Program-made: the position numbers and the translations under genes
In this document: positions 1 to 64,000 of the stretch, piece after piece
How the letters are laid out: the number at the start of each line of letters is the position of its first letter
How positions within the stretch are numbered: position 1 is the first letter of the stretch
Notes under the pieces: generated by a model
The model's input: only the letters and a program-made list of their open reading frames with translations
Databases searched by the model: none
What the model was told of the DNA's origin: nothing
DNA from: Methanoregula formicica SMSP
Lineage (GTDB): Archaea; Halobacteriota; Methanomicrobia; Methanomicrobiales; Methanospirillaceae
Direction: 5' to 3'
Assembly (NCBI RefSeq): GCF_000327485.1
Contig: NC_019943.1
Location: forward strand, 2,108,001 to 2,172,000
Length of the DNA: 64,000 nt

Positions 1-910
1 GTGTTTTACCGGTTCCTGTCGGCGCAGTTATTGAAAATATTTTTTTATCCGTGGATTGTTGAATCGTCAGTATAACAGATTCGAATATTTCATTGCGGAT
101 TCTGTTGATATTACTCGAGTTCGCTTTTTGGAATTCAGGATTTGCCTTATATTTTTCAACAATATCCGATGGCAATGTCGGTCGACGTATCTCCTCAACA
201 TGACCGGCATGTTTCTTATCGGAATCAATTAGTACCGAGTATAACAGTTGGATGATCAAGAATGGGAGGGGTTCTGCTTGATTTGAACTTTCTTTTTTGA
301 AGAAGTATGCATCTTTTCGTAGATGTTTGATAACATTGTCCAATATCTCCGGAGATTGACATTCTTTTTCATAATGAGAGAGATTGTTGAAAATTATTTG
401 AACTTGGATGTCAGTACTGAGAAAAAGAACAGAATATATCTCTTTTATATCAGGATCATTTCTTCGGACATCCGATAGTTGTTCCCGTATATTAGAAAAT
501 TCCCGTAATAATTGCTCTGAATTTACATCCTTCTCAATCGCATCCAAATTACCGTGATGGTGTTTTACAATGATGTATCCGAAAAATGGGATATATTTAA
601 AGAGAGCGTGGTTTTCATATTTTCTTATCCGAATAAATTCAGATAATACTTCATAGGTGAATAACGCAGAGATCAAACCGTGATGTGTTAATCCCTCACT
701 ACGCCGTTTTTTCTCAAGGTATTCCTGAAAAAATGTTGTAAATTTTCCAAAATCATGGGAAATCCCAATCAGATAGGCAACATCAGACAAGAATTGTTTA
801 TCCAGATTGTTGATGCGTTTTTCGAGCAAAATATTGCGCTCGGTCTCACCAACTGTTTTTAGGTGATCTTTTAAAAGAATATCAGGATGCCGATGTGAAA
901 AAAAATTCAT
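1..910 (-). CDS. cas3: CRISPR-associated helicase/HD nuclease Cas3 (partial, N-terminal part)
   Basis: Reading leftward from an ATG at 910, the frame stays open to the window edge (303 codons). The translation has an HD-nuclease pattern: His52-Asp53 in GISHDFGKF, a His pair near 76-77 in LTHHG, and a His triplet near 117-119 in VKHHHGN. It ends at the edge in TAPTGTGKT, a Walker A motif that opens a helicase domain. HD fused ahead of an SF2 helicase is the Cas3 layout, the nuclease-helicase recruited by Cascade to degrade target DNA. The start lies 4 bases after the cas5 stop, so translation is probably coupled. The C-terminal helicase part and any cas4/cas1/cas2 genes would lie to the left, outside the window. 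Base composition is AT-rich like the rest of this operon. Confidence 0.9.
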   Translation of the reverse strand, partial: MNFFSHRHPDILLKDHLKTVGETERNILLEKRINNLDKQFLSDVAYLIGISHDFGKFTTFFQEYLEKKRRSEGLTHHGLISALFTYEVLSEFIRIRKYENHALFKYIPFFGYIIVKHHHGNLDAIEKDVNSEQLLREFSNIREQLSDVRRNDPDIKEIYSVLFLSTDIQVQIIFNNLSHYEKECQSPEILDNVIKHLRKDAYFFKKESSNQAEPLPFLIIQLLYSVLIDSDKKHAGHVEEIRRPTLPSDIVEKYKANPEFQKANSSNINRIRNEIFESVILTIQQSTDKKIFSITAPTGTGKT

Positions 911-914
911 GATA

Positions 915-1667
915 TCACATGAACATGATATTTTCAGTTTTTCCCTGATAGGATACCTGGTACGCCGGTTCTTTTAAGGCCGCAACAATAGCTTTCCCAT
1001 TCTTTTCAAAGAGATATTCTTCATACCGGGTAACTTCACGTTTCCCGGAGAAGTCCGCCGGCATTTTTTCTAGGAGATATTGTGCAGTTATATCTTCAAA
1101 TTTTAATCCCCGATCAACGATTGCACTCTTCCGGCATACAGAATTCAGGTTCACGGGTTTATCAAAAGGAATTTCATTAACCGTCCCTTCGGAAATAAAT
1201 TCAATTTCCCCTAAAAATTCTGTAATCCCCAAGTATGCGGGATATACGAACAATTTCTGTTCCAGTCGATTCTTTAATTTCTCGTGAATGGATGCGCACG
1301 ATATATATATTCGGTACGAGATTTCTGAATCGTCAACCGGGCAAATAATCTCTAGCGGAATCTGGGCGGGTTCGATATCTGGATTATCAGATAGTAAATC
1401 CTCAATTGAAAACTTTTTATTCGAATTACGGTAATTCATGGTTTGCATCATTTTTCTTACGGGCGTTTTCAGAGCGAGGGCAATTTTACAATGGGAGTCG
1501 CTCAATTTCTCATAATATGAATCCCGTTCATAACCCAGTAATCCTGCAACCAATCCGGAAATTACTGTCCTGGGGGGGAATGTGTAACTCAATGAAGAAG
1601 AATTTGTAAAATACTTCCGGAAATGTGCCAAGCGACCTTTGAGATCAAAAATGAGAATCTCTTTCAC
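915..1667 (-). CDS. cas5: Type I-B CRISPR-associated protein Cas5
   Basis: A 250-residue RAMP-superfamily protein starting at a GTG at 1667, preceded by GAGGAAG as ribosome binding site. The N-terminus (ILIFDLKGRLAHFRKYFTN, then SLSYTFPPRTVISGLVAGLLG) is the typical Cas5 opening: a first beta strand followed by the conserved SYxxPPRT stretch. In type I-B Cascade, Cas5 holds the 5' handle of the crRNA beside Cas8b and the first Cas7. The gene sits 9 bases after cas7 and 4 bases before cas3. The neighbours indicate the I-B (Hmari/Cas5h) subtype rather than I-A or I-C; the subtype comes from context more than from this protein alone. Confidence 0.88.
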   Translation of the reverse strand: MKEILIFDLKGRLAHFRKYFTNSSSLSYTFPPRTVISGLVAGLLGYERDSYYEKLSDSHCKIALALKTPVRKMMQTMNYRNSNKKFSIEDLLSDNPDIEPAQIPLEIICPVDDSEISYRIYISCASIHEKLKNRLEQKLFVYPAYLGITEFLGEIEFISEGTVNEIPFDKPVNLNSVCRKSAIVDRGLKFEDITAQYLLEKMPADFSGKREVTRYEEYLFEKNGKAIVAALKEPAYQVSYQGKTENIMFM

Positions 1668-1676
1668 GATTCTTCC

Positions 1677-2747
1677 TCAAGCAGGAGATTTCTTTTCGAT
1701 TGGTTTGATTGTTATTTGATGTAATTTCTCCATCCCCAATTTTTCGAACTGCTTGGTGATTTCACCATCTTTTACGTGGAATTCTGGGCTCACCCACCAC
1801 TTTATTGATTTAATCTTGTCTTTGTTATCTTCTAAGAGTGTCTTGAGTTTGGATACGTCAAGTGTGTAATCCGAAACATAACGAATCGGGATTTTTGGAT
1901 CGTGGCTGATCGAGATGTATTTCCTCAAGTCTCCAAGGAAAAACTCCGGTGAGTTATATTCGATACGAAGATAGAGTCGTGGATATTGCCCGATTTTTGT
2001 TCTCGTTGCCATGAGCGGGATACTGTTAACGATGGCCTGATCGAATAATTCAATATCCTTATCCGTCAGGGATGTATGTTCAGCTCTCTTCGCGCTGATG
2101 ATACCGTGAAAAGCAATCAGCGAATAATCTACCCGGTAATCTTTACCCATCGCCCCTTGTTTATTCCCAGCTTCAGAGCTGAAATGTGAAGTAATGCCAC
2201 TAGATTCCATGATATTTACTTTATTCAACGAATATCCCCAGTTGAACTGAACGGGACCGGTGAATTTCTTGGATCCGGATTTGGTAGATTTTGACCCGGC
2301 TTTTTCTTCTTTTTCCGAGGATCCTTTTATTGTCATTGTTGCCCCGAAAAACCGGACATCCATCAGATTATCCATGAGGAATTTATCATCGTTCAGAAGA
2401 TCTGCTTTATCCATATTTTTTTCCCGAGCAAGTTCTTCTAATCGCCCGGTAGATGTGACTGATCTACCATCGATATTACAGACAAAAATTGGTTCCCCGA
2501 GATATTGCTCGAAATAATCGCGGATATACCTTTTCAGTCGTAAATCAGAAACGAGATTGATTTCCCGGTCAGGATCCATCCGGGGTTTGTTCTCATTATC
2601 CGGATCGCCATTTGGATTGCACATCTTCGCATCGTAGACAAACAATATTTCATGATTGTTCGCGATCGTCACTTTTTCTGTCATCGTTTTTCCTGACGGT
2701 GCAACATTCGCCGCCGTTACACTCATATCTGTTGTCTTTTTACTCAT
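1677..2747 (-). CDS. cas7: Type I-B CRISPR-associated protein Cas7 (Csh2 family)
   Basis: A protein of about 356 residues. The longest frame extends upstream to 2903, but I chose the ATG at 2747 because GGAGGAGA lies just before it and the extra stretch lies inside cas8b in another frame. The conserved Csh2/Cas7 signature is clear near residue 35: ILFVYDAKMCNPNGDPD, followed by ENKPRMD. Other family features are ATMTIKG, a GPVQFNWGYSLN strand and an ATRTKIGQYPRLY segment. Cas7 forms the helical backbone of Cascade on the crRNA spacer. The start overlaps the end of cas8b by 8 bases, a sign of translational coupling. A Lys/Ser-rich loop around residues 150-165 (SEKEEKAGSKSTKSGSK) looks like a surface-exposed insert. 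Confidence 0.93.
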   Translation of the reverse strand: MSKKTTDMSVTAANVAPSGKTMTEKVTIANNHEILFVYDAKMCNPNGDPDNENKPRMDPDREINLVSDLRLKRYIRDYFEQYLGEPIFVCNIDGRSVTSTGRLEELAREKNMDKADLLNDDKFLMDNLMDVRFFGATMTIKGSSEKEEKAGSKSTKSGSKKFTGPVQFNWGYSLNKVNIMESSGITSHFSSEAGNKQGAMGKDYRVDYSLIAFHGIISAKRAEHTSLTDKDIELFDQAIVNSIPLMATRTKIGQYPRLYLRIEYNSPEFFLGDLRKYISISHDPKIPIRYVSDYTLDVSKLKTLLEDNKDKIKSIKWWVSPEFHVKDGEITKQFEKLGMEKLHQITIKPIEKKSPA

Positions 2748-4764
2748 CGGTATCTCCTCCTTCATCTTCTTCGGTTTCCTGTTCAGTCGGTGCTTCTTGC
2801 TCTCCTCTGGATATCGCTTGGTATGTTGCAAAACTATACCCGGAAAGTATGTAGAAAACATTTTCCTGATTGGACAGATTCCAACTCTGGCTGTATATGT
2901 CAATCATTTTCTTATACTCGTAAAACAGCGATTCATGAAGTTTCAGAATTTTGTATTGGACCAATTTTTCAAATACTTCATTTGTCAAGCGAATAATTGC
3001 CTGGACATTCATTCCCTCAAAATTGATCTTATTAAGTATGGGCTTATTTTTATGTCCCGCTTTCCACTGTTTATTGCCAATTCCACCTATCAGGTATCCA
3101 AGGAGGAATAATGTTTTCCGGGGATCATCGTACACCCCGATATCAGACCAGAATTTATTGATCTCAACCGGAACAGATCCAATATCACTAACCTTTTCCA
3201 TAGTAAATCCTCGTAATAAGTTTAATTCCCTAAAGAATACTAATGCAAAATTCTGTTGCAGTACTTTCCGCCAAAGATGACTTTCTGAGGAAACATTGTA
3301 ACCTCCCCGATTATGGAAGATGATGCGCAATAGTTCTGTGTACTGATCGATTAACAAAGAGTAATCGATCGATCTGGAAGCAAAGACAGCATCGATAATG
3401 TCTAAAAACTTTGTCGAATATGTACGGTCTTTGTTTCCAATGCGAATTGGAATTGTGTAATAGAGACTCTTTAAGGAAATTTTCAGAAAGCCTTGCTGAA
3501 CCGGATAGCCTTTATCGATCTTCAATGCAATTTTTTGTTGTATATCAAGAATTGTATCGAGCCGACTCGGAGGAACATCCTTAATCAACCTTAAAATTTT
3601 AAAATCTCTTCCCTGTTCTGATCGGTAAAAGAGATAATTTATCACAAAATTATTCTTTTCATTCTCTTCAAAATCTCTGAAATTTTTCAGTTCTTTTTCA
3701 AAGATATGAAGTACCGTTAGATTTGATACAGCATTGTTTTTATGAGTAATATACCGGGCGAATCTTGCATAATCCAATTCAAGATTCTTGAACAGCAAAG
3801 TTGGAATCACATAACCATTGAGTTTCCCGATTTTAATTTTCAAATTATTTTTAATGAATGCCTCTCCAGATAGTAGGTTCCCGTAACAAGTTTCGCAGAT
3901 GTTAAAATTTCTTGTGAATTTCCCATCAAGGTCTGATGAAAAACCCAATTTATCCGTCATATAATATTTAAAACTCAAATTTGTTGCAGTGCTTGTTGTT
4001 GCTATATTCTTCTTATTGCATAAGGAACAATTGCCTTGACGATTGAGATATTTTTTATAATTTGTATCTTTCGGATCGAAGAGGCACCCGATTTTTTCAT
4101 TTGATAACATTTTTCGATACTCTTGTCGCGCTGCAAGTGAAGAGCCGTTTAGTTTTATTGTATATATGGAAACGTCATCAGAAGCTAATTTTGATTTTAA
4201 TGAAGTCAGAATATTTTTACTTAATGCTTCGAGATATTTTTTTGAATTCTTTTTTGCTTGATCCTTTTTTTGTGACGGACTGGATAATTCTTTTAATAAC
4301 TCCTTATTTTTTTCAGAGAAGGTAGGTCTTAGATCTGTAGGTAAGGAGAATTTTGTGAAATCAACTCTCCAAATTTTTCTCTCATCCTTTTTTTCTTTAT
4401 AAGATATAGCAATGAAAAATTTTTCCAGAACCATTTGCAGTTCATTTTTTAGCGGATTATCAACTCGTTCCAAAATATTTGATATTGCATCGCCAAAAAT
4501 GAAAGGAAAGACATCTGATGTGAAATAAATTTGCGGCTTATTTCTGGGATTGTTTCCCAGCCAGAGATATTTTTTTCCCGAATCCGGTTTTACTTCTTCA
4601 TAATCACAGGTTATTGTCTGATTCGTTGTGTCGAAATTAAAAATAATTACGTGTTGTTTTTTCTTTTTTATTTCAAGGGGGATTTTTTTTGAGAAGTTAT
4701 CTAAGAGATTATCACCAGCGCCCTTATTTGCGTACTCCCCAATCTCCCGTATCGCTTCAATCAT
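2740..4764 (-). CDS. cas8b: Type I-B CRISPR-associated protein Cas8b (Csh1/TM1802 family)
   Basis: A 674-residue large Cascade subunit if translated from the ATG at 4764; a TTG at 4782 would add six residues. A zinc-binding pair is visible, CSLC (Cys246, Cys249) and CETC (Cys290, Cys293), separated by about 40 residues, as in Csh1/TM1802 proteins. The region between is basic and probably contacts DNA. Cas8b is the PAM-recognising, Cas3-recruiting subunit of type I-B effectors. It is the first gene of the operon, and no cas6 precedes it in the window. The tail ends in an acidic run (TEEDEGGDTDE). The AT-rich codon use (many AAA, TTT, ATT) contrasts with the GC-rich genes after 5.4 kb, which fits horizontal acquisition of the whole cassette. 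Confidence 0.92.
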   Translation of the reverse strand: MIEAIREIGEYANKGAGDNLLDNFSKKIPLEIKKKKQHVIIFNFDTTNQTITCDYEEVKPDSGKKYLWLGNNPRNKPQIYFTSDVFPFIFGDAISNILERVDNPLKNELQMVLEKFFIAISYKEKKDERKIWRVDFTKFSLPTDLRPTFSEKNKELLKELSSPSQKKDQAKKNSKKYLEALSKNILTSLKSKLASDDVSIYTIKLNGSSLAARQEYRKMLSNEKIGCLFDPKDTNYKKYLNRQGNCSLCNKKNIATTSTATNLSFKYYMTDKLGFSSDLDGKFTRNFNICETCYGNLLSGEAFIKNNLKIKIGKLNGYVIPTLLFKNLELDYARFARYITHKNNAVSNLTVLHIFEKELKNFRDFEENEKNNFVINYLFYRSEQGRDFKILRLIKDVPPSRLDTILDIQQKIALKIDKGYPVQQGFLKISLKSLYYTIPIRIGNKDRTYSTKFLDIIDAVFASRSIDYSLLIDQYTELLRIIFHNRGGYNVSSESHLWRKVLQQNFALVFFRELNLLRGFTMEKVSDIGSVPVEINKFWSDIGVYDDPRKTLFLLGYLIGGIGNKQWKAGHKNKPILNKINFEGMNVQAIIRLTNEVFEKLVQYKILKLHESLFYEYKKMIDIYSQSWNLSNQENVFYILSGYSFATYQAISRGEQEAPTEQETEEDEGGDTDE

Positions 4765-4782
4765 CGTATCGTCCCATTGCAA

Positions 4783-5387
4783 AAAGAAAATTATTCCTGC
4801 ACAAATTTATCGTGTCTAATTATCTCCCCTGCATTATTCAACGATCCTCCATTTACCTTTACCATCTATATACTTGCTGATTTGATGGTGTGAAAGTGAT
4901 ACTGGCCGAAGGTAGAACCCCCCCAAACCCCTCTAATGATAGTGCAGATCCGGCCTCTTCAAAAATACCCGCCACAGTCCGACAGGACCTCCGATCTGGA
5001 GGAGGAGAAGAATGCGCAAGCATTCTTCGATTGTATCTGACCTGTGACAGGTAATGTGACCCGCACTTCGGGAGCCCGAAATCTGGCCGGAAAACAGGCG
5101 TTCTTTTCATCCGGACCGTACAGCACTACCCCTCCCCCTTACTTCTGCCTCCCAAAAGCGTACAAAAGCGTTTTACAAAACCACGGAAAATCGCCCGTTT
5201 GCCTAAAATTGACCAATATCCATGGATTTCGAAAACACTGAGCAAAAGTGCACCTGATTTTGCAGATACCACCAGAGAAGGGGTACCTGGAGGGACAATC
5301 CAGGCTCGTACAGGGCCCGGATTGCCAAAAGATTCCGATGAGTACGAAGAGGAGTGAAGAACTCATAAGGTACGCCGGCAAAATTCA
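4783..5387. other. Intergenic region upstream of the cas operon
   Basis: About 600 bases without a convincing gene. On the minus strand a box A-like GATAAATT near 4803-4815 lies about 40 bases before the cas8b start and is a plausible operon promoter. The rest is mixed-composition sequence whose short open frames lack recognisable protein character. I looked for evenly spaced direct repeats of 25-40 bases, as in a CRISPR leader or array, and saw none. Confidence 0.5.
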
Positions 5388-5440
5388 TTCTGCTAATTAC
5401 CAATGAGTAACCTTTATCGTTTCTGCTAATTAGTAATTAG
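5388..5440 (+). promoter_or_regulatory. Repeated AT-rich element in front of the DUF4143 ATPase gene
   Basis: TTCTGCTAATTA occurs at 5388-5399 and again at 5421-5432, a spacing of 33 bases (about three helical turns). CTAATTAC at 5393-5400 and GTAATTAG at 5433-5440 also form an inverted repeat, and the second arm ends one base before the ATG at 5442. This arrangement looks like a two-site operator overlapping the promoter of the following gene. The protein that would bind it is unknown. Confidence 0.45.
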
Positions 5441-5441
5441 T

Positions 5442-6713
5442 ATGGTCTCGAAAGAGCTGCTGCGGCAACTCGTCATCCAGCAGAAAGCCCGGATGGAACA
5501 ACCAGGGGATTTTATCGAACGCTCGATCCTTCCCCTGGTCCTCGCCGCACTGGATGACGACCGGGTGATCATCCTTGCCGGTATCAGGAGATGCGGGAAG
5601 TCCACGCTCATAAAACAAATCATGGAGACAAAGAAGAACTACTGCTATGTCAATTTCGAAGACGAGCGGCTGCTCAGTTTCCGTGCAGAGGATTTTTCCA
5701 TCCTCGATGAAGTGCTCATGGAAATATACGGGCCGTCCTCTACGTACTTCTTTGACGAGATCCAGAACGTGGAAAAGTTTGAAACGTTTGTCCGAAGGCT
5801 CCAGGACCGCGGCAAGAAAGTGATCCTCACCGGCTCCAACGCAGCCCTGTTCAGCAAGGAATTCGGGACCCGACTGACCGGCCGGTACAAACTCTTTGAG
5901 ATATACCCGTTCTCGTTTGTCGAATACCTCCGGTTACAGGGCATCGCAGTCCGCAAAGAATCGCTGTATCTGGCTGAAGAAAAAGCAACCATTGTCCGGG
6001 CTTTTGGGCGCTACACGGAATGCGGCGGGATGCCCGAATACCTCAGAAATCGCGACACGGATTATATCAAAACCCTGTACGACAACATCCTGTACCGGGA
6101 TATCATTGCACGATATTCCATCCGCAGGCAGAGACTGGTGAGGGAGCTGGTCGGGATCCTTGCATCCACCATGACACTCCCGTTTACGTACAACTCGCTG
6201 AAAAAAAGTCTCGGGCTGATGAATGCCATCACAGTCAAGGAGTACATATCCTATCTCAGCGGGGCATACCTGTTCTTCGAACTCGCGCGGTTCGACTACT
6301 CGGTGAAAAAACAGCTGAGCTCGCCCCGCAAGATCTACTGTATCGATACCGCTTTCAGTATCATCAGCGGCTTCTCCCTTTCCCCGGACAAAGGAAGGCT
6401 TCTGGAAAATATCGTCTATATCGAACTGAGGCGGCGGGGAAGCAGGATCTTTTACTTCACGAAGAACCGGGAATGCGACTTCGTCCTCGTTGACCGGAAA
6501 AAAATTACCGGCGCAATCCAGGTCTGTTATGAATTCACGGAAGAAAACCGGGAGCGGGAGATTAGAGGCCTCGCTGAAGCGATGGATGAGTTCAGGCTGG
6601 ACCGTGGCCTGATCCTGACCAGCGATCAGGATGATGAACTGCGGGTCGAAGGGAGGACAATCATCATCCGGCCGGTCTGGAAGTGGCTGCTGGAGAATGA
6701 CGATGCAATCTAG
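5442..6713 (+). CDS. AAA ATPase with C-terminal DUF4143 domain
   Basis: A 423-residue protein of the AAA_14/DUF4143 family common in archaea and anaerobes. Residues about 25-150 form the ATPase core: Walker A in GIRRCGKSTL, Walker B in STYFFDEIQN, and a sensor-like VILTGSNA. The C-terminal DUF4143 part carries LLENIVYIELRRRG, ECDFVLV and AIQVCYE, spaced as in a PD-(D/E)xK nuclease-like fold. The cellular role of this family is not established; proposals range from mobile-element to stress functions. It is monocistronic, and its 3' end overlaps the antitoxin-like gene on the other strand by 50 bases. A repeated AT-rich motif sits directly before the start and may be an operator. The family call is firm; the function is unknown. 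Confidence 0.88.
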   Translation: MVSKELLRQLVIQQKARMEQPGDFIERSILPLVLAALDDDRVIILAGIRRCGKSTLIKQIMETKKNYCYVNFEDERLLSFRAEDFSILDEVLMEIYGPSSTYFFDEIQNVEKFETFVRRLQDRGKKVILTGSNAALFSKEFGTRLTGRYKLFEIYPFSFVEYLRLQGIAVRKESLYLAEEKATIVRAFGRYTECGGMPEYLRNRDTDYIKTLYDNILYRDIIARYSIRRQRLVRELVGILASTMTLPFTYNSLKKSLGLMNAITVKEYISYLSGAYLFFELARFDYSVKKQLSSPRKIYCIDTAFSIISGFSLSPDKGRLLENIVYIELRRRGSRIFYFTKNRECDFVLVDRKKITGAIQVCYEFTEENREREIRGLAEAMDEFRLDRGLILTSDQDDELRVEGRTIIIRPVWKWLLENDDAI

Positions 6714-6951
6714 GCCGGGTTGCCTGGCAATCCTTCCGGGGTCTTACATAATCAAGCTCGGACGTTTTCATTTTCACAAATCCTGCGATCTCGCTCCTGA
6801 CCGCGGCATCGATTGTCTGTAAAAAATCGCAGGCTCTTTTCTCCCCGCCCCCGGTGAGGAGGAGGATCACATCGGAATAAGTCTCGCCGGGCCGCTTATG
6901 GGCCTTGAGCGCGTGATACGCAGATTCCGTGAGGCGGAGAGTTTTTGTCAC
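6664..6951 (-). CDS. VapB-like antitoxin (UPF0330-type), orphan
   Basis: The leftward frame encodes KTLRLTESAYHALKAHKRPG followed by ETYSDVILLL, the hallmark of the short VapB-type antitoxin family (ribbon-helix-helix N-terminus, 'KRPGETYSDVI'). I place the start at the GTG at 6951, giving 95 residues; a GTG at 7005 would add 18 residues that do not match the family opening. Normally a PIN-domain VapC toxin follows directly. Here the strand runs antisense into the end of the ATPase gene and no toxin is present, so this is an orphan antitoxin or the remnant of a broken module. Its last 17 codons overlap the ATPase coding region. Confidence 0.6.
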   Translation of the reverse strand: MTKTLRLTESAYHALKAHKRPGETYSDVILLLTGGGEKRACDFLQTIDAAVRSEIAGFVKMKTSELDYVRPRKDCQATRPRLHRHSPAATSRPAG

Positions 6952-7062
6952 CGGTAAATACAGGGTGCGTCCATAGTTACACTCTTTCGGCACTTCCTCC
7001 TGCACTCACTTTCGCCCTGCCCCACACCCATAAAACCTCCAGCAGCCAATATAGCTGAAGAA

Positions 7063-9072
7063 ATGAACAGCATCGACACCTTCTTCCCGTACAGCGAGTA
7101 CCGGCCCGGCCAGCGCCACATGCTCGAGGTCGCAGCCACGGTTGCCCGCGATGGCGGTATTGCGATGATCGATGCCCCGACCGGCTCCGGGAAATCGAGC
7201 GTGGTTGCTTCGCTCCTTGCCGAGCGCAAAGGCCGGAAGGTTGTGATTGCTGTCCGCACGGTCAGCCAGCTCACGACATTCATCCGCGAGCTTGAGCTCG
7301 TGAAGAAGAAAGCCCCGCAGATCAAAACCGTGTATCTCGTTGGCAAGAAGAGCATGTGCCCACTGGGTGGGGAAGGCGACGTATACCGGCGCTGCGAAGG
7401 GGTCAAGGCATTCAGTACCTCGCTGATGCGGGACCGGGCCGAGAAAGGGGCGATGATTCCGGCAAAGGATCCGTTCATCATCCAGCAGATCCGCAGGATG
7501 GACAGGGAACACCCGCTTCTCTGCCCCTATTATATCAACAGCAAGATGTTCGTTCCCGCTGAAGGCGTTGGAGTGCGGATGGTTCCCTCGACCGAGCTCC
7601 GTAACAAAGCCGACCGCGTGATCCAAAACCCGGTCCCCCCGCGGGATCTCACTGAATACTCATCCGGCCTCTGCCCGTACGAGCTGATGATGCATGCCGC
7701 AAAGAACACAAACGTCGTTATCCTTAACTACCACCATCTTTTCGACCGGCAGATCCGCGAACAATTGTATGCGAACCTGGGGGTCGAGGAACAGGACATC
7801 CTCCTCTTAATTGACGAAGCGCACAACTGCGGGGACGTGATCACCGGGATCGAGAGCGTGACCATGGAAGAACGGGACCTCGAACAGGCCTCGCGCGAAC
7901 TCTCCGGCATGGCCCGGCGGCACAAGGGGGCAGAGGCGGTCCGGCATGTGCTGCCCCGGCTCACGGAGTTCATCCGGGGCTTGCAGAATTCGGTCGAGGC
8001 CGAGGACTGGTTCGATCCCGCGATCTTCGACCGGATGATTGTCCGCGAATCGCTCTACAAGGATATGGACGAGATCGTGGACGACCTCATGGGCCTGTCG
8101 GAAACCATCCGCGAGAAGAACCAGAAGTCAGGGGAGTTTCGCGAAACCGCGATCGAGCGGCTGACGGAATTCCTTCTTCGGCTTTCAAACTCCGCAACCG
8201 ATCCGGCGTTCCTCACCGTATATCGTAAAGAGGAGTCCGGCATCACGCTCGAAGTCCGCAGCATCGATCCCGCAGCTTCGCTTTCTGAAGTGTGCGGCTC
8301 CCATGCCTGCGCCATCCTGATCTCAGGCACACTCTCGCCGGTCGAGAGCTTCCGGAAGTATTACTTCGGCAACGGCAACGTGACCACGCTCTCCCTCCCC
8401 AATGCATTCCCGAAGGAGAACCGGCTCATTGTCTGCGCAAACGACATCACCACCGCGTACTCGATGCGGCAGAACAAGGAGAACACAAACCGTATCGCAG
8501 GATACATACGGTCTTTCTCCTCCCTGAAAGGCAACCGTGCCATCTACTTCCCCAGTTACCAGATCCTCGAGACCTACGCGGATTTGACCGCACGGGATAT
8601 CCGGGGCAAGAAAGTCTTCATCGAGCCCCGCGATGCTGCCGGGGCAGGTGCTGCCCTGACTGAGTTCCTCTCTCTCCCGTCTAGGCGCGAATCCGGTGTT
8701 ATGTTTGCCGTTGCCGGGGGAAAGTGGAGCGAGGGGCTCGATTACCGGGGCGAGATGATGGCAGGCGCGATGGTGATCGGTCTCCCGCTCGCCCCGTTCA
8801 ACCGGGTGCGCAAGATGATGATCGAGTATTACCGGCACAAGTTCGGGCCCGAGGGGGAGTTCCTCTGCTACACCCTGCCGGCCGTCAACCGTTCGCTCCA
8901 GGCGCTCGGGCGGGTGCTGCGAACCCCGGAGGACCGGGGCGTGCTGGTGCTCGGGGAGAAACGGTTTTTGGAAAAGAAGGTCAAAGATGCCCTGCCGGCA
9001 TGGATCCAGGAAGAGATGATCGCATGCGACTGTGACCGGTTCCGCGAGGTGCTTGCGCAATGGAAACCATGA
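7063..9072 (+). CDS. xpd: XPD/Rad3-type DNA repair helicase (4Fe-4S, SF2)
   Basis: A 669-residue 5'-3' DNA helicase of the XPD/DinG group. Walker A is APTGSGKSS (residues 38-46), and the DEAH box is at 251-254. Four cysteines at 99, 111, 154 and 204 lie in the FeS-domain interval between the two and can ligate the 4Fe-4S cluster known from archaeal XPD. Later motifs include ILISGTLSP (motif IV region), the motif V region SEGLDYRG, and motif VI QALGRVLRTPEDRG. The role is unwinding during nucleotide excision or transcription-linked repair. The gene overlaps the following alkyltransferase gene by 13 bases, so the two are probably co-translated. All signature residues are present and nothing suggests decay. 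Confidence 0.93.
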   Translation: MNSIDTFFPYSEYRPGQRHMLEVAATVARDGGIAMIDAPTGSGKSSVVASLLAERKGRKVVIAVRTVSQLTTFIRELELVKKKAPQIKTVYLVGKKSMCPLGGEGDVYRRCEGVKAFSTSLMRDRAEKGAMIPAKDPFIIQQIRRMDREHPLLCPYYINSKMFVPAEGVGVRMVPSTELRNKADRVIQNPVPPRDLTEYSSGLCPYELMMHAAKNTNVVILNYHHLFDRQIREQLYANLGVEEQDILLLIDEAHNCGDVITGIESVTMEERDLEQASRELSGMARRHKGAEAVRHVLPRLTEFIRGLQNSVEAEDWFDPAIFDRMIVRESLYKDMDEIVDDLMGLSETIREKNQKSGEFRETAIERLTEFLLRLSNSATDPAFLTVYRKEESGITLEVRSIDPAASLSEVCGSHACAILISGTLSPVESFRKYYFGNGNVTTLSLPNAFPKENRLIVCANDITTAYSMRQNKENTNRIAGYIRSFSSLKGNRAIYFPSYQILETYADLTARDIRGKKVFIEPRDAAGAGAALTEFLSLPSRRESGVMFAVAGGKWSEGLDYRGEMMAGAMVIGLPLAPFNRVRKMMIEYYRHKFGPEGEFLCYTLPAVNRSLQALGRVLRTPEDRGVLVLGEKRFLEKKVKDALPAWIQEEMIACDCDRFREVLAQWKP

Positions 9073-9518
9073 GCGGCTCCTGCCGGCTCGGGCTCTGGCA
9101 TGTCCATGTGTACTGGAACGGCGACATAGTCAGCCGCATCCGGTTCTCGCGGACGGGAATCGAAGGGAGCGTCCCGCTCCTGATCCGGCAGTACTGCGCC
9201 GGAAAGCCCATTGACTTGGGGGGGATTTTCTCTGTTGCGATGCAGGGCGAGACACCCTACAGCCGCATCTACCGCGCCGTGCGGGAGATCCCGTACGGGA
9301 AAACCGCGACCTATGGGGAGATCGCCCGCCATGTCGGTACATCCCCCCGTGTGGTCGGGCAGGCAATGGCCCGGAACCCCACACCGCTTGTCATCCCCTG
9401 CCACCGGGTTGTTGCGGCAACGGGGATCGGGGGGTTCTCTCCAGACATCGGGATCAAGGAACTGCTGCTGGAGATGGAGAAGAAGGGCAGAAAGGTCCTG
9501 CTGAAACCTAGTCCGTAA
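9060..9518 (+). CDS. ogt: Methylated-DNA--protein-cysteine methyltransferase
   Basis: A 152-residue Ogt/MGMT protein that transfers alkyl groups from O6-alkylguanine to its own cysteine. The acceptor is Cys114 in the invariant PCHR (113-116), preceded by the helix-turn-helix YGEIARHVG (85-93) and followed by GGFSPDIGIKELLLEME. The N-terminal domain is short, as in many archaeal members. Two starts are possible: ATG 9060 with GAGGTG eight bases upstream, or ATG 9069, which overlaps the xpd stop as ATGA. I used the first. Coupling to the XPD helicase groups two DNA-repair activities in one transcript. Confidence 0.93.
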   Translation: METMSGSCRLGLWHVHVYWNGDIVSRIRFSRTGIEGSVPLLIRQYCAGKPIDLGGIFSVAMQGETPYSRIYRAVREIPYGKTATYGEIARHVGTSPRVVGQAMARNPTPLVIPCHRVVAATGIGGFSPDIGIKELLLEMEKKGRKVLLKPSP

Positions 9519-9577
9519 ACTACTACATAGGGAAGATCTAAACTATTCTGGACAGCTACGGGAGCGGCACACGAGAG

Positions 9578-10177
9578 ATGAGATCTGCAGTGATACTGGT
9601 CGGGGGCGAGGCGCGCCGTGCCAACGGGCAGGAGAAGTATTTCTTCCGGTACCAGGGCAGGACGTTCATCGAGCGGCTCGTTGATACGCTGCGGGGGCTC
9701 GTAGATGAGATTATCCTCGTTGCACGTGACCCGGAACAGTGCCGCCGTTTTGACCACCTGAAGGGCGTCCGGTGTATCACTGACATCCGCCAGGGGATCG
9801 GTCCCATTGGCGGGCTCCATGCCGGCACCCTTGCTGCACAGGGAGACCTGCTCTTCGTCTCTGCCTGCGACATGCCCTGCATTGATGCAGGGGTTGTCTC
9901 GTACCTCTTCTCCGCTATTGGTGAACACCAGGCAGCCATTCCCAGCTGGAATACAGACCTTCTCGAACCCCTCATGGCCGTATACCGCCGCGAGACTATC
10001 CTGGAGTACCTCAAGACCCATGAATCCTACTCACTGCGCTCGATGATACGGTCCATCGATACGCTGTATGTGCCCGTGGACGACCTCAGGCAGTTCGACC
10101 CGGAACTCCGGTCTTTCACGAATATCAACAAGCTCGAGGACCTCGAACAGATCAACGGGGACAATGCTGCATTGTAA
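9578..10177 (+). CDS. mobA: MobA-like molybdenum cofactor guanylyltransferase
   Basis: A 199-residue NTP-transferase. The nucleotide-binding loop is at the N-terminus (residues 5-22, AVILVGGEARRANGQEKYF), a variant of the LAGGxSxRMGxDK motif, and the metal-binding aspartate lies in SACDMPCID near residue 95. MobA attaches GMP to molybdopterin to make the bis-MGD-type cofactor that formate dehydrogenase and formylmethanofuran dehydrogenase need in methanogens. It starts at ATG 9578, 59 bases after ogt, so co-transcription is possible but not required. A generic sugar-phosphate nucleotidyltransferase is the alternative; the small size and DMP motif favour MobA. Confidence 0.8.
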   Translation: MRSAVILVGGEARRANGQEKYFFRYQGRTFIERLVDTLRGLVDEIILVARDPEQCRRFDHLKGVRCITDIRQGIGPIGGLHAGTLAAQGDLLFVSACDMPCIDAGVVSYLFSAIGEHQAAIPSWNTDLLEPLMAVYRRETILEYLKTHESYSLRSMIRSIDTLYVPVDDLRQFDPELRSFTNINKLEDLEQINGDNAAL

Positions 10178-10314
10178 CGGGCCGTCCGTCTTTTTCGCCG
10201 TATACACCACGGGCAGCACAAATACCTTAAAATATATGTGATGAAACCAATCGATAGATCATTACCATTTGCCGGGAAACAGCCTGCTGAGCTGCAGGCA
10301 GGTGCACGAAGAGT

Positions 10315-11166
10315 ATGAAACAGATCTCCCCTGAGAACGAGGAAGTCCTTCACCTGTTCATCATCACCGCAGCGACCATTGGCGCTGTTATCACCACGGT
10401 ATTCTCCTTAACTCACGGGATCTTCGAGATATTCCCGTTCCTCTACATCCTTCCCATCATCCTTTCCGTGTACTTCTTCCCGAAGCGCGCAGTTCTCTTC
10501 TCCCTTGGCGTCAGTCTCACCTATATCGGGATGATCTACCTGTACGACTTCACCAACCCCGAACACATTGCGATTGCAACAGCATGGTTTGCCATCTTCA
10601 TCACCATCGGGGTTGTCTCCTCGTCCTACGCAACGCGACTCATCGACGAGCAAATGCGGATCCGGAGCATCCTTGTGAATTCCCAGGACGGAATCTTCTG
10701 TTTCGATCTCACGACCCTCCAGGTCCTCGGGGCAAACGCCAAGTTCGCGCAATGGCTCCGCTATGACCGGAGCGAGCTGGTGGGAAAGGACCTCTCAAAG
10801 ACCTGGACCGGGTCGTCCGAGCGCGACCAGTTCATCGCAGATATCCGGAACGGTCCGCAGAACCTGGAGACTGAAGGGGTCTTCCAGTCACGGGACGGGG
10901 CCCAGCACCGGTTCATCGTCTCGGCTGTACTTGTGTCACGGAACCGCGTGCTCTGTTCTGCGATCGATATGACCGGCAGCAAGGTCGCTGACGAGGAGAT
11001 CAAGAAGACCCTGGAAGAACTCGATGTGCAGGTCCGTGCCCGGACGGAACACCTGGAAAAGATAAACGCGCAGCTTCAGGCCGAGATCCTCGAACGGCGC
11101 AGGGTGACAAAGACCATCCTCACACCGGAACCCGGGTCCAAGAAGGACCTGGAGGACGAGGAATGA
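10315..11166 (+). CDS. Membrane protein with one PAS domain and coiled-coil tail, no kinase domain
   Basis: A 283-residue protein. The first 115 residues hold about four membrane segments with the phrase FSLTHGIFEIFPFLYILPII. A PAS domain follows (about 120-225, SQDGIFCFDL to AIDMTGS), then a heptad-like tail rich in Glu and Arg. The tail stops where a histidine kinase would begin. The next gene starts inside the stop (ATGA) and encodes the same membrane and PAS modules plus a full kinase, so this is a tandem paralogue that lost, or never had, the transmitter. It may dimerise with the longer copy through the coiled coil. A box A-like CTTAAAATATATG at about 10227 suggests a promoter with an untranslated leader of some 60 bases. 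Confidence 0.8.
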   Translation: MKQISPENEEVLHLFIITAATIGAVITTVFSLTHGIFEIFPFLYILPIILSVYFFPKRAVLFSLGVSLTYIGMIYLYDFTNPEHIAIATAWFAIFITIGVVSSSYATRLIDEQMRIRSILVNSQDGIFCFDLTTLQVLGANAKFAQWLRYDRSELVGKDLSKTWTGSSERDQFIADIRNGPQNLETEGVFQSRDGAQHRFIVSAVLVSRNRVLCSAIDMTGSKVADEEIKKTLEELDVQVRARTEHLEKINAQLQAEILERRRVTKTILTPEPGSKKDLEDEE

Positions 11167-12665
11167 TCGCCATCCCGTCCGGTGGTGCCCCCCGCATCCT
11201 GCCCGGCACGGCACGGGGCCTCTGGTCCACCGCCATCGTGGCAAGCGTCGCAGTTGCCATCGCCTCGACGATCTTCTCCCTCACGCATGGGATCAACGAA
11301 GTCTTCCCGTTCCTCTACTTCCTCCCGATCATCCTCTTTGTCTACGTCTATCCCGACCACGGTGTCATCTTCACGCTCCTTGTCAGCACCATCTACCTGG
11401 TGCTGGTCTATTCCCTCACCAGTTTCAACCCGGCAATCGTCGCGGTGTCTACGGCATGGTTCGTCATCTTCGTGACAATTGGCGTAGTCACATCATCCTT
11501 TGCCAAGGGACTTGTTTTAGAGGAGCGGAAGTACCGCGACATCTTCGAGAACTCCCAGGCAGGGATCTTCACATTCGGTCTTGACACCATGAAGATTGGG
11601 GAGCTGAATGCGAAATGTGCCCGCATGCTCCGGTATGACAGAAACGAGCTTGTGGGAAAAGACCTCAGGGAGATCTTCACGGACAGCGCACAATACCAGT
11701 CCTTCACCCGCGAGATCCAGGCCCGCCCACAGACCGGCGATATCGAGCTGCACTTTTCCACCCGTGACGGGGATATCCGTCAGTTCATCCTCTCGGCATC
11801 AACCTCCCCGAACGATATCATCATCTGTTCTGTCATGGATATCACCGAACGGAAACTTGCCGAGCGGGTGATCCACAAGGCCCGGGTCGAACTCGAGGAA
11901 CGGATCATCGATCGCACGCGGGAACTGACGCGGGCAAACGAGAGCCTCCTTGCCGAGATCGAGGAACGCAAACAGTTCGAGGAGGCAATCCAGCTGGCAA
12001 ACAAGAAACTCAACACGCTCTCCTCCATCACCCGTCACGACATCCTCAACCAGATAACCGCGATTGTCATGTACCTCTCGCTTGCGGAGGAGCAGATCTC
12101 CGACCCCGAGGCCATCGGGCACTTAAAAAAGATCGGACAGATCACCCAGCTGATCCAGAAACAGATCCGGTTCACCCGCAACTACCAGTTTATCGGCTCA
12201 CGGTCGCCCCACTGGCAGGTCCTCTCGGTTACTATCGACGATGCGGTAAAAGACCTGGACATGGGGGACATCCACGTGGAGAAGGAGGTGGGCGACCTTG
12301 CGATCTACGCCGACCTTCTTTTAGAAAAAGTCTTCTACAATCTTTTCGAGAATTCTCTCCGCCATGGTATGAAGGTCACGACCTGCCGGGTGACACACCG
12401 CAGGGACGGTGATGATCTCGTCCTCCTGTACGAGGACAATGGGATCGGCATACCAGCCGGCGCAAAAGAGAAAATCTTCCGCCGGGAATATTACCGGAAC
12501 ACGGGATACGGGATGTTCCTTGCAAAGGAGATTTTGGATACCACGGGGATTACCATCGTGGAGACGGGTGAACCGGGCTGCGGCGCACGATTCGAGATAC
12601 GGGTGCCGGCGGGGGCCTTCCGCTTCGGATTATTGGAGCAGGGCGCACCGCAAGAGGCCGGGTAA
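11163..12665 (+). CDS. Membrane PAS sensor histidine kinase
   Basis: A 500-residue kinase. Residues 25-115 form about four membrane helices (IFSLTHGINEVFPFLYFLPI is nearly the same as in the preceding gene). A PAS domain spans about 123-230, a coiled coil 235-285, and the phosphoacceptor is His292 in SSITRHDILNQ, a variant H-box frequent in methanogen kinases. The ATPase has N-box NLFENSLRHG, G1 EDNGIGIP and G2 NTGYGMFLAKEIL. The start overlaps the upstream paralogue by 4 bases, so the pair is one operon. No response regulator is adjacent. The sensed signal is unknown; the membrane domain has almost no extracytoplasmic loop, suggesting a membrane-borne or redox cue. Confidence 0.9.
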   Translation: MIAIPSGGAPRILPGTARGLWSTAIVASVAVAIASTIFSLTHGINEVFPFLYFLPIILFVYVYPDHGVIFTLLVSTIYLVLVYSLTSFNPAIVAVSTAWFVIFVTIGVVTSSFAKGLVLEERKYRDIFENSQAGIFTFGLDTMKIGELNAKCARMLRYDRNELVGKDLREIFTDSAQYQSFTREIQARPQTGDIELHFSTRDGDIRQFILSASTSPNDIIICSVMDITERKLAERVIHKARVELEERIIDRTRELTRANESLLAEIEERKQFEEAIQLANKKLNTLSSITRHDILNQITAIVMYLSLAEEQISDPEAIGHLKKIGQITQLIQKQIRFTRNYQFIGSRSPHWQVLSVTIDDAVKDLDMGDIHVEKEVGDLAIYADLLLEKVFYNLFENSLRHGMKVTTCRVTHRRDGDDLVLLYEDNGIGIPAGAKEKIFRREYYRNTGYGMFLAKEILDTTGITIVETGEPGCGARFEIRVPAGAFRFGLLEQGAPQEAG

Positions 12666-12681
12666 CCTGATCACGGGCCGT

Positions 12682-13446
12682 TCAGATGCTTTTCTTCCGG
12701 CCGCTTGCGTCCCGCATATAGTGGCCGAACTCGCTTTTCTGCAGGATCGTTCCTGAAAAGACCGGGCCGTCGCGGCAGACCCGGAGGCCGGAGGGGTCGA
12801 TACAGCATGACCCGCAGACGCCCATGCCGCATTTCATATACCGGTGGAGCGAGAACTCGGTCTTGTGAAGGACGCCCTTTTCTGTCACTTTGGCGAGCAC
12901 GGAACGCATCATCACTTCCGGGCCGCAGACAGCAATCCTGTCATACAAGGCAAGGTTCAGGTCATCCAGCAAGGTCGTGACAAAACCCTTGTTGCCCTGC
13001 GAACCGTCGTCCGTTGCAATGACGACATCGGTGCATTCGTCGAGCTGGTCCAAAAAGAGCAGCTCGGACTCCGTCTTTGCCCCAAGGAGCATGGTCATGA
13101 CACAGTCAGCCTTGACAAGCGGGAGGAGCGGTGCCGCACCGACCCCGCCTGCTATCGCGAGCACTTTTTCCCCGTGCGTGAATCCGTTGCCAAACGGCCC
13201 CCGGATCCCGAGTTTGTCACCGCGCTTCATGGAAAAGAGGGCAGATGTTGCATCACCCACTTTCTGCACGGTGATGCTGTTCAGGGAGGAGAGGGCCATC
13301 GGGATCTCGTCCACACCCGGGACCCAGACCATGACAAACTGCCCCGGATTGAAGACGAACGGCTGGTCAAAGAAGAACGAGCGGATATTCGGCGTCTCGT
13401 TCAGGATCCGCGTGATCGTTACGGTTACCGGTGTCCCGTCAGCCAT
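12682..13446 (-). CDS. pyrK: Dihydroorotate dehydrogenase electron transfer subunit PyrK
   Basis: A 254-residue flavoprotein reductase from ATG 13446. A longer frame to 13566 exists but lies inside pyrD. The N-terminal FAD-binding barrel ends in NPGQFVMVWVPG; a pyridine-nucleotide-binding region follows (VLAIAGGVGAAPLLPL). The C-terminus carries a 2Fe-2S cluster motif, KCGMGVCGSCC, with a fourth cysteine in LRVCRDGP. PyrK passes electrons between PyrD (FMN) and an external partner such as NAD+ in class 1B dihydroorotate dehydrogenase. The start overlaps the end of pyrD by 8 bases, the usual pyrD-pyrK coupling. Confidence 0.93.
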   Translation of the reverse strand: MADGTPVTVTITRILNETPNIRSFFFDQPFVFNPGQFVMVWVPGVDEIPMALSSLNSITVQKVGDATSALFSMKRGDKLGIRGPFGNGFTHGEKVLAIAGGVGAAPLLPLVKADCVMTMLLGAKTESELLFLDQLDECTDVVIATDDGSQGNKGFVTTLLDDLNLALYDRIAVCGPEVMMRSVLAKVTEKGVLHKTEFSLHRYMKCGMGVCGSCCIDPSGLRVCRDGPVFSGTILQKSEFGHYMRDASGRKKSI

Positions 13447-14326
13447 GGGCGCACCCCACGATCTCACTCGCCATGACACCATCCTTTGCATACAGGGCGG
13501 CCCGGATCTTCTCAAAGACCTGGATATCCCCGTGCACTGCGCTGCCGATCTCAACGGCAGATGCACCGGCCATCATCAGTTCCACCACATTATCGGCAGT
13601 CGAGACACCCCCGCACCCGATGATGGGGACCTTCACGGCCTCGTACAGTTCGTACACGCACCGGACAGCGATGGGAAAGATTGCAGTGCCCGAGAGGCCC
13701 CCGTAGCGGTTGCCGAGCACCGGGCGCCGGAGACCGGTAGAGATACGCATCGCCTTCACGGTATTGACCGCAACAATCGCGCTCGCCCCGCCTTTCTCCG
13801 CGGCTTTTCCGATCGCGGTGATATCCGTGACATTCGGCGTCAGTTTCACCCATGCCGGCAGGCCGGTCCTGACAACGGCGCGGGTACAGGCCTCAACAAG
13901 CGCAGGGTCGCTCCCGATGGCCGCCCCGTACCCTTCCGCGTGGGGGCAGGAGAGGTTGAGCTCGGCTGCCGCGACCTTGCCGGAGAACCACCCGGCAACC
14001 TCGGCAAACTCCTCCGGGTTGCCGCCAAAGATGCTCGCGACCACGGGCTTTTTTGCCAAGGGTGCCAGTTCGTCCACGAACTCCTTTGAAGGATTGGGGA
14101 GCCCCATCGCGTTCAGGAGGCCGTCTTCGAGTGCCACAAGGCACGGGCCGCTATGGCCCTCCTTCGGGAGAGGCCCGATGGACTTGGTCACAACGCCCCC
14201 CGCACCGAGCAGGAGCATCCGGGATAACGATGCGCCGGTTGTCCCGAGGACGCCGGCCGCGAGGAGAAGATGATTCTGCAACTCAACACCGCCAACATTC
14301 ACCGGGCCCGGCCTGATGGTAACCAT
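13439..14326 (-). CDS. pyrD: Dihydroorotate dehydrogenase, class 1B catalytic subunit
   Basis: A 295-residue FMN enzyme that oxidises dihydroorotate to orotate, the fourth step of pyrimidine synthesis. It opens with VNVGGVELQNHLLLAAGVLG, has the ELNLSCPHAEG catalytic-loop region with the active-site Cys of class 1 enzymes, VKLTPNV with the FMN-contacting Lys, VAVNTVKAM, and the C-terminal phosphate-binding GCGGVSTADN. It starts at ATG 14326, with an AT-rich box A shared with the divergent malate dehydrogenase gene, and pyrK follows in overlap. Length and motifs are complete. Confidence 0.95.
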   Translation of the reverse strand: MVTIRPGPVNVGGVELQNHLLLAAGVLGTTGASLSRMLLLGAGGVVTKSIGPLPKEGHSGPCLVALEDGLLNAMGLPNPSKEFVDELAPLAKKPVVASIFGGNPEEFAEVAGWFSGKVAAAELNLSCPHAEGYGAAIGSDPALVEACTRAVVRTGLPAWVKLTPNVTDITAIGKAAEKGGASAIVAVNTVKAMRISTGLRRPVLGNRYGGLSGTAIFPIAVRCVYELYEAVKVPIIGCGGVSTADNVVELMMAGASAVEIGSAVHGDIQVFEKIRAALYAKDGVMASEIVGCAHG

Positions 14327-14340
14327 TCATCAGGAAATGG

Positions 14341-14360
14341 TCGTTATTTATTATTAGCAT
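14341..14360. promoter_or_regulatory. Shared divergent box A between pyrD and malate dehydrogenase
   Basis: The 52-base gap between the two divergent starts contains a single AT-rich block, TTATTTATTATTAG (14344-14357). Its centre is about 24 bases from the pyrD ATG and 29 from the mdh ATG, so the same element can serve as TATA box in both directions, with transcripts that are leaderless or nearly so. This is inferred from position only. Confidence 0.5.
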
Positions 14361-14378
14361 AACCCATATTGGTACCAG

Positions 14379-15245
14379 ATGGCACGCCTAGCAGTGATCG
14401 GGGTAGGACGGATCGGCGGTGAAGTCGCGTACCTTGCAGCATCGCTCGGTATTGCCGACGAACTGGTATTGTTCGACACTGCCCCTGACCTTTTAAAGGC
14501 GCAGGTGCTCGACCTGAAGCATACGGGCCTTGATATTGCGATCAGCACTGACAAACACGAGATCCGGGATGCCGACCTCTGCATTTTCTCGGCCGGGATG
14601 CCCCGGGACCCCTCAGTGAAGACACGGGCAGACCTGCTCCTTGCCAACCTGCCGGCAACGAGATCCTGCGCCGGGATGCTCAAAGGGTTTGAAGGGATCC
14701 TTGTCACGGTCACAAATCCAATGGACATCAATAATTATACGCTCTGTCGATCAACGGGCATCCCCCGCGAGCGCTGCATTGGTTTCGGGGGCCAGCTCGA
14801 CAGCAGCAGGTTCGACCTCGCCCTCCGTCAGCGGAACATCCCCGGCCAGCCCTCGGTCATGGGGGAGCATGGCGAGCACCAGGTGCCGGTCTTCTCACGG
14901 CTCGACGTGCCCGTAGAAACGCAGACCCGTGAGGAGATCCTCCGCGAGCTGCAGGGCTCGAGCATGGATGTCATAAAGGGCAAGGGCGGAACCGTGTTTG
15001 GGCCGGCGCTTCACCTTGCCCGGCTTGCCCGGATGATCCTGAAGGATACGGGAGAAGCGGCTATCTGTTCTGCCGTACTGGATGGAGAGTACGGGCTGGA
15101 GGGGTGCTCGCTTGGTGTCCCCGTCCGTGTCTGCAAAGAGGGTATACGGGAAATCGCGGAGTGGGACCTCGACGCATGGGAGTTCGACAAGATGGCCGAT
15201 GCGGGACAGTTCGTTGCGTCGCTCTGTACTCAGGTGGTGACCTAA
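14379..15245 (+). CDS. mdh: Malate dehydrogenase (LDH/MDH family)
   Basis: A 288-residue NAD(P)-dependent 2-hydroxyacid dehydrogenase. The Rossmann motif is GVGRIGGEVAYLAASLG (residues 7-23), with Asp ending the second strand (LVLFD). The substrate-loop arginines appear in AGMPRDPSVKTRADLL, followed by TNPMDI, and the catalytic His lies in GEHGEHQVPVFS. The Arg-bearing AGMPR loop favours malate/oxaloacetate over lactate. In methanogens it links oxaloacetate and malate in the incomplete reductive TCA branch. It is slightly shorter than the typical 300-320 residues but has all the signature parts. PolB begins 2 bases after its stop, so the two may share a transcript. Confidence 0.92.
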   Translation: MARLAVIGVGRIGGEVAYLAASLGIADELVLFDTAPDLLKAQVLDLKHTGLDIAISTDKHEIRDADLCIFSAGMPRDPSVKTRADLLLANLPATRSCAGMLKGFEGILVTVTNPMDINNYTLCRSTGIPRERCIGFGGQLDSSRFDLALRQRNIPGQPSVMGEHGEHQVPVFSRLDVPVETQTREEILRELQGSSMDVIKGKGGTVFGPALHLARLARMILKDTGEAAICSAVLDGEYGLEGCSLGVPVRVCKEGIREIAEWDLDAWEFDKMADAGQFVASLCTQVVT

Positions 15246-15247
15246 CT

Positions 15248-17713
15248 ATGGCCTCGCAGTCCACCGGCAGCTGCCTTGACGCGGCCTGCACGCTCGACTC
15301 CTATTCCCGCGACATCCGGATCGCGATCAACCAGGTGGAGTACAGCAACTCACCGGGCGGGCCCGTCATCCACATCTTCGGAAGGGACACACGCGGAAAG
15401 GCTGTCCGGCTGGATGTGACGGGCTTCAGGCCCTACTTCTATGTTCCGGCCGACCAGGCCGAAAGCACACCAATCCCCCCGCAGGCAACGCTCGAGACTG
15501 GGAACACCTACCGCTCGATCCGCGGCGAGCAGCTCCGGAGACTCTTCACCCAGCGGCCCACGGATGTACGGGATGTCCGCGAGCGGTACCGCCACTTCGA
15601 GGCAGACATCCCGTTTGCCACCCGGTTCATGATCGACACCGGCCTGACCGGAGGCGTTGCAGCACCGAAAGAGAACATCGACTGGCAGGAAATAACGCCG
15701 ATCGCTATCGATGCCCCGGCCCGGACCTGCATCATCGATATCGAGTGCGAGGACGAGCGGGGATTCCCCGATCCCCAGCGGGATGCCATCATCTGCATCA
15801 CCTGCTATGACTCGTTCGACGAGGACTACACCACGTTCCTCTTCTCCGGAAGCCAGATTCCGGCCGCCGTTGCCGTGAAGGTGAAGGAAGGCGGCCTTGA
15901 TAATGGGTGTTTCCGCGAGGGCACCCATACGATCTGCTCGTATGCCGATGAACCCGCGATGCTCCGGGCATTCACGGCATACATCATTGCCCGCGACCCG
16001 GACATCCTCTCGGGCTGGAACTTCGTGGACTTCGACATGCCCTACATCACCGGCAGGATGGAACGGCTGGGGCTGAAATCCGATTCGCTTGCCCGCATCC
16101 CGGGTATGACCGAAAGAAATGCCCTCCGCGGCCGGGCGCTCTTCGACCTCCTTACCGCGTACAAGAAGATGCACTCCACGCTGAAGGAGTCCTACCGCCT
16201 CGACGCCATTGCAATGGATGAACTCGGGCAGCAGAAGGTCCGGTACACGGGCACGATTTCCGATCTCTGGAAAAAGGAGCCGGCGCTCCTTGTCGAGTAC
16301 AACTTCAAGGACGTGGAGCTCTGCGTGGGGATCAACAAAAAGGACAACATCATCGGGTTCTACCGCGAGATCGCCCGGTATGTGGGCTGCCCGCTTGACA
16401 AGACCCTGAACTCGTCAAGCGTGATTGACGTGTACGTGCTCAGGAAAGCGTTCGGGAACTACGTGCTGCCCTCCAAGGGATTTGCCAATGCGGAAGAGTT
16501 CGAGGGAGCAACGGTCTTCGAGCCGAGCAAAGGCGTGCGGGAGAACGTGGTGGTACTCGACCTGAAATCGCTCTATCCGATGGCAATGATGACCATCAAT
16601 GCTTCGATGGAGACAAAAGACCCTGCCGGCGAACTCCGGGCACCCAACGGGATCCGGTTCCGGAAACAGCCGAACGGGCTGACACGGAGCATCATCGCGG
16701 ACCTGCTCAAGGAGCGGGACGAGAAGAAGCGGTTGCGCAACACGTTCGCCTTCGGCTCTCCCGAGTACATTATGTACGACATGCAGCAGAACGTGCTGAA
16801 AGTGATCATGAACACCTATTACGGCGTCTCGGGATACACCCGGTTCCGGCTCTTCGACCGGGAGATCGGGGCGGCTGTCACCTCCGTGGGCCGTGCGATC
16901 ATCGAGCACACGCGGCGCGAGATCGAGAAGATGGGCTATACGGTCATCTACGGCGACACGGACTCCTGCATGATCCAGCTCCCGCCGCTCGACCGGGAGA
17001 AGACGATCGAGATTGCACGTAGCATTGAAAAACAGCTCAACGCGAGTTACCCGGTCTTTGCAAAAACCGAACTGAACGCCGATGTCAGTTTCTTTTCCAT
17101 CAAATTCGAGAAGATCTATGCCCGCTTCTTCCAGGCAGGCAAGAAGAAGCGCTACGCAGGATCGCTTGTCTGGAAAGAGGGAAAGGACGTACAGGAAACG
17201 GACATTGTCGGCTTCGAGATCAAGCGAAGCGACACACCGCAGATAACAAAGCATGTGCAAAAAACCGTGATGGAACTCATCCTGGACGGCAAGGGGCTCG
17301 ACGAGGTCAAGGCATTCCTTGGCGAGGTGATCAAAAAATACCGGGCCGGGAAATACACGCTGGATGAGATCGGGATCCCCGGCGGGATCGGGAAGAGCCT
17401 CGACGATTACGAGACGGACGATGCACAGGTGCGGGGCGCAAAGTATGCCAACCAGTACCTGCACACGGAGTTCGGGAAGGGCAGCAAGCCCAAGAGGATT
17501 TACATCAAGACGGTAACCGCCAAATATCCCAAGACGGACGTGCTCTGCTTCGAGTACGCCGACCAGGTGCCTCCCGAGTTCGTGGTGGACCTCGAACTGA
17601 TGCTGGAGAAGACCATCAGACAACCGATCTCCCGGATCATCGAGGCGCTCGGCTGGAGCTGGGCGGATGTGGATCCGTCGCGGACTACGCTGGCGCAGTG
17701 GGGACTGGGGTAA
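15248..17713 (+). CDS. polB: DNA polymerase, family B
   Basis: An 821-residue replicative-type DNA polymerase from ATG 15248; an open frame runs upstream into mdh but the protein clearly starts here. The 3'-5' exonuclease Exo I motif is DIECEDERG, with later Exo motifs around NFVDFDMPY and YNFKDVELC. The polymerase has motif A DLKSLYPMAM, motif B KVIMNTYYGVSG and motif C YGDTDSCM. The C-terminus ends in LGWSWADVDPSRTTLAQWG. A diverged copy of the last 30 codons is found 2.5 kb downstream at 20129-20218. The gene is intact and its composition matches the GC-rich neighbours. Confidence 0.96.
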   Translation: MASQSTGSCLDAACTLDSYSRDIRIAINQVEYSNSPGGPVIHIFGRDTRGKAVRLDVTGFRPYFYVPADQAESTPIPPQATLETGNTYRSIRGEQLRRLFTQRPTDVRDVRERYRHFEADIPFATRFMIDTGLTGGVAAPKENIDWQEITPIAIDAPARTCIIDIECEDERGFPDPQRDAIICITCYDSFDEDYTTFLFSGSQIPAAVAVKVKEGGLDNGCFREGTHTICSYADEPAMLRAFTAYIIARDPDILSGWNFVDFDMPYITGRMERLGLKSDSLARIPGMTERNALRGRALFDLLTAYKKMHSTLKESYRLDAIAMDELGQQKVRYTGTISDLWKKEPALLVEYNFKDVELCVGINKKDNIIGFYREIARYVGCPLDKTLNSSSVIDVYVLRKAFGNYVLPSKGFANAEEFEGATVFEPSKGVRENVVVLDLKSLYPMAMMTINASMETKDPAGELRAPNGIRFRKQPNGLTRSIIADLLKERDEKKRLRNTFAFGSPEYIMYDMQQNVLKVIMNTYYGVSGYTRFRLFDREIGAAVTSVGRAIIEHTRREIEKMGYTVIYGDTDSCMIQLPPLDREKTIEIARSIEKQLNASYPVFAKTELNADVSFFSIKFEKIYARFFQAGKKKRYAGSLVWKEGKDVQETDIVGFEIKRSDTPQITKHVQKTVMELILDGKGLDEVKAFLGEVIKKYRAGKYTLDEIGIPGGIGKSLDDYETDDAQVRGAKYANQYLHTEFGKGSKPKRIYIKTVTAKYPKTDVLCFEYADQVPPEFVVDLELMLEKTIRQPISRIIEALGWSWADVDPSRTTLAQWGLG

Positions 17714-17938
17714 TAACACCCGTAAAAAAGACCCGTATGAGGTGAATTCACTTCACACAAGTACAATGAAAAGTTCGCTCTGCACCTGTGTTTGTCGTAC
17801 ACGTTTCTGTCGATACACCTCAAAATTTTCATGATGAAGCAATCACCTGCATAATTATTTTCAGAGCGATCCTTTTTCTGCAAGAATGGGCATAATTGCC
17901 GGTGTAATAATATTTGTTTCGTATGAATGCAAAATTTA

Positions 17939-17952
17939 ACATATAAATTATT
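17939..17952 (+). promoter_or_regulatory. Box A of the winged-helix regulator gene
   Basis: CATATAAATTATT lies about 22 bases before the ATG at 17968, in a locally AT-rich stretch. The spacing suits a leaderless archaeal transcript. Placement is by inspection only. Confidence 0.5.
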
Positions 17953-17967
17953 CAAATATAAGATCCA

Positions 17968-18495
17968 ATGAACTCAGAAAAAATAATCCTCACAAAAGAA
18001 CTGTTCCGGGTCCTTTCCTCCGATACTCGCATTACAATCCTGAAAAAACTTGCCCAACGAAGAAGGACGATCAGTGAATTATCACGCGAGTTAAAGATCG
18101 CTAAGTCAACAGTACACGAACATCTTGCTCTTATGACTGGTGCGGGGTTGATCACCCCCGTTCCCGATGAACATGAGTGGAAATATTATGAAATAACACA
18201 GAATGGTGCAAATTTGCTTGCACCGGAAAATTCAATTCCAATATCCATTCTTCTTACAACAACCGGATTCCTTTTTCTGGCGGGATCCATAACTGCATTT
18301 GTCGTTGCCTGGTTCTCGGTGAAGCAACCGCTCGTTTCAACGCCCATGCACGGTGGAGGTTATCCGGGTTATTTATACCCGGACCTCTTGTCAACCAGTA
18401 TTGGAATTCTTCTTCTCATAGCCGGGATTCTGGTTCTCATCCGGCTATTCAGGATCCGAACATCATTTAAGGCTGATTCCCTCCAGCCCTCCTGA
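17968..18495 (+). CDS. ArsR-like winged-helix regulator anchored by two C-terminal membrane helices
   Basis: A 175-residue protein. Residues 1-85 form a winged helix: LFRVLSSDTRITILKKLA, then the recognition region TISELSRELKIAKSTVHEHL and the wing KYYEITQNG. The C-terminal half has two hydrophobic helices (ILLTTTGFLFLAGSITAFVVAW, about 92-113, and STSIGILLLIAGILVLIRLF, about 148-167) joined by a short Pro/Gly-rich loop. A DNA-binding domain tethered to the membrane suggests a one-component regulator responding to an envelope signal. It is followed by a secreted C39-like protein and lies within the segment bracketed by the duplicated polB end, so the two may have arrived together. The target is unknown. 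Confidence 0.82.
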   Translation: MNSEKIILTKELFRVLSSDTRITILKKLAQRRRTISELSRELKIAKSTVHEHLALMTGAGLITPVPDEHEWKYYEITQNGANLLAPENSIPISILLTTTGFLFLAGSITAFVVAWFSVKQPLVSTPMHGGGYPGYLYPDLLSTSIGILLLIAGILVLIRLFRIRTSFKADSLQPS

Positions 18496-18931
18496 TCCGA
18501 CCATTGTAATTCCGTCCGCAGGCCTTGGATCAACCTTCACAGTTCTTGTGATATCTTTGTAATATAGTCCGGTAAATTCGTGAAGTTGAATTTCGGAGGG
18601 CACACACCGTTCCACTTTTTCATATTTCACTGTGTTCGGATAAAACCGAACGCTTTTCAGGGATTGAAATAGAATTGCAGAAAATTTTCTTGTACCCAGA
18701 AAGTGATGTTTTCACATTCTGCTGGAAGGGAATATTTCCGATAACGGATAAAGCAGTCCGTTTTCCGGAGAGGTTCCGGATTAAACATTGTCAGGCATGT
18801 TTCAGAAACCTTCACAACAAAGTCCTCCGACAAACGCGATACTACGATTTGCACCTCCCTTACCCCACACAGGAATACCGGGATTCTGATCCTGCCTAAG
18901 AAATCATATGAATGGAGAAGAACAAACAACC
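18496..18931. other. Intergenic stretch before the C39-like gene
   Basis: About 430 bases of moderately AT-rich sequence. Open frames of 60-180 codons exist on both strands but show no family features, have no ribosome binding site, and largely mirror one another. No RNA gene, repeat or strong hairpin was recognised. Confidence 0.45.
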
Positions 18932-20086
18932 ATGAAAAACTCTTTACGAAGTATTGTTTTACTATTGGTACTTCTGTCGTTTCTGACAGTACCAGTACTT
19001 GCAACAGATACCAATCTTGCAGTGCCGTATTACCAGCAGGAAACCGATTATTATTGCGGCTCTGCAGTTGCCCAGATGTGGATCGATTTCCACAATAGTT
19101 TCGTAAGTCAGAACACGTTGTATACATATATCCAAAACCATAACATCGAATCCGGATGGTCCACCGATCCTCAGGGACTCGAAGACGTTGTGGGAAACTA
19201 TGTGACAAATCTTATCACTGACGATCACAAGTGGAGTTCAGCTGACGCTGCAATAATGGGTCAGGCTGTGGATATTGTAAACCGGGGAATCCCTTCAGCC
19301 TCGTTGATTCATGAGGGGTATCATTGGAATGCAGTAAAAGGTGTGAGTTATACCCTGTACGGGGGCCAGATTTACCAGATCAACGGTGTCTGGGTGCAGG
19401 ATCCCTGGTACACAATGTCAGCTAATATATATTATGCTGTTAATTCATGGAAGAATGAATTTACTCAGGTCGATTTCCCTTCTTCAACTTGGGATAATTA
19501 CTGGGTAACGGTCCAGGGTTACTGGGGAAGCCGCGGCGGCGCTCCTGATTACGATAAGGAGATTGAAAACATCCGGTTAATGGATGAATCCGAAGTAAGT
19601 ACACCCATCACGGCAGAGATTGACATTGCCGGTTTCGCACGCGAACAAATGAATAAACAGAACCTGTTCCAGGAAGAGCTTAAGGGAAGTAGTCCGGGAA
19701 ATACCGTGCTCGTTCATTCCCTTAACAAAAATTATCCGGATTACTATCTGATTCCGTTTGAAAAGGATGGAGTTCCTGTGGTAGTTTCCAAGGTTGACCT
19801 TAAAGGAGATACAGCTGTGTTCAGCGCGGGTGCAGCACTGGAGAAGGGTGCCAGCAGTATAAAACCTGATCTGGATGAAGCGAGAAAAGCCTTGGAATAT
19901 GCGGGCTATGGAGACCTTGAGAATGCACGCCTTGTATGGAAACCCTGCGAACAGACAATGTCGGAGTTCATGCCGGTATGGGAGTTCTCGAACAATGCTA
20001 ATGAAATAAAATACGTTGGTTATAACCCGTTCGAACAGAAGGTTATGGTGTACGACAACCTTACTCCCAGTAAGATGAGAGGATAA
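18932..20086 (+). CDS. Secreted C39-like cysteine peptidase family protein
   Basis: A 384-residue protein from ATG 18932 (GGAGAAG eleven bases upstream; an ATG at 18908 would add eight residues). A signal peptide is clear: MKNSLRS, a hydrophobic core LLLVLLSFLTVPVL, then cleavage near ATA. The mature N-terminus has the C39-like fold signature: VPYYQQETDYYCGSAVAQMW with nucleophile candidate Cys42, and later HEGYHWNAVKGVSY and VQDPW with the histidine and the Asp-Pro-Trp of the family. The C-terminal part (about 220-384) is a separate domain with no recognised motif. It is probably a cell-surface peptidase or peptidase-like binder. It lies between the polB end and its copy. Confidence 0.75.
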   Translation: MKNSLRSIVLLLVLLSFLTVPVLATDTNLAVPYYQQETDYYCGSAVAQMWIDFHNSFVSQNTLYTYIQNHNIESGWSTDPQGLEDVVGNYVTNLITDDHKWSSADAAIMGQAVDIVNRGIPSASLIHEGYHWNAVKGVSYTLYGGQIYQINGVWVQDPWYTMSANIYYAVNSWKNEFTQVDFPSSTWDNYWVTVQGYWGSRGGAPDYDKEIENIRLMDESEVSTPITAEIDIAGFAREQMNKQNLFQEELKGSSPGNTVLVHSLNKNYPDYYLIPFEKDGVPVVVSKVDLKGDTAVFSAGAALEKGASSIKPDLDEARKALEYAGYGDLENARLVWKPCEQTMSEFMPVWEFSNNANEIKYVGYNPFEQKVMVYDNLTPSKMRG

Positions 20087-20128
20087 CTCTTCCTCGTACT
20101 TTTTTTGTGATTCCTTAACAACGACTAG

Positions 20129-20218
20129 CAGCCGAGATCCCGGATCATCGAATCGCTCGGCTGGAGCTGGGCCGATGTCGACCCCTCGCAGATGACACTG
20201 GCGCAGTGGGGGGGGTAG
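20129..20218 (+). pseudogene. Diverged duplicate of the polB 3' end
   Basis: Reading from 20129, 29 codons and a TAG stop repeat the end of polB (17621-17713). The core SRIIESLGWSWADVDPS matches SRIIEALGWSWADVDPS, followed by TLAQWG. By hand count about 15 of 90 aligned bases differ, mostly at third codon positions, plus one missing codon. Differences of that kind mean the copy diverged while coding, so it is not a recent duplication. There is no upstream coding part. It may be the original polB end displaced by an inserted element that carried its own replacement. Confidence 0.75.
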
Positions 20219-20272
20219 ATACGCATAATCAAATCGCAGTTGGAGATGAGATGTAAAAAACCGACTATATGA

Positions 20273-20409
20273 TGGGGGCTGATGCCCCCATACCCCCATT
20301 CATGATAGATGCCGCCGCCCCCGGCGGTGCGCCCCCGCGGCGGTTCAGTGACTAAACGCATAAAAAACCTCCTTGCCCCGCCGTGCCTCGGAGAGGCCCT
20401 GAGGCGGGG
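20273..20409. other. Hairpin-rich intergenic region
   Basis: Several stems lie in a row: TGGGGGC (20273-20279) pairs with GCCCCCA (20284-20290) across a TGAT loop. CCGCCG (20312-20317) pairs with CGGCGG (20322-20327). CCCCGCC (20376-20382) pairs with GGCGGGG (20403-20409) and encloses a nested GCCTC/GAGGC stem (20385-20389, 20393-20397). The block is followed by AT-rich sequence. It could be a structured RNA, a terminator region for the convergent transcripts, or recombination debris. No coding frame is credible. Confidence 0.45.
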
Positions 20410-20587
20410 AGCCCTCGTACCTATTCATCGTATTGTTGGGCATTAGAATTCTGAAATGTGTCAATTTATATCAAAATTATACAGTTGACATTATCTCATT
20501 ATATAGAAAAAAACAAGCCGGATTATTGTCAACGGGAATAACAAGTGGATGACTTTAATCCAAAATGCGGCGAGATTAAAATATTGT

Positions 20588-21586
20588 TTATTTTTTTGTA
20601 TCTAATGTGAAATACAACCTATATTTATATCCCATTTTTGGATTTAAAACCGTCCATTCTACTTTATAATCTGAATAAAACGGAATTATATGATTATCCT
20701 GTAGCTCTTTTTCGCTCAGAATCATCCTTTGATCTGATGAATCAGTAATTTGGAAACACAAACTCCCCATATGAGGTAGAGAATCAATTTCGGCACATTG
20801 TTTTATTCTATATTTTTCTCTTGCCTTACCCACCAACAATATTTGAAAACTGAGGCGTTCAGATACATGATTGATATCGACAGATACATAGTCTACTTTC
20901 CCACTAAGTGCATCATTGTACGCTGTGGTTCGATAACTTACTTCAAATTCTTTAGACTCGTTTGTTCGTAGATCTAACGGTACAAAAAATTTCAAAATAT
21001 ATACAGAATCATCATCCTTCTTTTTATGATTGTAATGCAATGGGGGCCTTGAAGTGAGCGTTCGGATCTCTGTTTCAGATAGTGGAGTCTCCTTTTTTAT
21101 TATTGGCTCGGCAATTGTTGGTTTAATTGGATCTGCCGGGGGTCTTCCATTAAATTTAAAATTAATATCTTCGTACGATGGAACCCACCGGTTAGATTTG
21201 ACCACAATCTGGTATTTCTGATATCGCTCTTCCATTTTATTTTGGATTTTCCTCGTTATTGATGACGTTGCAGTATTGTCGGTAATAGTTTCATCATCAA
21301 AAATAACTTCTCTAATCAAATATTGCAGTTTTAAGTCTTGAGCAATGTTTTCAAACAGACGAATCTTTTCATCATATTGGGATAAATCTTTGATATACAA
21401 TGTTGCTAAGATAATTACGCCAACCAAAAAAATACCAATTACATAATAAATTTTGAGGGTAACATCTGAAATTAGGGAGAATAGGTATACCATTATTGCG
21501 GTCAGAATCAGAATCATCATGAATCTGAAATAAGCGAAAAAATTTTCAATTAACCATTTCCAAGCTCTACGAATAAAAAGATTCAT
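20588..21586 (-). CDS. AT-rich membrane-anchored protein of unknown function
   Basis: A 332-residue protein from an ATG at 21586. After a basic start (MNLFIRRAWKWLIE) there are two membrane helices (FRFMMILILTAIMVYLFSLI, about 21-40, and YVIGIFLVGVIILATLYI, about 48-65). A long hydrophilic domain follows with charged, proline-containing segments (PPADPIKPTIAEP, HYNHKKKDDD) and a beta-rich C-terminal half. I do not recognise the family. Codon use is far more AT-rich than that of uvrB or polB and resembles the cas operon, which suggests recent transfer. It is alone on its strand, with no partner gene close by. Confidence 0.7.
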   Translation of the reverse strand: MNLFIRRAWKWLIENFFAYFRFMMILILTAIMVYLFSLISDVTLKIYYVIGIFLVGVIILATLYIKDLSQYDEKIRLFENIAQDLKLQYLIREVIFDDETITDNTATSSITRKIQNKMEERYQKYQIVVKSNRWVPSYEDINFKFNGRPPADPIKPTIAEPIIKKETPLSETEIRTLTSRPPLHYNHKKKDDDSVYILKFFVPLDLRTNESKEFEVSYRTTAYNDALSGKVDYVSVDINHVSERLSFQILLVGKAREKYRIKQCAEIDSLPHMGSLCFQITDSSDQRMILSEKELQDNHIIPFYSDYKVEWTVLNPKMGYKYRLYFTLDTKK

Positions 21587-21853
21587 ATTATAAAAAAGGA
21601 GAGAGATTTTAATAATATTTTCTATAAAATATCTTCTTCGCCAACTAGGATATCTTCTTCACCGACATACAATGCAACCGGGGTCTGCCTTGGACTCATC
21701 ATATCCCTAACTTATGAACTACTATTACATAAATATGTAGGTACCGACAGTAGACAGGGATTCCATTCCTCCAGAATTTTGACAGGTTGTGCTGATAAAA
21801 CCTGCTTCTCGCCAACTTGACAGCACCGTAAAAACAAACACTAAATTCGACAT

Positions 21854-23788
21854 TCACTTCCCGCTCAGCCGCTCGTTCAGCTTCTTGATCTGGTCCCGCA
21901 GCGCAATCGCCTTCTCGAAATCGAGACCCTCGGCAGCGTCCCGCATCTGCTTCTCGAGATCGATGATAACGTTCGGGATCTCGGTTTTCGGCACGTGCTT
22001 GGTGTCGGTGACCTCGACCTCTTTCTCCTTGATCGGCTTGATGATGGTCTGCGGGACGATGTTGTGCTTTTTGTTGAATGCAACCTGGAGCGTGCGCCGG
22101 CGTTTTGTCTCGGCAATCGCCCGCTTCATGGAATCGGTCATGTTGTCACCGTACAGAACAACCTTCGCGTTCACGTTCCGGGCTGCACGGCCGATGATCT
22201 GGATCAGGCTCCGGGCATCGCGGAGGAAACCCTCTTTGTCTGCGTCAAGAATCGCGATGAATCCGACCTCAGGGATATCAAGGCCCTCACGGAGCAGGTT
22301 GATCCCGACCAGGACATCGAACTTGCCGAGCCGGAGCTGCCGGATGATCTCGCTCCGCTCCAGCGTCTGGATCTCGGAGTGGAGGTAGCGTGTCCGGATC
22401 TTCCGATTCGAGAGGAACTCGGAGAGTTCCTCGGCGAGCTTCTTGGTCAGGGTGGTGATAAGGACGCGGTCGCCCCGCGCAATGGTCTTCTCCACTTCAC
22501 GGATCACGTCATCCGTCTGCCCCTCGATGGGACGGACCTCGACCTCCGGGTCAACAAGGCCGGTGGGCCGGATGATCTGCTCGACCGCTTTTCCGGATTT
22601 CTTCAGCTCATAATCGCCCGGTGTTGCCGAAACGAAAATCACCGAATTCATGTACTGCTCGAACTCGTGGAACTTCAGGGGCCGGTTGTCGTACGCGCTC
22701 GGGAGCCGGAACCCGTAGTCGATCAGCGCTTTCTTGCGCGAACGGTCACCGTTGTACATCCCGTGGAGCTGGGGGATCATCTGGTGGCTCTCATCGATGA
22801 TCATCAGGAAATCGTCCGGGAAATAGTCAAGCAGGCAGTAGGGTTTCTCGCCCGCGTTCCGGCCATCGAAATGCCGGGAATAGTTCTCGATGCCCTTGCA
22901 GGAACCGGTCTCCTCGATCATCTCGATATCGTACCGGGTCCGCTGTTCGAGCCGGTGGGCCTCGATCAGGCCGTGGATGGGGAGCACTTCGCCAAGCTCC
23001 TTCCGGATTGATGCAATGGCAGATTTCCGGGCGCTCTCGGGAGTAACGAAGTGGCGGGCAGGATAGACATAGAAATACTTCATCTCCTCGTTCACGGCAC
23101 CGGTGTTCTTGTCCACCTCGCGGATCCGCTCGATCTCGTTGCCGAAGAGCTCGATACGGATGATGTTGTTGAAGTACCCGGGGATGAAGTCGATGGTGTC
23201 GCCCTTGACCCGGAACCGGCCCGGCATCAGTTCAAGATCGTTTCGCTCGAAGAGGATGTCGATGAGCCGGCTCATGATGTCGTTCCGCGAGATCTTCTGG
23301 CCCACGGTCAGCTCAAAACCCATGTTCCGGAAGTTCTCCGGGTTGCCGAGGCCGTAGATGCAGGAGACGGATGCGACCACGATCACGTCCTTTCGGAACG
23401 ACAGCGACGCAGTTGCAGACAGCCGGAGCTGCTCGATCTTCGGGTTGATAGCAGAGTCTTTCTCGATGTACTGGTCCTTTGCCGGGATGTAGGACTCGGG
23501 CTGGTAGTAGTCGTAGTACGAGACAAAGTATTCCACACGGTTGTTCGGGAAGAAGTCGCAGAATTCAGAGTAGAGCTGGGCGGCAAGCGTCTTGTTGTGG
23601 GCGAGGACGAGCGTAGGCTTCTGCGCTGCCGCGATCACGTTTGCCATCGTGAAGGTCTTGCCGGAGCCGGTGACCCCGAGCAGGGTCTGGTACTGCTTTT
23701 GCTCTTCCAGTCCTTTTGTCAGCTCTTTGATAGCTTCCGGCTGCGAGCCGGCCGGGCCGAAACTGGAGACGAGCTGGAATTCTGTCAC
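21854..23788 (-). CDS. uvrB: Excinuclease ABC subunit UvrB
   Basis: A 644-residue UvrB from a GTG at 23788. The frame is open to 23968, but homology-type features begin at TEFQLVSSFGPAG and a box A lies 28 bases before the GTG. Motifs: Walker A GVTGSGKTFTMA, the beta-hairpin YYDYYQPESYIP that clamps damaged DNA, DESH in MIIDESHQMIP, the helicase C-terminal motifs GINLLREGLDIPEV and QIIGRAARN, and the C-terminal UVR domain (LEKQMRDAAEGLDFEKAIALRD) that binds UvrC. It is a bacterial-type nucleotide excision repair subunit, common in methanogens that acquired uvrABC. UvrA and UvrC are not in the window. Confidence 0.96.
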   Translation of the reverse strand: MTEFQLVSSFGPAGSQPEAIKELTKGLEEQKQYQTLLGVTGSGKTFTMANVIAAAQKPTLVLAHNKTLAAQLYSEFCDFFPNNRVEYFVSYYDYYQPESYIPAKDQYIEKDSAINPKIEQLRLSATASLSFRKDVIVVASVSCIYGLGNPENFRNMGFELTVGQKISRNDIMSRLIDILFERNDLELMPGRFRVKGDTIDFIPGYFNNIIRIELFGNEIERIREVDKNTGAVNEEMKYFYVYPARHFVTPESARKSAIASIRKELGEVLPIHGLIEAHRLEQRTRYDIEMIEETGSCKGIENYSRHFDGRNAGEKPYCLLDYFPDDFLMIIDESHQMIPQLHGMYNGDRSRKKALIDYGFRLPSAYDNRPLKFHEFEQYMNSVIFVSATPGDYELKKSGKAVEQIIRPTGLVDPEVEVRPIEGQTDDVIREVEKTIARGDRVLITTLTKKLAEELSEFLSNRKIRTRYLHSEIQTLERSEIIRQLRLGKFDVLVGINLLREGLDIPEVGFIAILDADKEGFLRDARSLIQIIGRAARNVNAKVVLYGDNMTDSMKRAIAETKRRRTLQVAFNKKHNIVPQTIIKPIKEKEVEVTDTKHVPKTEIPNVIIDLEKQMRDAAEGLDFEKAIALRDQIKKLNERLSGK

Positions 23789-23810
23789 GGTGCTTAGGAT
23801 CTTGGAACGG

Positions 23811-23820
23811 GATATTAAAA
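23811..23820 (-). promoter_or_regulatory. Box A of uvrB
   Basis: On the minus strand TTTTAATATC is centred about 28 bases upstream of the uvrB GTG at 23788. It supports that start over the longer frame and implies a leaderless message. Confidence 0.5.
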
Positions 23821-24284
23821 GGGATGGGGATGCGGCAGGAAAGTGATCCCGGGATCCCGTGGGGGCGGGGGAAGAAAGAGACTCTCCCCGGCATACTTCC
23901 CTACGACGGAGAATGTGAGGGAGCCGCAGGCCAAAAAATTCGGCAGTGGAAACGGTGCCAACACCCACGGAAATTTTTCCGATATTTGAGTATTTTCAGA
24001 ATCGGGGCGTTTTAATCAGGAATAAAACGTGCTTTTTAGCGGCCTGTAAAAATGCGCAAAAATCGCACAGCCAGCACTCCGATCCAGAGTCCGGAGGCCA
24101 ACCGGCGACCGCCATGAACGAAATTTTTACCCAGACCGAGGGTGAGAAAATCCGGAAAACAAATTTTTATAAAAAACTATGATTTTGCCATCCGGCACAT
24201 GCTATGAGACGCCGGGAGGCATCGTTGGTGCAGGATGTGCTTTTTCTGCTGCTGATATCAACCGGGGAGAGCCCTTCCCTGCCG
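23821..24284. other. Intergenic region between uvrB and the lipoprotein gene
   Basis: About 460 bases. The part near 23840-23960 is G-rich; the rest holds A/T runs (AAAATTTTT-like blocks near 24120-24180). Open frames of 60-110 codons on the plus strand have no recognisable features. Several short A/T tracts could serve as terminator or promoter sequence. Nothing definite was seen. Confidence 0.4.
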
Positions 24285-24782
24285 TCAGACCGTGCCCTTT
24301 ACCCGGTGCAGCATCATGGTCAGCGCAAAGGAGTTTCCACCGGTGTCCTTCCCGCTGGAATACGTCAGCACAACAAACATCGTATCCGGATCAATCAGCG
24401 TGCCCTTTGCCCAGCCACCCGGCTGGTCGATGATCGTGAGGGATTTCCCCTCCGGATCAACAATGCCGAGAACGGTCTGGTTTACATCAGGGCCATAGGG
24501 CTGCCGAAAGAGCTTGAAGCCTTTGACAACGGCACCTTCCTGCGATGAAAATACCCACGTGTTCTGCCCGATCGTGACATCCTGGATGGTGGTGTTCAGG
24601 TTCCAGCCGGCCTCGTCTGTGGATTTCCAGGTACCGGTGATGTCCGGATAACTGGCGGCAGATGACAATGTGTGCGTGGCCGGTGAAGCCGGGGGAGAGG
24701 CGGGTGTTGTTGTGCATCCCGCACAGAAAAGGAGTGCAATGAGGAGAGATGCAACGCAGACTGATGAAATGCTTTTTTTCAT
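24285..24782 (-). CDS. Small secreted lipoprotein of unknown function
   Basis: A 165-residue protein with a lipoprotein signal: MKKSISSVCVASLLIALLFC, then AGC at the lipobox, with Cys22 as the likely lipidated residue, and a Thr/Pro/Ser-rich linker. The mature domain begins at ITGTWKSTDEAGW and consists of short strands (WVFSSQEGAVVKGFKLF, GGWAKGTLIDPDTMFVVLTY), typical of a small beta-barrel 'GTW' lipocalin-like fold often seen in methanogen lipoproteins. It lies 74 bases after the radical SAM gene on the same strand and may be the last gene of the redox operon, though the gap allows its own promoter. Confidence 0.75.
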   Translation of the reverse strand: MKKSISSVCVASLLIALLFCAGCTTTPASPPASPATHTLSSAASYPDITGTWKSTDEAGWNLNTTIQDVTIGQNTWVFSSQEGAVVKGFKLFRQPYGPDVNQTVLGIVDPEGKSLTIIDQPGGWAKGTLIDPDTMFVVLTYSSGKDTGGNSFALTMMLHRVKGTV

Positions 24783-24856
24783 AACCGGAATAATCCCGCT
24801 GAATTATTATTGGTTCCGGGACATGCCGCGGAGGTCCTGCCACCTGTTTCCTGAAG

Positions 24857-25939
24857 TCACGTATCGGACGCGAGCAGTGTTTCCACCCACGCACGGTTCG
24901 CCCGGAGCGCACAGCCGCCTTCCGATTCAGAAAGGAGAGACGGTTCCTCGCGCAACCGGGCAAGCAGCCGTGACCTGAGAGCGTCTTGTAATGGGACCTT
25001 TACAAGATTCGCATCAGAGTACGGCGCTGCCGGGCAGGGTTCGAGATTTCCTGACGGGCTCACGTGCACAAACCCGCGGCCTGCTGCAAGGCACCCGCCG
25101 TACTCATCCTCATCGCCAGGAAATCCGATGAAGAGCCCCGGGAACTTCCGGTTGAAGTCTGCAAGAACGATCTGCAGGACCTTCTTCTGCTCGTGGGTGA
25201 GCACGAGAGGTTCTGTACCCGGTTCCATCGGCACATACTCAACGAACGCGAGGACGCGTGCCCCGGCGGAAAGCATCTCCCGGGCGAAGGCTTCGCCCGT
25301 CACTTGCGGGAAATTTTCACGTGACGTAGTGACTGAGACACCGAAGAAGATACTGCGCTGCTTCAGCCGGGCACAGACCGCAAGCAGCCGGTCGTAAACC
25401 CCCTCCCCCCGGCGTGCATCGGTCTCCTCCCGGAATCCTTCGAAACTGATGACGGGAACGATGTTCCGGTGCTGTGCGATGGTCGCGGCGACAGCATCAT
25501 CGATTAAGAGACCGTTCGTGAAGACCGGGAAGAGGACTTCCGGATGGCTCTGTGCCAGAGCAAGGATCTCATCAAGCCTCACCAGCGGTTCGCCGCCGGC
25601 AATTACGATGACCGAGACCCCGAGTTCTGCTGCCTGGCCGACAACGCCAACAAGGATCTCCCGGCTCATCTCGGGTGCCGGTTTCTCGTGGCGCCCGTGC
25701 ATGTAGCAGCCGGCGCAGGCGAGGTTGCAGCGCGAGGTGATGCTCGTAATCATCACCGGTGGAACGATCAGGCCATTGTTCTCGTGACGCTTCCGCATTG
25801 CGGCTGCTTTTTTCTGGTGGTGGAGGATAACAGTACCGGAAATAGCAAGAGAGGGATCGTGAGCGATTATCCGGAGTGCCTGTGCCAGCGTGTCACTGAT
25901 GGTTGTATCAAACCTGTCGCGAAAATTCCCGGTATCCAT
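24857..25939 (-). CDS. Radical SAM protein in the flavodoxin/ferredoxin operon
   Basis: A 360-residue radical SAM enzyme. The cluster-binding cysteines are Cys71, Cys75 and Cys78 in CNLACAGCYMHGRHE. Further SAM-binding features are VIAGGEPLV (GGE motif) and the strand PVFTNGLLIDD. Near the C-terminus VSPSGNLEPCPAAPYSD resembles the start of a SPASM-type extension but has too few cysteines for a full auxiliary cluster. A helical N-terminal domain of about 55 residues precedes the barrel. The substrate is unknown. It is 13 bases downstream of a four-helix membrane protein and seven genes into an operon that supplies flavodoxin and ferredoxin modules. These could provide its low-potential electrons. 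Confidence 0.85.
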   Translation of the reverse strand: MDTGNFRDRFDTTISDTLAQALRIIAHDPSLAISGTVILHHQKKAAAMRKRHENNGLIVPPVMITSITSRCNLACAGCYMHGRHEKPAPEMSREILVGVVGQAAELGVSVIVIAGGEPLVRLDEILALAQSHPEVLFPVFTNGLLIDDAVAATIAQHRNIVPVISFEGFREETDARRGEGVYDRLLAVCARLKQRSIFFGVSVTTSRENFPQVTGEAFAREMLSAGARVLAFVEYVPMEPGTEPLVLTHEQKKVLQIVLADFNRKFPGLFIGFPGDEDEYGGCLAAGRGFVHVSPSGNLEPCPAAPYSDANLVKVPLQDALRSRLLARLREEPSLLSESEGGCALRANRAWVETLLASDT

Positions 25940-25952
25940 GTCCTGCTCCCGA

Positions 25953-26576
25953 TTATTCCGGTTGTAATACCGGACTCTTCCTGTTCCACCGCTGCACCGC
26001 AGTCACGAACCAGCCGGCAATCGCACCCAGCACGATGACAAAGGCGAGAATACTGAAACCAAATTTGAGCAGTGTCGCAGCCATCGTGATCTGGGCAATA
26101 CTGTACATCTCCATCGGCCACGCGAGGAGCATCGCGATGATCCCGATGTTCTCCAGGTAATCGAAGAGGGCCCCGATAACCGGGATAACGTTGAGCCGGT
26201 GCCACCGGCTTTTTTCAGGAAGCCATTTTTTCAGGAACCCCGTGATGAGCGTCGAGAGGAAGAGTGCATAGAAGAACGGGACGAGAAGATCGAGCGGCAC
26301 GATATGCGTCAGCTCAAATGCCCGCCCCGCATCACCCATTGCCGCGAGGAACGCATACGCCTGTTCCGGCGTGTAGAACACTTCCATGTCAAGGATGCCC
26401 ACCCCGCCGGTAATTGACTTCAGCTCCACTACCCCGAAGGGCCTCCCGTTGACAAGGAAGCCGGTGATGAGGACCCCGGCAAGGGAAAGAAGGATGGTGC
26501 CAGGGGATGAAAGCGCGATGATCCGGTCGGAGAGATCGTCAAGGATCTTCTTCCCGCTCCCGATTCCGTCCATCAC
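25953..26576 (-). CDS. Four-helix membrane protein in the redox operon
   Basis: A 207-residue protein with four predicted membrane helices: around residues 25-45 (GTILLSLAGVLITGFLV), 98-115 (FFYALFLSTLITGFL), 128-155 (VIPVIGALFDYLENIGIIAMLL) and 165-193 (LLKFGFSILAFVIVLGAIAGW). A loop of about 55 residues between the first two contains FYTPEQAYAFLAAMG. No cysteine ligands or haem motifs are visible. It overlaps the NapH-like gene by 4 bases and precedes the radical SAM gene by 13, so it is likely a membrane partner in the same electron-transfer pathway. The family was not recognised. Confidence 0.75.
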   Translation of the reverse strand: MMDGIGSGKKILDDLSDRIIALSSPGTILLSLAGVLITGFLVNGRPFGVVELKSITGGVGILDMEVFYTPEQAYAFLAAMGDAGRAFELTHIVPLDLLVPFFYALFLSTLITGFLKKWLPEKSRWHRLNVIPVIGALFDYLENIGIIAMLLAWPMEMYSIAQITMAATLLKFGFSILAFVIVLGAIAGWFVTAVQRWNRKSPVLQPE

Positions 26577-27349
26577 GAATCCCTCCGTTGTTCATTCGTT
26601 TTCCATCCGTATGAGATGACGCCTTTTGGGCATGCGTCGGCGCAGCTGGCGCAGAGGATACAGTCGGCATTTTCCATCTCATCCTTCCGGACCATGCCAT
26701 TCACGTCAAGGCCCATCGGGCATGCCTTCGAGCACTTCTGGCAGTCGATACAGCGCGATGCGTCTGCAGAGAGACCCAGCGCCGGCCAGTGGATCAGGTT
26801 CCGGATCTTCCGCCCTGCTACCATGATACCGGCTATCGGGCAGAAGACATGGCAGGTCCCGCGCTTTCCGGTGATGAACGCGATGATGATGATGAACAGG
26901 AAGATTATACCCACCATCATCAGGACCTGGACCGACGAGATCGAGATGCCGTTCACGGTGCCGTAGATGGGGTCCACCGAACGGATCCCGCCGGCCTGGA
27001 AAAAGGCGAGCGCGAGCATGCCCAGCCAGATGGCGGTGATGCCGTACTTGATCCAGTTGCGCCAGCCTTCCTTCACGGTATGCTTAATGACCGGCGAACA
27101 GATCTCCTGCCATGCCCCCATCGGGCAGAGCCAGCCGCACCAGAGCCGGGCAACGACAAGCGAGAGGAGGAAGAGCGCAATGTACAGCAGCAGGCTGCCC
27201 GTTGCCACGCCTTCCCCGGCACCCATCATGACGATGATGGGCGAGATGTAGAAGATAGTGACCGGGATTAAGATAAAGGACAGGATCAGGATCCACTTCC
27301 GGATGTTCTGGCGTGACGATGCTTGTTTGGTTTCTGGTTTTTCCGTCAT
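26573..27349 (-). CDS. NapH-like membrane-bound polyferredoxin
   Basis: A 258-residue membrane iron-sulfur protein. It has about four membrane helices. CGWLC at Cys71/Cys75 and TCHVFC at Cys166/Cys170 follow membrane segments, as in NapH/PceC/NosR-type proteins. Two 4Fe-4S motifs lie at the C-terminus: Cys200, 203, 206 and 210 (CIDCQKCSKAC) and Cys230, 233, 236 and 240 (CILCASCADAC). Such proteins move electrons between the membrane and soluble redox partners. It sits between the flavodoxin-ferredoxin fusions (14 bases upstream) and the four-helix protein (4-base overlap), and could be the membrane exit or entry point of the chain. Confidence 0.88.
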   Translation of the reverse strand: MTEKPETKQASSRQNIRKWILILSFILIPVTIFYISPIIVMMGAGEGVATGSLLLYIALFLLSLVVARLWCGWLCPMGAWQEICSPVIKHTVKEGWRNWIKYGITAIWLGMLALAFFQAGGIRSVDPIYGTVNGISISSVQVLMMVGIIFLFIIIIAFITGKRGTCHVFCPIAGIMVAGRKIRNLIHWPALGLSADASRCIDCQKCSKACPMGLDVNGMVRKDEMENADCILCASCADACPKGVISYGWKTNEQRRDS

Positions 27350-27363
27350 GGTAATTTTCTCAG

Positions 27364-28176
27364 TCAGGGTTGGTTTTCCAGCGCTTCCCCGCGCTGGGCT
27401 TTCATATCCGCGATCTTCAGGTCAGGGTGCCGGTACCTGCCCCGGTTCTTTGTCTTCTCTGTCCATTGGATTGCTTTTGCCGGGCAGAGGTTCAGGCAGG
27501 CCATGCAGAGCTCGCAGTGGTGCTGCCACTGCGGTTTCTCGTCCACCATCTCGATGTTCCTGACCGGGCAGACCCGCGAGCAGGTGCCGCAGTGCGTGCA
27601 TTTCTCATCGGAGACGAACTGCCGGTCCGCCTCGTGGAGCTGCCGCATGAACCCGTCATACATCAGCCGTTTCAGGAGCGACGAGAAAGGGGCAAACCCC
27701 GGCCGTACCGTGATGCCCTTCTGGACTTTACCGGCAATGTCCTGAACCTTTTTATCCGCGGCAGAAAGGGCTTTCTCCAACTTTCCCCCCTCAGCCGGGG
27801 AATAGAGTGGGACAAAGTTCCCGACCATCCGCACAACCCACGCTGCATCGAATGGCCGGCCATTCTTCTTCTCAGCGATAGCGTTTGCCTGGAGGAGGGC
27901 CGATGCCCCAATCCCGCCCAGGGTCAGGACGCAGAAGGTGTAGCCTGCCTTTTTGAGGTCGAGCCTTCCTAAAAATCCCACGACAATCGCGGGAAGACCG
28001 AAGTCATACACCGGGGCGACTATGCCGACACGGTCAGCGGCCGGGACAATGTCCCCACGGATGTCCTTCTGCGATGCAATCGGCACAAGCTCGCAGTCTC
28101 CGAGGATTGTGGCTATCGTTCTTGCAGCGGCAAGCGAGTTGCCGGTACCGGTGAAGTAATAGATGATTGTCTTCAT
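27364..28176 (-). CDS. EFR1-type flavodoxin-ferredoxin fusion protein (second copy)
   Basis: A 270-residue protein from ATG 28176, which overlaps the upstream gene by 4 bases; a frame to 28314 is open but internal to that gene. The flavodoxin part opens with IIYYFTGTGNSLAAART, in which TGTGNS is the FMN-phosphate loop. The C-terminal 80 residues carry two 4Fe-4S motifs, CTHCGTCSRVCP and CELCMACLNLCP. This is the EFR1 architecture, combining FMN and two clusters in one soluble chain. It is clearly a paralogue of the preceding gene. Partners are probably the membrane polyferredoxin and radical SAM protein downstream. Confidence 0.9.
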   Translation of the reverse strand: MKTIIYYFTGTGNSLAAARTIATILGDCELVPIASQKDIRGDIVPAADRVGIVAPVYDFGLPAIVVGFLGRLDLKKAGYTFCVLTLGGIGASALLQANAIAEKKNGRPFDAAWVVRMVGNFVPLYSPAEGGKLEKALSAADKKVQDIAGKVQKGITVRPGFAPFSSLLKRLMYDGFMRQLHEADRQFVSDEKCTHCGTCSRVCPVRNIEMVDEKPQWQHHCELCMACLNLCPAKAIQWTEKTKNRGRYRHPDLKIADMKAQRGEALENQP

Positions 28177-28976
28177 GGTGATTCTCCCCGCAGGTTTTTC
28201 AGGTCGGCAATCGTGACATCCGGATTCCGGTACCGCCCCCACGATTCCGTCTTTGGCCCTGCCTGGATTGCCTGCACCGGGCAGGTATGGATGCAGCCGC
28301 AACAGAGCTCGCACCGGTGTTTCCAGACTGGCCGGTCATTGACCAGTTCGATATTGTTCGAGGGGCAGATGGCAACGCAGGTCCCGCAGGCCGTACACTT
28401 TTCCGTTACGGTGAATTTTTTATCTCCTTCACGAACATGGGACCTGAAATAAGGATACGCGAGAGAATACAGCACGCGGTTGATGAGGGATGAGGGAAGA
28501 GTGCGTTTCTCGCACCGTCCGACAGCTCCCGCAATGTCTCCGATTACGCCATCCGCTTTTTGTAAGATCTCCCGCTGTTTCTCAATCGCCAGAGGTTCGT
28601 ACATCAGGATATAATTCCCGGGCATGGCAAGCCCGAATCCCGCGTCAAGCCCCCGTCCCTGCCGCTCCCGCAGGATGATGTCAAGCTGCCGGAGTGCGGC
28701 TGACTCCCCGCCCCCACCATGGGTCATGACACAGAAGACGTATTGTGTTGCTGCAAGGTCCATGCGCCTGGCAAATGAGGTCACCATGACGGGCAGACCG
28801 TAGAAATAGACCGGGGCGACAATACCAATACGTTCAGCAGCGGGTACGATCTCGCCTGAAGTATCCTGAAGCGATGCGATCGGCACGAGCTCGGTCTCTC
28901 CCAGTGCCGCCGCGATCTTTTTTGCCGCGGCAAGCGAGTTGCCGGTGCCGGTGAAGTAATAGAGGACCGTCTTCAT
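28173..28976 (-). CDS. EFR1-type flavodoxin-ferredoxin fusion protein (first copy)
   Basis: A 267-residue protein with an N-terminal flavodoxin domain (VLYYFTGTGNSLAAAKK) and a C-terminal ferredoxin domain with CTACGTCVAICP and CELCCGCIHTCP. The second cluster motif has an extra adjacent cysteine, which the second copy lacks. It overlaps both neighbours by 4 bases. The two copies keep the same domain order and spacing but differ in many positions, suggesting an old duplication with separate electron partners. Physiological role inferred: FMN/FeS electron relay in a methanogen, where such fusions can replace separate ferredoxin and flavodoxin. Confidence 0.9.
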   Translation of the reverse strand: MKTVLYYFTGTGNSLAAAKKIAAALGETELVPIASLQDTSGEIVPAAERIGIVAPVYFYGLPVMVTSFARRMDLAATQYVFCVMTHGGGGESAALRQLDIILRERQGRGLDAGFGLAMPGNYILMYEPLAIEKQREILQKADGVIGDIAGAVGRCEKRTLPSSLINRVLYSLAYPYFRSHVREGDKKFTVTEKCTACGTCVAICPSNNIELVNDRPVWKHRCELCCGCIHTCPVQAIQAGPKTESWGRYRNPDVTIADLKNLRGESP

Positions 28977-29464
28977 GCTTTGTCTGCCTCCTCCTGTACT
29001 TTTGCGATAAGTGCGGCCACGAGTGTACCATCTTCAATCTCCTTTTTGCTCAGGGAGAACTGTCCGGTAATGATCATGCCTTTTGCCGCAAGGTCCTTTT
29101 CAAGGACCTGAAGTGTCGTGCCGGCTTTTTCCCCGCAGGTGGCAAAAATCACTGCCCGTTTTCCCCTGCATCCCGTGAGCGCGACAAGGGCTTTCCTGAT
29201 TGCCGGGACGGGTTTGCCGCCCCAGACAGGCGTCCCGATCACGACAAGATCAGATTCGGAGAGATCGATATTGTCCGGCTGAGATCCGGTATCCCGCACG
29301 TTCATGCCGGGCGAATGGCGGGCCATGAACGCAACAAACCGGGACAGGAGATCCTTTGACTGGATCTCGATGATCTCCCCCCCGCAGGCATTCCGGATCT
29401 GTTCAGCAATTCCATAGGTTGTTCCCGTATACGATGCACAGATAATTGTCAGGTTCATACTCAC
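28973..29464 (-). CDS. Flavodoxin family protein
   Basis: A 163-residue stand-alone flavodoxin-like protein. The phosphate loop is CASYTGTTYGIAEQI (residues 10-24), and the flavin-side loops are GTPVWGGKPVPAI and FATCGEKAG. The start is a GTG at 29464 overlapping the upstream stop; an ATG at 29458 would shorten it by two residues. Its GTPVWGGKP motif matches GTPVWAWKP in the flavodoxin half of the upstream ArsR fusion, so the two flavodoxins are related and could form a mixed pair. It overlaps the next gene by 4 bases. Confidence 0.88.
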   Translation of the reverse strand: MSMNLTIICASYTGTTYGIAEQIRNACGGEIIEIQSKDLLSRFVAFMARHSPGMNVRDTGSQPDNIDLSESDLVVIGTPVWGGKPVPAIRKALVALTGCRGKRAVIFATCGEKAGTTLQVLEKDLAAKGMIITGQFSLSKKEIEDGTLVAALIAKVQEEADKA

Positions 29465-30372
29465 ACGTCCGCATTCTCGCTGTTTCCTTCACCTGTTTCT
29501 CCGTCAGCCATGCCCCTGAGCGGGTTCGCCGCAATGATCTGCCGGAGCAGTTCCCCGCCGGCATCCGGGTTCTTCGCGTCATCCTGGTTAAGGCTGATCT
29601 CAGCCATAACTGTCACATCCCGCTCCTCCAGTGATTTCCTGAGGAGGGGAAGAGCCTCCCCGGGCTGGTTGATGCAGGTGGTAAAGACCACGGCCATCTT
29701 GCCCTCGCACCCACGGAGTGCCTGTACCGCGGCGTTGATGGCCGGTGCGGGCTTCCAGGCCCAGACCGGCGTCCCGATGATCAGGAGGTCATACCCGGAT
29801 ACATCGATCTCGCCCGGCTCGATCGGGTCACAGGCTCCTTTCCGGGAACGGACAACCCCTGTTGTGTACGCGGTGAAGGAAGAGTAGGGAGCCCGTGTCC
29901 GCACCTCGACAAGATCGCAGCCGCTCGCGTTCCGGATCCCTTCGGCAACCCGCCTTGTAACCCCTGAATATGAGTAGAAGACAACGCAGGCGCGGACCGG
30001 CCGGCCGGGCGTGGCTTTCCGCACCATCTCGCGGCTGCACTGCTGCATCACGCTTGCGTACATCAGCTCGAAACGGTTCCGGAACTCCATCATCCGTTCA
30101 CGGTTGACCGTGTAATAGACGTAGAACCCGTCCCGGCGCGACCCGACAAGTCCCTCGGCTTTCAGGGTCTTTAAATGCTGCGAGACCGCTGGCTGGGAGA
30201 TCTTCAGCCGGGCGGCAAGTTCGCTGACACCGAGCGTCCCACTCGTGTCCGTTGAAAGGATGTAAATGATCTGGAGCCTTGTTAAGTCACCGAGTGCCTT
30301 AAATGTCCCGGCCATCTGCGGGACGATCTCGCAGAGATTGTTGCACTCAGCGCACTTTTTGCAGGGCTCCAT
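29461..30372 (-). CDS. Cys4-ArsR-flavodoxin fusion regulator
   Basis: A 303-residue, three-part protein. Residues 1-14 carry CKKCAECNNLC (Cys4, 7, 10 and 14), a spacing that suits a 4Fe-4S cluster or metal site. Residues 20-105 are an ArsR winged helix: FKALGDLTRLQIIYIL, recognition helix SQPAVSQHLKTL, wing RRDGFYVYYTV. Residues about 125-285 are a flavodoxin: VVFYSYSGVTRRVAEGI as phosphate loop, LLIIGTPVWAWKPAPAI and FTTCINQPGEAL. It is the first gene of a seven-gene redox operon, and a 9+8+9 palindrome lies just before its ATG, so autoregulation is likely. A DNA-binding domain fused to a flavin domain and a cysteine cluster suggests direct redox sensing. The fusion is seen; the sensing role is inferred. 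Confidence 0.88.
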   Translation of the reverse strand: MEPCKKCAECNNLCEIVPQMAGTFKALGDLTRLQIIYILSTDTSGTLGVSELAARLKISQPAVSQHLKTLKAEGLVGSRRDGFYVYYTVNRERMMEFRNRFELMYASVMQQCSREMVRKATPGRPVRACVVFYSYSGVTRRVAEGIRNASGCDLVEVRTRAPYSSFTAYTTGVVRSRKGACDPIEPGEIDVSGYDLLIIGTPVWAWKPAPAINAAVQALRGCEGKMAVVFTTCINQPGEALPLLRKSLEERDVTVMAEISLNQDDAKNPDAGGELLRQIIAANPLRGMADGETGEGNSENADV

Positions 30373-30380
30373 AGAATCTG

Positions 30381-30406
30381 TATAAGTGTTTGCTTATACA
30401 CTTATA
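30381..30406. promoter_or_regulatory. Palindromic operator over the redox-operon promoter
   Basis: TATAAGTGT (30381-30389) and ACACTTATA (30398-30406) form a perfect 9-base inverted repeat with an 8-base spacer. A smaller ATAAG/CTTAT repeat is nested inside. The arms contain the TATA-like sequence of the leftward promoter, and the site begins nine bases before the ATG at 30372. ArsR-family repressors bind such dyads, so the product of the adjacent gene is the obvious candidate ligand; binding would block TBP. Confidence 0.7.
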
Positions 30407-30481
30407 TCTTTTTAGCTCTGCATCAGTTGTGCATGGCAGCACCTGCGGTCTTCGTGCAATACCGGAACAGAAAAAGAGGGA

Positions 30482-30676
30482 TCAGTATTTGGGACTGATC
30501 TTGTGGAGTTTTGGATCGATCTTGTACGCGATCGGCCGGTCGAGCAGGTCAAGTACATTCACTTTCTGGTCGATCAAATCCTGGTAATTGAAGTTCTCGG
30601 ACTTTATTGAACTTCCCTCCCCCCACATGACCACGATTCCTTCCGGTACCTTCTTGCTTGCTACGATGTCTGGCAT
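30482..30676 (-). CDS. Small hypothetical protein
   Basis: A 64-residue frame from ATG 30676 to a TGA. Codon use is typical of coding sequence in this window, and the product has a normal mix of residues (MPDIVASKKVPEGIVVMWGE at the start, ending KIDPKLHKISPKY). No signal peptide, cysteine motif or membrane helix is present. I do not recognise it. It sits between the redox-operon promoter and a GyrI-like gene and has no clear ribosome binding site. It could be a genuine small protein or a fragment of a larger gene. Confidence 0.45.
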   Translation of the reverse strand: MPDIVASKKVPEGIVVMWGEGSSIKSENFNYQDLIDQKVNVLDLLDRPIAYKIDPKLHKISPKY

Positions 30677-30759
30677 ACACTGCGATGGAAGGGACGGGTA
30701 ATGAATGTTACGACCTTACCAACAACAGTACCCCTGCCACCTGCGATCTTCTGGAGGGA

Positions 30760-31239
30760 TCACGCGACAGGAATGTAGATCTCCGTCAGGATCTCTTCCG
30801 GAGGGACTTCCTGCGGATCATTGGGATAGATCTCGCGAATCGGGCCGCTGATCGTCAGTCCTCTTTTTTCTATCCATGCGAATGCGGAAAGGTATGTGGA
30901 TTCGCAGGATTCGTAGGGGCCCTTGTGCGTGACATGAACCATCGTTCCTCCGGGCAACGTGTACCGCCGGATATCCCCGCTTCCGGACGCAGGGCCGGCC
31001 ACTGGCCAGGCAACCTCAACCCGGGCAGTACCGTTTGCATCTGCCGCTTGTACCGCTTCCGGAGAGCATTCATGGCAGTTGAAGACGGGCGGGCCGGCGA
31101 TGGGGATCTTCTGTTCCATCATGTAACTGAGCACCTTCATCAGGAGCTCCGGGATAAGGGCATAGGTCCCGGACTTCTCGGTCCCCAGGACATCCATGGG
31201 AGGTATCTCAACAATAGCAACTTTTCCAGTTTCTGGCAT
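30760..31239 (-). CDS. GyrI-like small-molecule-binding domain protein
   Basis: A 159-residue protein from ATG 31239; a TTG at 31260 would add seven residues. It has the stand-alone effector-binding (GyrI/AraC-effector, SOUL-like) repeat pattern: KVAIVEIPPMDVLGTEKSG at the start, ELLMKVLSYMMEQKIPIAGPP, the HVTHKGPYE motif, TYLSAFAWIEKRGL, and the family ending EILTEIYIPV. Such domains bind hydrophobic or cationic ligands in a cleft, and some hydrolyse small molecules. No DNA-binding domain is attached. A TGATAATACT box lies about 25-30 bases upstream of the chosen start. Confidence 0.82.
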   Translation of the reverse strand: MPETGKVAIVEIPPMDVLGTEKSGTYALIPELLMKVLSYMMEQKIPIAGPPVFNCHECSPEAVQAADANGTARVEVAWPVAGPASGSGDIRRYTLPGGTMVHVTHKGPYESCESTYLSAFAWIEKRGLTISGPIREIYPNDPQEVPPEEILTEIYIPVA

Positions 31240-31358
31240 ACAGGAGAATCCTGTTTTCAAGTATTATCACTATGGCATGCAGGATGTGAAAATGAAGGGG
31301 TGTGGCACCGGGCGGACCGTGAAAAATGTTGCCACCCGTCGAAACGATTACGGAAAAA

Positions 31359-32651
31359 TCAGATGGGTTTATAGTGGCCCCACTTGCCGAGGGCCTCTTT
31401 GAGCTCTTTTGCCTTCTTTGCCTTCTCCTCAAGGGATACTCCTTCCTGCCATGCCTCCATTGCCTGCATGGTCGCCTTCGCGCCGGCCCTTGTCCCCTTC
31501 GGGTGGCCGTGGATCCCGCCGGAGACGAGCAGGACCATCTCGGGGCCGTAGATATCCATCACGTCCGGCACCAGGCCCGGATGCAGGCCGCCTGACGAGA
31601 CCGGGAACGCTGATTTGATCTTGCCCCAGTCCTGTTCGAGCAGCATTCCCTCAACTGCCGCGGTCTTCTTTTCGCGCAGCAGGTTCGCGAGCGCGAGCGA
31701 CTCCTTGCGGGAGCCGGTCAGCTTCCCGACCGCGGTACCGGTGTGGATCTGTGAGACCCCGATAAGCCGCATGATCTTTGCCAGGAACTGCATGCTGATC
31801 CCATGCTTCCGGTTCCGGTCGAGCGCAGCATGCATGGCGCGGTGGGCGTGGATGGCAAGGCCGAGATCAGAACAGTAGTCCCGCATGGTCATGACAGCCG
31901 CGGTACCGGCAACCACGACATCGATCATGCAGTAGTTCCAGCCATTAGCAGCAAGGAGGTCGGCCCGCTTCTTCATTGTTTCGACGTCGGCTGTTATATT
32001 TAAGAACGCGGACTTCTTCTCACCGGTCTCTTTTTCCGCCTTGTCCCGGAGTTTTGTCATATACTTCACCCGGTCCTCGAATTTGTTGAACGAGGTGGAG
32101 GTGAGGTTCTCGTCATCCTTGACGAAATCGAAGCCGCCCATCCAGGTCTCGTACCCGATATCGGCATGCTCCTTTGCCGAGAACCCGATCTTCGGCTTGG
32201 GCACAGCGCCGGTGAGGGGGCGCTTTTGTATCCCCATCATCTTCCGGATCCCGTCGTTCCCGAAGTGCGGGCCCTGGAAATGCTTCAGGTATGCCGGGGG
32301 AAGCGCGACATCGATAAGGCGCAGGTTCCTCACCGCTTTCATCCCGAAGATGTTGCCCGCGATCCCGCTCATCAGCTGGACCGTGTTGCCCTCTTCCCAG
32401 AGCTCGATGGGATATGCGATCTTCACGACATTTCCCTCAATGTGGAACGCCGTTGCCTGCAGGGCCTTCATCCGGGGGGGCATGGAGAAGAGCGTTGTCC
32501 ACGTGCCGGTCGAACTCTCTGATGCGATCCGGCCGGCGGCTTCCCTGCCGCTGACACCCGCCGCGGGCTCGAAATAGAAGAGGCAGACGAGGTCATCTTT
32601 TGCCGGTTCGTACTTCAGGTCAACGAATTCCTTGTACCAGTCAATCGCCAT
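31359..32651 (-). CDS. rbcL: Form III ribulose-1,5-bisphosphate carboxylase
   Basis: A 430-residue archaeal RuBisCO from ATG 32651 (AGGA upstream; a longer frame to 32855 has no family features). Catalytic positions are intact: Lys152 in PKPKIG (spinach K175), the carbamylated Lys178 in GGFDFVKDDEN (K201) with the metal-binding Asp/Glu next to it, loop 6 GTAVGKLTG (K334), and the phosphate loop SGGIHG. Form III enzymes act in AMP/nucleoside recycling or in the reductive hexulose phosphate cycle with phosphoribulokinase described in methanogens related to this one. None of the partner genes is nearby. The gene stands alone, with an A/T-rich promoter region at about 32670-32720. Confidence 0.95.
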   Translation of the reverse strand: MAIDWYKEFVDLKYEPAKDDLVCLFYFEPAAGVSGREAAGRIASESSTGTWTTLFSMPPRMKALQATAFHIEGNVVKIAYPIELWEEGNTVQLMSGIAGNIFGMKAVRNLRLIDVALPPAYLKHFQGPHFGNDGIRKMMGIQKRPLTGAVPKPKIGFSAKEHADIGYETWMGGFDFVKDDENLTSTSFNKFEDRVKYMTKLRDKAEKETGEKKSAFLNITADVETMKKRADLLAANGWNYCMIDVVVAGTAAVMTMRDYCSDLGLAIHAHRAMHAALDRNRKHGISMQFLAKIMRLIGVSQIHTGTAVGKLTGSRKESLALANLLREKKTAAVEGMLLEQDWGKIKSAFPVSSGGLHPGLVPDVMDIYGPEMVLLVSGGIHGHPKGTRAGAKATMQAMEAWQEGVSLEEKAKKAKELKEALGKWGHYKPI

Positions 32652-32765
32652 AGCAGTTCCTGTAATGTAGTAAAGGTTATCTTGGCTAAAAAAGGTGTAC
32701 AATAGAATAACATTCCCTGCCACCGCATTTGTGGCCGGTGTTACGCAGCATAACAAACGGCGGGT

Positions 32766-33620
32766 GTGAACAGCACCCGTGTTTTCCGGATCATGAAGAA
32801 CGAGGAGCATTCCGGCAGGATTCCGGCAGTCCTGGTCCACGGGTGGAACAGCCACCCGGGGATCTGGAACCGACTCTTGCCGCGGTTACAGGAAGCATTG
32901 ATACCTGCGTGGGTGTTTGACCATACCGGCCTTGCCGACAGGAGCATACCGGAGATCGCAGCCGCGATCGGGGATTTTGTTCAGGGCAAGCGGGATGAGA
33001 CCGGCTATTACGGGAACGTCGATGTTGTCTGCCATTCGGTCGGGACCTGCATTGCCCGCTATTACCTGGAGGTGATTGACGGGGAGAGGATGACTGCCCA
33101 CGTCCGGCAGCTCATCGGCCTTGGCCCGCCCAACAACGGCTCCGCCATGGCCGAACTCTTCTTTGACCCGGTACAGGGCGCAGAGATCATCAACCGGCTC
33201 ACGGGCGTATTCGTCCCCCCCGGATACGATCCCTCCTCTGACCGGATCGTGCACGATGTGCGGCCGGGAAGTGCGGTCATGCACAACCTCAGGAACGCAG
33301 GCATCCGCCAGGACATGGCCTACCATATCATCGTCACCGGAAATCCGGGGGAATCACCGGACTTCTTCCCCCTGTTCCACGGCGCAACCTGGGAGCGGGA
33401 AGAAGGCGGCAGGTATCGTCCCACCTTCCATGGCGACGGGCTTGTCACGCACAGCGAATCTGCCCTCCCGGGCATCTCGCTCGACATCATCACGGCAGGG
33501 CCCGGCACGGACGAGGAATCCCTGCCGCCCGGACAGTTCTGCCACATCCACCTGCCGCGAAACCCGGTGGTCATGGAACGCGTCCTTGGGTATCTCACGC
33601 TTCCGGCTGACCGTACCTGA
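32766..33620 (+). CDS. Alpha/beta hydrolase, lipase-like
   Basis: A 284-residue hydrolase (GTG at 32766; an ATG at 32793 is equally possible and removes nine residues). The oxyanion motif is VLVHGWNSHPGIW, and the nucleophile elbow is VCHSVGTC (C-H-S-V-G, Ser as nucleophile). A lipase-like LIGLGPPNNGSAM follows, and a C-terminal GDGLVTHSES holds the probable acid, with the catalytic His possibly in CHIHLPRNP. The LGPPNNGS stretch is typical of bacterial triacylglycerol lipases and PGAP1-like esterases. There is no signal peptide, so it is probably cytoplasmic. It is divergent from the RuBisCO gene with a gap of about 110 bases. Confidence 0.85.
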   Translation: MNSTRVFRIMKNEEHSGRIPAVLVHGWNSHPGIWNRLLPRLQEALIPAWVFDHTGLADRSIPEIAAAIGDFVQGKRDETGYYGNVDVVCHSVGTCIARYYLEVIDGERMTAHVRQLIGLGPPNNGSAMAELFFDPVQGAEIINRLTGVFVPPGYDPSSDRIVHDVRPGSAVMHNLRNAGIRQDMAYHIIVTGNPGESPDFFPLFHGATWEREEGGRYRPTFHGDGLVTHSESALPGISLDIITAGPGTDEESLPPGQFCHIHLPRNPVVMERVLGYLTLPADRT

Positions 33621-33772
33621 TCAGCCGGTATCGGCTTCCCGCCAGGGCTTGTGGGCGCTAACACGAGTGGATCATCGTAACCTCTTCCTGCCATTGCCCG
33701 GTTTGCCCGGATTCGTCCAAATTTTAATATACGATGATTGCTGGATTAGAAGTGTAGCGCCGGGAATTTGGT

Positions 33773-34936
33773 ATGACGAAAGAACAATTCGAACTCAGGA
33801 AATTCGTTGCACCGGAGTTTGTGATCGGCTCCGATGCCCGTTTCCTCACCGGGAGGTATGCGAAGAACTTCGGCGCCCAAAACGTGCTCGTCGTCACCGG
33901 CCCGCATATCATCGACGCCGGCTGGGTAAAGGACGTAACGGCAAGTCTTGAAGAGGATGATATCGCGTTCACGGTCTTTTCCGGGGTTACCCCGAACCCC
34001 CGGGACTCCGAGGTCATGGCGGGGGCAAACGTCTATGACGAAGCCGGCTGCGATGCCATCGTTGCCGTGGGCGGGGGCAGCCCGATCGACTGCGCCAAGG
34101 GTATCGGTATTGTCTCCTCCAATAAAAGAACCATCCTGGACTTCGAAGGCGTGGACCAGATACGGGTCCCCCCGCCACCCATGATCTGCATCCCGACAAC
34201 AGCCGGGACGGGTGCGGATGTTTCGCAGTTCGCCATCATCAACGACACGCAGCGGAAGGTGAAGATCGCCATCATCAGCAAGATGATCGTCCCGGACATT
34301 GCTCTCGTTGATCCCGAACCGCTCTCCTCCCTCTCACCGGAACTTACTGCCCATACCGGTATGGACGCGTTCACCCATAGCGTGGAGGCCTTTGTTTCGA
34401 ATGCCAGTTCCCCGGTTACGGATGTCCATGCGTTTGAGTCCATCCAGCTTATGACCGGGTTTCTCCTGAAAGCATATCAGAACCCGGAGAATCTCGAATA
34501 CCGCTACCAGACCATGCTCGGAAGCCTTGGCGCAGGCCTTGCGTTCTCGAACGCGAGCCTCGGCGCAGTCCATGCCATGGCGCACAGCCTCGGCGGCTTC
34601 TCGGATCTCCCGCACGGGGAATGCAATTCCCTGCTGCTCGAACACGTGATGGCATTCAACTACGACTCCTGCCCGGAACGCTACGAGACGGTAGGGAAGG
34701 CGATGGGCCTCGACCTTGCTTCTCCTTCACCTGCGGAGAGAAAAGATCGGATCATTGGATCGGTCAGGAACCTGCGTGAAGCGTTGGGTATCACCGACAC
34801 GCTCGGGGACCTCGGGGTGACAAAGGCGGACATCCCGCAACTGGCGAAAAACGCCCTTCACGATCCCTGCATGGCAACCAACCCGCGACAACCCGCTGCG
34901 ACAGATATTGAACGGATCTATGAAGAAGCACTCTGA
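33773..34936 (+). CDS. Iron-containing (group III) alcohol dehydrogenase
   Basis: A 387-residue Fe-ADH. The N-terminal nucleotide-binding half has VLVVTGPHIIDAGW and the GGGSPIDCAKGIG loop (GGGS phosphate-binding). Metal-binding and signature residues lie in HTGMDAFTHSVEAF and HAMAHSLGGFSDLPHGECN, which supply the histidines. It probably reduces an aldehyde or ketone, or oxidises a secondary alcohol as hydrogen donor for methanogenesis; the substrate cannot be read from sequence. A box A (AATTTTAATATACG, 33720-33733) lies upstream. Its last 17 bases overlap the following kinase gene. Confidence 0.93.
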   Translation: MTKEQFELRKFVAPEFVIGSDARFLTGRYAKNFGAQNVLVVTGPHIIDAGWVKDVTASLEEDDIAFTVFSGVTPNPRDSEVMAGANVYDEAGCDAIVAVGGGSPIDCAKGIGIVSSNKRTILDFEGVDQIRVPPPPMICIPTTAGTGADVSQFAIINDTQRKVKIAIISKMIVPDIALVDPEPLSSLSPELTAHTGMDAFTHSVEAFVSNASSPVTDVHAFESIQLMTGFLLKAYQNPENLEYRYQTMLGSLGAGLAFSNASLGAVHAMAHSLGGFSDLPHGECNSLLLEHVMAFNYDSCPERYETVGKAMGLDLASPSPAERKDRIIGSVRNLREALGITDTLGDLGVTKADIPQLAKNALHDPCMATNPRQPAATDIERIYEEAL

Positions 34937-36197
34937 TTCAAGGACAGACTGGCAGGTCCAGCGCGACCGGATCATCGGCCTTGGTGAGTCATCCCTCCGG
35001 AAGAGTTACTATCCCGAACTGCGGGAAAAAATTGCCGAACTCGAAAAAAAGAACAGGGAGCTTCACGAGGCCTACGAGCTGCTGGCATCAAACGAGGAAG
35101 AACTCCGGCAGAACTATGATGAACTGAGCCGAAGGGAGCAGGAGATCCGGAGCGCAAAGCACTACCTGGAAGCGATCTACGAGGGATCGCCGGATATGAT
35201 CTTCGTCCACTCTTCGGATGGCCATATCATCGATGTGAACGAGAATGTCCTTTCAGCCTTCGCTGTCTCCCGCGAGGAGCTCCTCTCTGCGGTACCATCG
35301 GACATGAGCGGGAAGGGGTATACCAACGAGATGGCGCTGGGCTACTTCCAGGCTGCGCTGAAAACCGGTAAGACGGAGTTCGAATGGGTGGGGAAAAGAA
35401 AGAACGGCGAGGAGTTCCCGCTCGATATCCGGCTCCGCCGGATCGATCACGTGCGCGATGACGGGACGATCGAGCCAAGGGTTCTTGCAATCCTCCGCGA
35501 TATCAGCGAGGCCAAGATGGCAGAGCGGGCACTGGACCAGGCACGGAAGAAACTGAAGCTTTTAAACACCGTCATCTTTCAGGATATCCAGTCAACCGTC
35601 TTTGCCCTTTCCGCCTATATCCAGCTCTCGGGAAGCAGCCGCGACGGGTCAAAGGTTACAGCCTACCTGGACAAGGAAGCCTTCCTCATCAGCAAGATCG
35701 TCAGCTCGCTGAACTTTACGAAGAACTACCAGGACCTAGGGATGCAGCCCCCCAAGTGGCAGAATGTTGGTCAGGTCTTCCTGTACGCGATCTCCCACCT
35801 TGATTCCCTGAAGATCGGGCGCCGCATGGAGGTCGAAGGACTCGAGATCTATGCTGACCTGCTTTTGGAGAAGGTCTTCTTCAACCTGGTTGAGAACCGT
35901 TTCGTCCACGGCCAGGGAGTTACCGAGATCGCGCTCACGTACCGCGAGTCCGTGAACGGAATGACGATTGTCCTGACCGACAATGGTGTCGGGATCGAGA
36001 GTGAACAGAAATCCAGGATTTTTGAGCAGGGCGGAGGAAAGAGCAGCGGCCTTGGCCTCTTTCTGGCACGCGAGATCCTCTCCATCACCGGGATCACCAT
36101 CACGGAGACCGGTGAAGCGGGAAAAGGCGTGCGGTTTGAGCTGCTGGTACCAAAAGGGGCGTACCGTTTCGCAGATCCGCCACAAAAAACCGTGTAA
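34920..36197 (+). CDS. PAS histidine-kinase-like protein lacking the phosphoacceptor His
   Basis: A 425-residue soluble protein (ATG 34920; an ATG at 34908 adds four residues). Residues 30-80 form a coiled coil, 82-195 a PAS domain (SPDMIFVHSSDGHIIDVN) and 205-245 the dimerisation helix. Where related kinases in this window read SSITRHDI, this one reads NTVIFQDI, with Gln221 at the histidine position. The ATPase domain looks intact: N-box NLVENRFVHG, G1 LTDNGVGIE, G2 SSGLGLFLAREIL. It could bind ATP and act as a heterodimer partner or pseudokinase. It overlaps the alcohol dehydrogenase gene, so the two may be co-transcribed. Confidence 0.85.
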   Translation: MKKHSDSRTDWQVQRDRIIGLGESSLRKSYYPELREKIAELEKKNRELHEAYELLASNEEELRQNYDELSRREQEIRSAKHYLEAIYEGSPDMIFVHSSDGHIIDVNENVLSAFAVSREELLSAVPSDMSGKGYTNEMALGYFQAALKTGKTEFEWVGKRKNGEEFPLDIRLRRIDHVRDDGTIEPRVLAILRDISEAKMAERALDQARKKLKLLNTVIFQDIQSTVFALSAYIQLSGSSRDGSKVTAYLDKEAFLISKIVSSLNFTKNYQDLGMQPPKWQNVGQVFLYAISHLDSLKIGRRMEVEGLEIYADLLLEKVFFNLVENRFVHGQGVTEIALTYRESVNGMTIVLTDNGVGIESEQKSRIFEQGGGKSSGLGLFLAREILSITGITITETGEAGKGVRFELLVPKGAYRFADPPQKTV

Positions 36198-36224
36198 CTG
36201 CGGGATGACGGGTGAGCGCCGTTG

Positions 36225-36620
36225 TTACGGCACAGTATTCCGGCAGGCCGGGCAGCTCAGGGCATAGTCGCGGATCGCTTCATTCCACGGAGTAAAACCA
36301 ATACAGACCGCTGGTTTTGTCATGTGGATGCGGCAGTACACCTTCCCGTCACCGGCCCGGAAGAAGAACGGACAGTGCGTGAGTTTCTTTCCTTTGGGGC
36401 TGACCCAGTAATCGATTCGGGTGACACAGGGGAGGTCAGCTGCCGCAAGGTTCTCTGCAGTTGAATGCCGTCCATCTGCAAAGGTGATCCCCACATGCCG
36501 CAGGATATCGCTCCGTCCCTCCGCGATCCACGGCACGAGATCCTCCGGTATCCCTTTCTGGTCCCACCCCCACTTCTCGCAGCACTTTCCGCACTGCAGG
36601 CAGTCCTGCTTCCCCGGCAT
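36225..36620 (-). CDS. YkgJ-family cysteine cluster protein
   Basis: A 131-residue zinc/iron-chelate-binding domain protein. The N-terminal cluster is CLQCGKCCEKWGW, and further cysteines follow in LPCVTRI, THCPFF, YCRIHMTKPAVC and SCPACR, the spread seen in YkgJ/UPF0153 proteins thought to bind an FeS cluster or zinc. The role of the family is not established. It is transcribed divergently from the REC-PAS kinase at 36780. An AT-rich block at about 36640-36655 lies at box A distance from its ATG. Confidence 0.88.
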   Translation of the reverse strand: MPGKQDCLQCGKCCEKWGWDQKGIPEDLVPWIAEGRSDILRHVGITFADGRHSTAENLAAADLPCVTRIDYWVSPKGKKLTHCPFFFRAGDGKVYCRIHMTKPAVCIGFTPWNEAIRDYALSCPACRNTVP

Positions 36621-36779
36621 GGTTATATAACAGGTGTGTCTCCGGAAAGTATTGTAGGTATTGTATTACACAGGTAATGGCCCTGAAGACTGGTCCGCAA
36701 GTTCCGGCAGATCGGAAATTTACGTTCATGAAAAATAACCGGAAATTATTATGCTTGAATTATCCATGATTGGTATAAG

Positions 36780-38201
36780 ATGGCGGGAAACGGAAAACCA
36801 TCGGTCTTCATTGTCGAAGACGAATCTGTTGTCGCCCTGGACATACGGGATGTCCTGACCGGTTTTGGTTACCGTGTGGAAGGGATTGCAAAAACCGGGG
36901 AGGATGCACTGAAGAGGATTCCGGCTTCCCTTCCTGATATTGTCCTCATGGACATCCATCTTGCGGGGGAGATGGACGGGATCGATACCGCAGACCGGAT
37001 ACATTCTGAGTATCATATTCCGGTGATCTTCCTCACTGCGTATGCTGACGAAGCCCTGATTGAACGGGCAAAACAGACGCTGCCCTTTGGCTACATCATC
37101 AAACCATTCGGGGAACGCGAACTCCACTCTGCTATCGAGGTTGCAATCTACAAATCCGGGATGGAGAAGCGCTTGAAAGAGAGCGAGGAGAAATTCCGGA
37201 CGCTTTTTGATTGTATCCCCGACGCGCTCTGTTACTGCCGCATGATCCGCAGTGAAGACGGAACACTGACCAATCTGGAGGTCATTACCGCAAACCCGGA
37301 ATTCCAGGCCATGGCACAAACTCCGGCGCTTACCGGGGCACGGTTTTCCCAAATCCCGTTTTTAACCGGCGACTCTTCCGGCAGGTTTCTCCTGCTGTGC
37401 CGGCGCGTTGCAAAGACCGGGGTCCCGGAATCGATCGACGGGCTCAAGGGACACCAGAACCTCTGGTTGCGGGCGCATATTTCCGCCTATGATCCCGATC
37501 ATGTTGTCGCGATCTTCGTGGATGTCACGGAACTGAAGATGGCAGCCGAGGCTCTCCGGCTCTCCAACCACAAACTGAACCTCCTCTCAAGCATCACGCG
37601 GCACGATATCCGCAACCAGATCCAGGCGCTCTACGGGTATTTCGGAATATTGATGATCAAACTCGAAGGGACACCCTGGCTCGAGTACATTCTCAAGGGT
37701 GCGCAGGTTGTCGATACCATCGAGCGACAGATCAGCTTCACCAAAGAGTACGAGGGCCTCGGGCGGCAGAACCCGGCCTGGCAGTCCGTTGCCCGGAGTA
37801 TCGAGGGCACGGTAGGATCCCTGCCGATGAGGGAGATTCAGGTTACGCTCAAGACCGGCGGCCTGGAAATTTTTACCGACCCGCTTTTTGACAAGGTCTT
37901 TTACAATCTCATCGACAATGCCCTCCGGTATGGCGGCGAGAAGATGACGGAGATCCGGATTTTTTGCCAGGAGAGCAAAGAGGGACTTGTCATTGTGGTG
38001 GAGGATGACGGAACCGGCATTGCAGGGGAAGACAAGATCCGGTTGTTCACGAAAGGATTCGGGAAAAACACCGGCCTCGGGCTCTTCCTCTCCCGGGAGA
38101 TCCTCGCGATCACCGGTATAACAATTACCGAGAATGGCGAGCCGGGAAAAGGGGCGCGGTTTGAGATCCACGTACCGCCCGACGGGTACCGGTTTACCTG
38201 A
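36780..38201 (+). CDS. Receiver-PAS-histidine kinase hybrid
   Basis: A 473-residue soluble protein. Residues 6-125 form a receiver domain with phosphoacceptor Asp58 (LMDIHLAGEMDG), Thr in FLTAYAD and Lys108 in IIKPFGE. A PAS domain follows (about 136-252, FRTLFDCIPDALCYCRM). The transmitter has His275 in SSITRHDIRNQ, N-box NLIDNALRYG, G1 VEDDGTGIA and G2 NTGLGLFLSREIL. A receiver at the N-terminus means the kinase is itself controlled by an upstream phosphorelay. The receiver closely resembles that of the gene at 52513 (same MDIHLAGEMDG stretch). The box A candidate AAATTATTATGC lies about 32 bases before the ATG. Confidence 0.92.
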   Translation: MAGNGKPSVFIVEDESVVALDIRDVLTGFGYRVEGIAKTGEDALKRIPASLPDIVLMDIHLAGEMDGIDTADRIHSEYHIPVIFLTAYADEALIERAKQTLPFGYIIKPFGERELHSAIEVAIYKSGMEKRLKESEEKFRTLFDCIPDALCYCRMIRSEDGTLTNLEVITANPEFQAMAQTPALTGARFSQIPFLTGDSSGRFLLLCRRVAKTGVPESIDGLKGHQNLWLRAHISAYDPDHVVAIFVDVTELKMAAEALRLSNHKLNLLSSITRHDIRNQIQALYGYFGILMIKLEGTPWLEYILKGAQVVDTIERQISFTKEYEGLGRQNPAWQSVARSIEGTVGSLPMREIQVTLKTGGLEIFTDPLFDKVFYNLIDNALRYGGEKMTEIRIFCQESKEGLVIVVEDDGTGIAGEDKIRLFTKGFGKNTGLGLFLSREILAITGITITENGEPGKGARFEIHVPPDGYRFT

Positions 38202-38428
38202 AATTCTCCGTTATCGTCCACACACTGCCATGACCGCATAGACGGTCGTTTTTTTCACACCCTCCTGAAAAATTTTGGTCGGGCGTTCCAGTAATTTCCC
38301 ACCCGGATTTGTTCGTGGCTTTTTAAATTGGAAAAAACCCTGTGCCGGAACGGACAGGGGATCGCACCATATGCTTATTATGAACCAGCTCCTCATCATC
38401 CTTTACCGGGCAGGTACCTGATGGTGTG

Positions 38429-40345
38429 ATGGCAGGTAAAGACGGGACGGCCAGAAAAAAGGGCCACACGGATACAACGCTGTTCAAAAAAATCTTCGAC
38501 AACAGCCCCATCGGAATAGCCCTGACCACGCCGGATCTCCGGTTCATCTCCGTCAATCCCTCATGGATTTCCATGACCGGATACACGGAAGAGGAACTGC
38601 TCCAGCAGACAGTAAGAGACATCACCCATCCCGAACACGTTTCCGGGGACCTTGAACAGATGAGACACCTCGCATCCGGGGCAATTCCGTTCTACCGGAC
38701 AGAAAAGCGGTACATCAGGAAGAATGGGAGCATCCTCTGGGGGCGGCTGATGGTCACGCCGCTCCGGGATACTTCGGGGAAACTGATGTATTTCCTCGCC
38801 CAGGTCGAGGATATCACCGTATACAGGGGTGCGGAACAGGAGATCCGGGAGTCCAACCGGAAGCTTAAGGAAGCACAGGAGCTCGCCCACCTGGGATTCT
38901 GGAACTGGGACATAACGACCGGCGCGGTCGAATGGTCGGACGAAGTGTACCGGATCTTCGGGCTCTCCCCTGCAACGTTTTCCCCGCAGATCGATTCCAT
39001 CCAGGCGCTCTCCCCGTGGCCGGAAGACCACGAGCGCGACAAGGAATTGATCCGCAGGGCAACACAATCCCATACACCGGGATCGTACGAACAGCGGTTC
39101 CTCCGGCCGGACGGGAGTGTCGGCTATTATTATTCCACGTTCGAAGGAAGGTACGATACGTCCGGGAACCTGATCGGCATGATCGGGACTGTTCTCGACA
39201 TCACCGGGAGGAAGAAAGCAGACGAGGCTCTCCGCGAGAGCGAGCTGCGCTTCCGGACCCTTGTCAACCAGATACCGGTCGGCATTGCCATAACAAGGAA
39301 GACAGAAACCGGGAAGGATCTTCTCTATCTCAACGAACGATTCACGGAAATGACGGGGTACGCGATGGAGGGGATCACGTCCTTTGATACCGGGGCCACC
39401 CATGCGTACCCTGACCCGGAATATCGCCGTAGTCTCACGGGAATGTTTCCCGAGATCTTTTCCGAGGCTGAAAAAAATCTCACCGGCAGGCCACGGGTTA
39501 CCCGGGTAACCTGCAGGGACGGGACCACAAAGGATATCGAATTCCGGTACACCAGCCTGCAATCGTTTGGTTTCTGGACGATGACTGATATCTCGGAACG
39601 CCTGCGTGCGGAAGAACAGCGCGAGACCCTGATCCGGGAACTCGAACGAAAGAATGCAGAACTTGAACGGATCATGCACACCCTTTCGCATGATGTCAAA
39701 GGACCGCTCATCACCATAAGGAGTTTCGCAAGTCTTCTGGAGAATGATTCGCAGAGCGAAAACTTCGACATCCTGAAGCGGGACATCCAGCGGATCACAA
39801 GCGCAGCGGATACCATGCAGGCACTCTTAAGCGATGTGCTCGAGTTCTCGCGTGTCGGAAGAGCGATCCGTCATCCGTCACTAGTTTCCTTTGAAACGAT
39901 TGCAAAGGAGGCTGCGGGTCTCCTTGAAGGACTGCTGTCAGAGCGTTGCGTTACGGTTGAGATCGATTCCGGACTGCCCGGGGTCCGGGTTGACCGGGTA
40001 CGGATCCGTGAGCTGCTGGTAAGCCTGATCGAGAACGCTGCCAAGTTCTCCGGAAACCAGCCGGATCCCCGGATCTGGATCGGTGCTGACACGGGAGGGC
40101 CGGACCCGGTCTTTTTTGTCAGGGACAATGGCAGCGGGATTGATCCACGGTACCTTACACGGATCTTCAATCTTTTTGAAAAACTGGACCCTGTGATCCC
40201 CGGGACCGGCATCGGCCTTCCGATCGCAAAGCGGATCATCGAGATGCACGGCGGGAGGATCTGGGCGGAATCGGAAGGCACGGGAAAAGGGACGACAATC
40301 CGGTTCACCCTGCCTATGAGGGATGATATTCCCGGTACAGGATGA
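38429..40345 (+). CDS. Multi-PAS sensor histidine kinase
   Basis: A 638-residue soluble kinase from ATG 38429 (preceded in frame by a GTG). Three PAS domains can be seen: about 20-140 (IFDNSPIGIALTTPDLRF), 148-270 (AHLGFWNWDITTG, PAS_3 type) and 275-395 (LVNQIPVGIAITRK). The transmitter is a classical HisKA with His in HTLSHDVKGPLITI, unlike the RHD type of its neighbours. The ATPase has NLIENAAKF-like ENAAKFSGNQPD, G1 VRDNGSGIDP, F-box IFNLFEKLD and G2 GTGIGLPIAKRII. It lacks membrane segments, so the signal is cytoplasmic. No receiver gene lies next to it; the free response regulator at 42068 is the nearest candidate. Confidence 0.92.
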   Translation: MAGKDGTARKKGHTDTTLFKKIFDNSPIGIALTTPDLRFISVNPSWISMTGYTEEELLQQTVRDITHPEHVSGDLEQMRHLASGAIPFYRTEKRYIRKNGSILWGRLMVTPLRDTSGKLMYFLAQVEDITVYRGAEQEIRESNRKLKEAQELAHLGFWNWDITTGAVEWSDEVYRIFGLSPATFSPQIDSIQALSPWPEDHERDKELIRRATQSHTPGSYEQRFLRPDGSVGYYYSTFEGRYDTSGNLIGMIGTVLDITGRKKADEALRESELRFRTLVNQIPVGIAITRKTETGKDLLYLNERFTEMTGYAMEGITSFDTGATHAYPDPEYRRSLTGMFPEIFSEAEKNLTGRPRVTRVTCRDGTTKDIEFRYTSLQSFGFWTMTDISERLRAEEQRETLIRELERKNAELERIMHTLSHDVKGPLITIRSFASLLENDSQSENFDILKRDIQRITSAADTMQALLSDVLEFSRVGRAIRHPSLVSFETIAKEAAGLLEGLLSERCVTVEIDSGLPGVRVDRVRIRELLVSLIENAAKFSGNQPDPRIWIGADTGGPDPVFFVRDNGSGIDPRYLTRIFNLFEKLDPVIPGTGIGLPIAKRIIEMHGGRIWAESEGTGKGTTIRFTLPMRDDIPGTG

Positions 40346-40568
40346 CATTTGCGGCCTTTTCGGCCCAGAAGTCCGGGGCTGATTCCCATCCTCAAACGTA
40401 ACTATTCTGTACTCTCCGGTTATTCTCAGCGCAATACCGCCGGATTCGTCAGGTACCTCAATAGCGCGGTTTCCCGGAAAACCCTCCCCTAAAAAAGCCG
40501 AAACTCTCCGGTCGATGAACGTAAAAAAAGGGGAACCGGAGCCTTCTGCGGGCCCGGATTGCCCTTGT

Positions 40569-40594
40569 CCCCAAAAAAGGGGGTGGTGCCCCCC
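40569..40594. terminator. Overlapping G/C hairpins after the multi-PAS kinase
   Basis: CCCC (40569-40572) can pair with GGGG (40579-40582) around six A residues, or the GGGGG (40579-40583) can pair with CCCCC (40589-40593) around TGGTG. The two stems exclude each other. Position between the kinase and a convergent broken gene suits transcription termination, but archaeal terminators are usually T-tracts, so this is tentative. Confidence 0.35.
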
Positions 40595-40613
40595 ATGCAG
40601 GAAAACTGCGAAC

Positions 40614-41214
40614 TCACAGGTCGTTCTCCGACGGAGGACTCCCCGGGGGATGTGGTTCCCCCTGACGGTTCCCGCCAAGGGCAGCAATGCCTGATAACCC
40701 GGGCCTTTCGATCAGGATCGGCATCCCGTCGGCTCTTATCTCGACAAGCCGGTCATCGAGCACCCGGAAGTACTCCCAGGTCTTCCACGGTGTGAGGAGC
40801 CAGAGCTCGCGCCCCGTAACGGACGTGAGAGGGATGCGCCGCAAAAAATGGACATCTGCTTTATACTTCGCGGCGCAGTCCTCCGGGCACAGGATGTGCA
40901 TGGGGGTTCGCCGGATGCGGACAAAGATCCCGTGAGCAAATCGGAGAACAGGACGAAATCGGTGCGGGACTCTTTGAGCAGGTCGCGATCCATGACCTGC
41001 CCGCGTGATACAGCATTCTTCGTGGCCTGCCGGATCGCGACGAGAGGCGGAGGTCCGCGGGTCATCGCGTATTCCACCTGTTGCAGGAGGTCTCCGGCCA
41101 ATCGGCTCTCCAGAAAACCTGCACGCGCCGGACATTTTCGATCCGCAATTCACCCTGCCCGGGCCGGCCTCCGGGTTCATTGATCCACAGGCCGGGATCC
41201 TCGATGTGGACCAT
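40614..41214 (-). pseudogene. Frameshifted hypothetical gene (two single-base deletions)
   Basis: From ATG 41214 the minus strand encodes MVHIEDPGLWINEPGG to VRRVQVF. It then continues in another frame (LESRLAGDLLQQVEYAMTRG to DFVLFSDLLTG), and in a third frame (FVRIRRTPMHILCPEDCAAK to RLVEIRADGMPILIERPG) to the stop at 40614. Adding one base in the A4 run at 41114-41117 and one in the C3 run at 40929-40931 joins these into one reading frame of about 200 codons. Both breaks are in homopolymers, so either the gene decayed recently or the assembly has errors. I do not recognise the protein; the middle and last parts are rich in charged residues and strands. Confidence 0.55.
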
Positions 41215-42067
41215 GCGATTGTCGCGGAATGAATCCTGCTGCCGGATACGCGGGCGGAAAAAAGCCCGGAACGATCTGTCAGGTGAATGAGAGCGATCCA
41301 CAGAGCCGGGATTTGGTACATTCCGGAAAGCGCGGCCCCACATTTTCCGGCTCGTTTCCTGTGATGTCTGCGGAGAAGTTCCAGGAAGCCCGGTATTCCG
41401 GAGAACGTTGCGCACCGGCCGGAACAGGAGGTTTTTATCGGGAAGATGCTGCTCTCTGCCCTGCAACGTGGGGATATTCCCGGGATCCGCTGAAGATCTC
41501 CCGGTGCCCAAAAGACAGGGATTATCCCCGCCGGCCGGACCTGGTGCTGCGTCATTGTCTGGATTGTGTGCATGCATGATAGTACCTCGCAGGAAATATC
41601 GCGATACGCAGATAACTTGAGGAAACTGTGCGCAGGGTCACACGGGTGATCACACCAAAAGCCACCGCACCCGGTGCCTTTTGCATCTCCCTCCCAAGAA
41701 CCCGCCGGGCTCCCGTTTTCCCGTGCCGCAATCCCATAATCCGGGACCGTGGGGCACGTGATGATAACCGGTATGATATCTTTACATATATATTCAAGCG
41801 ATATTTCTGGATTGTTGCATTATCTTTTTTATTCTATGAAACATTTTCGCAGGAAAGTTACTGTTTTCAAGCAGGCTGCCGGGTGCTGCCGGGACCGGAC
41901 AACGGTTCAATAAAAAAATGCGGTAACGAAAGGAAATGCGGTCGTTCCGGCACAAGGAAAATCCCTGAAAATCCGACAGGGCGGGATTGCTTCCTCCGCG
42001 CTGTTACGGCCCGAACAATCCGGGCCACCCAAAATACTAATACAAGTGAGATAAAAGAGAAAACTTT
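41215..42067. other. Gene-poor region upstream of the signalling operon
   Basis: About 850 bases without a supported gene. The first half shows long open frames in several phases that look like composition effects. Around 41760-41860 the sequence becomes AT-rich (GATATCTTTACATATATATTC). Before the response regulator, AAAATACTAATACAAG at about 42030 is a plausible box A, 30-40 bases ahead of ATG 42068. Confidence 0.4.
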
Positions 42068-42523
42068 ATGCCTGATATGTCCGGGACGCCCTTCCATATC
42101 CTTCTTGTTGAGGACAACGAGGACCATGCTGAACTGGTCATCCGCGGGATGCGGGACCAGCAGGTGGCAAACTCCATCCACCATGTCTCGGATGGCGAGA
42201 AGGCTCTTGACTATCTCTTCAACAGGGGCCCTTACAGCGATAATACAGAACATCCCCGACCCAACCTCGTCCTCCTGGACCTCCGGCTCCCCCGCGTCGA
42301 CGGGATCGATGTTTTGAGAACCATCAAGTCAACCCCGGAGTTCCTCCGCATACCGGTTGTCGTCCTCACCAGTTCCGAAGCGGAGAGCGATATTGCCCAG
42401 TCATATGACTACCATGCAAACAGCTACATCGTCAAACCCCTGGATTTCAAATCCTTCACGCGGCTGATGAAAGATCTCGGGTCTTACTGGATGAGCTGGA
42501 ACGCAAAACCGGCTAGGGACTGA
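42068..42523 (+). CDS. Single-domain response regulator (Rcp1-like)
   Basis: A 151-residue stand-alone receiver. The acidic pair is in ILLVEDNEDH, the phosphoacceptor is Asp71 in LLDLRLPRVDG, Thr/Ser in VLTSSEAE, and Lys123 in IVKPLDF. The insert ALDYLFNRGPYSDN between helix 2 and strand 3 is typical of Rcp1-type regulators paired with PAS/phytochrome kinases. It has no output domain and probably acts as a phosphate shuttle or by protein contact. It is the first gene of a six-gene signalling operon; its stop is 19 bases before the likely start of the next gene. Confidence 0.93.
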   Translation: MPDMSGTPFHILLVEDNEDHAELVIRGMRDQQVANSIHHVSDGEKALDYLFNRGPYSDNTEHPRPNLVLLDLRLPRVDGIDVLRTIKSTPEFLRIPVVVLTSSEAESDIAQSYDYHANSYIVKPLDFKSFTRLMKDLGSYWMSWNAKPARD

Positions 42524-42542
42524 CCATCAGGAGGAGACGGGT

Positions 42543-45500
42543 ACGGCACCACCGGAATCCAAAGAGGCATCAGATCGCATCGTCCACATCCTGATCGTCG
42601 AGGACGACCGCGACCATATCGAACTCATCCTCCAGGCATTCCGGCAGGATCCCGGGCAGTTCCGCATCGATACTGCGGCAACCCTCAAAAAGGCGCGGGA
42701 GGTTATCGCGCACGAATGCTCTGACCTGATCATCGCGGACTGGAACCTTCCCGACGGCAGGGGGATTGACATCATCAGCCGGGAGGATGGCAGGGTTACC
42801 ACCCCGGTAATTGTCATGACCGGATATGGGGACGAGCGCCTGGCCGTCGAGATCATGAAGTCCGGCGCCGTTGATTATATCGTCAAGTCGGCAACGGTGT
42901 TCGAGGACCTCCCGAACATCTCGCGGAGGGCGATCCGGTTCTGGGAGAACATCCAGGAGAGAGTGCGGGCCGAGCATGCCGAACAGGAGACACAGAAACG
43001 CCTGGGCGACATCCTTGCTTTCCTCCCGGATCCGGTACTGGCGATCGATACAACAGGCACCGTGATCGCCTGGAACAATGCCATGGAAAACCTGACGGGG
43101 GTTCCTGCAGCGGATATGCTGGGGAAGGGCGATCATGAGTACAGCATCCCCTTCTACGGTGAGAGAAGACCGCTCCTGATCGACCTTGTTCTCGAACCCG
43201 ATACCGAGATCCTGAACCGGTATCCGTTTGTCCAGCGCGATGGTGACCGCATAATGTCCGAAACATTTGTTGCAGGAATCTACGGTGGCAAAGGCGCATA
43301 TCTCTGGGGGACTGCCACTCACCTGTATGATACTTCGGGAAACCGCGTCGGTGCGATTGAGGTGATCCGGGACATCACCGAGCGGAAAAAGACCGAGGAG
43401 ATCGTCCGGGCAAGCGAGGGGAAATTCCGCTCGCTGGTTGAGGAGGTGCCTGATTTCATTCTGGTGCACCGCAACGGAAAACTCCTGTTCGTAAACCGGG
43501 CTGCGTCCGAGAGCACAGGGTATGTCCATGAGGATCTCATCGGGAGATCCATGCTGGACTTCATCGTGCCAGAAGACCGGGAACGTGTTGTCACCTCGAT
43601 AGAAAAACGGCTGAAGGGTGAGCCTCTGATCCCCTATGAGGTCAGGATACTGACAAGCACCGGCCAGGAACGGCAGGTGATTGTACGGGGCAACCTGATC
43701 GAATTCGAAGGGAGTCCTGCCTCACTGAATGTCCTGACTGATGTCACGGAGATGCGGAAGAGTGAGAAGCAACTCCTCTTAAAGAACATCGTATTTGAAG
43801 CGTCGATCACTGCCAACAGCATTTCTGATATCGAAGGCATCATGACCGATGTAAACCCGGCATTTTTAGCCATCTGGGGATACCGGGACAAGAAGGAGGT
43901 CATTGGAAAACCTTTCGGGCATTTCTTCACCGAGGGGGATGCGGCGTCAGAGGTTCTGAAAACACTGGATACATCCGGGCGCTGGAGCGGCGAGCTCGTT
44001 GCACGGCGAGCCGATGGTTCAACCTTTATCGCGTTTGGCACGGCGACACAGACCATTGACGATAAAGGAAACAAGATTGGGTACCAGTCAACCTGTCTCG
44101 ATGTCAGCGAACAGAAACAGGCCGAAGCTGCCCTGCAGAAAAGCGAGGCAAAATTCCGGGACCTCTTCAACACCATGAGCAGCGGCGTGGTCATCTATGA
44201 ACCGGTATCCGAAGGACAGGACTTCATCATCCGCGATATCAACCGCGCCGTAGAGTGGATTGAGAACGTCCGAAAGGAAAATGTTGTCGGCAAAAGCGTG
44301 CTTTCGGTCTTCCCGGGTGTTGTGGAGTTCGGTCTTTTTGCAGTCTTCCAGCGTGTTGCAGAAACCGGATATGCGGAGGCATTTCCCGTTTCACTATACA
44401 AGGACAACCGGATCTCCGGGTGGCGGGACAACTACGTGTACCGGCTCGAATCCGGAGAGATTGTCGCAATTTACGAGGATGTAACTGAGAAGAAGCAGGC
44501 AGAAGAGGCAGTCCGGCAAAACGAGACGCGGTTCTCGGCCCTGATCCAGAACTCCTCGGATATCATCCGTGTTCTCGACCGCGAGGGAAAAATCACTTAT
44601 GAATCAGATTCTGCTGAACGGATACTCGGATACCCCAGGGGATCCCTCATCGGAAAGGACCCCATGGATTACATCCATCCCGATGATCGCGAACTGGTGA
44701 GACAGGATCTCCAGGGTGTTTTCGACCAGACAAATTCAGGCATTCCTACCGAGTTCCGGATCCGGAAAGCTGACGGGGGATACATCTGGGTCGAAGCCAG
44801 AGCAAATAACCTGCTCGACGTTCCCGGCGTGAACGGGATCGTTGTCACCACCCGGCTGATCCAGCAGAGGAAGGAGGCAGAGGATGCCATTCGTGAAAGC
44901 GAACAGCGTCTCCGCCTTGCCCTCGAGGGCGCCGATGTCGGGTTCTGGGACTGGCACCTCCCCTCGGGCACAGCTGTCTTCAGCGACCGGTACTACACCA
45001 TGCTCGGGTACGAGCCCCGGGAGTTTCCGGCAACCATCGATACCTGGACTGCGCTGTTGCACCCGGATGACAAAAAGAGGGTTGTCGCGGATCTGGAACG
45101 GCAGATCCGGGAAGGTGAATCCCAGCTGGAGATCGAGTACCGGATCCGCATAAAAGATGGCAGCTGGCTCTGGATCCTTGGGAGAGGGAAAGTTGTTGAA
45201 AAGGATGAGAACGGTATCCCGATCCGGATAACCGGTGTCAATATCGATATTACGAACCGGCGACTGCTTGAGTCCGAGGTCCGGTCCCTGAATGTCGTCC
45301 TGGAGCAGCGGGTGAAGGACCGGACCGAGGCGCTCTCGAAGGCAAACGAGGCGCTTGAGGAAGAGAACATGCAGCGGCTGGATGCCGAAGGGAAGCTCAA
45401 GGAATCTCTCAATGAGAAGACGATGCTCTTAAAGGAGATCCACCACCGGGTGAAGAACAACCTCCAGATCATCGTGAGTCTCTTGAACCTCCAGTCACGG

Positions 45501-46019
45501 TATGTGAAGGATGAAAGCGTCCTTGCCACGATCCGCGAGAGCCAGAACCGGGTCAAGGCAATGGCCCTTGTCCACGAAAAACTCTACCGGGCAGAGGACA
45601 TCGCGCACATCGACCTCAACGACTATATCCGGTTCCTGGGAACCGGCCTCTCGCAGTTCTATGATGCAAAGAGCCGGGGGATACGGTTCAGTCTTGAATC
45701 CCCCGATGTCCGTGTCGATATCAATACGGCCATCCCACTCGGGCTCATCCTCAATGAGCTGATATCGAACGCATTCAAGTACGCTTTTCCCAAGGGAAAG
45801 TCCGGGGAAGTATTTGTCAGCGTTACGCGTGAAGAGAAGACACTCACCGTGATTGTCCGCGACGACGGGGCGGGGATTCCCGAAGACTTTGACTGGAAGA
45901 ACACGCAGTCGCTGGGGCTCCGGCTGGTCAACTCCCTCGTGGACCAGCTCGATGGCACCATTGAACTCGACCGCTCGAAAGGGACACGGTTCACGATGGT
46001 TTTGCACGAGAAGGGGTGA
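42543..46019 (+). CDS. Receiver-multi-PAS-HisKA_2 sensor kinase with non-canonical (ACG) start
   Basis: About 1158 residues. The first ATG in this frame is 42816, but that would cut the receiver domain in half. Upstream the frame is open to a stop at 42492 and encodes VHILIVEDDRDH and the phosphoacceptor region IIADWNLPDG, yet it has no ATG, GTG or TTG. ACG at 42543 follows GGAGGAG by 6 bases and is the likely start (T-to-C change of ATG, or a read error). After the receiver come about six PAS domains, a coiled coil, then HisKA_2 with EIHHRVKNNLQIIVSL, and an ATPase with NELISNAFKYAF, RDDGAGIPE and SLGLRLV. It is a soluble phosphorelay kinase in the operon with the response regulator upstream. 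Confidence 0.88.
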   Translation, partial: TAPPESKEASDRIVHILIVEDDRDHIELILQAFRQDPGQFRIDTAATLKKAREVIAHECSDLIIADWNLPDGRGIDIISREDGRVTTPVIVMTGYGDERLAVEIMKSGAVDYIVKSATVFEDLPNISRRAIRFWENIQERVRAEHAEQETQKRLGDILAFLPDPVLAIDTTGTVIAWNNAMENLTGVPAADMLGKGDHEYSIPFYGERRPLLIDLVLEPDTEILNRYPFVQRDGDRIMSETFVAGIYGGKGAYLWGTATHLYDTSGNRVGAIEVIRDITERKKTEEIVRASEGKFRSLVEEVPDFILVHRNGKLLFVNRAASESTGYVHEDLIGRSMLDFIVPEDRERVVTSIEKRLKGEPLIPYEVRILTSTGQERQVIVRGNLIEFEGSPASLNVLTDVTEMRKSEKQLLLKNIVFEASITANSISDIEGIMTDVNPAFLAIWGYRDKKEVIGKPFGHFFTEGDAASEVLKTLDTSGRWSGELVARRADGSTFIAFGTATQTIDDKGNKIGYQSTCLDVSEQKQAEAALQKSEAKFRDLFNTMSSGVVIYEPVSEGQDFIIRDINRAVEWIENVRKENVVGKSVLSVFPGVVEFGLFAVFQRVAETGYAEAFPVSLYKDNRISGWRDNYVYRLESGEIVAIYEDVTEKKQAEEAVRQNETRFSALIQNSSDIIRVLDREGKITYESDSAERILGYPRGSLIGKDPMDYIHPDDRELVRQDLQGVFDQTNSGIPTEFRIRKADGGYIWVEARANNLLDVPGVNGIVVTTRLIQQRKEAEDAIRESEQRLRLALEGADVGFWDWHLPSGTAVFSDRYYTMLGYEPREFPATIDTWTALLHPDDKKRVVADLERQIREGESQLEIEYRIRIKDGSWLWILGRGKVVEKDENGIPIRITGVNIDITNRRLLESEVRSLNVVLEQRVKDRTEALSKANEALEEENMQRLDAEGKLKESLNEKTMLLKEIHHRVKNNLQIIVSLLNLQSRYVKDESVLATIRESQNRVKAMALVHEKLYRAEDIAHIDLNDYIRFLGTGLSQFYDAKSRGIRFSLESPDVRVDINTAIPLGLILNELISNAFKYAFPKGKSGEVFVSVTREEKTLTVIVRDDGAGIPEDFDWKNTQSLGLRLVNSLVDQLDGTIELDRSKGTRFTMVLHEKG

Positions 46020-46045
46020 AGAACAGACATGACAAAGACAGTCCT

Positions 46046-47101
46046 ATGAAACGGTATGGAAGGCAGAGGAACATGACGCGGAATGTATTCTTTATATTCA
46101 CGATCCTTTCCCTCACGCTCCTTGTGGGAGCGATACTGGTTGCAGGATGTTCAGGCACGGGGCAGGAAAAGAACAGCAGCTCCGGAAAGGTCTGGCATGT
46201 CGGGGTCTTGAGCGGCATGGCATTTTTTGCCGATACGGAAGACGGTTTCCGCGAGAAGATGGCCGAACTGGGATATACCGAAGGGAAAAACATAGTCTAC
46301 GATTCCCGGAAAATGGTTGGTTTTGACCAGCCGGCATACCAGTCAGCCTTACAAGAATTCCGGGACAACAAGGTTGACCTGGTCCTTGTCTTCCCCACGG
46401 AAGCATCGCAGGAGGCAAAAGCCGCCATGAAAGGAACCGGCATCCCCGTGGTATTTGCCAATGTCTTCACGGAAGAGACCGGCCTTATCGAGAGCGTACG
46501 GCAGCCCGGCGGGGATATCACGGGTGTGCGCTGGGGAGGTCCTGACTTAGCCCTCCAGCGGTACGAGGTCATGCGCGAACTGGCGCCGGGCGCAAAGCGT
46601 ATGCTCATTCCTTACCAGAGGGGATATCCCACAACCACAAGCCAGCTTATTGCACTGCGAACCGCAGCGTCCGCCGACGGCATCACGCTGGTTGAGATCC
46701 CTGTGGACAATGCAACCGAGCTTGAGGCGGAACTCAACAAACAGGCTGCATCCATTACTGGCAAAGACACGGCCATTTTAGCCATTGCCGAGCCGCTCTT
46801 CGTGACACCAAACAGTTTTGCCGTTATCGGCGAATTCGCGGATGCGCATGCCATCCCGGCAGGGGGCCCGTCCATGTCCGTTAATGGCCATGAGACGGTC
46901 TTTGGCCTGGCACCCCGGAGTGTCCCGCAGGGCAGGCAGGCAGCAATCCTGGCAGACAAAATCTTCCGGGGTACACCAGCAGGCGGGATCCCGGTGGTCA
47001 CCGCTGAGAACTATTTCCAGCTGAATTACCGGCAGGCGCAACAACTCGGCCTTCCGGTCAGCGAAGGCCTGCTGAGCAGGGCAGACAAGATCCTCCGTTG
47101 A
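46046..47101 (+). CDS. ABC-type substrate-binding lipoprotein (PF04392 type) without transporter
   Basis: A 351-residue protein from ATG 46046 (in-frame GTG 46016 and ATG 46073 are alternatives). A basic n-region, hydrophobic core (FIFTILSLTLLVGAILV) and lipobox AGC predict an anchored extracytoplasmic lipoprotein. The mature domain, WHVGVLSGMAFFADTEDGF, ELGYTEGKNIVYD, DLVLVFPTEASQEAK, GIPVVFANVF and GGDITGV, matches the ABC_sub_bind family of periplasmic-binding-like folds. No permease or ATPase gene lies nearby. Instead a kinase gene lies on each side, which suggests it presents a ligand to the Cache kinase downstream. The ligand is unknown; relatives bind amino acids or aromatic compounds. 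Confidence 0.87.
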   Translation: MKRYGRQRNMTRNVFFIFTILSLTLLVGAILVAGCSGTGQEKNSSSGKVWHVGVLSGMAFFADTEDGFREKMAELGYTEGKNIVYDSRKMVGFDQPAYQSALQEFRDNKVDLVLVFPTEASQEAKAAMKGTGIPVVFANVFTEETGLIESVRQPGGDITGVRWGGPDLALQRYEVMRELAPGAKRMLIPYQRGYPTTTSQLIALRTAASADGITLVEIPVDNATELEAELNKQAASITGKDTAILAIAEPLFVTPNSFAVIGEFADAHAIPAGGPSMSVNGHETVFGLAPRSVPQGRQAAILADKIFRGTPAGGIPVVTAENYFQLNYRQAQQLGLPVSEGLLSRADKILR

Positions 47102-47247
47102 GACGAAGGGCAAGCCATGAAAATCTGTGGTGTGATGAACACGATTTCGATGCAGGATCCATCCATCGGAGCGGGGTGCCCCGTAGTCATGGTTTATCAC
47201 CCGTATGATCAGGATGAACGAGTGAGACGAACACGGAGATGACACCG

Positions 47248-49863
47248 ATGCCACCACAGACCCCCTCGGATAAAAAGAAGTTCCGCAGCCTTACGGTAAC
47301 GCTGGCAATCGCGTTTGTTGCCATGAGCCTCGCCATCGTCCTCATCACCACCGGCCTCCAGGGTTTTTCCAATTACCAGAACCAGCAGAGGACCATATCC
47401 TACGAGCAGAAACTCATTGCCCAGGGCGCAGCCGACACCGTGAAAAATATGGTCACTGACAGGATGGACAAACTCCGGGAGACCGCATACCTGTCAAGCA
47501 TCGCGACTTCGCCGCCGGAGCAGCAGAAGGCAACCCTGGATAAACTCCTGCACTTCGATCCGGCATTCCGTCAGGTCATCCTGTTCAATGTCACGGGTGA
47601 GGAACTGGCACGGTCATCCCGGGTCTCGCGGGCCGAATCAAACCAGATTTCAGAACCGGTCAGGGCGGATATCTTTGCACGGGCAGTTCAGGGAGAAACC
47701 TTCATCGGGCCGGCCTATATCGATGAAAAATCCAGCGAGCCGATGGTGGTCATGGCAGTACCGGTCACGGATATCTTCGGGGATTACAAGGGGGTCCTGG
47801 CTGCTGAGGTGAACCTGAAGTTCATGTGGGACCTTGTCGGGAACCTGAAGATTGGCGAGGGGGGTACTGCATATGTCGTGGATGGACAGGGGAACCTCAT
47901 CGCCTATAGAGATATCAGCCGGATCCTCAAAGGAGAGAATGTTCTTGGCCTTGAGGATGTCCGCCGGTTTGTGAGTGGCAGGGATACGGTATACGATGCA
48001 GAAGTGACACAGGGCATGGAAGGAGATGCTGTAATTGCCAATTATGTCTCATTGGGAGAACCGGACTGGGCGGTTGTCGTTGAGATGCCGGTGGATGAGG
48101 TCTACCGGGAGTTCAATAAAGGATTGTACCGCACTATCATCATCCTGCTCGCAAGCCTCGTCTTAGCGTCCATTGCCGGCATCCTCCTATCACGGTTCAT
48201 CACAAAACCCCTGATCCTCCTCCGTGATGCCACCCGCGAGATCAGCAAGGGCAACCTGGATACGCGGGTTGAGATCTCTTCGATGAACGAGATCGGGGAG
48301 CTTGCGGACTCATTCAACAGGATGACTGCGGACCTGGTCCAGACAACGGTTTCCCGGGATTATTTCGACGATATCTTAAAGAGCATGTTCGACATGCTGA
48401 TTGTCTTGGAGCCGGATGCCACCATCCAGTCCGTGAACCGGCGGACCTGCGATGTGCTGGGATACCGGTCGGATGAACTGGTCGGCCGTTCGTTCTCCCA
48501 CCTCCTCTCGCCCGACAGTCCCCGTCCGGACGGTGCAGCGACCGGCATGCTGCCCGGGACACGGGCAGTTACGGAAATCGAGCGGATCTTTATGACGAAG
48601 GGGGGCCGGAAGATTCCCATCATCCTTTCTTCATCCGTCATGCATGACAGCACCGGGGCCGTCCGCGCGATTGTCTGCGTTGCGCACGATATGACCGAGC
48701 GCAAGAAGGTCGAGGAGGAACTCCGGGAGTCCCGGCAACTCTTCATGGACATTATCAGTTTCCTCCCGGACCCCACGTTTGTTATTGACAAAACCGGTAC
48801 CGTGCTGGCATGGAACCGGGCGCTCGAAGTGATGAGCGGAGTGCCTGCAGAAGAGATCATCGGAATGGGCAATTATGAATACAGCCTCTGGGCATATGGC
48901 AGGCGGCGGCCGCTTCTCATCGATCTTGTCCTGGACCCTGACAAGGACTCGGCCCGGCTGGATTATTCGGATATCCACTGGGTCGGCCGGACCGTGACCG
49001 CCCAGACTGTCATTACAAAGGCAGACGGCCGGAAGATCCCCATCTCGCTTGTCACGTCCCCCTTGATCGACTCTCAGGGAAACACCGTCGGTGCGATTGA
49101 ATCACTGCGGGACATAACCTCGGTTAAGAAAGCAGAGGCTGACCTTGCACGCCTGAATGCCGGTCTTGAAAAGATCGTGAAGGAGCGGACAAAAGCTCTC
49201 GAAGAGGAAGTTGAAGTCCGGAAACAGGCAGAGGCTGCCATACGGTTATCCCTTGACGAGAAGGTGCTGCTCCTGCGGGAGGTCCACCACCGGGTTAACA
49301 ACAACCTCCAGATCATCATCAGCTTAACGAAGCTCCAGCTGCGGACACTTGAAGATCCGGGAATGAAGCAGGCCTTAAGCGATATGCAGAGCCGTGTCCG
49401 GGCAATGGCCATTGTCCACGAGAAACTCTACCAGACAGAGGACCTCTCCTCGATCGATATTGCGGATTATACCCAATATCTCGTCACCCAGATCTTCGGT
49501 CATTACAAAGTCGATCGGCAGAAGGTTGCCCTCAACATTGATATTGGGAAGATCCTCCTGAACATCGATACGGCAATTCCTCTCGGGCTCATCCTCAACG
49601 AACTAGTGGGGAACGCCATCAAGTATGCGTTCCCTGACGGGAGGAAGGGTGAGCTTACTATCCGGATGACAGAAGAAGGAGAGATCCTGACAGTCGTTGT
49701 CCAGGATAACGGGATCGGCATCTCTTCGGATATCGACTGGCAGAACACGCCGTCCCTGGGCCTCCGGCTTGTCGGAAACCTTGTTGACCAGCTCTTTGGG
49801 ACGATCGAGCTCGACCGCTCATCCGGTACGAAGTTCACGATGGTACTCCATGAGAAGAAATAA
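47248..49863 (+). CDS. dCache-HAMP-PAS-HisKA_2 membrane sensor kinase
   Basis: An 871-residue kinase. I chose ATG 47248 because GGAG lies nine bases before it; ATG 47239 would add three residues. A membrane helix (about 18-38) and a second at about 295-315 (IIILLASLVLASIAGILLS) enclose an extracytoplasmic Cache domain of about 250 residues (AYVVDGQGNLIAYRD). HAMP follows (ITKPLILLRDATREISKGN), then two PAS domains (the second with YEYSLWAYGRRRPLLIDLVL), HisKA_2 EVHHRVNNNLQIIISL, and ATPase motifs NELVGNAIKYAF, VQDNGIGI and SLGLRLV. It follows the substrate-binding lipoprotein by about 145 bases. Cache domains bind small organic ligands, so the two may form one receptor system. Confidence 0.93.
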   Translation: MPPQTPSDKKKFRSLTVTLAIAFVAMSLAIVLITTGLQGFSNYQNQQRTISYEQKLIAQGAADTVKNMVTDRMDKLRETAYLSSIATSPPEQQKATLDKLLHFDPAFRQVILFNVTGEELARSSRVSRAESNQISEPVRADIFARAVQGETFIGPAYIDEKSSEPMVVMAVPVTDIFGDYKGVLAAEVNLKFMWDLVGNLKIGEGGTAYVVDGQGNLIAYRDISRILKGENVLGLEDVRRFVSGRDTVYDAEVTQGMEGDAVIANYVSLGEPDWAVVVEMPVDEVYREFNKGLYRTIIILLASLVLASIAGILLSRFITKPLILLRDATREISKGNLDTRVEISSMNEIGELADSFNRMTADLVQTTVSRDYFDDILKSMFDMLIVLEPDATIQSVNRRTCDVLGYRSDELVGRSFSHLLSPDSPRPDGAATGMLPGTRAVTEIERIFMTKGGRKIPIILSSSVMHDSTGAVRAIVCVAHDMTERKKVEEELRESRQLFMDIISFLPDPTFVIDKTGTVLAWNRALEVMSGVPAEEIIGMGNYEYSLWAYGRRRPLLIDLVLDPDKDSARLDYSDIHWVGRTVTAQTVITKADGRKIPISLVTSPLIDSQGNTVGAIESLRDITSVKKAEADLARLNAGLEKIVKERTKALEEEVEVRKQAEAAIRLSLDEKVLLLREVHHRVNNNLQIIISLTKLQLRTLEDPGMKQALSDMQSRVRAMAIVHEKLYQTEDLSSIDIADYTQYLVTQIFGHYKVDRQKVALNIDIGKILLNIDTAIPLGLILNELVGNAIKYAFPDGRKGELTIRMTEEGEILTVVVQDNGIGISSDIDWQNTPSLGLRLVGNLVDQLFGTIELDRSSGTKFTMVLHEKK

Positions 49864-49875
49864 GGAATTTCCACC

Positions 49876-52512
49876 ATGACAATTCTCCGGGTGCAGGGAA
49901 TCGGTATGACCGAACGGCGGTGGCAGGCACTGGTTCTGGCAGCATCGGCCGTAGTCATCGTCATTACTGCGTGGTGCCTGGCAAATGGCATCACGATCAT
50001 CTTCATGCACCTGTACTACATTCCCATCACCCTCCTTGCCTACCACTATCGGAAGAAAGGGATTGCTGGTGCAGTCCTGCTGAGCGGGATATATTGCGCC
50101 CTCGTCATCGGTTCCGGGGCCGGTGCCACTGAGGCAGCAGGGGCACTCATCCGGGCCTGCCTGTTCGTAGCCGTTGCAGCCCTCATCGCATTCCTTTCCG
50201 AGGCTGTCGCCCAATCCCGGGACAACCTGAAGGAGGCCGGGGATATCCGGCAGGGCATCATCCAGAATGCCAATGTCTGGCTGATGGTGCTCGACAAGAA
50301 TGGCGTCATCCGTGAATGGAACCGGGCTGCCGAAGAGATCAGCGGCCACCCTGCCGGAGAAGTCATCGGCAAAAACACGATCTGGAAACAACTGTACCCC
50401 GATAGCGGATACCGGAAGGAGATCACCAGAACGATCGCCGGCATCATTGAAAAAAATGATTACCTGGAAAATTTCCGGACCACCATTTCGTGCCGTGACG
50501 GGTCGACAAAGACCATTCTCTGGAATACGAAGATGCTCCCCCCGGAAAGCAATGAACAGGTTCAGTTCATCGCCGTGGGGGTGGACATCACGGAGCGCAC
50601 CCGGGCCGAGGACGCGCTGCGGGAGAGCGAACAGAAATACCGCACGCTCTTTGATAACATGCTCGAAGGGTTTGCCTACTGTCGCATGATCTACGATAGG
50701 GTGGGCCGGCCTTCGGATTGGGTGTACCTTTCCGTCAACCGTGCATTCGGGCAGTTGACGGGGCTCTATGGCATCGAAGGGAAGCGGGTGCTCGAAGCGA
50801 TACCCGATATCCGAAACCTCACACCGGAACTCTTCGACATGTACGGGCGTGTTGCACTGACGGGCGTTCCGGAAACGTTCGAGATCGATTTCAAGCCCCT
50901 GAAGCGGTGGCTGAAAGTCTCTGCATTCAGCCCGGAGAAGGATTACTTCGTTGCGGTCTTCGAAGACATCACCGAGCGGAAGGCGAGCCAGGAGCGGATC
51001 GAGGCGCTGCTCCGGGTCCAAGAGGAGCAGCTCCGTATCATCAACGCCAGCCCGGCGGTTTCCTTTCTCTGGAAAGCCACGGAGGGGTGGCCGGTAGTAA
51101 GTGTAAGTGAGAATATCTCCCGGTTCGGGTACGTCCCGGATGACTTTACCTCAGGCCGGATCGCTTTCCCTTCCATAATCCATCCTGACGACCGTGAACG
51201 TGTGGCGAGAGAGGTCGCGTACAACAGCAACCACCAGATCAACGACTTCATCCAGGAATACCGTATCTTCGACAAGAACCACGGCCTGCACTGGATCTCA
51301 GATTATACCCATATCCGGAAGGACACGGCAGGCGGTATCACCCACTACGAGGGGATTGTTCTTGACATAACCCACCAGAAGCAGGCAGAGGAAGCACTCC
51401 GGGAGACCAACAGTTACTTAAACAGCCTCTTCGACTATGCCAACGCCCCGATCATCGTCTGGGACCCGAAGTTCCGGATCACCCGGTTCAACCACGCATT
51501 CGAGCGCCTGACCGGGAGGACCGAGAACGAAGTGTTGGGAGAACACCTCTCGATCCTGTTTCCGGAATCCTATCGCCAGTCATCCCTCGACCGGGTCCGG
51601 TCAACGCTTACCGGGGTAAGGATGGAGACTGCCGAGATCCCGGTTATCACAAAATCCGGGGAGGTCCGGACCGTTCTCTGGAACTCGGCCACCATCTTTG
51701 ACGATGACGGGAAGACGGCCGTTGCCACCATAGCACAGGGACAGGACATCACCATCCGGAAGAAGGCACTCAGGGAGCTGGAGCAGCTGAACGCCAATCT
51801 TGAGAAAATTGTCGATGAGAGGACCCATGCCCTGAACGAGGAGATCCGGCAGCGCCGGCAGGCAGAGGATACAATTCGTGCTTCCCTTGACGAGAAAGTA
51901 CTCCTCCTCCGCGAGATCCACCACCGGGTAAACAACAACCTTCAGATTATCATCAGTCTCATAAAACTCCAGATGCGGACCGTAGAAGACCCGGAGATGA
52001 AGCAGGTCCTTTCCGAGATGAGGAACCGGGTGCAGGCTATGTCCCTTGTCCATGAAAAACTCTACCTGTCTAAAAGCATCTCTTCCATCGACATCTCCGA
52101 CTATACGCGGTTCCTGGCAACCCAGCTCTTTGCATTCTATGGCGTGGACCACCGCAGGGTCGCGCTTGCAACAGACATGGAAAAGATCCTGCTGGATATC
52201 GAGACAGCCATCCCGCTCGGGCTCATTGTAAACGAACTGGTCTCCAATGCCCTCAGGCATGCCTTCCCGGACACTCGCACCGGTACGATCACGATCAGCA
52301 GCCATCCCGAAGGAGACCAGATCTCCCTTATCATCACGGACGACGGGGCCGGCATGAGCCCGTCGTATGACTGGCGGGGGAGCACATCCCTTGGTTTCCG
52401 CCTCGTGAACAGTCTTGTCGACCAGCTGGGAGGAACCATCGAGAAAAAGAACGGGAAGGGAACAACATTTAATATTCTATTTCCCAGAAAGACTACAACA
52501 GAGAGTGAATGA
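49876..52512 (+). CDS. Membrane multi-PAS HisKA_2 sensor kinase
   Basis: An 878-residue kinase from ATG 49876 (AAGGAA eight bases upstream). The N-terminal 100 residues form about four membrane helices with MHLYYIPITLLAYHYRKKG, a theme shared with the membrane domains of the kinase pair at 10.3-12.6 kb. Four PAS domains follow (starting near 125, 240, 385 and 515; for example NVWLMVLDKNGVIREWN and FDNMLEGFAYCRM). The transmitter is HisKA_2, EIHHRVNNNLQIIISLIKLQ, with NELVSNALRHAF, TDDGAGMSP and SLGFRLV. The end of the protein meets the start of the next gene with no gap. It lacks a large outside domain, so sensing is probably within the membrane or cytoplasm. Confidence 0.92.
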   Translation: MTILRVQGIGMTERRWQALVLAASAVVIVITAWCLANGITIIFMHLYYIPITLLAYHYRKKGIAGAVLLSGIYCALVIGSGAGATEAAGALIRACLFVAVAALIAFLSEAVAQSRDNLKEAGDIRQGIIQNANVWLMVLDKNGVIREWNRAAEEISGHPAGEVIGKNTIWKQLYPDSGYRKEITRTIAGIIEKNDYLENFRTTISCRDGSTKTILWNTKMLPPESNEQVQFIAVGVDITERTRAEDALRESEQKYRTLFDNMLEGFAYCRMIYDRVGRPSDWVYLSVNRAFGQLTGLYGIEGKRVLEAIPDIRNLTPELFDMYGRVALTGVPETFEIDFKPLKRWLKVSAFSPEKDYFVAVFEDITERKASQERIEALLRVQEEQLRIINASPAVSFLWKATEGWPVVSVSENISRFGYVPDDFTSGRIAFPSIIHPDDRERVAREVAYNSNHQINDFIQEYRIFDKNHGLHWISDYTHIRKDTAGGITHYEGIVLDITHQKQAEEALRETNSYLNSLFDYANAPIIVWDPKFRITRFNHAFERLTGRTENEVLGEHLSILFPESYRQSSLDRVRSTLTGVRMETAEIPVITKSGEVRTVLWNSATIFDDDGKTAVATIAQGQDITIRKKALRELEQLNANLEKIVDERTHALNEEIRQRRQAEDTIRASLDEKVLLLREIHHRVNNNLQIIISLIKLQMRTVEDPEMKQVLSEMRNRVQAMSLVHEKLYLSKSISSIDISDYTRFLATQLFAFYGVDHRRVALATDMEKILLDIETAIPLGLIVNELVSNALRHAFPDTRTGTITISSHPEGDQISLIITDDGAGMSPSYDWRGSTSLGFRLVNSLVDQLGGTIEKKNGKGTTFNILFPRKTTTESE

Positions 52513-53457
52513 GTGAGCGGCCCTGCAATTTTTATCGTCGAAGATGAGGCAATCGTTGCAAGCGACATCAAAGAGACCTTAATCAGCCTCGGGTATACCG
52601 TTGCAGGAACGGCAAAATCCGGGGAGCTTGCCCTTGAGAAGATCCAGCAGAACCAGCCGGACCTTGTGCTCATGGACATCCACCTTGCCGGGGAGATGGA
52701 CGGGGTTGACACGGCGGGGAAAATCCACGCACTCTACGGGATCCCGGTCATCTACCTGACCGCATATGCGGATAAAGTCCTGCTCGAGCGCGCAAAAGTG
52801 ACCGAGCCCTACGGGTATGTCGTCAAACCGTACGATGAACGCGAACTTCACTCTGTCATCGAGATGGCCATATACAAGCACCGTATCGAGCGCGAGATCA
52901 AAAAGCGGGATGCCATCCTCTTTGCCGTCAGTTCGGCAGTGGAATGGCTCCTGCGGGTCTCCCGCAAGGGTGCCCCGGTTTCAGACAAAGTACCGGACTT
53001 TACAGCCTCCGACATCCGCAACATTCTCGAACCCATCGGCCTTGCTCTGGACGCCTGGGCAATCGGGATCTTCCAGGTCCGGACCTCCGGCCCGGCACCT
53101 GCCATCAGCATGCTCTACGAATGGGGATGCCCGGGGTACCATTCATCCCTCTTCAAACCGGAACTTAAGCAGTTCACCTTTGCAACCATGAGGATCTCAC
53201 GGTGGGAGAGCCTGTTAAGAAAAGGCGAGGAGATCTCCGCAGTCGTTTCGGCGATCCCTCCCGATGAGCAGAAACTCTTCAGCCTCCTTGGCGCTAAAGC
53301 CGGGGTCATCATCCCGATCTTTATCCACGACAACCTCTTTGGGTTCATCGGCTTCTTCGACCTGATGGAAAAGACCCATTCACCCGACGAGATCGAAGCC
53401 CTCCGTATCACGGCAAACCTTCTCGGGGCTGCTATCGGGTACCAGCAATCCGGGTAA
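52513..53457 (+). CDS. Receiver-GAF response regulator
   Basis: A 314-residue protein starting at a GTG that immediately follows the upstream stop. Residues 5-120 form a receiver with Asp55 in LMDIHLAGEMDG, TAYAD and Lys105 in VVKPYDER. After a helical linker, residues about 145-312 look like a GAF domain: ILFAVSSAVEWLLR, GLALDAWAIGIFQVR, LLGAKAGVIIPIFIHDNLFGFIGF and the ending EALRITANLLGAAI. No DNA-binding or enzymatic output is seen. It closes the operon and is the natural phosphate acceptor for the three HisKA_2 kinases before it; output may be by protein contact. Confidence 0.9.
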   Translation: MSGPAIFIVEDEAIVASDIKETLISLGYTVAGTAKSGELALEKIQQNQPDLVLMDIHLAGEMDGVDTAGKIHALYGIPVIYLTAYADKVLLERAKVTEPYGYVVKPYDERELHSVIEMAIYKHRIEREIKKRDAILFAVSSAVEWLLRVSRKGAPVSDKVPDFTASDIRNILEPIGLALDAWAIGIFQVRTSGPAPAISMLYEWGCPGYHSSLFKPELKQFTFATMRISRWESLLRKGEEISAVVSAIPPDEQKLFSLLGAKAGVIIPIFIHDNLFGFIGFFDLMEKTHSPDEIEALRITANLLGAAIGYQQSG

Positions 53458-53940
53458 CACGTACCTTTTTTATCAGCGGGCGGGAAACGGTAGGGACGCC
53501 ACTGTCCCGGTACCCGGGAGCGATTCCCACAAAGACAGACAGGGACACCTCCTTGGAACGATTTCCGTCCAGAAAGCATATAAAACAAAATGTAAAATAT
53601 AGTTTACATATACCCGTGCGGCAGCGCACCGGTATTGCAGTATCGCATAATGAACACCAGGAAGACAAACAGCACGAACACCGAGGAATTGTCCCTACGG
53701 GACAGACACCATCTGTACCTTCCCCCGCTTCCTACGATGCGGGGGAGATCAACTCCGTTTTTCCCGAGTTCGCGGATATGCGATATCCACACTCCTGTAA
53801 TCACCTTTCCTCCAGGATCAGCCCCGCTTGCCTGCGTTCATGATTGCCGGGGATTATAAGAATCCCTTCCCGTAAACCAGACGGGAAGCTGCGCTCACAA
53901 TAAGCTTTGTATCATCTCCCGCCAGATAGAAGACTATCTC
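53458..53940. other. Structured intergenic region with a TGTAAA/TTTACA dyad
   Basis: About 480 bases without a credible gene. Features: GGGAC/GTCCC stem (53493-53497, 53504-53508); dyad TGTAAA (53591-53596) and TTTACA (53603-53608) with a 6-base AT spacer, next to AT-rich promoter-like sequence; GTCCC/GGGAC stem (53691-53695, 53699-53703); and CCCCCGC/GCGGGGG stem (53722-53728, 53739-53745). The dyad resembles an operator, and the later stems would lie in the leader of a transcript running to the transporter gene at 53941. Confidence 0.45.
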
Positions 53941-54996
53941 ATGGTTCCTGTGGAAACTTCCCGCTTCGAACGGACGCTTCTTGCTATTGCGCTTGTCTTC
54001 ATCATCATCATCGCCGTGAAGATGACCTCGTACATCATCTCGCTCGTCCTGATGTCCCTCATCATCACCCTGCTTACCGTACCGGCCCTCGTCTGGCTGA
54101 AAAAGAAGGGGCTTTCAGGCACGCTTTCTGTTGCAGTCATCACCCTTGCCGCATGTCTGGTCATTGCAGCCATCCTGTACATTTCTGTCTTCTCCTTCCA
54201 GCTGCTGCTTCACGACATGCCGCAGTTCCAGCAGGAGTTCTCCGTGCGGCTTGCCGAACTCAGGACGATCCTCTCCACCTTTGGCATCTCCATTGAGACC
54301 GACAGCATCCGGTCTATCGACCTTAAAGAGATCTTCTCAGCGGGTGTAGCCGGGGTAACAACGATTGCCGAGGGGCTCATGTTCCTCTTTTTTGTTGCGG
54401 TGACCTCGTTCTTTATGCTCCTTGAAGCCCCGCGTCTCACGGAGCGCTTCGAGGCACGGTATGGAAAAGACTCACAGACCGTGAAGCAGTTCGGGCGGAT
54501 GTCCGGGTACATCATCGATTTCATCGTTGTCCGCACCGAGACAAACTTCATCCACGGGATCCTCTTTGGTGGGTTCCTCACGGTTATGGGCGTCCATGGT
54601 GCACTCCTCTGGGGGCTCCTGACATTCCTCCTTGGGTATATCCCCTACATCGGCCTTATCATGGCAGCAGTCCCTGCCATCTTCTTTGCCTGGCTCCAGT
54701 TCGGGATCCCCGGGGCGGTCGCGGTGATCGTGGTTGTCTGCATCCTCAACTTGATCGTGGAGAATCCGATCTTTTCTTACCTCACGTCGAGAAAATACGA
54801 GATCCCGGCACTCATCGTGATCCTGTCGGTAATCTTCTGGGGATGGCTGCTCGGGATCGTCGGGATGCTCTTTGCAATCCCGTGCACCCTCATCTGCCTG
54901 CTGGTGCTCCAGCTGTCCGATGACCTGCGCTGGATCAACGATTTCCTGGGCGTCGGGCACCTGTTCGAGGAGCATACGCGAAAAAAGGATGACTGA
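53941..54996 (+). CDS. AI-2E/PerM family membrane transporter
   Basis: A 351-residue protein with about seven to eight membrane helices. Early helices ALVFIIIIAVKMTSYIISLVL and LIITLLTVPALVWL are followed by a long amphipathic cytoplasmic segment (DMPQFQQEFSVRLAELRTIL). The family core comes next: GVHGALLWGLLTFLLGYIPYIGL (residues about 219-241) and ENPIFSYL, ending GIVGMLFAIPCTLIC. These match the AI-2E transporter/PerM family. Substrates reported for the family vary (AI-2, sodium/proton exchange, indole export), so no substrate is assigned. The gene is monocistronic and follows the structured leader region. Confidence 0.9.
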   Translation: MVPVETSRFERTLLAIALVFIIIIAVKMTSYIISLVLMSLIITLLTVPALVWLKKKGLSGTLSVAVITLAACLVIAAILYISVFSFQLLLHDMPQFQQEFSVRLAELRTILSTFGISIETDSIRSIDLKEIFSAGVAGVTTIAEGLMFLFFVAVTSFFMLLEAPRLTERFEARYGKDSQTVKQFGRMSGYIIDFIVVRTETNFIHGILFGGFLTVMGVHGALLWGLLTFLLGYIPYIGLIMAAVPAIFFAWLQFGIPGAVAVIVVVCILNLIVENPIFSYLTSRKYEIPALIVILSVIFWGWLLGIVGMLFAIPCTLICLLVLQLSDDLRWINDFLGVGHLFEEHTRKKDD

Positions 54997-55499
54997 TACG
55001 GGGTGTTGTCGCGACCCGGTTTTCCCCAGACACCTGTTTGCCGCACCCGGATCTATCGTTTGGAACAGCCTGTACTGGTTCAGAAACAGTTTGAAAACAG
55101 GTTCCTGGGCATATTTCACCAGGGGTCCCTTGAGTGGTGAAATGCTGATCATGCATCCAGGAACGGTTCCGAATGAAACGAAGGGGTCTCTTTTCACTCA
55201 GGTCATGTGCTGGTTTTGAGTACCATGCAGGCCACGGATCCTCCACGGCCCCATGTCCTGATAACTATTATTGTTACTATTTTCTATATAAAAGTATGTT
55301 TTTTTCAAATATTGAAAATTCTTCGTTTTATTGCGAATAATCGTAAAAATATTCGATTTTTTTTGCCCCATTAGAAATTTCCCGCAAAAATGGGGTCGCA
55401 ATTCTCTTCACAAGGGATTGCAGGGCTCTTTCATGGAAGAAACAGGAAAAAAGAAAGACAGGATTCCGTCCCCCGGGCTGGGGAGAGTTAATATAGTAA
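54997..55499. other. AT-rich intergenic region
   Basis: About 500 bases between the transporter gene and a convergent surface-protein gene. From 55255 to 55400 it is strongly AT-rich (TTTTCTATATAAAAGTATG, then runs of T) and may serve as a terminator region for both. The direct repeat CCACGG occurs twice near 55232-55248. No gene or RNA was recognised. Confidence 0.4.
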
Positions 55500-56204
55500 T
55501 TAATGCCGGTGACGGAAGAGACCGGCAATGCAAATACCCCCGGCCAGCATGGTGCATATCAGCAGGGGGTCCGGCCCGGGAGCATAGGTCTGTTTTTTTG
55601 CAGGTGTCGTTTTCGTGACAGGATTCTCTGTTGGCACCGGGGTAATCTCAATCACAACCTCTTCGGGCGCCGTTGTAGGGATAGCGGTCGGCACGGTTGT
55701 TGGAACCACGACTATCGCAGTCTTCTTCACCAGTTTCCCGTTGACGGTCTTTGCCTCGGGATCCAGCTCCTGCAGCCGGAGCACGACAATCTCCCCCGTC
55801 TGGTCGAAATCAGGGACAGTACCGGTCAGGGCAACATCGACGGTGAACTGCTTCCGGGTAAAACTCAGGTCCCACCCGTCAAGCCGCACCTGGGCTGACT
55901 GCCGGTCGGCAAGCCGCGTGATCAGCGGCTCCTCGTTCACTTCTTCAGTCTTGACGACGACCCAGCGGGGGTCCGCAAGATCGGTATACATGACAAGGGA
56001 ATTGTCAGAGGCAAAGGTCTTTCCGGTATCGAATGAACTAAAACTCAGGGAATATCCCGCACTCACTTTACTGCCGGGCTGGAGTTCAGCACCCGGGGAA
56101 GGGCCGGTCCAGCCGGAAAACGTCCATGCCGATACCGGCATGACAATCAGGAAAAAGACAAGGGCGGCAAGAGCACAGCGGGAATAAACCGGTGAGTCAT
56201 TCAT
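55500..56204 (-). CDS. Secreted surface protein with C-terminal membrane anchor
   Basis: A 234-residue protein from ATG 56204; the frame is open to 56435 but the signal peptide starts here (MNDSPVYSRCALAALVFFLI, cleavage near VSAW). The mature part has FSGWTGPSPGAELQPGSKV and a beta-rich domain of about 140 residues. It is followed by a Thr/Pro/Val-rich stalk (VVVPTTVPTAIPTTAPEE, KTTPAKKQ) and a C-terminal hydrophobic segment DPLLICTMLAGGICIAGLF with a basic tail RHRH. This is the usual layout of methanogen cell-envelope proteins with a glycosylated stalk. The function of the globular domain is unknown. Confidence 0.85.
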   Translation of the reverse strand: MNDSPVYSRCALAALVFFLIVMPVSAWTFSGWTGPSPGAELQPGSKVSAGYSLSFSSFDTGKTFASDNSLVMYTDLADPRWVVVKTEEVNEEPLITRLADRQSAQVRLDGWDLSFTRKQFTVDVALTGTVPDFDQTGEIVVLRLQELDPEAKTVNGKLVKKTAIVVVPTTVPTAIPTTAPEEVVIEITPVPTENPVTKTTPAKKQTYAPGPDPLLICTMLAGGICIAGLFRHRH

Positions 56205-56471
56205 ACGTTTTTCAACGACCGGAAAACCCATAAAGATACCGGTAAGGCATGACGGCGCGTACAGTACGATTGCGGATTTTTCCCACGGGCGCCCGGCAGC
56301 CATGCCATCGCCCTGCCTCATGTTTATTAGCCTCACCGGCGCACATGGATGTGAATGCATTCCTCCGGCCACCACCAGCCTGGCCCTGGAACTCATCTTC
56401 CATCGGGAGGACGCACACACAAAAGCCCGGCACATCCGGGTACTGCCTGCCCGATATCCCCGTGATTTACC

Positions 56472-58601
56472 ATGACATCTTCTTGGTTAACCCTGCCACA
56501 ATGCAGCGTCAGGACAAAGATCCTGGCCGTGTTCCTGGCACTCTCCCTCATCACGCTCCTCGTCACGGGATACGTAGCGCTCTTTACCATCGGCAGCCTG
56601 GCAGAGACGGCGGAGTCCGGCAGTTTCCGGCAGGGGCTGCAGGCCGTCGATATGGCCACCGTCGCCCTGCAGCAGTCTGCCGAACAGTACCTCCTCCAGG
56701 CAGCAGGAGACCAGGCAGCAATCGCCGGGACCCTCTTCAACGACACCGAGACGGAACTTGATCTCCTCACCGTGCAGGCTGCCACCCTTCAGGGCAATCC
56801 TCCGGTACTACCGGTCATTCGTTCCTTTGGCCGAAATACTCCCCCGGCAGATCCCCGCGATGCGACCGTGTTTCTCTTCAGCCCGGGCAGCACGGTAACC
56901 ACGGATTCGGAGGAGTTCCGGAAATCCGCAGGCATGGACGACCTCTTGAAGGGGATGTACGACGCCGATGAAGACCTTGTCTCGGTTTTTCTCGCAACCG
57001 ACTCCGGCATCCTGCGGTCGTATCCCTGGGAGAATACGGACGCGGAAAACTATGATCCCCGTACCCGTGCCTGGTTCACCGGAGCAAAGGGCACAAACGG
57101 CGTCTATTGGTCCAAGCCCTACGTGGACTCGTTCGGCCATGGGCTGGTGGTCACTTCGTCAAAAGCCGTGGCCACGCCCTACGGGACATGGGTCATCGGG
57201 AGCGACGTTAGAGTGGGTGTGATCACCAGCGAATTCTTAAACACCACGCTCGGGGGACGGGGCTATGCTGTCCTCATGGACAACAGCGGGGATATCATCA
57301 GCCGGCCGCAGCTTGCCGCCGGTGATCACCGCTGGGACCAGCCGTTCCCGCAGGATAACGTGTTCAAGAGCTCCGATCCTGCCCTCGTTGCTGCCGGGAA
57401 GAACATGACGGAAGGCCGGACCGGGGTTGAGAGGGTGCAGTTCAACGGGGTGGATACCTTTGTTGCCTATGCACCGGTCCCGTCCCAGAACTGGAGTGTT
57501 GCCGTGTGCCTGCCGGTGAGCGAAGTAACCGCCCCGATCGACCGGACCCGCGACGGGATAACGGCATCGGGCCGGGAGACCGAAGAGTGGATCGCCGAAC
57601 AGTCGGACCGGGTTATGCTCCTCTTCTCCCTGCTCTCCTTCCTCCTCCTCCTCATCGTCATCGTACTCTCCGTAGCCCTGTCCAAAGCCATTACCCGCCC
57701 TGTCGATACCCTGCGGCAGGCAACGCAGGCTATCGGGAAAGGCGATCTTGCAAACCGTGTCGAGCTCAGGACCGGGGACGAGTTCGAGGAACTTGCGGAT
57801 TCCTTTAACCGGATGGCAGGGGATCTCCGCCATACCATCGACGATCTCCAGCGCACCACTGCCGAAAAGGAGCGGTATGCAAGCGAGATGGAGATCGCGC
57901 GGGAGATCCAGCAGACCTTCCTCCCGGAAACGATACCCGACATCCCGGGATTCGAGATCGCTGCAACAACGATCCCGGCAATGGAGATCGGGGGAGACCT
58001 CTATGACTTCATACCCCAGAAAGACGGCAGCATGGGCCTGGTTATCGGTGACGTCTCCGGCAAGGGCGTCAGTGCTGCCCTGTACATGGCCCTGTGCCGG
58101 ACTCAGATCCACACCTGCGGGGCAGGGAGCGGGGAGCCCGCGGAGGCAATTGACCCGGCAAACCGGCTGATCTATGACGAGGGCAGGTCGAACATGTTCA
58201 TCACGGTCTTCTATGCAGTCCTCGATCCCCGGAAGATGATGCTCTCCTACGTGAACGCCGGTCACAACCCCCCGCTGCTGATCCGGGGCGACCTGCCGGT
58301 TGCGCAGATGCTCGAAGGCAAGGGGATTGCACTTGGGGTGATCGATGACACCCGGGCAAAGACCTCGATGCTTCCCCTCCACCACGGGGACCTCATCGTG
58401 CTGTACACGGATGGGGTGACGGAGGCGTTCAATGAGCGCGACGAGTATTACGGTGAGGAGCGGATGACCGCGGTCATAACAAAGAACCGTTCCCGCCCGG
58501 CCCGGGAGATCGGAGAGGCCCTCCTTGAGGATATCCGGTTGTTTGCAGGATCGGCACCCCAGTCTGACGACATCACGTTCATTCTCATCAAAGTCAGGTA
58601 A
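56472..58601 (+). CDS. dCache-HAMP-SpoIIE/PP2C serine phosphatase
   Basis: A 709-residue membrane protein. A first helix (about 15-37, ILAVFLALSLITLLVTGYVALF) and a second (about 377-402, VMLLFSLLSFLLLLIVIVLSVALS) enclose a double Cache sensor with YDPRTRAWFTGA and GYAVLMDNSGDIISRP. HAMP follows (ITRPVDTLRQATQAIGKGD), then a coiled coil and a PP2C domain opening with IAREIQQTFLPETIPD, metal-binding Asp in GGDLYDFI and GDVSGKGVSAAL, YVNAGHNPPLL and LYTDGVTEA, ending QSDDITFILIKV. It dephosphorylates Ser/Thr, probably of an anti-anti-sigma-like (STAS) partner, though no such partner is in the window. All metal-ligand positions look intact. Confidence 0.94.
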   Translation: MTSSWLTLPQCSVRTKILAVFLALSLITLLVTGYVALFTIGSLAETAESGSFRQGLQAVDMATVALQQSAEQYLLQAAGDQAAIAGTLFNDTETELDLLTVQAATLQGNPPVLPVIRSFGRNTPPADPRDATVFLFSPGSTVTTDSEEFRKSAGMDDLLKGMYDADEDLVSVFLATDSGILRSYPWENTDAENYDPRTRAWFTGAKGTNGVYWSKPYVDSFGHGLVVTSSKAVATPYGTWVIGSDVRVGVITSEFLNTTLGGRGYAVLMDNSGDIISRPQLAAGDHRWDQPFPQDNVFKSSDPALVAAGKNMTEGRTGVERVQFNGVDTFVAYAPVPSQNWSVAVCLPVSEVTAPIDRTRDGITASGRETEEWIAEQSDRVMLLFSLLSFLLLLIVIVLSVALSKAITRPVDTLRQATQAIGKGDLANRVELRTGDEFEELADSFNRMAGDLRHTIDDLQRTTAEKERYASEMEIAREIQQTFLPETIPDIPGFEIAATTIPAMEIGGDLYDFIPQKDGSMGLVIGDVSGKGVSAALYMALCRTQIHTCGAGSGEPAEAIDPANRLIYDEGRSNMFITVFYAVLDPRKMMLSYVNAGHNPPLLIRGDLPVAQMLEGKGIALGVIDDTRAKTSMLPLHHGDLIVLYTDGVTEAFNERDEYYGEERMTAVITKNRSRPAREIGEALLEDIRLFAGSAPQSDDITFILIKVR

Positions 58602-58652
58602 GCAAGCGGCCCACCCGGTAGTTCCGGGTACACAGTTCACAGAACGGCCGGA

Positions 58653-59252
58653 TCAGACGTGACGTGCAGAAAGCTTCGTCTCACCACAACAGTATGCGTC
58701 ACGTTCAGGGCTGCTGCCCTTCAGGAGTCCCGGTGACCGGAAATCTTCTGACGTGCCATGGTCCGTCATGACCACCTCATCCAAAACCGCGTTGTCATCA
58801 ATCGTGGCAACCAGCGCTTCCAGGGCAGAGAGGGGGTAATGGCTGCTGAGGTGTTCCAGGAGTTCCCCGATCAGTTCCCGTCTCTCCCTCCCGGAACGGA
58901 CGCACGTGGTGTCGCGCCAGTAACTGGAAAGGCAGGTCTCTGCATGGTATGCATGCACCAGGTTCCTCAGTTCCACGAGCAGGAGGTTGCAGTACACCTG
59001 CCCGTGCCTGTCGAGCAAGGCATCCAGTTCCTCCACGATCCGTTGATATTCCTGCACGAAAATTGTCTTTTCTTCCGGTGGAAGCGAAGACGAATGCAGC
59101 AGGTCCAAGATCCTGCATTTCTCAGCAAACGGGGCTCCCGCATGCCAGGAGCCGGGACCTGAAGATCCTGAGAGATTTTTCGCTGCCTCGCTGACCGATT
59201 GCCGGAAGAGGATGAGCTGGTCCTTGAGAAGATCGGCAGAGTGGGTGTCCAT
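58653..59252 (-). CDS. Hypothetical helical protein
   Basis: A 199-residue protein from ATG 59252. It is mostly helical and charged: LLKDQLILFRQSVSEAAKNL, EEKTIFVQEYQRIVEELDAL and ELIGELLEHLSSHYPLSALE. Toward the C-terminus there are two isolated cysteine pairs (TTCVRSG region, AYCCGE). There is no signal peptide or membrane helix. Codon use fits the neighbours, so I take it as a real gene, but I do not recognise a family. It is convergent with the PP2C gene and follows the agmatine deiminase fusion at some 130 bases on the same strand. Confidence 0.65.
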   Translation of the reverse strand: MDTHSADLLKDQLILFRQSVSEAAKNLSGSSGPGSWHAGAPFAEKCRILDLLHSSSLPPEEKTIFVQEYQRIVEELDALLDRHGQVYCNLLLVELRNLVHAYHAETCLSSYWRDTTCVRSGRERRELIGELLEHLSSHYPLSALEALVATIDDNAVLDEVVMTDHGTSEDFRSPGLLKGSSPERDAYCCGETKLSARHV

Positions 59253-59384
59253 GGGTGATCCTGTTCGTGTCGGAGGGTTTTTTATAGCGGTACGGTGACG
59301 ATGACCGGTTGAAGCAGATAGTATGAGTATTCTCTTTAAAAAAAAGCATCCCCAGTACCTAAAACCGCGGGGTGACAGCCGGTT

Positions 59385-61310
59385 TCAGATCCGGGGCTGC
59401 TGCTGGGTGGCACAATGGAAGGTGCCAAACCCTTCAACCATGGCGCGGGCTAAAATCCCAATCACCGTTCGGTCCGGGAAGATCATGCGCAGGATATCCA
59501 GAGCAGCGGCATCCCGGGGATCGTTGAAGACCGGCACGATCACGACCGTGTTGCCGATATAGAAATTCGTGTAGCTTGCGGGATAGCGCTGCCCGTCTGC
59601 ATCCTCCACCCGTCCCGGCATCGGGAGCCGGATGACGGTGAGGGGTGTGCCGTCCTCGGTGGTTGACCGGGAGAGGATCTCGTAGTTCTCGTGGAGCGGC
59701 GCATAGTTTGCATCGGATGTGTCCTCCTCGTACGCGCAGACAACCGTCGAGGGACCGACAAACCGTGCGATATCATCGATATGCCCGTCGGTGTCGTCCC
59801 CTTCGATACCCTCGTTGAGCCAGATGACCTTTTCTGCACCGAGATACTCGCAGAGCAGCCCTTCGATCTCTCCTTTTGAGAGCGAGGGATTGCGGTTGGG
59901 ATTGAGGAGGCATGCCCGTGTCGTGAGGACGGTTCCCCGGCCATTGGTGTCGAACGATCCTCCTTCCATGACAATCCCCGGCTCGAAGAGCGGCAGGTTG
60001 AACCGGCGGTTCATATGCAGCGAGATAGTTCCGTCGCGGAACTGGTCCTCGTACTTGCCGCCCCAGGCATTGAATTCCCACCTGACCATGGCGAGTTTCT
60101 TCAAAGCGCGGCTGACGACAAAGGTCGGGCCGTAGTCGCGGATCCAGACATCCGAGTACCCGGTGGTATGAAGCGTCACCTGGTCAGAATCAATGCCCAT
60201 CTCCTTCAGCCGTGCCCGCACTTTCCGGTACACCACGGCGGTGGGAACAAAGACCTCGACGCGTTCCGAGGTATGGACATGGGCGATGAACTCGTAGTAT
60301 GCCTGCTCCACGGCAGGGATATCCGGGAACGTATACGTGTTGTGGGGCCACGAGATCCAGACCGCATCATGCGGCTCCCATTCCGCAGGCATATGGAACC
60401 CGCGGTTCCTCGGCGTGTCTTTTTCCCGCAGGTCAGGGAATGTCCCGTCTTTTCCGGCAAACGGGACGGTTATTCGGGAATAGGTCTCCGGCCGGCGGTT
60501 GCGGAAGAATCCCCATGAATCCTGGACTTCAGCATTCATCGAGAAGTCGACTTTGACAACCAGGATCTCCTCGGAATCCCCGACCCGGGCAAGCACCTTC
60601 CCGAACGCATCGGCAACAAAGGAGCCGCCAAAGAACCGGCAGCTGCCTTCGGTGCCGACACGGTTGACTGCTGCGACATGGACGCTGTTTGCCACGGCAT
60701 GGCTCCTCTGGATCAGTTCCCATGCCTCCTGCCATCCCCCTTCCTTCGGGGTATCAGGCCCGGGGTGGCCGATCGCGGTCGGGTAGAATATGATGTCCGC
60801 CCCGTCAAGGGCTACAGAGCGTGCGGCCTCAGGGAACCACTGGTCGAAACAGATGAGCACCGCAATCGTACCGTACCGTGTCGGAAAGACGCGAAACGAA
60901 TCCCCCGGAAAGAAGTACCCCTTCTCGTAAAACCCCGGGTCCTGCGGGATATGGACCTTGTGGTAGGGCTCCGAGAGATTTCCGTCAGCGTCTATTACCA
61001 CGGCAGCGTTGAAGAATTTCCCGTCAGCTGCCTTCTCGTACACCGGGAGGATGATAACGACATTGTGCTCGCGGGCAAGGGAGGCAAAGAGGATCGTCGA
61101 CCGTCCGGGAATGGTCTCGGCAAGATCCCCGGTCTCCGCACCACTATGCTGCGGAAAGTACCGTACGTGAAAGAGCTCGGGGAGACAGATGATCTGCGCC
61201 CCCCGTCCTGCCGCCTCAATGACCTTCCGGCGTGCCTTCTCGATGTTCCCGCCGGGATCGGGACCCATCGCCATCTGGATGAGCCCAAGCGTTACACATT
61301 CCAGCTCCAC
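59385..61310 (-). CDS. Fused N-carbamoylputrescine amidase / agmatine deiminase
   Basis: A 641-residue two-enzyme chain. Residues 1-290 form a nitrilase-superfamily amidase with the catalytic triad Glu45 (CLPELFH), Lys118 (EPYHKVHIP) and Cys154 (VLICFDQWFPE), matching N-carbamoylputrescine amidases. Residues about 307-641 form an agmatine deiminase: HMPAEWEPHDAVWISWPHN, VMEGGSFDTNG, EGDDTDGHIDDIARF with substrate acids and His, and the nucleophile Cys633 in FHCATQQQP. Together they would convert agmatine to N-carbamoylputrescine and then to putrescine. These two enzymes are normally separate adjacent genes (aguA/aguB). It starts at a GTG at 61310; a GTG at 61295 is possible. No frameshift separates the halves. 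Confidence 0.92.
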   Translation of the reverse strand: MELECVTLGLIQMAMGPDPGGNIEKARRKVIEAAGRGAQIICLPELFHVRYFPQHSGAETGDLAETIPGRSTILFASLAREHNVVIILPVYEKAADGKFFNAAVVIDADGNLSEPYHKVHIPQDPGFYEKGYFFPGDSFRVFPTRYGTIAVLICFDQWFPEAARSVALDGADIIFYPTAIGHPGPDTPKEGGWQEAWELIQRSHAVANSVHVAAVNRVGTEGSCRFFGGSFVADAFGKVLARVGDSEEILVVKVDFSMNAEVQDSWGFFRNRRPETYSRITVPFAGKDGTFPDLREKDTPRNRGFHMPAEWEPHDAVWISWPHNTYTFPDIPAVEQAYYEFIAHVHTSERVEVFVPTAVVYRKVRARLKEMGIDSDQVTLHTTGYSDVWIRDYGPTFVVSRALKKLAMVRWEFNAWGGKYEDQFRDGTISLHMNRRFNLPLFEPGIVMEGGSFDTNGRGTVLTTRACLLNPNRNPSLSKGEIEGLLCEYLGAEKVIWLNEGIEGDDTDGHIDDIARFVGPSTVVCAYEEDTSDANYAPLHENYEILSRSTTEDGTPLTVIRLPMPGRVEDADGQRYPASYTNFYIGNTVVIVPVFNDPRDAAALDILRMIFPDRTVIGILARAMVEGFGTFHCATQQQPRI

Positions 61311-61446
61311 ACACCTCGTGGTGTATGGATTTTTCCTGATCGGATATCAGGGTATCCATCCGGGCCACTGCGGGTTCATCCATGAATACCGGTGTGCAGC
61401 ACATTTATCACGGGCGGATGTTAAAATCCAATAACAACGGGAAACC

Positions 61447-61896
61447 ATGATGAAAAAGAACACTTTTTATCTCATGTGCGGGTGCATCGCGCTCATCCTG
61501 CTGGCAATCTTCTGGTACTCTGTGGAGATACACAACCCCCTCTTCATCGAGATCGCATTCCTCGCTGGCATCGCTCTTGCCTACGTGGCGCGGAAGAAGG
61601 TCACCGATCTTGTCGAGGATGAGCGGAGCGCGAAGATCACGGAACAGGCTGTGCTCCGCACCTTCCAGGTCTTCTGGGTTGTTTTCTGTGCATTCTCGAT
61701 AGGCGCAGTTATGCAAATCCTGTACATTCCGCAGAATCCAAAAGTATTCTTCACCCAGCCACCGCCGGCGCTCCTGTCGCCGAGGATGATGGGGTATTTC
61801 CAGCTCGCCCTCCTCTGCCTGATGATCTTCCTGTATGTGGGGTTCAGGATATACTATGCCCGCAAGTACGGGGACTGGGAGACCGATGAAGAATAA
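61447..61896 (+). CDS. DUF2178-type membrane protein
   Basis: A 149-residue protein with four membrane helices: residues 7-24 (YLMCGCIALILLAIFWY), 33-48 (FIEIAFLAGIALAYV), 77-98 (FQVFWVVFCAFSIGAVMQIL) and 118-140 (FQLALLCLMIFLYVGFRIYY). Between helices 2 and 3 it has KVTDLVEDERSAKITEQA, the conserved 'DER...I.E.A' loop of DUF2178 proteins. In archaea these are regularly paired with a small XRE regulator, as here, where the regulator gene overlaps its last 11 bases. The role is unknown; a membrane sensor controlling the regulator is an inference. Confidence 0.85.
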   Translation: MMKKNTFYLMCGCIALILLAIFWYSVEIHNPLFIEIAFLAGIALAYVARKKVTDLVEDERSAKITEQAVLRTFQVFWVVFCAFSIGAVMQILYIPQNPKVFFTQPPPALLSPRMMGYFQLALLCLMIFLYVGFRIYYARKYGDWETDEE

Positions 61897-62107
61897 GATC
61901 AAGGTCTTCCGTGCCATGCACGATATGACCCAGGAAGACCTTGCGCAGGCAATTGGGGTGACCCGTCAGACCATCCTCGCCATCGAAAAGGGAAAGTACG
62001 TACCCTCGCTTGACCTTGCATTCCGCATTGCCCGGCACTTTGCGGTGAATATCGAAGAAGTCTTCACGTACGAGGACGAGCCCCCGGCAGCTGGGGGCCG
62101 GAGCTGA
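61886..62107 (+). CDS. XRE-family helix-turn-helix regulator
   Basis: A 73-residue regulator from ATG 61886, which overlaps the DUF2178 gene. It opens MKNKIKVFRAMHDMTQEDLA, with the HTH TQEDLAQAIGVTRQTILAIE, then KGKYVPSLDLAFRIARHF and VNIEEVFTY. This is the YozG/small Cro-like subfamily that accompanies DUF2178/DUF3796 membrane proteins. It probably represses its own operon. The short acidic, Pro/Gly tail (EDEPPAAGGRS) is not part of the fold. Length is normal for this subfamily. Confidence 0.93.
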   Translation: MKNKIKVFRAMHDMTQEDLAQAIGVTRQTILAIEKGKYVPSLDLAFRIARHFAVNIEEVFTYEDEPPAAGGRS

Positions 62108-62394
62108 CCGGTTGTTCCTGTTCCATACCCATGACAGTCGGCACGGATACTTTTTTCCGGGCCGGAACAGTGCTGTTTGCTTCCCATTTTTGCTGCGCGC
62201 CACAGCCCTGTTTTCTCTTCTCCCGGCCCCTGCTCCGTCGTTTGAGTAATCCCGGCCTCCTGTAAGATTGTGGAAAACAATAATATACAAAATGTTAAAC
62301 ATACATTACAATCTGTTTGGATAACCATTCATTACCCCTGATTCCATCAGGGCAGGCACCAGCCAGAACCCACAATCCCAGTACAGGTGAACGT

Positions 62395-63705
62395 ATGAAA
62401 ACATTACCCCTCATGACGGGCATCCTTTTCGTGCTCGTTGTCATCTCATCGGTAAGCGCAGCCGGAAACACCATCCAGGCAACCAGCAAGGAAGATGCCG
62501 CAGCACTCGTCTACGTATCCGGCTACGATATGGAACCGGCCGTGTTTTATCCCTATGAGTCCGGGACCATCACCGTTCGGGTAACGAACGCGGCCAATGC
62601 TTCGGTCGTGCTGTCGGAACCAAGCCTTAGTGAACCTCACCTGAAAATCCTGAGTGAGAGGGCATACAATACCAAGACAACAATCGGTCCCGGGCAAACG
62701 GTCTCCTACACGTTCGTTGTCGAGGCCAATGCCATGGACGGGAAATATTATCCCCTGTTCAGCATCTCACCCGTGATCAATACCTATCCCATCCATGCAA
62801 CACTCACGCTCAAGGTGGATTCAACGGATGTGAGGGCCAGCATCTCGAAGAAACCGGACATTTTCTCAGCATCCAAGAAGGACACCGTGAATATCAGCAT
62901 CACCAATCCGCGCGATGCCGGTGTGGATAATGTCCTCATCGTCCCGGAAAACGATGGCGCCACGGTCTTCCCGCAGGAGTCCTATGTCGGAACCCTTGCA
63001 GCCGGCCAATCCGTGCAGGTCCCCTTCTCGATCACACCGGACAAGGAGACGAATGTCACGTTCCATGTCAGTTTCTTAAGCGGGGACACAAAGCACACCA
63101 CGGAGGTTGTCCTGCCGGTCACCCTGGAAAAAGACAAGACGGGGGCCGAGATTGTTGTCAACAATATCGAGAGTTCGTCTTCCGGGATGACGACCACGCT
63201 GAAAGGCGATGTAACGAACAACGGCCTTACCGATGCAAAATCCATCCTCGTCACGGTCGGCGATCCGGCCCGGCCCGTCAACCCGAACCCGGTCTATGCC
63301 GTCGGGAACCTTGAACCTGACGACTTCTCCAGCTTTGAGATCACGTACGTCTATGCCGGGAACAAGTCCGTGCCGCTGATTGTCGATTATAAGGACGGGG
63401 AAGGAAACACCTTCCGGGAGACATTCAGCATTGCCGCATCGGATGGTATGGCAATGCCGGGGGCAGGTTCCCCGGCCCAGTCCGGGAGTGGGAACTCCGT
63501 CCAGCGGAGGGGCATGTTCGGGTCCTTTGGGTCCGGCTTCGGCCAGATCCCGGTGACAGAGATTGTCATCATCCTCGTAGCAATCGCACTCCTTGCCTAT
63601 GCATGGAGAAAAGGGTACCTCACATCCCTAAGAAACCGGTTCAGGAAAGACCCCCTCCCGAAAGGAAAGGATGAAGATGATGACGAAGAGCCGGTGGAGA
63701 AATAG
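62395..63705 (+). CDS. COG1361/CARDB-type secreted membrane-anchored protein
   Basis: A 436-residue protein from ATG 62395 (the frame opens at 62317, but the signal peptide MKTLPLMTGILFVLVVISSV starts here). The mature part consists of repeated NEW/CARDB beta-sandwich units: TITVRVTNAANASVVL, NISITNPRDAGVDNVL and TTTLKGDVTNNGLTDAKSILV. These are followed by a Gly/Ser-rich linker, a C-terminal helix (EIVIILVAIALLAYAWRKGYL) and a charged tail (KGKDEDDDEEPVEK). Archaeal proteins of this type are usually co-transcribed with MacB-like ABC exporters, and such an ATPase gene starts 23 bases downstream. It likely serves as the extracytoplasmic partner of that exporter. Confidence 0.88.
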   Translation: MKTLPLMTGILFVLVVISSVSAAGNTIQATSKEDAAALVYVSGYDMEPAVFYPYESGTITVRVTNAANASVVLSEPSLSEPHLKILSERAYNTKTTIGPGQTVSYTFVVEANAMDGKYYPLFSISPVINTYPIHATLTLKVDSTDVRASISKKPDIFSASKKDTVNISITNPRDAGVDNVLIVPENDGATVFPQESYVGTLAAGQSVQVPFSITPDKETNVTFHVSFLSGDTKHTTEVVLPVTLEKDKTGAEIVVNNIESSSSGMTTTLKGDVTNNGLTDAKSILVTVGDPARPVNPNPVYAVGNLEPDDFSSFEITYVYAGNKSVPLIVDYKDGEGNTFRETFSIAASDGMAMPGAGSPAQSGSGNSVQRRGMFGSFGSGFGQIPVTEIVIILVAIALLAYAWRKGYLTSLRNRFRKDPLPKGKDEDDDEEPVEK

Positions 63706-63728
63706 ACCGGCTCTTCCCTGGTATCAGT

Positions 63729-64000
63729 ATGACAGCAGTACCGGTCATCGAACTCCGGGACGTCACGAAGATCTACCCCCTCCCTTCCGGTGACGTGCTG
63801 GCGCTCGACCGCCTCTCGATCCGGATCGAGCGGGGCGAGTTCGTTGCCATCATGGGCCCGTCGGGATCCGGAAAGTCCACCCTCCTCAACCAGATCGGGG
63901 GACTGGATGTCCCGACCTCCGGGATCCTGCGTATCACCGGCAGGAACATCCGGAAGATGTCGGATGACGAACTCACCGACCTCCGGCTCAATGCCATCGG
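63729..64000 (+). CDS. MacB/LolD-like ABC transporter ATPase (partial)
   Basis: The first 90 codons from ATG 63729. It begins VIELRDVTKIYPLPSGDVLAL and has Walker A GPSGSGKSTLLN, then the Q-loop-side stretch NQIGGLDVPTSGILRITGRN and IRKMSDDELTDLRLNAIG, which is typical of the lipoprotein-releasing/MacB subfamily (LolD: 'GLDxPTSG...'). The rest, including the signature and Walker B motifs, lies beyond the window. Permease genes are expected to follow. It is probably co-transcribed with the COG1361 protein. Confidence 0.92.
   Translation, partial: MTAVPVIELRDVTKIYPLPSGDVLALDRLSIRIERGEFVAIMGPSGSGKSTLLNQIGGLDVPTSGILRITGRNIRKMSDDELTDLRLNAI

Follow-up and report, generated by a model that had tools for sequence, protein, structure and literature searches.

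A displaced polB gene end in Methanoregula formicica and its possible origin by gene capture at core-gene 3' ends

We think it rather probable that the interval behind polB, the gene of a family B DNA polymerase, in Methanoregula formicica SMSP (G000) is the footprint of gene capture: serial recombination that has a core-gene 3' end as its anchor and joins the far side without homology. The insert is not one mobile element, as its footprint recurs at several core genes.

The polB end, its copy and their neighbours

An earlier note on the window, the 64,000 nucleotides of contig NC_019943.1 analysed here, had claimed that the last 30 polB codons recur downstream, diverged mainly at synonymous positions, around two genes in a less GC-rich context. 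All of this holds. Positions 17621-17703 and 20129-20211 form the top direct repeat of a repeat search (84% over 83 nt), and in a search of the whole single-contig genome (2,820,858 bp) the stretch at 20129-20218 matches only itself and polB (E 4e-20). There is no third copy in the G000 genome, the next match having an E of 0.4, and a profile of polB C-termini finds the same two places only. The note had also named, as evidence against its reading, a fragment that lies far from polB in relatives or belongs to a conserved unrelated gene. Neither was seen: G000 has no other copy, and the extra copies that relatives carry on the same contig lie just downstream of polB and on its strand.

Fragment and gene end differ at 9 synonymous and 4 nonsynonymous sites and by a 3-nt gap. 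With these 13 sites as the basis, the ratio differs from that of a fully neutral copy (P 0.002) and, less clearly, from a stricter null (P 0.033).

The coordinates of all features are listed in Table 1. The two genes between the repeats are, as claimed, those of an ArsR-type HTH regulator and a C39-like protein. The regulator has hydrophobic segments in its second half, as read by eye. The C39-like protein scores 28.8 bits against PF13529 (cut-off 24), Cys50 and His139 are invariant in an alignment of six homologues, and homologues occur in 17 of 232 genomes. Its predicted structure has a mean pLDDT of 52.5 and no PDB matches at E<=0.001. In G059 and G211 the pair is found away from polB and has no polB ends.

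Table 1. Features of the polB-uvrB region, in window coordinates
Feature	Position	Strand	Evidence
polB, family B DNA polymerase; putative recipient core gene and homology anchor	15248..17713	+	PF00136 E 3e-45, PF03104 E 2e-23
Putative replacement polB 3' end, common to G061 at about 97%	17419..17713	+	best single breakpoint polB nt 2172, 2dLL 47
polB end portion recurring downstream	17621..17713 (93 nt)	+	direct repeat
Cargo gene 1, ArsR-type winged-helix regulator, 175 aa	17968..18495	+	PF01022 E 5e-12
Cargo gene 2, secreted C39-like protein, 392 aa	18908..20086	+	PF13529 E 2e-6
Putative displaced old polB 3' end, now outside any gene	20129..20218	+	84% to 17621-17703
Presumed native flank of displaced end	20219..20262	+	stop TAG and next bases resemble G040 polB end (alignments)
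GC-rich repeat	20263..20420	.	blastn; one copy in window
AT-rich 332-aa ORF	20588..21586	-	no Pfam match; absent from G061 here (alignment)
uvrB, convergent polB neighbour	21854..23968	-	PF12344, PF17757

polB has a GC content of 54-64%, the insert one of 38-49%. The lowest GC (31-37%, at 20500-21750) lies outside the reported interval, over the unrelated 332-aa ORF, which is a separate gain or loss beyond the bounded unit. Parts of the GC-rich repeat are also found in the polB-uvrB gaps of G061, G040, G035, G038, G068 and G071. Since this repeat, common to several relatives, is perhaps dispersed, it was given little weight as an anchor of the native flank.

The order polB-uvrB is kept in 34 loci of relatives, where the content between the two genes varies and the gap measures 73 to 10554 bp. 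In the relative G040, uvrB follows polB directly and convergently with no insert. No strain was seen whose polB ends in exactly the version found downstream, as the note had suggested looking for: of 36 polB ends, taken from 35 relatives, those of G040 and G057 match the fragment best, at 85.6%.

Another relative, G061, carries the same insert. Its polB is 97.4% identical to that of G000 over the last 266 nt (about 97% over the last 290 nt or so) and 85.6% identical in the body. At third positions the identity is 94% in the end against 68% in the body (P 6e-9), which places recombination inside this flanking core gene, with a breakpoint near 17419. G000 and G061 are mosaic throughout, though, with other blocks of 97-99% identity, which leaves room for a polB breakpoint of another age than the insertion. 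G061 keeps the insert, while its displaced fragment is only a weak, decayed trace (shuffle P 0.006). The hybrid polB end, the insert-free G040 and the other cargo described below support the earlier idea of a replacement end beside a displaced old one; its other part, a mobile element targeting polB, is not supported.

Displaced ends at three core genes

Other cargo bounded by polB ends, also anticipated in the note, was found in further genomes. Extra polB ends lie downstream of polB around unrelated cargo in three other genomes, making four of 216 in all: two by profile and three by nucleotide search in G108, two in G088 and one in G089, always on the polB strand. Matches on separate contigs in G004, G012 and G015 were left out of this array count. 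Displaced uvrB ends lie downstream of uvrB in 2 of 93 genomes (G056, G060). An aminotransferase gene has displaced ends, three at the most, in 7 of the 34 Methanoregula genomes that gave a match; in the seven regions that we read, all copies are downstream and in the orientation of the gene. The class-wide scan covered genomes of the same order. The cargo of these arrays includes MNT-HEPN pairs, DUF4258 pairs, Fic, AglB and secreted proteins. A polB-specific mobile element was rejected as a general account because uvrB and the aminotransferase gene carry the same footprint.

In the aminotransferase array the gene-proximal unit differs between G000 and G061, and the distal 10 kb are collinear at 97%. 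Chimerism of the gene itself is weak in 60 pairwise tests. At one array junction, read by eye, the 3' end of a different gene with 1.9 kb of cargo is joined through a 4-nt microhomology; this stretch is also present at 1.159 Mb (92%). It is the only far junction at which microhomology was seen.

In general, displaced copies extend to the stop codon or nearly so, and they begin at variable points, some 40 to 450 nt ahead of it. Four aminotransferase copies, each with unrelated upstream cargo, start at codons 311-314, and three others at about codons 347-349; both groups lie near GTGCGTTCTATGC. Clustering of the starts has a P of 0.02-0.13, or of 0.002-0.02 when a 46-nt piece is included, and hints at a preferred site at codons 311-314. 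Further, the G061 copy among the three at 347-349 descends from the same copy as that of G000.

As a control, 624 ORFs of G000 of at least 120 aa were scanned, with tandem paralogues and repeat proteins set aside; among the matches listed, clear truncated-end copies are those of polB and the aminotransferase gene. A 30-aa query found no polymerase-end fragments on plasmids or phages. In a scan of viral contigs, one 7-kb contig has a polB end at 48% identity.

Compared with the gene ends, the displaced copies show a synonymous excess. Pooled over 20 copies there are 252 synonymous and 216 nonsynonymous differences, and the excess against a neutral copy has P<0.05 in 13 of the 20 comparisons. 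Against the stricter null, in which the gene is constrained and the copy evolves neutrally, this holds for 6 of the 20 (pooled P 1e-9). Neutral decay fits seven of the copies, and in these replacement and plain duplication look alike.

Possible origins of the footprint

In the reading that we favour, the donor would be DNA of a related archaeon in which polB is followed by the wHTH-C39 pair. Homologous recombination inside polB would give the recipient gene the donor end and the genes downstream of it, and the far side would be joined non-homologously within the recipient's own polB end. The old end would thereby be left as a 90-nt fragment beside its native flank, where it would decay. As the far junction would be non-homologous, each event would displace the previous end, and repeated events of this type behind polB, uvrB and the aminotransferase gene in Methanomicrobiales may have built the arrays of cargo separated by displaced ends. 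A finished unit, with gene-end homology on both sides, could also pass between strains by ordinary recombination. We infer the route of DNA entry, a host-driven recombination of the RadA type and a far junction made by end joining or microhomology.

The arrays with replacement ends, the copies running to or near the stop codon, the gene-proximal differences between G000 and G061 and the two groups of aminotransferase starts would also be expected from a site-specific, integron-like insertion, where a recombinase acting in trans uses core-gene 3' ends as attachment sites and a cassette consists of cargo and a gene end. However, a search of ten genomes for tyrosine recombinases (PF00589) gave none closer than 50 kb to polB on its contig, and the nearest match in G000 is more than 300 kb away. 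In addition, the host genes are several and different, the starts are widely spread and weakly clustered, and one member of the second start group is shared by descent. We regard this origin as unlikely. Slightly less likely still is that an integron-like system with no integrase linked to it uses core-gene 3' ends in Methanomicrobiales as genuine recombination sites, with cassettes entering the ends of polB, uvrB and the aminotransferase gene at preferred points through in-trans machinery that restores the host gene each time. A duplicative insertion, by a break with long staggered ends or by template switching that inserts foreign DNA, would make gene-end copies that are identical at birth. 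The synonymous:nonsynonymous counts of four copies (7:23 in G089, 3:11 in G108 c1, 5:10 in G088 c2 and 5:9 for uvrB in G060) do resemble neutral decay, but those of the aminotransferase distal copies (32:9 and 41:27) and of G061 (17:7) exceed even the constrained-gene, neutral-copy null, and the discordance between polB body and end also speaks against such an origin, which we find improbable.

The view of the earlier note, in which an integrase-bearing element with polB as its former target has left a remnant, would account for a replacement end with a displaced one, as in integration at gene 3' ends. However, no integrase is present in the window insert, as the note itself had said (its proteins are the HTH and C39 ones), and none was recognised in the other annotated inserts. 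The lack of a tyrosine recombinase near polB in the ten genomes, the same footprint at unrelated genes, the variable starts and the wHTH-C39 pairs without polB ends leave this view unsupported and very unlikely. Even less credit is due to the idea that local duplications and gene gains have no connection and drew attention through the conservation of polB: truncated end copies are indeed rare in the control scan, but they return at the same three genes across several genomes, in every case downstream of the gene, on its strand and with different cargo.

Relation to known systems

Integrative elements of the tRNA type, at gene 3' ends, leave a restored gene end and a displaced old one. Here there is likewise a duplicated gene 3' end at both borders, but no integrase among the insert proteins and no PF00589 match beside polB, starts that vary, with weak clustering in the aminotransferase gene, and several target genes. 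In the orphan C-terminal modules of Rhs and CDI systems a new 3' end is inserted and the old one is orphaned downstream; in those modules it is the 3' end that varies, as the toxin, in contrast to the conserved ends and varying cargo of the present arrays. Casposons hold Cas1 and a PolB of their own inside terminal repeats; the insert has genes for neither, and the window polB is a host gene. The arrays also have the look of the cassette arrays of archaeal integrons (PMC9668308), but no IntI or attC was identified in the analysis, which covered integrases with the generic PF00589 model.

Closer is the account of T6SS immunity arrays by Kirchberger et al. 2017 (PMC5361080), which grow by displacement and for which homology-facilitated illegitimate recombination is proposed. 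Common to both are a conserved gene as the anchor at one side, displaced 3' parts and arrays; finished arrays are passed on through homologous recombination there and could be so here. Of the features of that mechanism, the polB anchor is supported, and for microhomology at the far side there is the single 4-nt junction read by eye. In the modules described there, effectors and immunity genes vary at their own ends, while here conserved housekeeping ends have unrelated cargo between them.

Oliveira et al. 2017 (PMC5635113) describe bacterial hotspots without mobile elements, formed by double crossovers and noted also beside recombination and repair genes, a pattern that polB and uvrB would fit. 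The high gene turnover between conserved neighbours, the lack of an integrase and the recombination in a flanking core gene are alike. If our reading is right, archaea can gather defence and surface genes by ordinary recombination, free of an integrase. The growth of element-free hotspots, a long-standing question, would become directly testable, since each displaced end would be a fossil giving the order, donor lineage and age of an event, and such ends offer a simple signature for genome scans. The difference from the hotspots of that account is that here the hosts are archaea and a homologous crossover is not seen on both sides: the displaced end at 20129-20218 implies that the far side is non-homologous, and the old gene ends therefore stay as fossils.

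The repeated polB end and its surroundings

The 3' end of the family B DNA polymerase gene (polB) is found twice in the window, and the two copies are 84% identical in a repeat search of that stretch. In the rest of the genome of M. formicica SMSP (G000; 2,820,858 bases, one contig) no further relative of the displaced end was found by search, and since this is taken as a finished isolate genome, it is unlikely that the repeat is an assembly artefact. The duplication described in the earlier note is therefore confirmed. The same holds for its AT-richer insert with a regulator and a C39-like gene, where composition of the window and Pfam matches agree.

Positions of the features discussed
Feature	Sequence	Position	Remarks
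polB	window	15248-17713	Pfam support
Repeated polB end, copy within polB	window	17621-17703
Repeated polB end, displaced copy	window	20129-20211	whole fragment 20129-20218
ArsR-type regulator (wHTH)	window, insert		Pfam support
C39-like protein	window, insert		Pfam support
GC-rich repeat	window	20263-20420	one copy in window
332-aa ORF	window, minus strand	20588-21586	AT-rich; no Pfam match
Aminotransferase (PF00155)	G000 genome	106323-107750	two displaced ends
PolB C-terminus	L109 (IMG/VR contig)	1-582	opens the contig
453-aa gene with end copy	G108, L245	15584-17030
144-aa membrane protein gene	L304	19169-19603

At 34 loci from Methanoregula and one sister genus, polB and uvrB lie next to each other and converge; the gap between them ranges from 73 to 10554 bp (4140 bp in the window). 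The comparison with relatives proposed in the earlier note yields an insert-free site: in the relative G040 uvrB follows polB directly. The stop codon of the displaced end and the bases after it are similar to the native polB end of G040, as would be expected of an old polB end in its old place. The displaced end is 85.6% identical to the G040 end and the present polB end of the window 91.4%, so identity alone leaves unsettled which is older.

Another relative, G061, carries the regulator-C39 unit (92% over 2.4 kb) and yet has no polB fragment. A short stretch at the expected place resembles the start of the fragment (shuffle P 0.006), which makes it more probable that G061 lost the fragment than that the window gained it late. 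The 332-aa ORF is missing between C39 and uvrB in G061 and is a separate gain or loss at this junction. Parts of the GC-rich repeat occur, in both orientations, in the polB-uvrB gaps of six relatives. Further, polB of G051, G055, G045 and G013 (L079, L080, L081 and L082) has an NPNK-type C-terminus, unlike related genomes.

Between G000 and G061 identity rises from 85.6% in the body of polB to 97.4% in its last 266 nt, and at third positions from 68% to 94% (P 6e-9); the breakpoint that fits best is near window position 17419. None of 10 other relatives has a comparable jump in polB (smallest third-position P 0.03, unadjusted). However, the region is mosaic throughout, with further blocks of 97-99%, so the breakpoint shows that recombination took place inside polB but does not date the insertion. 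The insert itself is uneven (third positions 81% in wHTH, 92% in C39). The replacement end suggested in the earlier note stands in so far as the last 266 nt are shared with G061.

Displaced ends in other genomes and genes

A profile of the polB C-terminus matched 216 of 232 genomes of the order, seven of them more than once. In four genomes (G000, G088, G089 and G108, the last from a different family of the order) the additional matches share contig and strand with polB and are located downstream of it; in the other three they are on separate contigs. G088 has two extra ends, G089 one, and G108 two by profile or three by nucleotide search. Inserts bounded by polB ends, which the earlier note proposed to look for, thus occur in G088, G089 and G108, with cargo unlike that of the window: DUF4258 and an MqsA-like Zn-finger protein (the latter below the Pfam cut-off) in G088, MntA-like and HepT-like proteins in G089, and one membrane and one secreted protein in G108, where a CAP12/TIR-domain protein is situated past the final displaced end. 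In the IMG/VR contig L109, ORFs that were named by eye as HNH, PAPS-reductase-like and ParB-like come after the PolB C-terminus; the contig may be a provirus next to the polB of its host.

We also scanned for truncated ends of other genes downstream of their own gene. For uvrB they were found in two of 93 genomes with a match (G056, where an AglB-type protein is enclosed, and G060). In G000 the scan covered 624 ORFs with a minimum length of 120 aa; the clear cases among the matches listed are polB and the aminotransferase, whose first displaced end is located behind a Fic protein. In a family-wide search, extra aminotransferase ends were present in 7 of 34 matching Methanoregula genomes and in none of 20 matching genomes from other genera; in the seven regions read, all copies are downstream and in the orientation of the gene. 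The distal 10 kb of the array is common to G000 and G061 at 97%, while the gene-adjoining part differs, which fits an array that would grow at its gene-proximal end.

In G108 the last 80 nt of the 453-aa gene are repeated (82.5%) immediately after it, without cargo between the two copies. Stretches similar to the 3' end of the 144-aa gene, counting full paralogues and fragments together, are dispersed in many Methanoregula genomes.

Origin of the ends and their cargo

Twenty displaced copies were compared codon by codon with the end of their own gene. The excess of synonymous differences over a neutral copy is significant in 13 (P<0.05, unadjusted), and in 6 of 20 under a stricter null, where copies are identical at birth and constraint acts on the gene alone. 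The pooled ratio is 252 to 216 (P 1e-9 under the stricter null), and is not fully independent because one old copy is counted twice: the distal aminotransferase copies of G000 (32:9) and G061 (41:27), where the excess is clearest, are one shared copy. At least some gene ends thus stem from another allele than the displaced end. The excess is absent in seven copies, including those of G089 and G060, the first of G108 and the second of G088, and these could be plain duplications.

Most displaced copies reach the stop codon region and then continue into their own flanks; some have altered stops, and in the second aminotransferase copy of G066 similarity ends before that region. They start at variable distances from the stop, about 40 to 450 nt ahead of it. 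Four aminotransferase copies with unrelated upstream DNA begin at codons 311-314, a weak clustering (P 0.02-0.13, or 0.002-0.02 when a 46-nt piece is counted). One displaced aminotransferase end is joined through GAGC (read by eye) to the 3' end of another gene together with the 1.9 kb that follow that gene; this DNA recurs at 1.159 Mb (92%). Thus, cargo appears to move together with the gene end behind which it lay before.

The regulator-C39 pair is also found away from polB, without polB ends, in G059 and G211, and C39 homologues are present in 17 of 232 genomes; this distribution suggests a mobile unit of two genes. In an alignment of six C39 homologues Cys50 and His139 do not vary, and the structure model of the C39 protein is of poor quality. 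We infer that the cargo is a regulator with a predicted secreted cysteine-peptidase-like protein.

In the part of the open literature that we searched, none of the papers listed deals with displaced core-gene ends in methanogens. Related processes are described in two papers: hotspots free of mobile elements change when the core genes on their flanks recombine (Oliveira et al. 2017, PMC5635113), and for displaced modules homology-facilitated illegitimate recombination is proposed (Kirchberger et al. 2017, PMC5361080).

Follow-up and report, generated by a model that had tools for sequence, protein, structure and literature searches.

An ArsR-type regulator fused to a flavodoxin heads a seven-gene operon in Methanoregula formicica SMSP. 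As judged from sequence, it appears to control its own operon only, through one highly conserved site, which makes it a possible new type of redox-sensing regulator, found in a group of methane-producing archaea. We hold it to be somewhat probable (about 0.55) that the fusion is a redox repressor based on a thiol and/or on FMN and that the operon is an electron-supply module, often feeding a radical SAM enzyme. The window, i.e. the whole stretch of DNA analysed, comprises 64,000 nt (NC_019943.1, 2,108,001–2,172,000, forward strand). The operon occupies positions 24857–30372 on its minus strand, and when the coordinates were re-checked the tightly spaced genes were found in the order and with the spacing first described. 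The features are as follows (ORF coordinates, window):

30401–30407, minus strand: TATA-box-like ATATAAG, recognised by sequence just upstream of the operator
30380–30399: putative operator palindrome GTATAAGCAAACACTTATAC (read on the minus strand), 7 nt before the fusion start codon
29461–30372, minus strand: ArsR–flavodoxin fusion regulator P0001, 303 aa; N-terminal Cys4 motif, winged helix-turn-helix (wHTH), helix with the invariant Cys112, flavodoxin domain 125–285 (Pfam/NCBIfam, 43-sequence alignment, AlphaFold2)
28973–29458, minus strand: stand-alone flavodoxin P0002, 161 aa; PF12682 barely above cut-off
28173–28976, minus strand: EFR1 flavodoxin–ferredoxin P0003, 267 aa; overlap 4 nt; NF038196
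27364–28176, minus strand: second EFR1 flavodoxin–ferredoxin P0004, 270 aa; overlap 4 nt; NF038196
26573–27349, minus strand: NapH-like membrane polyferredoxin P0005, 258 aa; gap 14 nt; Fer4_5 and Fer4_9
25953–26573, minus strand: four-helix membrane protein P0006, 206 aa; without family
24857–25939, minus strand: radical SAM protein P0007 with twitch-like C-terminus, 360 aa; gap 13 nt; PF04055
24285–24782, minus strand: lipoprotein, 165 aa; 74 nt past the radical SAM gene; a neighbour, not a conserved member

The stand-alone flavodoxin may start at an ATG, leaving a 2-nt gap to the fusion gene, or at a GTG further upstream, in which case the two genes overlap by 4 nt; similarly, P0006 overlaps P0005 by 1 nt, or by 4 nt if read from an upstream GTG. 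The lipoprotein gene does follow the operon as reported, but among the loci surveyed it adjoins it in just one other genome (L033) and is therefore placed outside the conserved unit. In L089 a further homologue is found close to the radical SAM gene without following it immediately. No Pfam or NCBIfam family matched the lipoprotein.

The description of the fusion as a CX2CX2CX3C motif, an ArsR winged helix and a flavodoxin was borne out by profile searches. Scores above curated cut-offs place the winged helix in the ArsR/SmtB family (HTH_5, E 7e-14; PF01022, 51.8 bits, cut-off 22; NF033788, 81.9 bits, cut-off 55), and the C-terminal part matches Flavodoxin_4 (PF12682; E 4e-10, 39.7 bits, cut-off 24). 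In VIA-align comparisons the best ArsR structural match was 6j05, an As(III)-responsive ArsR (Z 14.6; 89 residues, 2.1 Å), 4ici/3klb were matched at Z 17–18, and the FMN-complex structures 3klb and 3edo gave Z 16.6–17.4. The FMN phosphate-binding loop (S-x-[ST]-G-x-T type), already noted as intact in the regulator, proved invariant in all 43 homologues, as did W204, and from the domain and this loop FMN binding is predicted. The dimer-interface helix (residues 91–120) continues directly into the flavodoxin domain and bears Cys112, which is likewise invariant (43/43 in the alignment). The AlphaFold2 model of the fusion (pLDDT 83, pTM 0.62) is monomeric and so does not place Cys112 relative to FMN, which weakens the case for a redox repressor.

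The fusion shows none of the motifs by which the known ArsR classes sense metals, arsenic or sulfur species. The metal-sensing motifs are α3 CXCXXC, α3N and α5 DXHX10HXXE (PMC8960804); these are lacking in P0001, which has no Cys in residues 41–80 and no His in residues 91–120. AfArsR-type As(III) sensors carry a Cys cluster at the end of α5 (PMC8960804), a region in which P0001 has C112 alone. RexT, BigR/SqrR and HlyU share the ArsR/SmtB wHTH with the fusion, with thiol sensing likely over metal sensing, and in SqrR/BigR a Cys lies near the end of α5, as Cys112 does (PMC8960804). Unlike these proteins, the fusion has a flavodoxin domain and lacks both the α2 plus α5 pair of BigR/SqrR/HlyU (no Cys in α2, residues 30–41, of P0001; no conserved α2 Cys column in the family alignment, where C112 is the sole invariant Cys) and the vicinal pair of RexT (no CC in P0001); its invariant Cys also falls outside the region alignable with SqrR/HlyU. 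Thiol sensors mostly use two Cys, so that one invariant Cys is unusual, and this too weighs against a redox repressor.

The operator pattern GTATAAG-N6-CTTATAC was found in 22 of 199 Methanomicrobiales genomes, once in each and always directly before the fusion gene; this exact-pattern scan returned fusion promoters and no other sites, and the control pattern matched in 2 genomes. With 0–7 mismatches, the operator lies 5–9 nt from the start codon in all 43 homologues. The site is single in the Methanoregula formicica genome at ≤3 mismatches, no further target of the regulator being found there at this threshold, and 0.04 sites would be expected by chance in the window at ≤2 mismatches. Because the palindrome is unique and always precedes the fusion gene, it is very probable that the fusion acts as an autorepressor dedicated to this operon, repression being the presumed sign of the regulation; the conserved operator indicates local autoregulation. 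Archaeal promoter rules predict a transcript leader of a few nt.

The fusion occurs in 40/199 Methanomicrobiales genomes, one copy being split by a stop. A profile search of 393 genomes of the phylum found none outside Methanomicrobiales, nor did a genome scan at species level, whose reach is limited to close relatives; among plasmids, no record covered 80% of the query. Residue conservation was assessed in 43 homologues and gene neighbourhoods in the 40 fusion loci, where the downstream genes encode EFR1 in 35, a radical SAM protein in 28, a NapH-like protein in 20, a second flavodoxin in 19 and a P0006-type membrane protein in 13 (contig ends can only lower the EFR1 and radical SAM counts). 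Loci without EFR1 mostly have another flavodoxin-fold protein instead (FMN_red type or Flavodoxin_3). Its recurrence at 40 homologous loci shows that the set is not a chance assembly, and the association of the fusion with electron carriers, in a conserved order, holds across Methanomicrobiales.

Over the 199 genomes, 28 have both the fusion and the radical SAM gene, 12 the fusion alone and 7 the radical SAM gene alone (Fisher p 2e-18, relatedness not corrected). The 12 loci lacking the radical SAM gene, some of them cut by contig ends, count against the redox-repressor reading. As the gene is common but not universal (28/40), the module was not built just to feed the enzyme; of the earlier proposal of a module supplying a radical SAM reaction, the link to redox carriers stands and the sole destination does not.

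Both EFR1 proteins scored far above the NF038196 cut-off of 75 bits (positions 1–242), with 244.9 bits for P0003 and 236.5 bits for P0004. P0005 carries Fer4_5 and Fer4_9 above cut-off, so its polyferredoxin domains were confirmed, but it matches the NapH models only partially and far below their cut-offs (58.9 vs 234 for NF007013; 54.8 vs 213 for TIGR02163), and from its domains it at most resembles a membrane polyferredoxin. P0006 matched no Pfam or NCBIfam family and no PDB fold with E ≤ 0.001; its AlphaFold2 model (pLDDT 89) comprises four long helices and some short ones, which makes the label of a four-helix membrane protein a fair one, and the homologue alignment shows D62, R84, D95, D138, E141 and N142 to be invariant.

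P0007 belongs to the radical SAM superfamily (PF04055, E 1.5e-15, 58.2 bits, cut-off 29.5). Its CX3CX2C motif (C71/C75/C78) is present in 28/28 homologues, in which C283-X13-G-X4-C302 and C343 are also invariant. Assignment to a named family was rejected, since none of the equivalog cut-offs for NirJ, AhbC, AhbD, MftC or PqqE was reached (best NirJ, 67.6 vs 515). The match to pVip, the anti-phage prokaryotic viperin, is confined to the generic radical SAM core (residues 66–196, E 1.9e-10) and thus lends an anti-phage role no particular support.

In the proposed mechanism the fusion would be a one-component autorepressor. Its dimer would sit on the palindrome, which separates the TATA-like box from the start codon, and so keep this operon, but nothing else in the genome, switched off. 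DNA binding would weaken once Cys112 is oxidised or modified, and/or once the bound FMN changes its redox state, which in turn would follow the flavodoxin/EFR1 pool of the cell. The derepressed operon would then yield flavodoxin, EFR1 and membrane polyferredoxin as suppliers of low-potential electrons, used by the co-transcribed radical SAM enzyme in loci that have it and otherwise by other acceptors. A precedent is the redox-responsive ArsR of Paracoccus denitrificans, which controls ArsH, an FMN flavodoxin-fold protein, and releases DNA upon diamide treatment (PMC9137774). Operators just before the ATG and a flavodoxin-fold target are common to both systems; in Paracoccus, however, these are two separate proteins, with an arsenite-responsive Cys set, in an ars operon without radical SAM or EFR1 (PMC9137774). 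More tentatively, the flavodoxin domain may itself be the sensor, the repressor reading the low-potential carrier pool via its own FMN, with Cys112 as a relay, and switching synthesis of that pool; we regard this as possible, if doubtful.

Radical SAM homologues 38–57% identical to P0007 are encoded immediately downstream of a TetR regulator in two other Methanomicrobiales (L081, L082) and on the Methanosphaera plasmid pNP174, so the enzyme also exists outside this operon. There it is again downstream of a one-component regulator, but TetR replaces the ArsR–flavodoxin fusion and electron carriers are mostly missing; an FMN_red-type gene stands between the two genes in L081, and on pNP174 the radical SAM gene follows without a gap. 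TetR proteins usually answer small molecules, and these loci agree with an inducible detoxification cassette, in which an electrophile, quinone, nitro compound or other xenobiotic would both act on the repressor and be modified by the operon's flavoproteins and its radical SAM enzyme, redox being output chemistry and not the signal. The FMN_red-type flavoproteins added in several loci, and an extra quinone-oxidoreductase-like gene identified by eye in L068, fit as well. We nevertheless think this rather unlikely, as neither transporters nor known detoxification genes are found repeatedly in the loci and the regulator has its Cys and FMN loop invariant, a separate ligand pocket not being evident.

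Unfused ArsR relatives, all with the same Cys, occur beside a flavodoxin or EFR1 gene in G103, G175, G101 and Methanocella, an association that favours the redox-repressor reading. The wHTH of the Methanocella (L094) and Methanosarcina-like (L110–L112) proteins is 42–47% identical to that of the fusion and the α5 Cys is shared, but the flavodoxin domain is absent; L094 also has a palindrome before the ATG and an adjacent, though broken, EFR1 gene, and L110–L112 have different neighbours. Whatever the Methanocella relative may sense, it does so without such a domain, a further observation against a redox repressor. Retention of Cys112 in unfused relatives, and pairs showing that the neighbours can function apart, would suit a flavodoxin domain that is a passenger carrier fused by chance, the ArsR domain sensing alone through Cys112 and the fusion keeping stoichiometry. 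This is unlikely in view of the tree, according to which the fusion arose once and was kept: the fused flavodoxins form one clade with branches shorter than those of the stand-alone operon paralogues, a pattern that constraint on the domain would produce, and the 19 loci mentioned above retain a separate flavodoxin too.

Sensing of a metal, arsenite or iron–sulfur through the N-terminal Cys4 (C4/C7/C10/C14 in P0001) is improbable. The motif is intact in 27/43 homologues and 6j05 responds to As(III), yet it is broken in 16/43, with at least four state changes forced by supported tree branches, while operator, operon and Cys112 persist; the Cys4 cluster can therefore not be the essential sensor, and that role was rejected. 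The preliminary description had named a non-conserved motif beforehand as grounds for refutation, and conservation indeed fails. The fusion also has neither the α3 CVC, which a further two ArsR genes in this genome do possess, nor an α5 His motif, and arsenic or metal-efflux genes are not a recurring part of the operon. Finally, an iron-starvation switch, suggested by the classic role of flavodoxins as ferredoxin replacements at low iron, is highly improbable given that most operon products (two EFR1 proteins, polyferredoxin, radical SAM protein) are iron–sulfur proteins.

PAS, LOV or BLUF domains underlie several known flavin-based regulators; in the literature searched, we found no description of a flavodoxin-based or ArsR–flavodoxin regulator, nor of an EFR1/radical SAM system. 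The palindrome, one 20-bp site before one gene and one operon per genome, is a ready DNA probe, and the conserved gene set points to a radical SAM family, so far uncharacterised, that comes with its own electron supply. Should the FMN of the fusion modulate its binding to DNA, this would show how strict anaerobes gauge low-potential electron supply, a limiting factor for methanogenesis as well as for radical SAM chemistry, and if the flavodoxin domain is itself the sensor, methanogens would possess a direct electron-supply thermostat.

Each gene of the seven-gene operon (24857-30372) was confirmed in the window as it had been described in the preliminary description, the source genome being a single contig of 2,820,858 bases. 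Eight genes had been listed there; seven of these belong to the conserved unit and the lipoprotein gene alone lies outside it. The regulator P0001 carries an ArsR domain exceeding the cut-offs of PF01022 and NF033788 and a flavodoxin domain exceeding that of PF12682. P0003 and P0004 are EFR1 proteins with scores far above cut-off, and P0005 is a membrane polyferredoxin whose resemblance to NapH is only partial. The membrane protein P0006 (25953-26573, minus strand) matched no family, and its predicted model is confident, yet without a significant PDB match. A 12-sequence alignment showed invariant acidic and basic residues, the invariant charged or polar positions being D62, R84, D95, D138, E141 and N142, and this family is possibly an enzyme or a carrier. 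P0007 is a radical SAM protein with a CX3CX2C motif and a C-terminal C-X13-G-X4-C ... C pattern, both kept in 28 out of 28 family sequences; by the usual definition, we read the latter as a three-cysteine auxiliary cluster site of the twitch type.

The closest named relatives of the fusion are found in Methanoregula MAGs and are at most 90% identical. When 393 genomes of the phylum were searched with a profile, full-length matches were confined to Methanomicrobiales. Within this order the fusion is present in 40 out of 199 genomes, with a sharp fall from full-length matches (E <1e-78) to flavodoxin-only matches; in one genome (G175) it is split by a stop. When the 40 loci were laid out, EFR1 was found in at least 35, the radical SAM gene in at least 28, the NapH-like gene in at least 20, an additional flavodoxin in at least 19 and the membrane protein in at least 13, all lower bounds because of contig ends. 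Further members are again flavodoxin-fold proteins, of the Flavodoxin_5/_3 and FMN_red types. Close homologues of the radical SAM protein occur in 35 genomes, 28 of which also contain the fusion (Fisher p 2e-18, from a hand-tallied 2x2 table uncorrected for genome relatedness).

The upstream regions of 43 fusion genes have almost nothing in common except one block, which ends 5-9 nt before the start codon and reads GTATAAGCAAACACTTATAC in most genera, with up to 7 mismatches in the remotest ones. In the window the corresponding elements are:

30380-30399, 20-bp palindrome GTATAAG-N6-CTTATAC, 7 nt before the fusion start codon
30401-30407, TATA-like box, just upstream of the palindrome

Archaeal repressors usually bind downstream of the TATA box and ahead of the start codon. 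The exact palindrome is present in 22 of the 199 genomes, at one copy per genome, and comparison of the coordinates placed all 22 directly before a fusion gene; in G193 the gene start is mostly N-masked, with the ATG and first codons following the palindrome. A control pattern was present in 2 genomes. No second copy was found in the source genome at up to 3 mismatches. Autorepression of its own operon alone is thus well supported as the predicted role of this site, and we regard the architecture, its conservation and the predicted autoregulatory site as solid.

The preliminary description had stressed the N-terminal Cys4 motif, an emphasis that did not hold up: the complete motif is present in only 27 of 43 homologues (C4 in 29, C7 in 31, C10 in 37, C14 in 35). 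On the family tree its intact or broken state requires 6 changes, at least 4 of them forced by supported branches. Broken forms include the proteins of L068 and L026, which lack all N-terminal cysteines; both loci keep the operator, L068 also retaining the radical SAM gene. Among the ten cysteines of P0001 the sole invariant one is C112 (43/43), located on a long helix (91-120) that runs into the flavodoxin domain; the corresponding helix forms the dimer interface in ArsR proteins. A cysteine at this position is also found in unfused ArsR relatives, among them a Methanosarcina-like family and three genomes (G103, G175, G101) with ArsR and flavodoxin as neighbouring separate genes. The FMN loop and W204 of the flavodoxin domain are invariant in the fusion family, and this domain aligns structurally with flavodoxins, some of them FMN-bound, at Z 16.6-18. 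Redox is our best inference for the signal of the regulator, the main rival being a chemical inducer.

The motifs that PMC8960804 summarises for the characterised classes of metal, arsenite, peroxide and reactive-sulfur sensors are all absent from the ArsR part. The nearest working precedent comes from Paracoccus, where a redox-responsive ArsR regulates the FMN protein ArsH (PMC9137774); there two proteins are involved, whereas the fusion unites two comparable domains in a single protein. Searches of open-access literature turned up no description of an ArsR-flavodoxin regulator.

A tree of 77 flavodoxins groups all the fused domains together (SH-aLRT 99), apart from the stand-alone flavodoxins of the operon and from those of unfused ArsR pairs; the fusion therefore most likely arose once. 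Branches are shorter for the fused domains than for the stand-alone paralogues of the operon (~0.34 against 0.66 changes per column from the window to L034), which argues for a constrained role of the fused domain. A stand-alone ArsR relative from Methanocella, 47% identical and with the equivalent cysteine, is followed by an EFR1 gene:

L094:2787-3681, stand-alone ArsR relative and EFR1 gene, Methanocella

An inverted repeat, ATAACAATAT...ATATTGTTAT, precedes the ATG of this ArsR gene; the EFR1 gene looks broken, with the frame lost and the middle part missing. In the simplest path, an ArsR protein would first have controlled a neighbouring EFR1 or flavodoxin gene, ArsR and flavodoxin would then have fused within the Methanomicrobiales, and the NapH-like, membrane and radical SAM genes would have been recruited last and variably.

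Several neighbours in the window were also recorded:

17968-18495, plus strand, second HTH_5 protein, two apparent C-terminal membrane helices
30482-30676, minus strand, 64-aa ORF upstream of the operon, no Pfam match
30760-31260, minus strand, GyrI-like small-molecule-binding protein, encoded between the RuBisCO gene and the operon
31362-32855, minus strand, RuBisCO large chain, above cut-off for each of its two Pfam domains

The HTH_5 protein is a possible membrane-bound regulator. Relatives of the ORF at 30482-30676 are present in about 13 of the loci compared. The RuBisCO gene, here in a methanogen, lies three genes upstream of the regulator, and its listed start is probably too far upstream.

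The constant products of the operon are electron carriers, namely flavodoxin-fold proteins and ferredoxins. The radical SAM protein is the commonest enzyme partner of the fusion and is absent in 12 loci. In three loci of other Methanomicrobiales (L083, L084, L085) its homologue adjoins, as judged by eye, apparent secreted M3-type peptidase genes and not electron carriers. Elsewhere among archaea, homologous genes lie behind TetR regulators, as on a Methanosphaera plasmid, where the protein is 38% identical to P0007:

L114:6371-8083, TetR gene with a radical SAM gene abutting it directly downstream, Methanosphaera sp. ISO3-F5 plasmid pNP174

Comparable pairings were found at L081 and L082. The radical SAM enzyme therefore seems to be an inducible activity that can come under differing one-component regulators and is equipped here with its own electron supply.
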